DNA of 22,717 bases. Source: a virus. The stretch is taken from positions 1 through 22,717 of the IMG/VR virus record IMGVR_UViG_3300018417_000075. One strand, 5' to 3'. The notes beneath the pieces were generated by a model. It saw only the letters and a program-made list of their open reading frames with translations, made no database searches and was not told where the DNA came from. This document shows positions 1 through 22,717 of this stretch, one piece after another. The stretch's first letter is position 1. Each line of letters begins with the position of its first letter. The translations under genes were made by a program, and so were the position numbers.

Positions 1-489
1 ACGGAAGTGTGGGCAATCTATTGTATTTATAAAATGCTTTGTTCCTGCTCTAGGTGAACCATATGTGTATAGTGCAGTAACCCTTGACCCAAGTCTACCA
101 GTCGCTATAGTCGCCATTGCCGCACCCAGAGAATGCCCAGTGACAAACAAGTTTGCTGTCACTGTTTTTGTTTTGACAATTGCCATAACACTGTCCCAAA
201 CTTTTTCAACTTCATCAAAGAATCCCTTATGTACATACCCAGAGACTTTACTCTTTTTTGGTAGTGCATTTAGGTCTGCTTTGATATCAGAGACTTCACT
301 TGGTTCTGTTCCTCTAAAGCATACAACCATTTCTTCTTTATTTGTGACAATATAACATTGTGCGCCATCAATAGAAATGAACTTTACAGTACCATATCCC
401 AGAGATTTGTATTTTGCAGTACCTTCTTTTTTACTCATATAAGCAGTATTAGCAAGTACAGCCATTCTATGGCAATTGTCTTTTAACAT
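1..489 (-). CDS. Class 3 lipase (alpha/beta hydrolase), 3' part outside window
   Basis: The reading frame is open from an ATG at 489 to the left edge (163 codons), so the C-terminus is missing. The protein shows the two hallmarks of class 3 (fungal-type) lipases: an oxyanion-type FRGT at about residues 59-62 and the nucleophile elbow GHSLGA at about residues 117-122, followed by the usual small-residue helix and a YGSPRAG strand-loop at about residues 142-148. The family hydrolyses ester bonds in acylglycerols or phospholipids. The remaining Asp and His of the triad would lie in or beyond the missing part. There is no signal peptide. A strong ribosome binding site (AAGGGG) overlaps the stop of the EF-hand gene upstream, 10 bases away, which indicates cotranscription. 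A role against host membrane lipids is inferred, not shown. Confidence 0.85.
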   Translation of the reverse strand, partial: MLKDNCHRMAVLANTAYMSKKEGTAKYKSLGYGTVKFISIDGAQCYIVTNKEEMVVCFRGTEPSEVSDIKADLNALPKKSKVSGYVHKGFFDEVEKVWDSVMAIVKTKTVTANLFVTGHSLGAAMATIATGRLGSRVTALYTYGSPRAGTKHFINTIDCPHFR

Positions 490-499
490 AAAATACCCC

Positions 500-835
500 T
501 TACTTCTTGGTTCCCATTGCTTCTTTAGCATAGAAGGCGGCAACGATTGCGGCAACAGATACGAAGTATGTTGGTGCCATATCCCCTAGAGTTTTGCTTG
601 CTTGCTCAAGACCTAGGAATGAAGAAAACACAACAGACGCTGGATAGAGCAACATACCAAACAAAGCAAACCATGCCATGTTACGTTGTGCGTCACGCAT
701 TGCATCTGCATCTTCCATTTCTTTTCTTTTGAACTCTAAGTGCATCTCCATTTCTTCTTTGGAAATGTGTCCGTCACCGTTTGCGTCTGCACCATCAAGT
801 GCATCTGAGTCAATTGTTTTTACGTCATTTGTCAT
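500..835 (-). CDS. EF-hand membrane protein, holin-like candidate
   Basis: This 111-residue protein has a canonical 12-residue EF-hand loop at residues 17-28 (D17, N19, D21, H23, S25, E28 at the ligand positions), then a highly charged helix (about 29-48), then two hydrophobic segments at about 50-71 and 84-103, ending in a short Lys-rich tail. The expected topology is a hairpin in the inner membrane with the calcium-binding domain on the cytoplasmic side or outside. Small size, two membrane helices and a location beside an exported-protein pair, a lipase and a divergent cell wall hydrolase make it a plausible holin, but no holin family signature is visible. The start is supported by AAGGA upstream. 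It lies 21 bases after the preceding gene and 10 bases before the lipase, so it is part of one operon. Confidence 0.8.
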   Translation of the reverse strand: MTNDVKTIDSDALDGADANGDGHISKEEMEMHLEFKRKEMEDADAMRDAQRNMAWFALFGMLLYPASVVFSSFLGLEQASKTLGDMAPTYFVSVAAIVAAFYAKEAMGTKK

Positions 836-856
836 TTTACTTTTCCTTTTTTTATT

Positions 857-2479
857 TTAGTTATCACTACTTTCATACTGTTCATCAACCATTTTGTCAT
901 GCAAAATCTGTTGCGCTAATCCATTGCGTAATGCTCTACGATTCTGTGGAATCTCAACTTCTTGAAACCACTGACCATCAGTATAGAATGATATCTCTTC
1001 AATCTTTTTGTTTTTGTATGAATCAAAATCAATATTGATACCCATAAGAGCAACAATCTCCGCTTGATTTTGACCAGCATCGGTCATTAAATCATCTAAC
1101 TTATTATCAATGGATTCTTGTATACTTTCTGCAACTAATTCTTCAGCATCTTTAACTGAGGTATCTTTGTCTGCTTCTATTAATGCATTTATTCTATCTT
1201 TTATTATTCGTGAAGATAATGTCTCTATCTTATCTTGTCCTATTCCAGAAAACAGTTCTACATCAGATTGCAATGCAGGGTCACTAAACATGTCGTTTAG
1301 ATTAGAACCCATCTGAGTTTCTAGTTCACTATTACCATTCGCCATTGTTTCTGGTGAATCTATAACTGAACCAAATACAGACCCACTATCCATACCATCT
1401 GTAGACTGTGATGAACTGCCATCATTCTGTTGTCCACCGCTACCGTTACTTGCACTAGCGTCTTGCACTTGCCCTGTTAGCGACATTGTTCCACCAGTGC
1501 CTTCAATAGAACTACTGAGTCCAGTTGCATCACCAACACCATTCGTCTGTGAGTTTCCAAGCACACCAATTGCTGACAGTCTGTTAATTGTATCTCTCGC
1601 AGAAGGTCCGTCTTCTTTACTTGGTTCTGAAGTTGCGGCTGACTGTTCAACAATCTTTTCATCAGTCAATGCAACACCAGTCGCCTCTTGTTCTGCTACT
1701 GCGTTTGCTTCTTGTGCAACTTCTACAGCAACACCAGCAACCGCCGCTGCCTGCTCTACGACTTGTTGCGCTTGCTCAACTACATCTACAACTTGTTCTT
1801 GAACACTACCATCATCACTTCCAGAAAAGTCTTCTACAACTTGTTGCACTTGTTCTACAACCACAGGTTCAATAAACGCAGTTAAGTCTGTCCCATCTGC
1901 GTTGTCATTGCCGTCATTACTTGGCGTGCCATCATCAACAGCACTTGCAAGTTGCTCTGCCAGTCTCTCTTCATTAAGTAACACTGCATATGCTTGTGCA
2001 TATCCGGGACATGATTGGTCATACAACGGATTGGTTGTGCATAGCATTTGAAAATACGCTTGCTGATAACCTGGACACGACATGTCATTTAATGGATTTG
2101 AACAGTCAAGTTTAACTGCGCCCACCATATCGAAATAATTCACCATAGTCGCATTCGCATAGTTTGGATTCCACATTGACCATTGCGAACAATTCGAAGC
2201 GCCGTTGGCACCATACACAATAATGTAACCGCCCTGCCCAGTATCCATAGGAAAGCAGAAACTATCATTTGTAGTATCCCCGTCCTGGTAAAGTCCATCT
2301 GACGGGAAATACTGCCAATCTGTTAATATGTAATCTGGATTCGACTGTAAAATTGAATCTTTATAAAAGTCTATATCACTATTAAATGTGTAGTCGTTCC
2401 ATGCGGCGAATGCTTTGCTAGAGGAGAAGCAAAAGCAAAGCACCAGCACCCAAACCAAATAAGAAATCTTTGTTGACAT
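857..2479 (-). CDS. Exported protein with CPGY repeats, function unknown
   Basis: 540 residues. The N-terminus is a classic Sec signal peptide: Lys4, a hydrophobic core at about residues 7-18, and an AFA-A cleavage site near residue 25. The mature N-terminal region (about 26-130) is aromatic-rich and is followed by two copies of a Cys-bearing unit (NPLxDxSCPGYxxAY, about residues 128-165). The centre (about 180-400) is low-complexity: Glu/Val/Ala/Gln-rich helix, then Gly/Ser-rich. The C-terminal 120 residues look like a folded helical domain ending in a basic ALRNGLAQQ segment. No enzyme motif or lipobox was recognised. A good ribosome binding site (GAAGGA) precedes the ATG at 2479, although this start lies inside the upstream gene, overlapping it by 62 bases. 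Similar CPGY-repeat proteins occur in marine T4-like phages (from memory); function unknown. Confidence 0.85.
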   Translation of the reverse strand: MSTKISYLVWVLVLCFCFSSSKAFAAWNDYTFNSDIDFYKDSILQSNPDYILTDWQYFPSDGLYQDGDTTNDSFCFPMDTGQGGYIIVYGANGASNCSQWSMWNPNYANATMVNYFDMVGAVKLDCSNPLNDMSCPGYQQAYFQMLCTTNPLYDQSCPGYAQAYAVLLNEERLAEQLASAVDDGTPSNDGNDNADGTDLTAFIEPVVVEQVQQVVEDFSGSDDGSVQEQVVDVVEQAQQVVEQAAAVAGVAVEVAQEANAVAEQEATGVALTDEKIVEQSAATSEPSKEDGPSARDTINRLSAIGVLGNSQTNGVGDATGLSSSIEGTGGTMSLTGQVQDASASNGSGGQQNDGSSSQSTDGMDSGSVFGSVIDSPETMANGNSELETQMGSNLNDMFSDPALQSDVELFSGIGQDKIETLSSRIIKDRINALIEADKDTSVKDAEELVAESIQESIDNKLDDLMTDAGQNQAEIVALMGINIDFDSYKNKKIEEISFYTDGQWFQEVEIPQNRRALRNGLAQQILHDKMVDEQYESSDN

Positions 2480-3410
2480 TTAGTGGTTCCTTCTTGGTAA
2501 CATTATTAGGGTTTTTTCCGTCTTTAATCGCAGACTGAATATCTGCAATGTACTCTTGTCTTGCTCTGTATTGTTCAGCGTCTGGACGAAGTTCGGGCAT
2601 TAGTTCCCAAGCCGCTTTTGCCTCAACCCCAATGTCACCCATGAATGGGCAAGGTGTTCCAGCCATTTCCATTGCTGAAAATACACGCTCGTCTTGACAC
2701 ATGACTGATACTGCGGCAACTTTCATGCCCATATCATACAGCGTCTTTGACAACTTTAATCTTTCACAATTCATATCCCTAACAGTACTACCACCAGCAA
2801 TACCTAGAATCTGAGTTTGAACAGCACCAGATATACCTGTAGTACACAAGTCAATATTATTTGCGCTTATGTTTGGGGCAATAGCACTAGGTGGAGGTGA
2901 CTTAATCTCTTGCTCAATCTTTGAGGTGTTATTGTTATTGTTATTATTTTGATTTGTGTTATTGCTAGTACTATTCACCGTAGTATCATTAGTGTTACTA
3001 TTAGTGTTAGTATTTGTATTATTAGATGTTATATCTGAATTATTGGTATTTGTGTTATTACTTGTGCTATTAATAGTCGCATTTGAAGTATCATTTGAGG
3101 TATTAATATTTGTATTTGTATTGTTACTTGTAACATTACTTGTATTATTATTTGTGTTTGTTGAAGTACTGGTATTAACATTGGTGTTGTTATTAGTATT
3201 TGTTGCAGTACTAGTATTCACATTAGTGTTAGTATTAGTATTCGTGTTTACATTTGTCGAGGTATTGACATTTGTATTCGTATTGTCTGTTGTGCTATCC
3301 ACAGTTGTTGTGTTAGTGTTGACATTGTTAGTGTTGATATCTTCTGCCGCAGTTATATTAGCAGACATCAAAGACATTACGAAAATTGCCGACATTGTTA
3401 TTCTGTTCAT
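2418..3410 (-). CDS. Exported Asn/Thr-repeat protein with C-terminal anchor
   Basis: 330 residues. A signal peptide (about residues 1-22, ITA-A cleavage) leads into a 139-residue tract made almost only of Asn, Thr, Ser and some Val (about 25-163), containing near-perfect 14-residue tandem copies around residues 64-91. After a Pro-rich hinge (171-180) comes a compact four-Cys domain (about 185-300: Cys at CTTG, DMNCE, VMCQD and TPCPF) and finally a C-terminal hydrophobic run of Gly/Ala/Leu ending in six leucines. The architecture is that of an envelope protein spanning or reaching through the periplasm, with a flexible glycan-like spacer. It resembles a spanin-like layout only loosely; no family was recognised. 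An AAGG site 7 bases before the ATG supports the start. It heads the minus-strand block that continues to the left edge. Confidence 0.85.
   Translation of the reverse strand: MNRITMSAIFVMSLMSANITAAEDINTNNVNTNTTTVDSTTDNTNTNVNTSTNVNTNTNTNTNVNTSTATNTNNNTNVNTSTSTNTNNNTSNVTSNNTNTNINTSNDTSNATINSTSNNTNTNNSDITSNNTNTNTNSNTNDTTVNSTSNNTNQNNNNNNNTSKIEQEIKSPPPSAIAPNISANNIDLCTTGISGAVQTQILGIAGGSTVRDMNCERLKLSKTLYDMGMKVAAVSVMCQDERVFSAMEMAGTPCPFMGDIGVEAKAAWELMPELRPDAEQYRARQEYIADIQSAIKDGKNPNNVTKKEPLNVNKDFLFGLGAGALLLLLL
2922..3338 (-). repeat. Low-complexity Asn/Thr codon repeat tract
   Basis: About 417 bases of AAT/AAC and ACT/ACA codons, seen on the plus strand as TTAGTGTTAGTATT-like runs. It encodes residues 25-163 of the exported protein above. 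A 42-base unit (NVNTSTxTNTNNNT) is present twice in direct succession, with degenerate copies on both sides. The synonymous codons are varied, so it is not a simple microsatellite. Confidence 0.9.
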
Positions 3411-3457
3411 CTGAACACCTTCTATTTGGTTACTGTTGGGTCACCTCCACTCATACA

Positions 3458-3465
3458 TTTTTATA
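3458..3465 (-). promoter_or_regulatory. Possible late-type promoter of the envelope block
   Basis: On the minus strand the sequence reads TATAAAAA, about 48 bases before the ATG at 3410. It differs by one base from the TATAAATA late element seen elsewhere in the window. No good -35 box is visible. Weak candidate. Confidence 0.3.
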
Positions 3466-3515
3466 GTATCCCTCTTCTTTTTTAGGGTTTTTTAACTAAA
3501 TAATCATAATACCAC

Positions 3516-3544
3516 TTGACAGGATGCAAAAACCATGCTATTAT
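3516..3544 (+). promoter_or_regulatory. Sigma70-like promoter for cell wall hydrolase
   Basis: Perfect -35 TTGACA (3516-3521), a 17-base spacer and -10 TATTAT (3539-3544). Expected transcription start is near 3551, 29 bases before the GTG at 3580. An upstream in-frame ATG at 3535 lies between the two boxes and so cannot be on this transcript, which decides the start of the gene. Confidence 0.75.
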
Positions 3545-3579
3545 ACACATGTACTAAAAAAAGAACGAAAGGTTTTATC

Positions 3580-4119
3580 GTGAAAAGTGCAATTACTTCA
3601 GTACTATTTATAAGTTTGGCTGCCTTTGTCGTCAATTCTTTTTCTTCTAGTCCATCATCAGCGTCAGAAGTTCAACCAGCCCCAATAAATGATATCATTT
3701 TTGACTTGACAGAAGTAGGGTGTCTTGCAAAGAACATCTACTATGAGGCGGGAGTTGAAGAGACTGCTGGTAGAGTTGCAGTAGCAAATGTTACAATCAA
3801 CCGTGTGCTTGATAGTAAATTTCCTGCTACAATTTGTGATGTAGTACATCAAGGAGAAAAGAACAAAGACGGCGGTATGAAACGCAATCGTTGCCAGTTC
3901 AGTTGGTACTGTGATGGGAAAAAAGACACACCATACGAAGGCGAGAACTGGCAAATGTCTCAAGCCCTAGCATGGGAAATCTATGAACTCTATACAGAGA
4001 ATAAACTCCTTGACATTACTGATGGAGCCCTGTATTATCATGCAACATACGTCACGCCTTATTGGGCAAAGTCTATGAAACGTACTACTAAAATTGGTAC
4101 ACATATTTTTTATCGTTAA
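3580..4119 (+). CDS. SleB/CwlJ-type cell wall hydrolase (probable endolysin)
   Basis: With the GTG start at 3580 the protein has 179 residues; AAGG 8 bases upstream and the promoter at 3516-3544 favour this over the in-frame ATG at 3535. A signal peptide or signal anchor covers about residues 1-27 (Lys2, hydrophobic core 4-19, Ser-rich end). The rest is a Hydrolase_2 (SleB) domain: the family's NIYYEAG motif with the presumed catalytic Glu at about residue 56, the NVTINRV helix, the CQFSWYCDG motif and the C-terminal HATYVTPYW motif. These enzymes cleave peptidoglycan glycan strands. The signal sequence suggests holin-independent export, perhaps as a signal-arrest-release type endolysin; that is inference. 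It is transcribed divergently from the exported-protein block and followed 9 bases later by thyX. Confidence 0.88.
   Translation: MKSAITSVLFISLAAFVVNSFSSSPSSASEVQPAPINDIIFDLTEVGCLAKNIYYEAGVEETAGRVAVANVTINRVLDSKFPATICDVVHQGEKNKDGGMKRNRCQFSWYCDGKKDTPYEGENWQMSQALAWEIYELYTENKLLDITDGALYYHATYVTPYWAKSMKRTTKIGTHIFYR
4010..4038 (+). promoter_or_regulatory. Internal sigma70-like promoter ahead of thyX
   Basis: TTGACA (4010-4015), exactly 17 bases, TATTAT (4033-4038). It lies inside the 3' end of the hydrolase gene, about 90 bases before thyX, and has the same boxes and spacing as the promoter at 3516. It would transcribe thyX, gp33, gp59 and gp32 without the hydrolase. Confidence 0.6.
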
Positions 4120-4128
4120 GGAGAACCC

Positions 4129-4794
4129 ATGTCAGTTAGATTAATCTGTTATTCACAAGTCGAAAAAGACGCATTCATTGGACTTGATGATATGCAAGAA
4201 CTTATTGCATATTGTGCTAGGGTTTCAAATCCTACGAATCAAATGAACAACGAAACCTCCGGGAAGTTGATTAAGTATCTAATCAAACATGCCCACTGGT
4301 CACCACTTGAGATGGTTAACGCCACGCTTGAGATTGACACAACTCGTGATATCGCCCACCAGATTGTTCGCCACCGCAGTTTTGCATTTCAAGAATTCAG
4401 TCAACGATATGCAGACCCAGCAAGCATGGGTGATGCATTTGTTAAGTCTGAAGCACGTTTGCAAGACTTGGAGAATCGTCAGAACTCTATTGAGACTGGT
4501 GATATATCTTTACAAGTTTGGTGGGACGCAAAGCAACAGTGGATTATTGACCAATCAAAAGAAGTCTATGAGCAGGCGATTGAACGGGGCATTGCAAAAG
4601 AACAAGCACGAAAAGTCTTACCTGAAGGTTTGACGAAATCACGTTTGTACATGCAAGGAAGCCTGCGTTCGTGGATTCATTACATTGAATTGCGTGGTGC
4701 GAACGGTACCCAGAAAGAACATATGCAGATTGCTCATGCATGTGCAGAAGTAATTTCTAAGATTTTTCCCCTTGCCAATGAACTGAAAGGATGA
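4129..4794 (+). CDS. thyX: Flavin-dependent thymidylate synthase ThyX
   Basis: 221 residues, the usual length of the family. The defining ThyX motif RHRx7S is present at residues 81-91 (R81, H82, R83, S91) and runs on into the conserved QRYA. The C-terminal LPEGLTKSRLYMQGSLRSW region matches the dUMP/FAD-binding end of the family. ThyX methylates dUMP to dTMP using methylenetetrahydrofolate, with FAD/NADPH as reductant, and supplies dTMP for phage DNA synthesis. Coliphage T4 uses ThyA (td) instead; ThyX is common in marine phages. An AAGGAG site precedes the ATG. The next small gene starts 5 bases after the stop. Confidence 0.95.
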   Translation: MSVRLICYSQVEKDAFIGLDDMQELIAYCARVSNPTNQMNNETSGKLIKYLIKHAHWSPLEMVNATLEIDTTRDIAHQIVRHRSFAFQEFSQRYADPASMGDAFVKSEARLQDLENRQNSIETGDISLQVWWDAKQQWIIDQSKEVYEQAIERGIAKEQARKVLPEGLTKSRLYMQGSLRSWIHYIELRGANGTQKEHMQIAHACAEVISKIFPLANELKG

Positions 4795-4798
4795 TATA

Positions 4799-4963
4799 AT
4801 GAATGAAGTAGAAAAATACGAAATTGAAAAACCTAATCAGACTAAAGTAAAGAAGCATCCTCACAACTATTATGCGTCTGATGAAGATATTAAAAACCCT
4901 AAACTGCGTAGTGCATCCCCCAAAAAAGGTGCGTACAAGAACATTCTTACATGGAGGACATAA
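4799..4963 (+). CDS. Small basic protein of unknown function
   Basis: 54 codons between thyX and gp33. AAAGGA precedes the ATG at 4799, and the stop TAA is immediately followed by the ATG of the next gene, so the spacing is that of a tight operon. The product is hydrophilic, acidic at the N-terminus and Lys/Asn/Tyr-rich afterwards, with no Cys and no membrane segment. I do not recognise it. The well-placed ribosome binding site and seamless packing support real translation. Confidence 0.65.
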   Translation: MNEVEKYEIEKPNQTKVKKHPHNYYASDEDIKNPKLRSASPKKGAYKNILTWRT

Positions 4964-5203
4964 ATGGACAACACCGTAGAAATTCAAACTAAAATGAACA
5001 TTGAAGATTTCAATCTGAAACTTAAAGTGCTTGTCTCGGAAGAGAACATGCCGTATATTGATGCTGTCTGTCTACTGTGTGAAGAAAACGAACTTGAGTA
5101 TGATGATATCGCAAAGTACATTGATGCGAAAACTAAAATGTATCTTGAGAATGAATATCGTGAGATGAACTATTTACCGAGGATAAGCACATTACCGCTA
5201 TGA
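4964..5203 (+). CDS. 33: gp33-like late-transcription co-activator
   Basis: 79 residues. In T4, gp33 bridges the sliding clamp gp45 and the RNA polymerase beta-flap to activate late promoters with sigma factor gp55. The sequence shows the compact helical pattern of gp33 from marine T4-likes: a central YIDAVCLLCEENELE segment (about 31-45), then a helix ending in an acidic/hydrophobic tail (EYREMNYLP, about 66-74) where the clamp-binding part is expected. It is shorter than T4 gp33 (112 residues), as is usual in marine relatives. The order gp33-gp59-gp32 is the same as in T4, which is strong support. GGAGG lies just upstream, and the stop overlaps the gp59 start as ATGA. Confidence 0.72.
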   Translation: MDNTVEIQTKMNIEDFNLKLKVLVSEENMPYIDAVCLLCEENELEYDDIAKYIDAKTKMYLENEYREMNYLPRISTLPL

Positions 5204-5802
5204 CTGGATTCGAAGCCTATCGACAATATCTTGCAATTAAAAACCATTTTTCCCTTGACAGTTATGATTACATCAAGTATAATGGAAAGGTATCGGCAAG
5301 TGAGAAGAGTTTTCTAGGTCGTAAAGACAAATTCTTCTTCACTAAGTTGGGCAAGAGGTTTGATGACGAGGAGTTGAAATACTTTCTCGTTGCGAACTTC
5401 TTTGAGAATGAAAAGATTTGGGTGGGTAACCTACTTGATGAGAAATACATTGAAGTGTATAAACGCTTTCAAAAAAAGCAACAGTCAATGACATATCTAG
5501 TCAAGTCGGACCTATCTAATATTGTCTCTTACCTAGACAACAACAATGTAACATTTGATGAGTTGTTTGCGGTGAGAGACAATGAGTTGCCCCTACTGTT
5601 GCAGTTTCAACAAGAAGATTTAATTCAAGTTGAAACACTCGTTGCAATGGATAGGGTGTTAAACTTCTTTGCTCGTTGGGATAAGAATGTAGAGGATGAT
5701 ATCTTCTACCCGATTGTTCGTAAGCGTATAAAGAAGTATGAAGGTTTTGTTAATGTAGATGTTAGCAAAATTAAATCGTTGATGAAGGAAGTTTTCACTT
5801 GA
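5200..5802 (+). CDS. 59: gp59-like loader of the replicative helicase
   Basis: 200 residues (T4 gp59 has 217). The N-terminus carries the family pattern YLxIKxH...YDYIKYN (about residues 9-28) followed by a Ser and RxDKxFFxKL (about 42-52), which lines up with T4 gp59. The protein is all-helical and basic. gp59 binds fork DNA and gp32 and loads the gp41 helicase onto gp32-coated ssDNA during origin- and recombination-dependent replication. The ATG overlaps the gp33 stop by 4 bases, suggesting translational coupling. gp32, its known partner, is the next gene. Confidence 0.85.
   Translation: MTGFEAYRQYLAIKNHFSLDSYDYIKYNGKVSASEKSFLGRKDKFFFTKLGKRFDDEELKYFLVANFFENEKIWVGNLLDEKYIEVYKRFQKKQQSMTYLVKSDLSNIVSYLDNNNVTFDELFAVRDNELPLLLQFQQEDLIQVETLVAMDRVLNFFARWDKNVEDDIFYPIVRKRIKKYEGFVNVDVSKIKSLMKEVFT
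5255..5283 (+). promoter_or_regulatory. Perfect sigma70 consensus inside gp59
   Basis: TTGACA (5255-5260), a 17-base spacer, TATAAT (5278-5283): both boxes match the sigma70 consensus at every position. It sits in codons 19-28 of gp59, a conserved protein motif, so chance cannot be excluded. It would give a transcript of the rest of gp59 plus gp32. Confidence 0.5.
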
Positions 5803-5829
5803 CAAACCATAATTTTTGTGTTATAAATA
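5799..5829 (+). promoter_or_regulatory. Combined sigma70-like and T4-late promoter of gp32
   Basis: TTGACA at 5799-5804, 17 bases, then TATAAATA at 5822-5829. The second element is both an acceptable sigma70 -10 box (TATAAA) and an exact T4 late promoter (TATAAATA, recognised by gp55). It leaves a leader of roughly 75 bases before the gp32 ATG. Confidence 0.75.
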
Positions 5830-5835
5830 CACTTG

Positions 5836-5908
5836 TATATTATGATAATGTGGATACGATGAAAACAAAAACTGCTATACAGCAATATAACTCTTAAAGG
5901 AAAATACT
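5836..5908 (+). promoter_or_regulatory. gp32 mRNA leader, possible autoregulatory operator
   Basis: This A-rich, mostly unstructured leader contains one short hairpin (TGCT-ATAC-AGCA, 5873-5884) and ends in TTAAAGG before the ATG. T4 gp32 represses its own translation by binding an unstructured AT-rich leader that is nucleated at an upstream folded element. The composition here would allow the same, but no clear pseudoknot was found. Confidence 0.3.
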
Positions 5909-6826
5909 ATGTCTTTTGCATCCCTCAAAAAATCCTCTGGCAACTTTGCAAAACTTGCATCTGAACTAGAGAAACAAGCATCACCACAATCAGGTGGTCA
6001 AAGTGAAGACCGTTTCTGGAAACCAGAAGTCGATAAAGCAGGCAACGGCTTTGCAGTCATTCGCTTCCTACCAGCACCAGAAGGTGAAGACCTACCATGG
6101 GTTCGTGTATTCGACCATGGCTTCCAAGGACCAGGTGGTTGGTACATTGAAAACTCCCTAACGACAATCGGTGGACAAGACCCCGTATCTGAGTACAACT
6201 CTAAACTTTGGAACTCTGGCGTTGAAGCGAACAAAGAAATTGCTCGTAAGCAAAAACGCCGCTTGAAGTACATTGCCAACATCATGGTTGTCAGTGACCC
6301 TAAGCGTCCAGAGAATGAAGGTCAGGTCTTCTTGTATCAGTTCGGTAAGAAAATCTTTGATAAGATTACTGAAGCGATGAATCCGCAGTTTGAAGATGAG
6401 AGTCCAGTCAACCCATTTGATTTCTGGGAAGGCGCAAACTTCAAATTGAAAATTCGTCAGGTAGAAGGTTATCGTAACTATGACAAGTCAGAGTTTGATA
6501 GTTCAACTGCTTTGCTTGATGGTGATGACGATGCTCTTGAAACACTTTGGAAAAAACAGCATTCACTTGTTGAATTTGTTGACCCTAAGAACTTCAAGTC
6601 GTATGCAGAACTAACAGCACGTTTGAACAAAGTTCTTGGTGTATCTGGACAAGCAAGTGCAAGTGCTGTTGATGATGGACCTGCTGTTACATCATACAAG
6701 CCAGCGTTTAAAGAAGCGCCTGAAGCATCTAAACCGACTGCAAAGACGGCGGAGAGTGTTTCAGTAGATAGCGATGATGAAGAAGATACTATGTCATACT
6801 TTGCCAAATTGGCAGAAGATGATTAA
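5909..6826 (+). CDS. 32: gp32-like single-stranded DNA-binding protein
   Basis: 305 residues (T4 gp32 has 301). Domains in order: a basic N-terminal B-domain (about 1-20, LKKSS motif) for cooperative binding; the core OB-fold (about 35-245) with recognisable family blocks (GGWYIENSLTT, NIMVVSDPKRPENEGQVF, FGKKIFDKI, FWEGANFKLKI); and an acidic C-terminal tail (DSDDEED...LAEDD) that in T4 contacts replication partners. It coats ssDNA in replication, recombination and repair. The T4 zinc site is gone: H70 remains, but the Cys equivalents are S83, D91 and S94, and the whole protein has no Cys. It is preceded by the dual promoter at 5799-5829 and followed by a terminator. Confidence 0.95.
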   Translation: MSFASLKKSSGNFAKLASELEKQASPQSGGQSEDRFWKPEVDKAGNGFAVIRFLPAPEGEDLPWVRVFDHGFQGPGGWYIENSLTTIGGQDPVSEYNSKLWNSGVEANKEIARKQKRRLKYIANIMVVSDPKRPENEGQVFLYQFGKKIFDKITEAMNPQFEDESPVNPFDFWEGANFKLKIRQVEGYRNYDKSEFDSSTALLDGDDDALETLWKKQHSLVEFVDPKNFKSYAELTARLNKVLGVSGQASASAVDDGPAVTSYKPAFKEAPEASKPTAKTAESVSVDSDDEEDTMSYFAKLAEDD

Positions 6827-6853
6827 TATAGAATCTGATTTGTAAAAAGAAGA

Positions 6854-6876
6854 GGGGGCTTGATTGCCCCCTTTTT
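6854..6876. terminator. Bidirectional intrinsic terminator
   Basis: A GC-only 6-bp stem, GGGGGC (6854-6859) and GCCCCC (6866-6871), with a 6-base loop and five T residues after it. On the other strand the stem is followed by CTTCTTTTT. It separates the convergent gp32 and tape-measure genes and can serve both. Confidence 0.9.
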
Positions 6877-6877
6877 G

Positions 6878-9800
6878 TTATCCGTATATCAACGCCGCTT
6901 CTTCTGGCGACAAGTGTTGCGTAGATGAAGATGAAGTTGTTGTGTTGTTTGATGAAGATGCTACAGTAGAACTGTTTGCATTCATAATAATAGGGTTACC
7001 AGAACCAGTGCCTTGCTGTTGTTCTGCGAGTAGTTCTTCATTAGTTGTAGCAATATCTGCTAATGCCGCACCAGAACCGCCAGCACCTGGAACCATTTCA
7101 GCCGCAGGTACACCACTTGCAAGATACTGAGAGTATAGTTCTCTTCTGTCCCCTAGTCCAACACTACCACCATTAACTGCTCTGGATACTGCATCAATGT
7201 CGCCACCCTCAATACCTCTACCAGACACACGGTCTTGATAGTATGCGACTGCGACTTTTGCACCAATCTCTGGGTCATTCACAAGTTCTGGATTTGCAAC
7301 TAGGTCAACACCAATCATGTCTCCGTACTTTTTGTAGTTTGCTTTACCTGTTAATTGGAAAGCGCCCCTACCTCTGTACTTGAATCCATCACCTTCTGTG
7401 TCGTTGCCCATACGTCCACCATAGATAACATCACCAACTGCACTCTGTCCTTGAGATACTAGTCCTTCTGCTTCTTGTTGTGAATTGAAACGTACTTTGT
7501 TTCCGTATGAGTTACCTGCACCATATAGTTCAAATAATCTTTTACCTGAGTAGTTAAAGTTCTCTTCAGTTCTTGTGAATCCAGCAGATTCGTGGTCTGC
7601 TTGCGCCATGATTGCCGCACGTTCTTGTGGGCTAGTAATACCTGAAGCATCCATTTGAGCAACTAGTGCATTTCTACGAGTTCCAGCATCACCTGTAGCA
7701 ACTGCCATTTCAGCATGACTACCTGTTGAACGCATTAGTCCTGCGCCTCTATCTAGTGGCGCAGGCTCTGGACCATCACCCCACCAAGAATCCCACCAAC
7801 CAGAAACACCTTCAACCATGTCACCGATGGCACCACTAATCTCATCACCAACTTCTTGAATTGCTTCGCCTGCTTTGTCAAGTTGGTCACCGACAAATTC
7901 GACTTCATCTTCAAGACCCATTGCCTGGATGCCTGCTTCAACAGCATCAGAAACTGCTTCTTGTCCTGCTTCAACAAACTCACCAGCACGTTCAATTGCT
8001 GGAGCAATTGCGTCCCCAACAACTTCACCAGCGACAGAAAGACCGTCACTGACGGATTCTGCAAGTGCCGCCGCTTTACCTTCGACATACGCCACAGAGT
8101 CAGAAACAGCCTGAGAGATTCCGAATGCTTCATCTAATCCTGAAATCTTATCAGCAAACCAACCCTTTGCACTCTCGAATGCACCTTTCATTACACCAAA
8201 CGCCGCGGCACCTGCATCGGATAGACTATTCCAAGTATCCATAACAGTACTGCTAATAGTCTGCCAATATGATGGGTCTACTTTTGCTTGTAGTGCGGCA
8301 GCCGCATCTTCAAATGCACCATTTGTCGCATCATACTGGGTTTCTAATTGTTCTAGTGTTGCGTACATACTGCCAGAAACTGTGAGACCCTGGTCTTCCA
8401 TACGTTGAATAGTTGCGTTAAGGTCGTTATACTGTCTACCCTTCTCTAGTCGAGTCTGGTTCAGTCTTTCAACTTCTGCCGCTTCTGCCGCATGTTGGTC
8501 GTTCAACAACTGTTGTGATTGAATCACAGCCGCCTGCTGGTCGTACTCTGCCTTACTAATTGCACCACTATCATACAATTGTTGAATTGTAGTCATTGAT
8601 GCAGAAAGTGCGTCTTTTGATGCCGCAATTTTTGCTTGTGATTCTGTAAGTACTGCTTGATATGATGGGGCAATTTGGTCACCGATGAATCCACCAACCA
8701 TATTACCTAGTGCCATACCGAGACCAGCACCCAAAGGACCACCAACGAAAGCACCGACTGTTCCGAGTAGTGCGCCACCGATGGCACCACCCATGTCTTT
8801 ACCTTCAATCTCAGTTGTGATATCATTATCAAGTGCGGCGGCAGCCATGTCATAAACATCTTTTGCAATCATACCACCACCGACTGCAACTGCCGCAATC
8901 GGACCAGCGGCACCTGCTAGTCTGCTAATAACACCTTTCAAACCACCTGAACCGAGTAGAGAACCTGTTAGTCCACCGATTGCTCCTCCAAGTCCACCAG
9001 CGCCAGCGCCCAATAGACTAGTCAGACCGCTTAGTAGACCACCACCTTCTTCTTCTGTGTCTTTCTTGCCACCACCATCAATTTTAATGCCTTCGATAGC
9101 ATCAATCATTTTTTCTTGTTGGCGGACACCTTCTCTGCGATTTTCTTCATCATTTGAATTTGATAATGCATCAACTTTAAATGCTCTATCAATACCAATA
9201 CGAATCTTTTCAAGTTCTTCTGCCTGAAGTTCATTCCAGACTACTAGTTCAGATAGCCCACCCATACTACCAGAATCTGAACCAGACCCCATAGTTGGAC
9301 TAGACTTTGCACTAAGGACTTCTGCTTCTGCTTTAGAATTTTTACTATTTTGTTTTGCCGCGGCAAGAGATTCTAGGCGCTCAAGTGACTCTTCAGCCAT
9401 TGCTTTTTTTCTAGCCTGCTTCTCTTCTTTCATTTGCTTGCGTTTATCTAACACATATTTTGTCGCAAACATAACGGCAGGACTATTGCCTGCAAGACCA
9501 CCAACAACAGAAGTAATATCTACTGCGTTTTGTGATATAGTTTCTTGAATTTTCCCTAATATCTTATTCTGAGTTTTACTGTTTATCTGCTTCTTTGCAA
9601 CATCCGCCGCAGATAATAGAATCTGTCTATCTTTTTCTGCAATATCAGTTTGGGCTTTAAGAACATTTTCGATGTCCTTAATACCCTGCAAACTTTCTTT
9701 TAGTTGACTTGCACTTAACTTACCAGAAGCACTGATGGTGGATTTAAGAGCATCCATGTACTGCTGGTTTTCAGTACCGACCTGTTTCCCAAGACTATCC

Positions 9801-9916
9801 ATACGAGAAAGCATATCTTTAGTGCGCTTCTCGGACTCTGATGCGAATTGTTTAAAGTTATCGTCTCTGAGTTTATTGATTGATGCACTCAAAGCGTCAT
9901 TGGAATTCATAGCCAT
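6878..9916 (-). CDS. Tail tape-measure protein with GH19 muralytic domain
   Basis: 1012 residues. Order: helical, coiled-coil N-terminal part (about 10-280, Lys/Glu-rich around 155-200); a Gly/Ala-rich hydrophobic stretch with several potential membrane helices (about 293-412); a second long helical part (about 420-705); a GH19 glycoside hydrolase domain (about 745-935); and an Asn/Ser/Thr-rich tail. The GH19 domain shows HESAGF with the likely catalytic acid E776, a second Glu in RTEEN (784/785), and the YGGRMGN...GFKYRGRGAFQLTG signature (about 832-856) typical of phage GH19 lysozymes. The helical body and its place right after two chaperone-like ORFs argue for a tape measure (gp29 role), with the enzyme opening peptidoglycan during DNA entry. 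GAGAG precedes the ATG. Confidence 0.85.
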   Translation of the reverse strand: MAMNSNDALSASINKLRDDNFKQFASESEKRTKDMLSRMDSLGKQVGTENQQYMDALKSTISASGKLSASQLKESLQGIKDIENVLKAQTDIAEKDRQILLSAADVAKKQINSKTQNKILGKIQETISQNAVDITSVVGGLAGNSPAVMFATKYVLDKRKQMKEEKQARKKAMAEESLERLESLAAAKQNSKNSKAEAEVLSAKSSPTMGSGSDSGSMGGLSELVVWNELQAEELEKIRIGIDRAFKVDALSNSNDEENRREGVRQQEKMIDAIEGIKIDGGGKKDTEEEGGGLLSGLTSLLGAGAGGLGGAIGGLTGSLLGSGGLKGVISRLAGAAGPIAAVAVGGGMIAKDVYDMAAAALDNDITTEIEGKDMGGAIGGALLGTVGAFVGGPLGAGLGMALGNMVGGFIGDQIAPSYQAVLTESQAKIAASKDALSASMTTIQQLYDSGAISKAEYDQQAAVIQSQQLLNDQHAAEAAEVERLNQTRLEKGRQYNDLNATIQRMEDQGLTVSGSMYATLEQLETQYDATNGAFEDAAAALQAKVDPSYWQTISSTVMDTWNSLSDAGAAAFGVMKGAFESAKGWFADKISGLDEAFGISQAVSDSVAYVEGKAAALAESVSDGLSVAGEVVGDAIAPAIERAGEFVEAGQEAVSDAVEAGIQAMGLEDEVEFVGDQLDKAGEAIQEVGDEISGAIGDMVEGVSGWWDSWWGDGPEPAPLDRGAGLMRSTGSHAEMAVATGDAGTRRNALVAQMDASGITSPQERAAIMAQADHESAGFTRTEENFNYSGKRLFELYGAGNSYGNKVRFNSQQEAEGLVSQGQSAVGDVIYGGRMGNDTEGDGFKYRGRGAFQLTGKANYKKYGDMIGVDLVANPELVNDPEIGAKVAVAYYQDRVSGRGIEGGDIDAVSRAVNGGSVGLGDRRELYSQYLASGVPAAEMVPGAGGSGAALADIATTNEELLAEQQQGTGSGNPIIMNANSSTVASSSNNTTTSSSSTQHLSPEEAALIYG

Positions 9917-9935
9917 TTGTAGTTCTCTCTATTTG

Positions 9936-10124
9936 TTATTTTCTTTTTGCATTCCGCTCTCGAATTCTATCATTTTGTTCTTGTACATAATTTACCAGCA
10001 TACCCACATACACTTCTCTTTCCCAAGGCATCATATTTTCAATTTCAGTTAGAGAGTATTTGTGATGCTGAACCATAGCAAAATTCGTTTCGTATAAGTT
10101 TTTCAACTTATTATGGTCCAGCAT
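9936..10124 (-). CDS. Small tail-assembly ORF, likely -1 frameshift extension of gp26
   Basis: 62 codons from an ATG that overlaps the gp26 stop as TAATG. The product is helical and charged, with no known motif; it has the position of T4 gp51 (hub assembly) but is far shorter than gp51 (249 residues). The only purine-rich site (GGAAGG) lies about 25 bases upstream of the ATG, too far for normal initiation, so it is translated either by coupling to the gp26 stop or as the C-terminal extension of gp26 through the slippery site at 10130-10136. It stands directly before the tape-measure gene, as lambda gpT stands before gpH. Confidence 0.75.
   Translation of the reverse strand: MLDHNKLKNLYETNFAMVQHHKYSLTEIENMMPWEREVYVGMLVNYVQEQNDRIRERNAKRK
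10094..10111 (-). other. GNRA-capped hairpin 3' of the slippery site
   Basis: On the mRNA strand ATAAGTT-GAAA-AACTTAT forms a 7-bp stem with a GAAA tetraloop, starting 18 bases after the slippery heptamer. It could act as a weak frameshift stimulator, though the spacer is longer than the usual 5-9 bases and the stem is AT-rich. Confidence 0.35.
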
Positions 10125-10849
10125 TATCCGAAAAAACTTGATAGCCCTTCCACCTCATGTACAATTACATCCTGACACGTTTCACACTTATGCTTAACTG
10201 TCTTATGCAGTTTAGGAATTTCAGAAATAAATTTTTGTATCAATTGGAACTGTTCACTATTCAAATTATCTAAGAATTCTAAAAGTTCTTCTTCGCTACT
10301 ATTTTTTGCCGGGAAGATATCATCACCATCAAAGATAACATCAATGCATTTTGCAATTGTATGTAAAGTTCTCTCAACTTTCCCGCCACCTTCTTTAGAA
10401 ATATCAATCGTCTCTTTAATTGTAGGATATCTCATCTTCATACCAATGTCATCAGTCAACTGAATCACTGGAGGTTTAATCTGCCCTAGCATTTCGACTT
10501 CAGCCAAATCAACTTCAACTGACATAACTGCTTTACACTGAACACCTTTTGAGTTCATCCCATCCTTGTGTCTAAATCGCAATGTAGTCTTTTCACCGAT
10601 ACTGCGTCTACGAATTTGTAGAAACAACCACTCAGTATCAAACGATGCTAATTTGTCAATGTCAACTTCAGGTACACAGTTTTGTATAATTTGAAGTGTT
10701 GCATTATGAATGTTTTCTTCTTCACCGCTCTCTAAAGCCATAAGTAGAATTTTTTCTTCTTTAACTAAGAAGGGTCTGTATGAAACTGTCTTTCCAGTTG
10801 TTGGGATTTCAGTTGTATACAGTGGCAAATCAATTTTAGGTAACGCCAT
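10124..10849 (-). CDS. 26: gp26-like baseplate hub assembly protein
   Basis: 241 residues (T4 gp26 has 208). The sequence matches the pattern of the T4 gp26 baseplate protein family: an N-terminal LPLYTTEIPTTG strand and SYRPFLVKEEKILLMAL segment (about residues 7-40), a conserved FLQIRRRSIGE helix (about 75-85), a middle beta region and a helical end with a CxxC pair in KHKCETCQD (about 222-230). gp26 works in assembling the central hub and is thought to act as a chaperone rather than staying in the virion. GGAG precedes the ATG at 10849. Its last codons contain the heptamer T_TTT_TTC, and its stop overlaps the next ATG. Confidence 0.72.
   Translation of the reverse strand: MALPKIDLPLYTTEIPTTGKTVSYRPFLVKEEKILLMALESGEEENIHNATLQIIQNCVPEVDIDKLASFDTEWLFLQIRRRSIGEKTTLRFRHKDGMNSKGVQCKAVMSVEVDLAEVEMLGQIKPPVIQLTDDIGMKMRYPTIKETIDISKEGGGKVERTLHTIAKCIDVIFDGDDIFPAKNSSEEELLEFLDNLNSEQFQLIQKFISEIPKLHKTVKHKCETCQDVIVHEVEGLSSFFG
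10130..10136 (-). promoter_or_regulatory. Putative -1 ribosomal frameshift site T_TTT_TTC
   Basis: Read on the minus strand in the gp26 frame, the bases are T (10136), TTT (10135-10133), TTC (10132-10130), a textbook X_XXY_YYZ heptamer. One Gly codon later comes the gp26 stop. The -1 frame continues CGG-ATA-ATG straight into the 62-codon ORF. Confidence 0.6.
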
Positions 10850-10893
10850 TTTTTATAACTCCATTTTAAAAATAATTTAGTACATACTATATA

Positions 10894-11517
10894 TTAGAAA
10901 CGTAAAGGGATTCTTATGTTTACAGGACCGACCTTAATAGAGATTCCACCACCAAGTAAACCACCAAGGGCTGATGAGATTCCTCCACCAAAAGTCGGGC
11001 TTCCACCAGCCTCAGTTCTTGTATATGCGAATGTTACTGAGAATGTCGCAATCTCTTCTGCTCCGTAAGACAAACTAATGTCTCCGACATTTTCGGGGAA
11101 TGCATCATATAGTGCTTGCTCATGAGTAACTTCACCTAGCGTGTTCATAGTTTTAATTTTAACTAGACCCTTGTAGTCGTCAGGGTAGCCGACATAGCCT
11201 GTCATCGGGTCGTGAATTTTATTCTGCCACTCCTGAAAAAATCTCCACAACTCCATATTACCATCAGCCATGAATGTAGCACTACAGTCGTTTGGAATAG
11301 AGTTGTATGCTTGTTTCATTGTAGGCAATGAACCGTATTTGACTTCAGACGTTGAAATGTTTCTGCCTGGCAGAGATACGTCTTTAACAAATGTGTGGGC
11401 ACTAATGTTGCCTCGAGGAACAGCAAGACCTGCAGGAGGATACATCTCAACCATATAATGAGAAGACTTTTGAAGTCCCATTGAACCAACTGATGATTTA
11501 AAGTTATCTATGTCCAT
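10894..11517 (-). CDS. 54: gp54/gp19-type tail tube initiator or tube protein
   Basis: 207 residues. The beta-rich sequence follows the tail-tube fold shared by T4 gp19 and gp54: an N-terminal strand ending in the LPGRNIS loop (about 50-56), a small helix in the middle (MELWRFFQEWQNKI, about 88-101), strands around GLVKIKTM, and the C-terminal FPENVGDISLSYGAEEIATFSVTFAYTR block (about 141-168) typical of the family. The last 35 residues are Gly-rich. In T4, gp54 starts tube polymerisation on top of the gp48-capped hub. Company with gp26, gp4 and the divergent gp48 gene favours gp54; with neither sheath nor tube genes in view, gp19 cannot be ruled out. AGGATG precedes the start. Confidence 0.7.
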   Translation of the reverse strand: MDIDNFKSSVGSMGLQKSSHYMVEMYPPAGLAVPRGNISAHTFVKDVSLPGRNISTSEVKYGSLPTMKQAYNSIPNDCSATFMADGNMELWRFFQEWQNKIHDPMTGYVGYPDDYKGLVKIKTMNTLGEVTHEQALYDAFPENVGDISLSYGAEEIATFSVTFAYTRTEAGGSPTFGGGISSALGGLLGGGISIKVGPVNIRIPLRF

Positions 11518-11528
11518 TTTTATTCATC

Positions 11529-12119
11529 CTATACCTTTGACAGACTATCAGCCCAGACTTTACTCTTGCCAGATTTCTTGAAATTTTCTACAGGTAAAAA
11601 TAGTGCAATGTCCCATTCTGATGGGTTTACATATAGAAATCTACTTCTAAGATGACCATTTAGATATCGCTTAAAGCACGGTTTGAATGATGCGAATTTT
11701 GCCGCACCCTGTAGTGTCTTGTATGTTGCACGAATTCTTGTTGTCTCATCAAACTTCTTATTTGAAGAAATCGTATACAATGCATCCATTAACTTCGCTC
11801 TTTGAACATAGGGAAGATAATGCAAATTTAGACCAGTGAATCCATCACTCGTAACATCAACAATAACTGTCAATGGAAACCTATCATAGAATGGGAGTTT
11901 CGCTTTTGTCTTTGGGTCGTATGTAAAGAACACCATAGTCCCAGGAAGCAGTTTTGTTCTCAACCGTTCTTTATCACTAATAAGTTTTGTTTGGGTAGCA
12001 GTTGTAGTCTCTTTTGCTTTTGCTCTGTACCAATCCCTAGCCGCACGAGTTCTCGCCGGCACTTGACCAGAACGAACCCCTTGCAGTAGAATGTCATCAA
12101 AGACGTATGCAGTTGCCAT
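11529..12119 (-). CDS. Conserved T4-like protein, possible gp2 DNA end protector
   Basis: 196 residues, basic, without Cys-rich, membrane or signal features. An N-terminal helix rich in Arg/Lys (about 15-55) precedes a beta region with LPGTMVFFTYDPKTKAKLP and GFTGLNLHYLPYVQR (about 57-106), a block I associate with proteins annotated as DNA end protector (gp2) in marine T4-like phages. In T4, gp2 and gp4 act together in finishing filled heads, and the gp4 gene is directly upstream here, which fits. gp2 caps the DNA ends and protects them from RecBCD. Recognition is from memory and the family assignment is uncertain. A TATAAATA late promoter precedes it; the stop lies 11 bases before the gp54 start. 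Confidence 0.45.
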   Translation of the reverse strand: MATAYVFDDILLQGVRSGQVPARTRAARDWYRAKAKETTTATQTKLISDKERLRTKLLPGTMVFFTYDPKTKAKLPFYDRFPLTVIVDVTSDGFTGLNLHYLPYVQRAKLMDALYTISSNKKFDETTRIRATYKTLQGAAKFASFKPCFKRYLNGHLRSRFLYVNPSEWDIALFLPVENFKKSGKSKVWADSLSKV

Positions 12120-12135
12120 ACCTATTAATTCCTGT

Positions 12136-12161
12136 TATAAATATTACTATATCTATTTATA
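12136..12161 (-). promoter_or_regulatory. T4-type late promoter (minus strand) in a quasi-palindrome
   Basis: TATAAATA on the minus strand at 12161-12154, about 35 bases before the ATG at 12119. A second exact TATAAATA lies on the plus strand at 12136-12143, so the two elements face each other; the plus-strand copy has no sensible gene downstream. Confidence 0.6.
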
Positions 12162-12165
12162 CAAC

Positions 12166-12618
12166 TTACGTCAGATGGTCTTCAGTAAGTATTTGCCAAT
12201 CCCACTTTCTGTCTAAACAGAATTCTTTTGCGGCTTTGAACTTTGCTTGATTTACAGCATATGTTTTTACTTCTCGCACATATTTGGTTGACAAACGACC
12301 CGTAGGTGTGTTATTCTTTTTAGATGAATCTGGTTCTTTAAGTTGTTTCTTTGGTTTAACTTCAACCAACATACACTTAGTCACACCTTGTTTGTTTATA
12401 TACTTTACCCAAAAGTCGGGAAAGTATTTTCTTTGCTTACCCGAGGTTGGGTCAACATACGGGATGATAATTTCTTCGCTTGCCCACTCAAGTACGTTAT
12501 TATTCTTGTCACAATAGTCCATAAACTTTCTCTCCCATAATGAACGGTATATAACCTTCGTTACATCTCCTCGATACTTTGATGGGTTTGACGGTTTGTA
12601 TTTACCTTTGTATGCCAC
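12166..12618 (-). CDS. 4: gp4 head-completion nuclease-fold protein
   Basis: 150 residues, the same length as T4 gp4. The PD-(D/E)xK nuclease core is visible: SEEIIIPY strand (about 47-54), P67-D68 in YFPDFWV, and E86-x-K88 in LVEVKPK, followed by a helical end with WDWQILTED. gp4 (T4 50/65) is required to complete DNA-filled heads so that tails can attach; related TnsA-like proteins also occur as homing-like nucleases. Translation begins with GTG at 12618, with AAGGA 7 bases upstream. It is the first gene of the leftward tail operon and is divergent from gp48, sharing a compact late-promoter region with it. Confidence 0.9.
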   Translation of the reverse strand: MAYKGKYKPSNPSKYRGDVTKVIYRSLWERKFMDYCDKNNNVLEWASEEIIIPYVDPTSGKQRKYFPDFWVKYINKQGVTKCMLVEVKPKKQLKEPDSSKKNNTPTGRLSTKYVREVKTYAVNQAKFKAAKEFCLDRKWDWQILTEDHLT

Positions 12619-12630
12619 TTGTATTATCCT

Positions 12631-12638
12631 TATAAATA
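12631..12638 (+). promoter_or_regulatory. T4-type late promoter for gp48 operon
   Basis: Exact TATAAATA on the plus strand, about 46 bases before the gp48 ATG. It overlaps the region transcribed leftward from the element at 12658-12665, making a divergent pair. Confidence 0.75.
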
Positions 12639-12657
12639 GTAGGGTAAAGTATATACA

Positions 12658-12665
12658 TATTTATC
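12658..12665 (-). promoter_or_regulatory. Late promoter for gp4 operon
   Basis: The minus strand reads GATAAATA, agreeing with the NATAAATA form reported for marine T4-like late promoters, about 40 bases before the gp4 GTG. Confidence 0.55.
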
Positions 12666-12683
12666 TCACGAGGAAAATAACAA

Positions 12684-13499
12684 ATGGGAATTTCAATATC
12701 ATTTGGGGGTTTGGGTGGACCTCTTGGTGCGTTGGCAGGGAGCATATTCGGAACTTCGAATAAGGTGTTTCCTGCGGATGGTACTGGTCCTGCAATCACA
12801 TTCACTGCGCTGTTAAGTCCAGGCGTACAGTACGACCCAAATTCTGCGGCGGCTGGCTCGTTGTTTTCATTCTCTCAGGGTTCTTGTCGTTTGTATCTTC
12901 CTCAAGCAATGCAGACTCAATTTACTGCTAACTATGAAGAGACTCAAATTTCAACTCTATTGAAACCTTTCATGCAACAAGGCGCATCTGGCGCTGCCGC
13001 AATTCAAGCATTTAATGCAGGCAAATCGCAGGTCATATCAAATGCCGCTGGAATGGCTGGCAATGCGCTTGGTGTCGCTGGTGCTGAGGCGGCGGCTGAT
13101 ATTGCTATGAATCGTGCCCAAAACAATCATATGGAAGTAATGTTTAAGGGTATGGGATTTAGAACTTTTACTTTTGAATTTAAATTCTTTCCTAGAAATG
13201 CTGGAGAGGCAAATGATTTGAAGAGTATCATTGATAGTTTTAAATATCATATGCACCCAGAATTCAAAGAAGGTACTGGTGAAGCATATTTTACACCACC
13301 ATCAAAGTATTCGATAAATGTCTCGGCTGGTAGTATTTATGGTGGATACACTGAAGCAGTGCTTACTGATGTGACTGTTAATTATGCAGGTGCAGGTGTT
13401 GCCGCAGTTCATGCTGACCAAAACCCAGCGGAAATCGACTTGTCTCTATCGTTTAAAGAGACAAAATATCTCACAAAAGAGAGTTTGGGGGGAATATAA
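12684..13499 (+). CDS. 48: gp48-like baseplate tube cap protein
   Basis: 271 residues (T4 gp48 has 364). The N-terminal half is Gly/Ala-rich and partly hydrophobic, with a long helical stretch (about 90-150). The C-terminal half carries the family block: HMEVMFKGMGFRTFTFEFKF (about 148-167) followed by a Pro-Arg-Asn turn, a helix and YHMHPE, then a YTEAVLTDVTVNY strand. gp48 caps the hub and accepts gp54 before the tube grows. A GAGGA site precedes the ATG, and the late promoter at 12631 drives it. It opens the rightward baseplate operon. Confidence 0.75.
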   Translation: MGISISFGGLGGPLGALAGSIFGTSNKVFPADGTGPAITFTALLSPGVQYDPNSAAAGSLFSFSQGSCRLYLPQAMQTQFTANYEETQISTLLKPFMQQGASGAAAIQAFNAGKSQVISNAAGMAGNALGVAGAEAAADIAMNRAQNNHMEVMFKGMGFRTFTFEFKFFPRNAGEANDLKSIIDSFKYHMHPEFKEGTGEAYFTPPSKYSINVSAGSIYGGYTEAVLTDVTVNYAGAGVAAVHADQNPAEIDLSLSFKETKYLTKESLGGI

Positions 13500-13502
13500 T
13501 AT

Positions 13503-14294
13503 ATGGCACAAGCACCCAGAAAAAAGAGTCTGCTATTTAGCAAGTACCCGAATATATCATACTCATTCGCATTTGATGATAATCCAGAGGGGGTTATTGT
13601 CAAGAACTTACTTGTTCGTGCCGCAATTAAAAATGTTGTAAAGCAGAATGGTAAAATCTTTTATGAGTATGAGATGCAAGAGGGCGACACACCTGAGATG
13701 ATGGCGCACAAGTATTATGAAGATGTAAATTTACATTGGGTCATATTAATGACTAATGACGTATTTGATGGTCAGTTCGGATTCGGTATGAACTATCAGA
13801 CATTTACTAATTATGTAAATGCAAAGTATCCAGGAATTACAATGAATACAAATTCATTCTCTGGAGATATTCCAAAGGGCGCTAGAATTACTGGTCTAAC
13901 TAGTGGTGCTATTGGAACAGTGCATGATTGGAACCCAAGCACAGGTCGAATCATTATACTAAAAACTTCAGGCGATTTTGTTAAAGGCGAACAAGCAACT
14001 ACAGTTATGGTTCGTGATGAAGGTAGGTTAGAAGGTGGCGTGCAGTTTGGACAATACCTAATAGCGACAACTAAAGCAACACATCATTATGAAAATATTG
14101 TAGACGGTAATACGCTAGATTATGAACAGTTTTTAGAGACACAAGTTTCTGACCGCAGAGAAGTTTCAAACATTCTATATGAGACTGAACTTAACGATAC
14201 AAAACGTAAAGTCAAATTAATCAAACCCCAATACGTTCAATTTATTGTAGAGCAAATGTCTTCGATATTAAATCCTAAAAAGACAACGGTATAA
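13503..14294 (+). CDS. 53: gp53-like baseplate wedge protein
   Basis: 263 residues (T4 gp53 has 196). The conserved part, about residues 45-110, is a LysM-like unit EGDTPEMMAHKYYEDVNLHWVILMTND followed by an FGFGMNYQTFTNYVNAKYP block, matching T4 gp53 (the YGNPQLYWVLLMCND region). An extra beta-rich insertion lies at about 118-180 and explains the greater length. The C-terminus (about 210-263) is helical and ends in a VQFIVEQMSSIL segment like the T4 protein. gp53 holds wedges to the hub periphery in the baseplate. It starts 3 bases after gp48, with a GGGGGA-type site. Confidence 0.85.
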   Translation: MAQAPRKKSLLFSKYPNISYSFAFDDNPEGVIVKNLLVRAAIKNVVKQNGKIFYEYEMQEGDTPEMMAHKYYEDVNLHWVILMTNDVFDGQFGFGMNYQTFTNYVNAKYPGITMNTNSFSGDIPKGARITGLTSGAIGTVHDWNPSTGRIIILKTSGDFVKGEQATTVMVRDEGRLEGGVQFGQYLIATTKATHHYENIVDGNTLDYEQFLETQVSDRREVSNILYETELNDTKRKVKLIKPQYVQFIVEQMSSILNPKKTTV

Positions 14295-14300
14295 TTTATT

Positions 14301-15581
14301 ATGGCAGATTTAAATAATCCAGATGACGTTAGACTAACTAAACTTAACGTAATCCCATTGCAAGGCACTGGCAATCCCGTAGATATCACGGGCATTATGC
14401 TTGAGATGCATATTTATGAAGACATGTATAAACCATTTGTGACTGGAACTATTGCTGTCTATGATACTATCGGGTTTCGCTCTAAATTACCAATAAACGG
14501 TGAAGAGTATTTAGAAGTTTCTTGGGAGACTCCTGGCGGAGATGTACAAGAACATGAATTTTATATTTACAAAATATCTGGTGCAGGCGCAGTAGGTGAT
14601 AATGGTCAAAGTTACATTTTGAGTTTTGCATCACATGAGATGATGGCAAATGCTGGCACCACAATGAGTTATGGGTTTGACGGCGAATTGCTTTCTGATA
14701 TGGCAACAAAGATTTATGAAGAATCTATCAAGGCTGATACAAAAAGCACAATCGAAAAAGTATTTGATTCAGAACCTACACTAACACCAAGAAGAATGTC
14801 ATTCCCTGCATGGTCACCTGCCAAAATTATCAGAGAAATGACAAAGACTGCACAATCAGCCGCACACCCAACAGGAGCGGACTACAAATTTTGGGAAGAC
14901 CTTCAAGGATTCCATTTTAGAAGTATACAGTCGCTAATATTTGATATTGAACCGATTAAAGATTCTGAACAAAGAGAACGTCTTCACTGGACTCCAAATA
15001 ACTCTGGTATTAACTTGTCTGCAATGAATCAAGCGATTGAGCATTTCAACATACTTAATAGTGGAGACACAGTTAAAAAATTAACGAACGGCACACTTGC
15101 AAGTAGAATGATTAACTTCAATCCTGTTACAGGTGCTGTTGAAAATATAGAATCTGATGTCGAGAAAGTATTTGCAGAGATTGGGTCGATGGAAGCAGAG
15201 TTGCCCTTTACGGCAGAAGCAAAAGCGGCGCTAATGAAGCCAGCGTCATTTCTTAAACTACACATAAATGATGCGTCTGAAGCATTCCCAAGTGGAGCAG
15301 AACTATTTTCTCAAACGCAAGATGTGCAAAATGGATTATTTGGTAATGTGCAAATCGAACTGCAACTACCAGGAAATTCGAATAGGAAGATTGGTCAAAT
15401 TGCAGAATTAAGACTACCTCAGAACGGTGCCCGTGAGACCGAAGGTCTGCAACTGGATAGACAGTTATCAGGTAATGTTATGATTACAGCAATTAATCAT
15501 GCATTTGTCACTGGGTCTAAATATAAGCAGATAATTAAAGTAGTTAAAGATAGTTCGTTTGAACCAATGGAACCAATTTAA
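14301..15581 (+). CDS. 27: gp27-type baseplate hub protein
   Basis: 426 residues (T4 gp27 has 391). The N-terminal region has paired beta segments characteristic of gp27/gpD hub proteins: VDITGIMLEMHIYEDMYKPF and VTGTIAVYDTIGF (about 27-60), then EYLEVSWETPGG...EFYIYKI. A helical tower domain (FPAWSPAKIIREMTKTAQSA, about 168-187) and a KFWEDLQGFHFRSIQSL strand pair follow. The C-terminal quarter returns to beta structure with NRKIGQIAELRLP. Hub trimers of this type join the tube to the gp5 spike. Position between gp53 and gp5 supports the role; assignment rests on pattern and context rather than strong identity. Confidence 0.62.
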   Translation: MADLNNPDDVRLTKLNVIPLQGTGNPVDITGIMLEMHIYEDMYKPFVTGTIAVYDTIGFRSKLPINGEEYLEVSWETPGGDVQEHEFYIYKISGAGAVGDNGQSYILSFASHEMMANAGTTMSYGFDGELLSDMATKIYEESIKADTKSTIEKVFDSEPTLTPRRMSFPAWSPAKIIREMTKTAQSAAHPTGADYKFWEDLQGFHFRSIQSLIFDIEPIKDSEQRERLHWTPNNSGINLSAMNQAIEHFNILNSGDTVKKLTNGTLASRMINFNPVTGAVENIESDVEKVFAEIGSMEAELPFTAEAKAALMKPASFLKLHINDASEAFPSGAELFSQTQDVQNGLFGNVQIELQLPGNSNRKIGQIAELRLPQNGARETEGLQLDRQLSGNVMITAINHAFVTGSKYKQIIKVVKDSSFEPMEPI

Positions 15582-15596
15582 AGTTAGGAGAAAATG

Positions 15597-16439
15597 ATGG
15601 AACTTAGTCTAGGCGAGTGGTTGAATTCACAATCACAAGAAACACAAATGCTCAACGAAAAGCAGATTCTTTTTAATGGCGGAAAAAAATACGGACAGAT
15701 TGTATTCCTTGCTGGTGGCGCTGGTTCAGGTAAAGGCTTTGCTATTAAGAACTTTCTGCAAGGAAACGACTTTAAGATTCGTGACGTTGACGAATGGAAA
15801 CTTGCGTTTATGAAACTTAATGATACTACAGGTAGATTCCCAGAACTATCTGGTCTGAACTTGCGTAATCCTAAAGACGTATTCAAATTGCATATGGCAG
15901 TTAAAGACGCAGGAATTAAAGATAAGACTCTTGACGGACTTTTGTCTGATGTATCACAAGATAGACTGCCAAATATTATTTTTGATATTACTCTAAAAGA
16001 ACTTGGTGACATTACAGAAGTTCTACCAAGACTACAAGCAGTTGGCTATGACGCAAAAAATATTCACATTGTTTGGGTGTTGACTAACTATCGTGTTGCA
16101 GTAACTAACAATGCTGGACGTGACCGTGTAGTACCAGAAGACATTCTTTTGAAGACCCACGAAGGTGCGGCAAAAACAATGTATCAAATTGTTGCGGGTT
16201 CTATTCCATCAGGCATTGATGGTAAAGTTGCAGTCATTCTAAATAATAGAGAGAACACAGTATTCTTTGATAGACCTAACTCTACAGGAGACAAAGTAAT
16301 TAAAGACTTTACATATCTTACTATTAAGCAAGAAGGTAAATCGCCTGTAAAACGCAAAGAAGTACAGCAACAAGTATTTGATTGGATTAAAGATAATATT
16401 CCAAAAACTAAAGAGACTAAAGAACTCTTCGGAAACTGA
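15597..16439 (+). CDS. P-loop kinase-like protein inside baseplate operon
   Basis: 280 residues from the second of two adjacent ATGs; AGGAG ends 6 bases before 15597 but only 3 before 15594, so the second ATG is preferred. Strand-P-loop at residues 34-47: IVFLAGGAGSGKG, i.e. GxxxxGK followed by Gly rather than Ser/Thr. RDVDEW (about 57-62) and PNIIFDITLKELGDI resemble the second half of zeta-toxin/polynucleotide-kinase-type NMP kinases, and the Arg in NAGRDRV could be a lid residue. Likely an ATP-dependent kinase or ATPase, substrate unknown. It is embedded among structural genes 16 bases after the hub gene, which is unexpected for an enzyme and hints at a structural, assembly or toxin-related role. 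Family naming is tentative. Confidence 0.65.
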   Translation: MELSLGEWLNSQSQETQMLNEKQILFNGGKKYGQIVFLAGGAGSGKGFAIKNFLQGNDFKIRDVDEWKLAFMKLNDTTGRFPELSGLNLRNPKDVFKLHMAVKDAGIKDKTLDGLLSDVSQDRLPNIIFDITLKELGDITEVLPRLQAVGYDAKNIHIVWVLTNYRVAVTNNAGRDRVVPEDILLKTHEGAAKTMYQIVAGSIPSGIDGKVAVILNNRENTVFFDRPNSTGDKVIKDFTYLTIKQEGKSPVKRKEVQQQVFDWIKDNIPKTKETKELFGN

Positions 16440-16440
16440 T

Positions 16441-16593
16441 ATGAGCAACAAAGAAACGAAACAAAAATTGAAAGATGCTCCGTCAAGCACTATGGAAGAA
16501 ATGTTTCGTAGAGGTGAAGTCAGTGAATTTGAACATCTAAAAGATAATATAGATTATAAAAAGGTAGAACAGAATGCCGATAGCACAAAATAA
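16441..16593 (+). CDS. Small acidic/basic hydrophilic ORF
   Basis: 50 codons starting 1 base after the P-loop gene and overlapping the gp5 start by 20 bases. The product is highly charged (Lys/Glu/Asp), without Cys or hydrophobic segments, probably helical. The ribosome binding site is weak (GGA), so translation likely depends on coupling to the gene before. Not recognised. Confidence 0.5.
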   Translation: MSNKETKQKLKDAPSSTMEEMFRRGEVSEFEHLKDNIDYKKVEQNADSTK

Positions 16594-17566
16594 CCCAGGA
16601 GTAGATGGAAACTTTACATGGTTCATGGGTAGAGTTGTAGATAGAGCAGACCCAGAATCTCTAGGTCGTGTTCGTGTTCGTGCGCTTGGATGGCATACAG
16701 ACGATGTTGCACTTCTGCCAAACAATGCATTACCTTGGGCGATTGCACTTTACGCAAATAATCCGTCACCTCAAATTACCCCACCTAAAATTGGGGACTG
16801 GGTTATGGGATTTTTCCAAGATGGTAAGACGGCACAAAAACCTGTCATTCTTGGAGTTATGCCAACACAGGGTGGCGGCGGGTTTGCTGATGACTTGGGT
16901 GATGCGGGTCCAGCACCACTAGCAAGCAGACCTTCCCCTGGCGCTACTGTGAGTCCAGGTCCTGCTGGCGTTGGCACTGTTGTTGAGAATAAACCAGCAG
17001 TACCGAGCGTTGGTGCAGGAACTCCAGGAGCAACAACAGGAACCCCACCTGCTGGAATTGCAAATGCTTCTGCCGCACCAATGACAGGTCTTCCCGATGG
17101 CGCTGGCGGAACTTTCGATGAACCCGCTTCGACATATGCTTCAGTTTATCCATTGAATAAAGCACAGGTTTCAGAGAGCGGTCATTCTATGGAAATGGAT
17201 GATAGTCCTGGAGCAGAACGTCTGGACCTAAGACATAGAACTGGAAGCGGAGTTGAATTTCAACCCAGTGGTGACACTGTTCAAAAGACAATGAACAATC
17301 ACTACATGATGATTAACGGCGCTTCTTTTGAGGGGGTTTCTGGAGGAAAGACAGTATCAATTGGTGCTGGACTAAATCTTCAGACAAGCGGTGGTGCAGG
17401 TGTCATTCTCAAAGTTGACGGTGGGGGTGGTATTGATATCACTGTCACTGGCGGAGATGTGAAGATGAATGTAACAGGAAACGTAGAGACGACCTGTTCA
17501 GGCAACTATAGTATTACAGCCGCAGGCAATGTTGCCATTAAAGGTGCTAAGATTGACTTGAACTAA
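16574..17566 (+). CDS. 5: gp5-type tail spike without lysozyme domain
   Basis: 330 residues (T4 gp5 has 575). The N-terminal OB-fold (about 1-100) has the VgrG/gp5 pattern: FMGRVVDRADPESLGRVRVR, then PWAIAL and the KIGDWVMGFFQDGK...PVILGVM barrel end. A long Gly/Pro/Ala linker follows (about 101-195), then EMDDSPGAERLDLRHRTGSG (about 212-231) and repeated octad-like strands (about 245-330) that form a trimeric beta-helix needle. The glycosidase domain present in T4 gp5 between OB-fold and needle is absent. The spike sits at the tip of the hub and pierces the outer membrane. AAGG precedes the ATG. The PAAR tip gene follows. Confidence 0.88.
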   Translation: MPIAQNNPGVDGNFTWFMGRVVDRADPESLGRVRVRALGWHTDDVALLPNNALPWAIALYANNPSPQITPPKIGDWVMGFFQDGKTAQKPVILGVMPTQGGGGFADDLGDAGPAPLASRPSPGATVSPGPAGVGTVVENKPAVPSVGAGTPGATTGTPPAGIANASAAPMTGLPDGAGGTFDEPASTYASVYPLNKAQVSESGHSMEMDDSPGAERLDLRHRTGSGVEFQPSGDTVQKTMNNHYMMINGASFEGVSGGKTVSIGAGLNLQTSGGAGVILKVDGGGGIDITVTGGDVKMNVTGNVETTCSGNYSITAAGNVAIKGAKIDLN

Positions 17567-17682
17567 CTTAAACTAAGAAGTAATTAAATCAATAATACAA
17601 TCAATATTACATTAAACCCTACACCTATAATATAACATACTTGTCAAGGGTTGTCAAGGACTAATTTGGAGTAAATGCAAAA
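17567..17682. promoter_or_regulatory. AT-rich spacer before PAAR gene
   Basis: 116 bases with a direct repeat TTGTCAAGG (17641-17649 and 17651-17659). No GC-rich terminator is visible. On the plus strand TATAATATA (17626-17634) might be a late-type element for the PAAR gene; on the minus strand the repeats form the -35 box of an antisense promoter listed separately. Confidence 0.4.
17629..17657 (-). promoter_or_regulatory. Sigma70-like promoter antisense to gp5
   Basis: Minus strand TTGACA (17657-17652), a 17-base spacer, TATATT (17634-17629). Same CTTGACA-17 architecture as the promoters at 3516, 4010 and 5799. It points into gp5 on the opposite strand, where no minus-strand gene is seen. 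Confidence 0.45.
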
Positions 17683-17988
17683 ATGCCTGCAATTTGTAGA
17701 GTAGGAGACAGTTTATCAACAGGACATGCATGTACTGGTTCCACTACTATTGCGGCACCTGCTACTGACGGGACTGTTTCTGCTAATGGAATCAATGTTA
17801 TTGTTGTTGGGGCACCTACAGTATCTCACCCACATCCACCAGCCCCACCATGCCCAGACCATGTAGCAAATTTAAACGCTGGTTCTGGCACCGTATTCAT
17901 TAATGGTATCGCTGTCGGTAGAATAGGGGACAGTGCAGACGCAGGCGCAATGACTGGCGGTAGTGGTACAGTGTTTGCTGGTGGTTGA
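17683..17988 (+). CDS. PAAR-repeat spike tip protein (gp5.4-like)
   Basis: 101 residues (T4 gp5.4 has 97). A PAAR domain over the full length: the start MPAICRVGDSLSTGH with the first metal ligands (His15, Cys17), the hairpins TVSANGINVIVVGAPT and TVFINGIAVGRIGDS, and the ligand-rich HPHPPAPPCPDH segment (about 47-58). PAAR proteins form a sharp cone on the beta-helix needle, holding a metal ion near the tip and helping membrane penetration. It directly follows the spike gene. GGAG lies 11 bases before the ATG. Confidence 0.92.
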   Translation: MPAICRVGDSLSTGHACTGSTTIAAPATDGTVSANGINVIVVGAPTVSHPHPPAPPCPDHVANLNAGSGTVFINGIAVGRIGDSADAGAMTGGSGTVFAGG

Positions 17989-17998
17989 TGCTTTGTCT

Positions 17999-18006
17999 TA
18001 TAAATA
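17999..18006 (+). promoter_or_regulatory. T4-type late promoter for gp25-gp6 genes
   Basis: Exact TATAAATA, 26 bases before the gp25 ATG and just after the PAAR stop. Expected start near 18012. Confidence 0.75.
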
Positions 18007-18009
18007 AAG

Positions 18010-18038
18010 ATAGTAATATAGGAACATATAAATGTCAA
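18010..18038 (-). promoter_or_regulatory. Possible antisense sigma70-like promoter at gp25 start
   Basis: Minus strand TTGACA (18038-18033), 17 bases, TACTAT (18015-18010), again preceded by C (CTTGACA). It overlaps the gp25 start and fires toward the PAAR gene in antisense. The -10 is imperfect. Confidence 0.3.
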
Positions 18039-18433
18039 GACTTACGGCACCAAACGCCACATTTTCAGACTTTGATTTGAATTTCATTGCTCATCCAGTG
18101 ACGGGCGATGTTGGTCGTGTGCGAGATATTGAAGCCGTAAAGAGGTCGATGATTAATCTACTTTTGACTAGTCACTACGAAAGACCGTTTCACCCAGAGA
18201 TTGGTGGAAATATCAGAGCATTGTTGTTTGAACCATTTACTGAATATACTGAAGATTTGATTAAAATTGGTATTGTTGAGGTTATCCAAAACTTTGAGAA
18301 GAGAGTTAAAATCGACAATGTGATTGTTCAGGGGGTTCCAGATGAGAACGGGTTCAAAGTTAGAATTGACTTCTATATTGAAAATTTACCTACATTGGTT
18401 TCCCTAGACACATTCTTAGAGAGAGTTAGATAA
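18032..18433 (+). CDS. 25: gp25 baseplate wedge / sheath initiator
   Basis: 133 residues (T4 gp25 has 132). The family hallmark is clear: DIEAVKRSMINLLLTSHYERPFHPEIGGNIRALLFEP, with the conserved core ERPFHPEIG at about residues 50-58 and LFEP at 64-67. gp25 joins the wedge core with gp6 and carries the sheath-like handshake strands that start sheath assembly; homologues occur in T6SS (TssE) and pyocins. It is followed by gp6 with only 2 bases between, in the same order as in other contractile systems. Confidence 0.95.
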   Translation: MSRLTAPNATFSDFDLNFIAHPVTGDVGRVRDIEAVKRSMINLLLTSHYERPFHPEIGGNIRALLFEPFTEYTEDLIKIGIVEVIQNFEKRVKIDNVIVQGVPDENGFKVRIDFYIENLPTLVSLDTFLERVR

Positions 18434-18435
18434 AA

Positions 18436-20280
18436 ATGGCAGAAAATATAAAAGTTAATGAACTCGACTTTGATAGTATCAAGGGCAATCTTAAAGAGTT
18501 TTTAAAGAACCAAAGTCAACTTAAAGACTTTGATTTTGATGGTTCTTCTATTAATATTCTTATGGACTTGCTTGCATATAATACGCACTACAATGCGTTT
18601 TATGCAAACATGGTTGCAAATGAAATGTTTCTTGACACTGCAACATTGCGTGATAGTATTGTGTCCAGAGCAAAGATGCTTGGCTACACGCCACGCTCTA
18701 TGGCGGCGTCAAAGATTTTAGTTAATATTGAACTTCCAGTACCGACTACAACATCACCTCTACCCACAAGTATTATCGTACCCAAATACACAAAATACAA
18801 AACCGTTATTGATGGTAAAACATACTACTTCAATACAGTGCAAGACCACAGTGCAGTTCAAGTTCGCACTGAGGGTGACAATTACATTTATAGCACATTG
18901 AATATTTACTTGTATGAAGGTAATAAAGTAGAACAGAAATATGTTTTTGATAGGAATAATTCTTCACAGAGAATGGTTCTTACAAATAATAATATCGACA
19001 CATCAACTTTAAATGTTAAGGTTCAGCGTTCTGCAACGAACCTAGCAACAACAACTTTTTTGAAGACTACCTCAATCACTGATTTGACTTCAGAGAGTCC
19101 TGCATATTTTCTACAGGAGATTGAGAAAGAGTTTTACGAAGTATACTTCGGTGATGGTAGCATGGGTCGTGCGCTTGAACATAATAATATCGTTCTAATC
19201 GACTATCTCACAACTAATGGCATAGATGCAAATGGCGCATCTACATTCGCATACACTACTCCGATTGAAGGCTATGAACAACAAATCCAACTTGTCGAAG
19301 GTAATACAAAATCTTCTGGAGGTGCTGAAAGAGAGACTACAGAGAGTATTAGATATCTTGCGCCTTTAAACTTTAATGCACAGAACCGAGTTGTTACATC
19401 TACAGACTACAAGACTGCAATTCTACAGAATTATGCAGACGTACAAGCAGTAACTTCTTGGGGTGGGGAAGAGAACGACCCACCAATTTACGGTAAAGTG
19501 TTTATTGCAATGAAACCAAAAACAGGTTTCGTTATTAATGATATTGCAAAAGAACAAATTAAAGATAGTATTTTGAAGTCTCGTGGTGTCGTTTCTATCA
19601 CACCAGAAATTATTGACCCATCATATATCTTTATTCGCCCACTGATTAACGTATACTTCAGTCGTGAAGTTGGTTCATATTCTGCATCTGATATTGAACA
19701 GTTTGTAAAAGATGCAGTTCTTAATTTTTCGCAAGTCGAATTGGAGCAGTTCAACACATATTTTAGATACTCAAAATTCTTGAGAACAATTGATTCTGCA
19801 AACCCTGCGATTCAAAACTCTTCCATTTCAATGTCGTTGATGAAGAAGTTGGTGGTTACACCTAACGCATCTAAAGCATACAGTACAAAGTTTTCTAACG
19901 CAATTCTCTATCCACACGAAGGTCACTTTGGTTCTATCTACACAAACAACTTCACCTACTTTGGTGATGCTGGCTGTTATTTGTCTGATGATGGTTATGG
20001 TGTAATTAACGTATACAAACTTGTTATTGGTGAGAGACGTTTAATTGACACAAACAAAGGTTCTGTTAATTACGAAACTGGGCAGGTTGATATTATAAAC
20101 TTTAGACCCGAATCAGTTGATGATACTGAACTTGTTGTTAGTATTATTCCTCGTGAACAAGACATTTTCTCTATTCGAAATCAAATCTTAGAAATTCTTG
20201 AAGATGATATTGTTGTAAATGCTACTGATTCTCAAATTCGGTACACTAATAAAATCAACTCTATCTATCAAGCAGGGTAA
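18436..20280 (+). CDS. 6: gp6 baseplate wedge protein (gpJ-like)
   Basis: 614 residues (T4 gp6 has 660). The N-terminus LDFDSIKGNLKEFLKNQSQ and FDGSSINILMDLLAYNTHYNAFYANM (about 8-60) is the conserved gp6/baseplate J start. Central blocks EFYEVYFGDGSMGRAL and GGAERETTESIRYLAPLNF (about 230-310) followed by NRVVTSTDYKTAIL match the gpJ core. The C-terminal part is beta-rich. gp6 dimers form the continuous ring around the hub and transmit the signal for sheath contraction. Its GAGAG site lies inside the end of gp25; the next gene begins 5 bases downstream. Confidence 0.93.
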   Translation: MAENIKVNELDFDSIKGNLKEFLKNQSQLKDFDFDGSSINILMDLLAYNTHYNAFYANMVANEMFLDTATLRDSIVSRAKMLGYTPRSMAASKILVNIELPVPTTTSPLPTSIIVPKYTKYKTVIDGKTYYFNTVQDHSAVQVRTEGDNYIYSTLNIYLYEGNKVEQKYVFDRNNSSQRMVLTNNNIDTSTLNVKVQRSATNLATTTFLKTTSITDLTSESPAYFLQEIEKEFYEVYFGDGSMGRALEHNNIVLIDYLTTNGIDANGASTFAYTTPIEGYEQQIQLVEGNTKSSGGAERETTESIRYLAPLNFNAQNRVVTSTDYKTAILQNYADVQAVTSWGGEENDPPIYGKVFIAMKPKTGFVINDIAKEQIKDSILKSRGVVSITPEIIDPSYIFIRPLINVYFSREVGSYSASDIEQFVKDAVLNFSQVELEQFNTYFRYSKFLRTIDSANPAIQNSSISMSLMKKLVVTPNASKAYSTKFSNAILYPHEGHFGSIYTNNFTYFGDAGCYLSDDGYGVINVYKLVIGERRLIDTNKGSVNYETGQVDIINFRPESVDDTELVVSIIPREQDIFSIRNQILEILEDDIVVNATDSQIRYTNKINSIYQAG

Positions 20281-20285
20281 ACGTA

Positions 20286-22717
20286 ATGGCACAATCAACA
20301 TTTACCTATACAGTCACATTTAGTGAAGGCGCATATCAGATTGATGGTGTTGCAAATCCCCCATTGGATTTGCAAAGTGGAACGATATACAACTTTAATG
20401 TTCAGGCTCCTGGTCACCCCTTCTATATTAAGACTGATAGGGTTCTTGGTGATGGCGCACAGTATGACGTATTAGTTCAGAACAATGGCGCAGACCAAGG
20501 TATTGTGACTATTGAATTGCCTTTGGGTCCTGTACCGAAACTGTTTTATCAGTCTGGCAATTCTCTATCTATGGGTAACTCTTTAACTAGAGTTGACCAT
20601 ATTGATAACTCAATTAAATATGCACTCGGTGACCAACTTCCGGGATTTGTGTCTTCAGAATATCCTATGTTTCAAAGATTTCTTGAAGCATATTATGAGT
20701 GGTTGTCAGAACCGGGTAATCCACATTACACAGTACAAAAGTTACTAGAAAGTCAAGATGTAGACACTTCTGTTGATTTGTACCTACAACATCTTGAAGC
20801 CGAATTCTTAACTCAAATTCCAAAAGATATTGAAGTTGATAAGAAAACTCTTATCAAAAATATTCGTTCATTCTACGCATCTAAGGGTACTGAAAAATCA
20901 TACCAGTTCCTATTTAATATTCTTTTTAATGAGAATGTCGAATTCTACTATCCGAAGAATGATATTCTAAGAGCGTCTGACGGTAAGTGGTCTACTGTAA
21001 CCTCAATTCGAATACTAAACGATAGCAACTGGAACGTCTTTGACCTCACTGGTAAAAGAATCTTTCAAGATTATGTTTACGTTGACCCATACACAAATAT
21101 TCCTGAGACTAGAACTTGGGCGTCTGCTACTGTAGAGCGCATCATTCAGTTCTATCTTGGTGATACGCTAATTACAGAAGCATACATTTCTAATCTTACT
21201 GGTCTTGGTGATTTTAACCCATCACTGTCTGATGCAGAAGAAGATAGAGATTACATCTACTATAAAGATACCGAAAACAACGTACTAACATTTAGAATTG
21301 TTCCAATGACAACAGATATTTCTGTTGGGCAATCTGGTACTGGTTATAGTGCAGGTACAATTCTACAAGTCAATACTGCTGAAGGTGACTCTGGCGTTGG
21401 TTCTGTTGCTCAGATTGCATCTATCTTTCCTGGTGATGTTAGTGGAATTAATATTATCAATGCTGGTACTGGATATAGAGTAAACGACCAAGTTGTCTTT
21501 GAAGACTCTCGTGAAGTTGGTGGTTCTGGTGCGGCGGCATTCGTGTCGGATGTTTCTGTATCGGGAATGCCTATTGCAGTTGCAACATCTCAGGATGAAG
21601 ATTATCGTGGTAGTGGTATTCCTCAGAGTCCTATTATCACAGAGCGTTCACTTGACATTTTAAATGATGAACCGACTACAAGAAGTTATTACTTTAGTGT
21701 CCATGGTCCAGGTACGTTCACCGTAACAGAAGCAATATTGAATAACCTTACTCAAACAACTATGGCGGGAACTGTTCTTTGGGACTATTTCCGTGTATAT
21801 GTTGAAGATGATATTGCCAGTGCTGAGGCGTCTGTCACTCCTGCATATGAAGGTATTGATGTTCCTGTTGTATCAAACGTAGTAATCCCAATTGTTGGGG
21901 ATAAGATTATTCGTATCGAACTATCTGCATCTATTACTGGTGCAGTGTATGATGAGGGCGAATCTCCAGAAATTTCATATAATACTTCATGGAACTTCTT
22001 GGGTAATGGTGCTATTCTTGATATCAAAATCGCAAATGCAGGTTCTGGTTATCGTAAAGTTCCTACTGCAACAATATCGTCTGCTACTGGTGTAGGTGCA
22101 TCTATTCGTGCTGATGGTGCTACTATCGGTCGTATTAAGCAAGTTAAAATTCTAAACCAAAACTTTGGTGCTTTGTACTACGATACTCCAACTATCGACA
22201 TGACTGCATATGGTAATGGTGATGCCAGCGTCACAATGTCAACAGGTTCTGTTGCCCGTCACCCTGGTATATTCAGCAACGATGATGGTCAACTATCAGA
22301 AGCGAAATATCTTCAGGATAACAAATACTACCAGACATTCTCCTATGTTCTAAGAACTGGTTTGTCTATTGAGAACTATCGTGATACTATTAAGAAACTA
22401 GTTCACCCATCTGGTATGGAATTGTTTGGTGAGGTGTTCATTACGAACAACCTTCGTGCTGGTATGTACAACAACTTCCAGAACGACCCTAACGATTTGA
22501 TTGTTTCTCAGCGTCTTGGTGGACTTCAGATTCCGAAGTACAAAAAGACGATTATGTTGTTCAAGAAGACATTCACAGAACAAGTAACATATGGTTCTAG
22601 TTTTAGAAGTGGTGATTTGTATCAGCCACCAAGTGTTGTTACAAGTAAAGTTAATATTGAAGATGATACAAGCCTTGAATATGAGCGCAATCGTGTAACT
22701 CTTACACTCGTGACTCC
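20286..22717 (+). CDS. Large baseplate structural protein in gp7 position, 3' end outside window
   Basis: Open from the ATG at 20286 to the right edge (810 codons), so incomplete. Residues 1-100 are beta-rich. Next comes a helical block typical of large baseplate proteins in marine T4-like phages: YPMFQRFLEAYYEWL (about 127-141) and KTLIKNIRSFYASKGTEKSYQFLF (about 192-215). The remainder is beta-structured with three repeats of a GTGY/GSGY turn (353-354, 396-397 and 588-589) plus Gly/Ala loops, as in fibre-like domains. In T4 the gene after gp6 is gp7, the wedge backbone; location and size agree, but similarity to T4 gp7 itself is not evident, and a gp10-like or fibre-attachment role is possible. 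Confidence 0.8.
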   Translation, partial: MAQSTFTYTVTFSEGAYQIDGVANPPLDLQSGTIYNFNVQAPGHPFYIKTDRVLGDGAQYDVLVQNNGADQGIVTIELPLGPVPKLFYQSGNSLSMGNSLTRVDHIDNSIKYALGDQLPGFVSSEYPMFQRFLEAYYEWLSEPGNPHYTVQKLLESQDVDTSVDLYLQHLEAEFLTQIPKDIEVDKKTLIKNIRSFYASKGTEKSYQFLFNILFNENVEFYYPKNDILRASDGKWSTVTSIRILNDSNWNVFDLTGKRIFQDYVYVDPYTNIPETRTWASATVERIIQFYLGDTLITEAYISNLTGLGDFNPSLSDAEEDRDYIYYKDTENNVLTFRIVPMTTDISVGQSGTGYSAGTILQVNTAEGDSGVGSVAQIASIFPGDVSGINIINAGTGYRVNDQVVFEDSREVGGSGAAAFVSDVSVSGMPIAVATSQDEDYRGSGIPQSPIITERSLDILNDEPTTRSYYFSVHGPGTFTVTEAILNNLTQTTMAGTVLWDYFRVYVEDDIASAEASVTPAYEGIDVPVVSNVVIPIVGDKIIRIELSASITGAVYDEGESPEISYNTSWNFLGNGAILDIKIANAGSGYRKVPTATISSATGVGASIRADGATIGRIKQVKILNQNFGALYYDTPTIDMTAYGNGDASVTMSTGSVARHPGIFSNDDGQLSEAKYLQDNKYYQTFSYVLRTGLSIENYRDTIKKLVHPSGMELFGEVFITNNLRAGMYNNFQNDPNDLIVSQRLGGLQIPKYKKTIMLFKKTFTEQVTYGSSFRSGDLYQPPSVVTSKVNIEDDTSLEYERNRVTLTLVT

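Follow-up and report, generated by a model that had tools for sequence, protein, structure and literature searches.

A possible lysis island of marine phages with a class 3 lipase, an EF-hand membrane protein and an overlapping pair of exported proteins

The gene block at the start of a 22,717-base viral record, analysed in its entirety and referred to here as the window, probably aids virus exit from the host. We put at about 0.5 the probability that it is a mosaic late lysis or exit island of marine phages, in which a membrane protein bearing an EF-hand loop (the EF protein) binds calcium and serves as the holin or regulates one. Little is known about how phages that infect the streamlined bacteria of the ocean (SAR11, OM43 and marine Rhodobacteraceae) open their host cells. 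The EF family and that of the exported protein NT330, which occur in hundreds of viral stretches and have no known function, supply concrete test genes, and a calcium-binding holin, if true, would be a new mode of lysis timing in a calcium-rich medium.

Results

Composition of the block

All five of the adjacent, envelope-directed genes listed in the earlier note are present. The genes encoding NT330 (2418..3410), a second exported protein, big540 (857..2479), the EF protein (500..835) and a class 3 lipase (1..489) form a single minus-strand unit, and a cell wall hydrolase gene (3535..4119, plus strand) diverges from it. The big540 stop and the EF start codon (ATG) are separated by 21 nt, the EF stop and the lipase ATG by 10 nt. 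A possible late-promoter-like sequence, CTATAAAAA, lies about 48 nt upstream of NT330 (3458..3466, minus strand) and differs at one position from CTATAAATA, which we take to be the late promoter consensus; because the window holds 15 matches with at most one mismatch where 8.3 are expected, it is weak evidence for a promoter. Scans for sigma-70 promoters, terminators, tRNAs and Rfam families gave no decisive result.

The divergent gene encodes a SleB-type hydrolase, as had been proposed, with an N-terminal hydrophobic segment and matches to PF07486 (E 1.3e-24, 87.2 bits against a cut-off of 27) and to the endolysin family phrog_938 (E 1.1e-21). Its start may be the GTG at 3580. A divergent SleB gene also stands beside NT330 in viral contigs L002, L100, L102 and L180.

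The lipase carries the FRGT and GHSLG motifs and belongs to class 3 by its match to PF01764 (E 4.2e-16, 59.5 bits against a curated cut-off of 22), in line with the earlier assignment; it also matches phrog_21992 (E 2.3e-16). The Asp and His of the triad are not visible in the window because the gene runs past the contig end, and Ser122, Asp171 and His230 (L002 numbering) are invariant in all 90 full-length relatives. Just one of these 90 has a strongly hydrophobic N-terminus, which marks the family as leaderless. The closest solved structures are lipases of the Rhizomucor/Thermomyces type, for which we know of no calcium requirement. A partnership between the lipase and calcium had earlier been argued from a calcium need of the lipase; given these solved relatives, the argument was dropped, and a link of the lipase to calcium is not supported.

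The exported gene pair

NT330 and big540 both begin with a hydrophobic, export-type segment, and NT330 has a further hydrophobic segment at its C-terminus (residues 312–330), in agreement with the proposal of two exported proteins, one of them C-terminally anchored. NT330 consists of an Asn/Thr-rich stalk, a four-cysteine domain and the C-terminal membrane anchor; the four cysteines are invariant across 55 rows. It matches phrog_20531, a family of unknown function (E 4.6e-15), its structure model, of moderate confidence only, gave no match in fold comparison, and its family is confirmed in at least 598 IMG/VR stretches of the 600 candidates listed. The big540 protein contains two copies of an NPLYDxxCPGY cysteine motif, a low-complexity middle and a conserved C-terminus with MVDEQY. 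Searches of Pfam, PHROGs and NCBIfam gave no family for it at E ≤0.001, and neither it nor its relative in L074 gave a tblastn match among 50,697 phage records. The big family is defined by its place after NT330 and by C-terminal homology, which is clear between its short and long groups (hhalign probability 99, E 3.2e-18). Homology of the pelagipodovirus "big" proteins to that of the window was not established (probability 2.7, E 0.006). The NT330-big pair is widespread, and Pfam, PHROGs and NCBIfam give no function for it.

A stretch of 62 nt (2418..2479, minus strand) belongs to both genes, and here the same DNA encodes the NT330 membrane anchor and the big540 signal peptide in two frames, a feature absent from the earlier note. 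Under a longest-ORF rule, 101 of 105 NT330-big pairs overlap, 66 of them by 56–90 nt; these lengths are upper bounds because starts were taken as longest ORFs, and the count leaves out five duplicate loci (L095, L061, L226, L244 and L193). Two-component spanins are likewise encoded by an overlapping pair of exported genes, but the lipoprotein signal of the o-spanin is missing here: a lipobox occurs in 1/119 NT330 and 8/109 big proteins, against 41/48 for the o-spanin c4, and in neither protein of the window. The pair was for this reason not classed as an ordinary spanin pair.

A coiled-coil protein is encoded within six genes after the NT330-big pair in 87 of 98 cases. It is possible, though we think it rather unlikely, that these three proteins make up a surface or periplasmic complex serving superinfection exclusion, receptor masking or adhesion, and that the EF and lipase genes only share an insertion hotspot with them. 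The big proteins are common at the C-terminus and divergent at the N-terminus, which fits a target-binding part, and pelagiphages HTVC202P and Baldr carry no annotated endolysin within the up to 5 kb shown on each side. However, among 80 NT330 loci (closest relatives, not independent of one another, counted with profiles built from loci of this analysis), a GH19 gene lies within four genes in 12, an i-spanin in eight and a lysozyme in four, and L002 and L180 preserve the arrangement NT330-big-(EF)-lipase.

The EF protein

The EF protein (111 aa) has a loop, a long amphipathic helix continuing as the first transmembrane helix (TM1), a short turn and a second transmembrane helix (TM2). The EF-hand loop, DANGDGHISKEE (residues 17–28; 752..787, minus strand), has the canonical form in 83 of 84 relatives, with ligands at positions 1, 3, 5 and 12 and Gly at position 6 (Asp17 84/84, Asn19 81/84, Asp21 82/84, Gly22 84/84, Glu28 83/84). 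Pfam EF-hand models match below their cut-offs only. The family profile, when compared with the PDB, finds EF-hand proteins and calmodulins (E 4.5e-8); this match and the conservation together indicate that the loop, already recognized in the earlier note, is not a chance resemblance.

The two membrane helices also claimed there are marginal by hydropathy (means 1.82 and 1.53), and both appear in an AlphaFold2 model of moderate confidence (mean pLDDT 78.4, pTM 0.43), which has helices at 26–73, 77–85 and 87–108. Among 104 relatives, hydropathy assigns two segments to 75, one to 28 and none to one. With its predicted helices, the EF protein resembles holins in being small and having at least one transmembrane helix; it matches no known holin family in PHROGs, Pfam or NCBIfam. 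A Foldseek comparison of the model with the PDB returned no useful fold match (best E 4.0), and one with BFVD returned a single viral protein (E 1.5e-6, 52% identity), probably itself a member of the EF family. The family occurs in at least 600 IMG/VR stretches and in 9 of 50,697 phage records, and like NT330 it is found in isolates infecting SAR11, OM43 and marine Rhodobacteraceae groups.

Gene linkage

The co-occurrence that had been anticipated in marine viral genomes is found: two further viral contigs, L002 and L180, show the full arrangement SleB / NT330-big-EF-lipase, and NT330, EF and lipase occur together in nine distinct loci. In L002 and L180 the block extends to two small membrane proteins (c8 and c77), a membrane-anchored coiled-coil protein and a CHAP-domain lipoprotein; c8 had no tblastn match among the 50,697 phage records.

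The suggested link between EF and lipase holds in part. EF is present on 18 of 33 long lipase contigs, and on eight of these 18 the two genes lie within 2 kb of each other (expected 1.52). Viewed from the EF side the linkage is weak, with a lipase within 6 kb in 5/12 (expected 2.76, P 0.10), and no lipase was seen on 23 of the 35 long EF contigs. The partnership is not obligate, and members of the block also travel apart. On lipase contigs, the lipase is no closer to spanins than chance predicts (within 2 kb in 2/14, expected 1.16). This last result would suit a lipase that, as an auxiliary metabolic gene, remodels lipids or scavenges nutrients in the infected cell, as would cyanophage lipases such as that of P-SSM2, which have no annotated lysis gene adjoining. 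Such a metabolic role seems doubtful to us, given the linkage of lipase to EF, the 19 of 36 lipase clusters that have lysis genes or EF no more than four genes away and the order Rz-Rz1-lipase-EF in L027/L028.

Neighbours of the EF gene include Rz-like and Rz1-like spanins, a GH19 endolysin, a phage lysozyme and a CHAP lipoprotein. In isolate CRP-345, EF (gp69) is followed by a spanin-annotated gene and an endolysin, and in CRP-810 by a holin-annotated gene and GH108. An Rz-like spanin was found on 23 of 35 long EF contigs, within 6 kb of EF in 18 of the 23 (expected 6.14, so that the distance is far below chance) and within 1.5 kb in eight (expected 1.57). The phrog_739 model also matches in 9 of 14 control genomes, and this was counted against the lysis reading.

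A second small protein must be considered for the holin role. The hydrophobic c77 (about 51 aa) adjoins EF in many relatives, a lipase-c8-c77-EF order recurs, and in phage Melnitz c77 (gp32) lies two genes from an Rz/Rz1-like pair while EF is elsewhere. One may accordingly picture c77 as the holin and EF as an antiholin or timing sensor, but we are inclined to doubt it: c77 has a single strong hydrophobic segment on the scale used, and it was found in 51 of 260 loci searched as against 117 for EF, with profiles built from loci of this analysis.

The earlier note had held that genes scattered in relatives would speak against the block, and this is partly the case: T4-like relatives, HTVC008M and Melnitz have EF on its own, with baseplate-hub (gp26/gp51-like) genes on one side and the tape measure on the other, and in Melnitz some 35 kb separate it from the spanins. 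The hub-tape position of EF, together with a tape-measure gene within four genes of EF in 11 of 80 loci (again mutually dependent closest relatives), would suit a tail or assembly factor, such as a membrane-associated hub or tape-measure chaperone, with lysis neighbours by coincidence of late-gene packing, a reading that we consider quite improbable in view of the short EF-spanin distances, the other phages in which EF sits in spanin/endolysin cassettes with no adjoining tail gene, and the absence of EF from the hub-tape slot of the window (9917–10123), despite the T4-like character of the phage.

Discussion

We infer a lysis role for the block from the proximity of EF to spanins and lipase, the gene order in CRP-345, CRP-810, L002 and L180, the conservation of the loop and the coiled-coil gene that comes after NT330-big. 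Several observations weigh on the other side. Only 23 of 80 loci (closest relatives, as above) have a lysis gene no more than four genes from EF, and 43 have one within six; HTVC008M and Melnitz place EF between hub and tape-measure genes; and EF matches neither a holin family nor a solved fold. In addition, CRP-810 has a different annotated holin adjoining EF, c77 is a competing small hydrophobic protein, lipase and spanin show no proximity, and the lipase linkage is weak from the EF side.

As a lysis protein, EF would be an inner-membrane protein, the loop facing the cytoplasm, and would either form the holin or control it. Once a first leak lets calcium in, binding of the ion to the loop could bring about abrupt opening, and the exiting helix of the loop, continuous with TM1 in the model, may couple binding to opening. 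The leaderless lipase would then gain access to membrane lipids, like a cytosolic endolysin, and the exported NT330, big540 and coiled-coil proteins may have their site of action in the periplasm or at the outer membrane. The most specific version of this scheme, in which the first calcium leak triggers all-or-none opening of a calcium-gated marine-phage holin through the loop fused to TM1, the lipase so released is a dedicated lipid-degrading lysis effector, and a lipoprotein-free device made of NT330, big and coiled-coil proteins, unlike spanins, ruptures the outer membrane, is in our judgement very unlikely to hold as a whole.

The proposed components can be compared with known systems. Phage class 3 lipases (P-SSM2 PSSM2_200, phrog_21992) are of the same family as the window lipase, and PSSM2_200 has about 32% identity to that of L002; unlike the block lipase, it is without a recognised EF or c8 neighbour. 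Compared with the DxDxDG calcium loops of EF-hands (PF13202, PF00036; calmodulin), the EF protein keeps positions 1, 3, 5, 6, 8 and 12. It departs from the paired helix-loop-helix of canonical EF-hands in having one loop per chain, no entering helix in the model (where residues 1–16 are of low to moderate confidence) and an exiting helix that runs on into TM1. Class II holins have two transmembrane helices and both termini in the cytoplasm. The EF protein is like them in its length of about 110 aa, its two predicted membrane helices and, at a large share of its loci though not at all, its place in lysis cassettes, and differs by its conserved calcium-type loop and by matching no holin family in sequence.

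The literature searches turned up no publication that deals with an EF-hand holin or with the NT330-big gene pair. A lysis proposal does exist for the same phage group, the pelagimyophages, in the case of Melnitz, whose authors suggested that the CsgGF curli pore may be a pinholin (PMC9004378); a search of the text for the word "holin" gave no hit. Melnitz also carries an EF homologue, gp108, and an unannotated Rz/Rz1-like pair (gp34/gp35), which the accessible part of the published lysis account does not use (PMC9004378).

The closest analogy for NT330-big is with the Rz/Rz1 spanins, which are also two exported proteins encoded by partly overlapping genes in late clusters; those of T5 overlap by 70 bp (PMC6139136). 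The membrane coiled-coil protein that comes after the pair adds to the likeness. NT330, in contrast, is anchored at its C-terminus, big proteins span about 225–965 aa, both lack a lipobox, and in L062, L160 and L254 true Rz/Rz1 genes are present alongside NT330-big.

Gene content of the window

The window, which is the whole 22,717-base record, represents part of the genome of a marine T4-like myovirus. PHROG profiles identify ThyX, a gp33-like late-transcription regulator, gp59 and gp32, and the tail, baseplate and head-completion genes are presumably what their order and T4 likeness indicate. Among the matches listed, named phages match the first 12 kb only through gp32 (72–73%). A 1012-aa tail protein (6878–9916, minus strand) occupies the tape-measure position and carries a C-terminal GH19 chitinase/lysozyme-type domain (PF00182, E 8.5e-9).

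The earlier note described positions 1–4119 as a five-gene envelope-attack block, and its gene descriptions hold with three corrections. The lipase (1–489, minus) runs off the contig end, leaving only the triad serine visible in the window. The genes for the two exported proteins, big540 (857–2479, minus) and NT330 (2418–3410, minus), overlap by 62 nt, one frame encoding the C-terminal membrane anchor of NT330 and the other the signal peptide of big540; a good ribosome-binding sequence, GAAGGAACC, precedes the big540 ATG, which lies inside NT330. The SleB hydrolase (3535–4119, plus) may start at GTG 3580 instead of ATG 3535. Our best reading, at a probability of roughly 0.5, is a lysis/exit island in which the EF-hand (EF) protein (500–835, minus) would act as a calcium-binding holin or regulator. 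Of its parts, belonging to a lysis island is more probable than holin action, with calcium gating the least secure.

The EF-hand protein and its neighborhood

The EF protein belongs to a real family, with at least 600 confirmed stretches in IMG/VR, two contigs in the genome collection and 9 of 50,697 records in the phage collection, among them SAR11 phage HTVC008M, the Melnitz phages of OM43 and roseophages CRP-207, CRP-345 and CRP-810. Of 84 sequences compared, 83 have a canonical 12-residue loop. The isolate proteins (42–61% identity) also keep it, although their matches are local and start at query residue 24, past most of the loop; the loop was therefore not selected by the search. Against the PDB, the family profile matches EF-hand proteins and calmodulins (E 4.5e-8). 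An AlphaFold2 model (mean pLDDT 78.4, pTM 0.43) places one unbroken helix at residues 26–73 after the loop, with TM1 within it, and TM2 at 87–108; it has no helix before the loop. Few Lys/Arg residues occur between the helices and both termini have them; this charge pattern would place the two termini, with the loop, in the cytoplasm.

Several contexts recur among the 80 EF loci compared: a GH19 endolysin, overlapping Rz-like and Rz1-like spanins, the small membrane protein c8 and EF, with families confirmed; Rz-Rz1-lipase-EF (L027, L028) or lysozyme-lipase-...-Rz-Rz1-EF (L033); a T4-like order of gp26-like, gp51-like, EF and tape measure; NT330-big-(coiled coil)-EF; and loci with no obvious lysis gene nearby. 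One rival reading gives the EF protein a function in the tail or in assembly, to which the T4-like order and the tape measure within four genes of EF in 11 of 80 loci would correspond; lysis genes lie within four genes in 23/80 and within six in 43/80. In the window, EF is absent from the slot between the hub and tape-measure genes (9917–10123, minus) that it occupies in other T4-like phages, so the gene has changed site. Consistent with a lysis island, an Rz-like spanin occurs on 23 of 35 EF contigs of at least 25 kb and lies within 6 kb of EF in 18 of these 23 (6.14 expected under uniform placement), on contigs that are not all independent and with a spanin model (phrog_739) that also matches in 9 of 14 control genomes. 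Inside a lipase-c8...EF block, two contigs encode a tandem pair of proteins that have export-type N-termini and carry CxxCH haem-type motifs (L020:3412-5963, L033:2633-5231).

The NT330-big pair

The four-cysteine domain of NT330 occurs in 11 of 50,697 phage records and in at least 598 IMG/VR stretches (598 of 600 candidates confirmed). In 105 pairs of NT330 and a following long exported gene (big), the window pair included, 101 overlap by the longest-ORF rule, 66 of them by 56–90 nt; a C-terminal hydrophobic anchor is present in 64 of the NT330 proteins, 58 with an overlap of that length. In 87/98, one of the next six genes encodes a membrane coiled-coil protein, which typically has NPLA at its end. 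Big proteins differ at their N-termini and share a C-terminus; of 66 scanned, a single protein matches a Pfam family (E 0.0009) and a single one a PHROG family, labelled 'lipoprotein' (E 0.00025). PL(Y/N/S)DxxCxGY-like motifs occur in 32 of the 66, in up to 9 copies. The cysteine repeat around NPLYDxxCPGYxxAY, present twice in big540 (1982–2104, minus) and in varying copy number among relatives (L002:3658-5787, L074:2963-5056), perhaps forms a length-variable disulfide rod.

In pelagiphages Mosig, HTVC023P, HTVC202P, Baldr, HTVC115P and HTVC033P, a comparable long exported gene and a small gene for a coiled-coil protein come after an NT330-like gene; homology of these long proteins was not established. 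CRP-207 gp73 (L084:3292-3873) and CRP-810 gp51 (L087:7162-7584), annotated as lysozymes, look more like coiled-coil proteins with a membrane anchor and an NPL ending; Pfam gives no lysozyme match for gp73, and both labels are probably mis-annotations. A rival reading gives NT330-big a function at the surface or in exclusion instead of a part in lysis or exit; NT330 occurs together with EF or lipase in 41 loci, one a duplicate (L095 = L002).

The lipase and the composition of the island

Lipase relatives numbered five loci in a first scan with one protein, and more than these among the matches listed by an alignment scan. In 90 full-length relatives the catalytic Ser, Asp and His are invariant, and a strongly hydrophobic N-terminus appears in just one, so the lipase is leaderless and presumably active. 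Within four genes of it, in 80 loci, lie c8 (64), the small membrane protein c77 (43), EF (17) and an i-spanin (13), and c77 is itself a rival candidate for the true holin. EF is present on 18 of 33 long lipase contigs, within 2 kb in 8 of the 18 (1.52 expected) and within 12 kb in 16 (7.62 expected). The reverse view is weaker: lipase occurs on 12 of 35 EF contigs, within 6 kb in 5 of 12 (2.76 expected). A metabolic role for the lipase is a further rival, set against this proximity to EF; the distance test gave no lipase-spanin linkage on lipase contigs.

L002 and L180 have the order SleB (opposite strand), NT330, big, EF, lipase, c8, c77, coiled coil and CHAP lipoprotein, while L182, L189 and L194 have the same players reordered as SleB, NT330, lipase, c8, c77, EF and coiled coil. 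The envelope genes form a shuffled set, not a fixed operon.

Comparison with known phages

A literature search, mostly at title and abstract level and with PMC9004378, PMC5107563, PMC10847048, PMC9599517 and PMC6139136 consulted, listed no paper on an EF-hand holin or the NT330-big pair. In three Kyanoviridae, envelope genes sit slightly upstream of genes for primase and ribonucleotide reductase: the P-SSM2 lipase (L263:4923-5537), the Melnitz spanin pair (L262:5001-6240) and the Mosig NT330 module (L088:1250-4313). The position resembles a common insertion site for such genes. The published account of Melnitz, in the parts consulted, gives gp67 as the only lysin-like gene and names no spanin (PMC9004378). 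By profiles built in this analysis, the unannotated Melnitz gp34 and gp35 (MZ577097 24173-24908, L262:5505-6240) score as Rz-like and Rz1-like spanins (E 6.7e-47 and 2.7e-45); they overlap by 65 nt, a c77 homologue (Melnitz gp32) lies nearby, and gp77 (L264:6215-6742) also matches SleB (E 6.7e-37).

Follow-up and report, generated by a model that had tools for sequence, protein, structure and literature searches.

A probable −1 frameshift at the end of gene 26 in a T4-like phage fragment and the pair of tail assembly chaperones it would yield

Results

Gene order at the locus

The window analyzed here is the whole 22,717-nt stretch of the viral record IMGVR_UViG_3300018417_000075, from a marine T4-like phage, and a search of this 22.7-kb fragment gave a single gp26-like match. 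It lies on the minus strand among the following tail genes.

10894-11517, minus strand: tail tube protein, immediately preceding gp26 (phrog_45, E 1.1e-38)
10124-10849, minus strand: gp26, the putative short tail assembly chaperone (0-frame product of 241 aa; ORF, PF12322, phrog_150)
9936-10124, minus strand: 62-codon ORF (the small ORF), starting inside a UAAUG overlap
9936-10136, minus strand: −1 frame extension, the C-terminal domain of the predicted long product (FFRIMLDHNKL...; phrog_634 and the C-terminus of phrog_150)
6878-9916, minus strand: tape measure-like protein with a GH19 domain, directly downstream of the small ORF (phrog_181, E 1.4e-45; Glyco_hydro_19, E 8.5e-9)

The order on the minus strand is tail tube, gp26, small ORF and tape measure-like gene, which places the putative chaperone pair between the tube and the tape measure. 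gp26 matches PF12322 with an E-value of 9.5e-55 and 186 bits, against a gathering cut-off of 24.5, and phrog_150 (baseplate hub, gp26) with an E-value of 3e-62. The small ORF has hits to phrog_634 (“baseplate hub assembly catalyst”, gp51; E 3.5e-27) and, at E 8.9e-5, to the C-terminal part of phrog_150; this second hit implies that some phages have both parts as one chain. The product of 6878-9916 is called tape measure-like from its size and position. Its GH19 domain (PF00182; phrog_181 is an endolysin family) sits toward the C-terminus.

The probable slip site

Two short features mark the junction between gp26 and the small ORF.

10130-10136, minus strand: slippery heptamer T_TTT_TTC, in phase with gp26 (from sequence)
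10124-10126, minus strand: TAA stop of gp26, which shares bases with the small-ORF AUG (UAAUG; from sequence)

The minus strand reads GTG GAA GGG CTA TCA AGT TTT TTC GGA TAA TG CTG GAC CAT across this region. The initial annotation had placed an in-phase heptamer one Gly codon ahead of the gp26 stop, and AGT TTT TTC GGA TAA agrees with this. It had further described a stop-free −1 frame running into the 62-codon ORF, which we recover as TTT TTT CGG ATA ATG CTG, open to position 9936. In the predicted −1 transframe product, the junction spans ...SSFFRIMLDHNK. As in a canonical −1 frameshift site, an in-phase X_XXY_YYZ motif stands near the end of the upstream ORF. Past the heptamer, the −1 frame continues without a stop into coding sequence that is conserved, also in relatives that have no start codon for the domain.

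Conservation of the heptamer

The junction was compared among 80 loci from viral contigs and additional ones from further scans and named phages, and dereplication at 80% protein identity left 88 relatives. In the first set, T TTT TTY was found at or near the gp26 end in every locus with an intact junction, and beyond the stop the −1 frame of these loci stays open over some 56-66 codons or to the end of the contig. Among the dereplicated relatives, 86 of 88 carry the in-phase heptamer at the gp26 end, as TTTTTTC (57), TTTTTTT (28) or TTTTTTA (1). The codon before the Phe pair is AGT, GAT, TCT, AAT, GGT, GCT or CGT in these 86 relatives, i.e., the preceding residue varies over six amino acids (S, D, N, G, A, R) with a wobble base of T throughout. 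The heptamer Phe codon is TTT in 86/86 with T always before it, whereas two other invariant Phe codons of gp26 are TTT in 52-54% and can follow any base. The check proposed in the initial annotation, whether related phages keep the heptamer when synonymous alternatives exist, therefore has a positive outcome: it is kept in 86/88, compared with a TTT usage of about half at other conserved Phe positions. Elsewhere in the 86 gp26 genes an in-phase T_TTT_TT occurs 14 times.

Given the amino acids, the chance of this pattern is about 10^-21 for the wobble T times 10^-15 for TTT as the first Phe codon, i.e., 10^-36 if the sequences were independent, which overstates the case as the relatives share ancestry; at below 80% identity, however, wobble positions are largely free. 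In phage XG4 the Phe has changed to Leu, yet T TTT TTA is kept. The T run at the slip site is 6 T here and up to 8 in some relatives. A Moby relative (L182) with one T fewer enters the +1 frame and has no in-frame fusion; this is probably a homopolymer miscall, and the locus was set aside.

Elements flanking the heptamer

The heptamer is flanked by a short SD-like element upstream and by a predicted RNA fold downstream.

10145-10150, minus strand: GAAGGG, an SD-like element 8 nt before the heptamer and probable frameshift stimulator (from sequence and anti-SD pairing in relatives)
10065-10124, minus strand: predicted stimulatory RNA structure with three arms (from folding and shuffles)
10124-10112 / 10077-10065, minus strand: 13-bp outer stem of the predicted fold, from 5 nt after the heptamer
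10111-10094, minus strand: 7-bp GAAA-capped hairpin, inner arm of the predicted fold
10092-10079, minus strand: 5-bp hairpin, third arm of the predicted fold

Across the 86 relatives, anti-SD pairing peaks 15-17 nt before the start of the heptamer, with a mean of -5.8 kcal/mol against a background of +0.26 kcal/mol. Synonymous codon choice at the element is biased in the same relatives, with GAG for 36 of 62 Glu codons (p=2e-8) and GGA or GGG for 57 of 81 Gly codons (p=6e-10).

The downstream region of the window folds at -22.7 kcal/mol compared with -7.7 +/- 2.5 kcal/mol for shuffled sequences (z -5.97), and 0/200 shuffles were as good. By z-score it is the most significant fold among 85 relatives (z -6.6 in that comparison). 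Four close relatives have 96% of cells paired and 2 two-sided changes, which is suggestive, though the sequences are few. A downstream fold with z < -2 was found in 37/85 relatives, against 24/262 and 10/85 in the controls. A consensus RNA structure common to all relatives was not found, as the folds differ by clade and are weak in several clades. The predicted stem of the window begins at +5 nt, within the approximately 5-9 nt spacing of canonical −1 frameshift sites. The initial annotation had singled out the 7-bp GAAA-capped hairpin; this hairpin exists, 18 nt past the heptamer, but the likely functional structure is the larger fold built on the 13-bp stem, which encloses it.

Start codons of the small ORF

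The first ATG of the −1 frame lies at residue 11 or later, i.e., at or inside the conserved core, in 52/86 relatives, and S13, Aswh_1, D479 and Melnitz are examples where it falls inside the core. No ATG was found farther upstream in the −1 frame in any representative. As the small ORF has no ATG before the core in these 52 relatives, a frameshift is the simplest route to the whole domain. Some of the 52 have an earlier GTG or TTG. In the records of S13, Aswh_1 and Aeh1, no gene is annotated over the C-terminal domain. In the other 34/86 relatives, this window included, the −1 frame has an ATG at residues 4-6.

No SD-like signal was found near the small-ORF start across the relatives. Nor does the window have an SD-like site at a usable distance from the AUG, which bears out the earlier remark that the small ORF lacks a good ribosome binding site. 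The AUG of the window lies within the predicted 13-bp stem. Since it is part of the UAAUG overlap, a certain amount of free C-terminal domain could also arise by coupled re-initiation.

Comparison with gp26 and gp51 of T4

In phage T4, gp26 and gp51 are paralogs that both belong to PF12322 (E 8.8e-64 and 3.9e-52). T4 gp51 has an extra C-terminal domain of the phrog_634 type, while T4 gp26 consists of PF12322 alone, and T4 thus has the same family and the same two architectures as the window (PF12322, and PF12322 with the phrog_634 domain). The relatedness of T4 gp26/gp51 to G/T chaperones suggested in the initial annotation is supported by these architectures. A profile built from in-silico transframe sequences aligns with T4-type gp51 (E 1e-17 for 44RR, E 9e-10 for T4), and no gap falls at the slip junction, whereas the alignment of the profile to T4 gp26 ends at Phe-Phe plus two residues.

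In T4 the two proteins come from separate genes on opposite strands, as opposed to one gene and a frameshift in the window. Gene 26 of T4 and its near relatives has the Phe-Phe (in ..EFF..) as a non-slippery TTC TTT or has lost it, and the heptamer was found in none of them; the slip site is therefore absent where a separate long gene exists. In Enterobacter phage EC-F2 (L215, 2501-3794), a long gp51-like gene neighbors a short gp26-like gene on the same strand. This differs from the divergent T4 genes and may be close to the original arrangement after duplication.

Lineages without the heptamer

Frameshifting at T_TTT_TTY is not universal, as a few lineages lack the heptamer. Cygsa01 (L091, 3700-3896) and the Vibrio phages K369/D506 (L086/L214) have gp26 and a small −1-frame ORF with a UAAUG overlap and no heptamer, and have possibly switched from frameshifting to re-initiation. 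In Ackermannviridae the gp26 end reads GAA/GAG ATT TTC ATT TAA without T_TTT_TTY (Vi01, L210, 2250-2470; Menlow, L216; LIMEstone1, L211). Here, too, the −1 frame encodes the conserved C-terminal domain, and Vi01 and Menlow have no ATG at the junction. The same gene order without a heptamer and with an own start for the small ORF, which the initial annotation had named as evidence against frameshifting, is hence found in a small number of distant lineages (Cygsa01, K369), whereas this phage and its near relatives do not show it.

Predicted fold of gp26

The AlphaFold2 model of gp26 has a pLDDT of 94.3. Residues 1-94 of the model match 3fgx (Z 7.8), the HK97 tail assembly chaperone (TAC) 2ob9 (Z 7.2), YqbN 3klu (Z 7.1) and 5ir0 (Z 5.5), with the next match listed at 2.8; by the standard of the fold-comparison tool itself, Z 7-8 is moderate. 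Foldseek gave no match below E 0.001 for the gp26 model and no TAC match for the gp51-type model, for which another structure listing was led by unrelated C1QBP entries. The fold claim is thus drawn from the gp26 model. NCBIfam had no model for these proteins. The match to the HK97 TAC fold and the gene position together support a G/GT-type tail assembly chaperone pair, and the G/GT-type system proposed in the initial annotation finds backing in the position between tail tube and tape measure and in this match. By family and fold, a chaperone role of the gp26 pair is likely.

Discussion

Proposed mechanism

From the sequence, its conservation, the colinearity with gp51 and the fold match, we infer frameshifting, its efficiency and a chaperone role. 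It is very probable that a −1 frameshift yields a short and a long tail assembly chaperone of the G/GT type at this locus. Most ribosomes would terminate at TAA and give the 241-aa short form, while some would slip back one base on U_UUU_UUC into the −1 frame, presumably with help from the upstream SD-like GAAGGG and from the stable RNA fold that begins 5 nt past the heptamer. The long form would be about 304 aa, consisting of gp26 through Phe-Phe, then Arg-Ile-Met-Leu..., and the C-terminal domain. If they work like lambda G and GT, the short and long forms probably act together during assembly by coating or guiding the tape measure protein and tail tube. The joining of gp26 to the small ORF put forward in the initial annotation gains from the conserved heptamer, the start-less relatives, the stimulator-like elements on both sides and the colinearity with gp51.

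Alternative explanations

The small ORF might instead be a gene in its own right that relies on termination-reinitiation at UAAUG, with an incidental T run and two separate chains as products. UAAUG or a similar overlap is indeed present in the window, KVP40, Moby, Cr30 and XG4, 34/86 relatives have a potential start early in the −1 frame (ATG at positions 4-6), and many records annotate a separate gp51; the overlap is also kept in Cygsa01 and K369, which lack the heptamer. However, in 52/86 relatives the conserved core is not preceded by an ATG, the small-ORF start has no SD-like signal across relatives, and the AUG of the window is inside the 13-bp stem. Independent translation would also leave the invariant heptamer and its wobble T unexplained, and in T4-type gp51 both domains are in one chain that is colinear across the slip site. 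We therefore regard re-initiation as the main route to the domain as very improbable.

The T run could also act through RNA polymerase slippage, which would produce mRNAs one base longer or shorter and from these a fused protein, or it could be kept solely for a Phe-Phe near the C-terminus in AT-rich genomes, without any frameshift. Slippage by the polymerase gains from the homopolymer of 6 T, reaching 8 in some relatives, but six T are generally considered short for productive transcriptional slippage. In addition, the X_XXY_YYZ phase is held, with C in the last position in 57/86, and the accompanying SD-like element and downstream folds are as expected of ribosomal frameshifting, which makes the transcriptional route even less probable than re-initiation. 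A need for Phe-Phe would agree with the near-invariant gp26 alignment at this point and with the preference of these genomes for TTT. Yet TTT is found in 86/86 here against 52-54% at other invariant Phe codons, the wobble T persists over six amino acids, T4-type gp26 encodes its Phe-Phe as TTC TTT, and XG4 retained T TTT TTA after losing the Phe to Leu; this explanation has hardly any probability left. A chance pattern or base composition was ruled out by comparison with the remaining invariant Phe codons and with T4-type gp26.

Relation to known systems

The ribosomal −1 frameshift proposed here resembles established systems. In E. coli dnaX, an A_AAA_AAG heptamer has an SD-like element some 8-10 nt before it and a stem after it, and the frameshift makes a shorter product. 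The window shares the SD-like element and the downstream stem with dnaX, whereas its frameshift would make a longer product. Tail assembly chaperones with a −1 frameshift were reportedly described for lambda G/GT and the HK97 type by Xu, Hendrix and Duda in 2004. The window is like these in the position between tube and tape measure, in the slip site that ends the first ORF and in the predicted short and long products; it differs in that gp26 is about 240 aa (PF12322), longer than the HK97 TAC, and in that the heptamer is U_UUU_UUY.

For T4 itself, gp26 and gp51 are listed as hub assembly chaperones, where gp51 is required and absent from the particle (PMC3004832). According to papers citing it, the work of Vladimirov, Gautam and Davidson (Virology 2022) describes T4-like phages that encode the short TAC and a fused long TAC in separate genes (PMC10885494), as well as poly-T frameshift signals in the TAC genes of T4-like phages (PMC12846349). 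TAC genes of T4-like phages, Vandenendeviridae and Andersonviridae have a T run near the end of the short ORF and a continuous −1 frame to the tape measure, as here, but the motif of Vandenendeviridae and Andersonviridae, a different phage branch, is GTTTTT and not T_TTT_TTY (PMC12846349).

As far as these citing papers convey it, both the −1 mechanism and the chaperone identity of T4 gp26/gp51 are already published (Vladimirov et al., 2022). Given the T4 assignment and the poly-T signals reported there, the mechanism is not new here. What we worked out are the start-less relatives, the SD-like element, the large fold, the codon tests and the T4 codon control, which may overlap with that study beyond what its citing papers relay. 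The literature searched, which covers Vladimirov et al. (2022) through citing papers, held no report on this exact phage group.

In public records of cyanophages and other T4-like phages, the C-terminal domain is annotated as a gp51 of its own, as a truncated ORF or not at all. Most likely, the domain is the tail end of a frameshift product in the phages studied here. The slip site offers a testable target and a rule for re-annotation, and a single slippery gene here and two paralogous genes in T4 appear as two solutions to one need.

A more speculative reading, which we think improbable, is that the downstream fold acts as a two-way switch that pauses the ribosome for the −1 slip and at the same time conceals the small-ORF AUG. 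If so, only ribosomes that had just unwound the fold in completing gp26 would make free C-terminal domain, if any is made, and one message would give three products in set ratios.

Other genes in the window

A class 3 lipase gene (1-555 of the window) adjoins a gene for a small membrane-like protein with an EF-hand-like motif at 500-835 (EF-hand_5, E 4.7e-5, below the cut-off). Two secreted-looking proteins are encoded at 2418-3410 and 857-2479; one has a long Asn/Thr-rich low-complexity stretch and matches only phrog_20531 (unknown function), and the other has no family match. At 15594-16439, a Zeta-toxin-like kinase domain is found among baseplate genes (PF06414, E 1.8e-6; phrog_5268, unknown function, E 3e-57).
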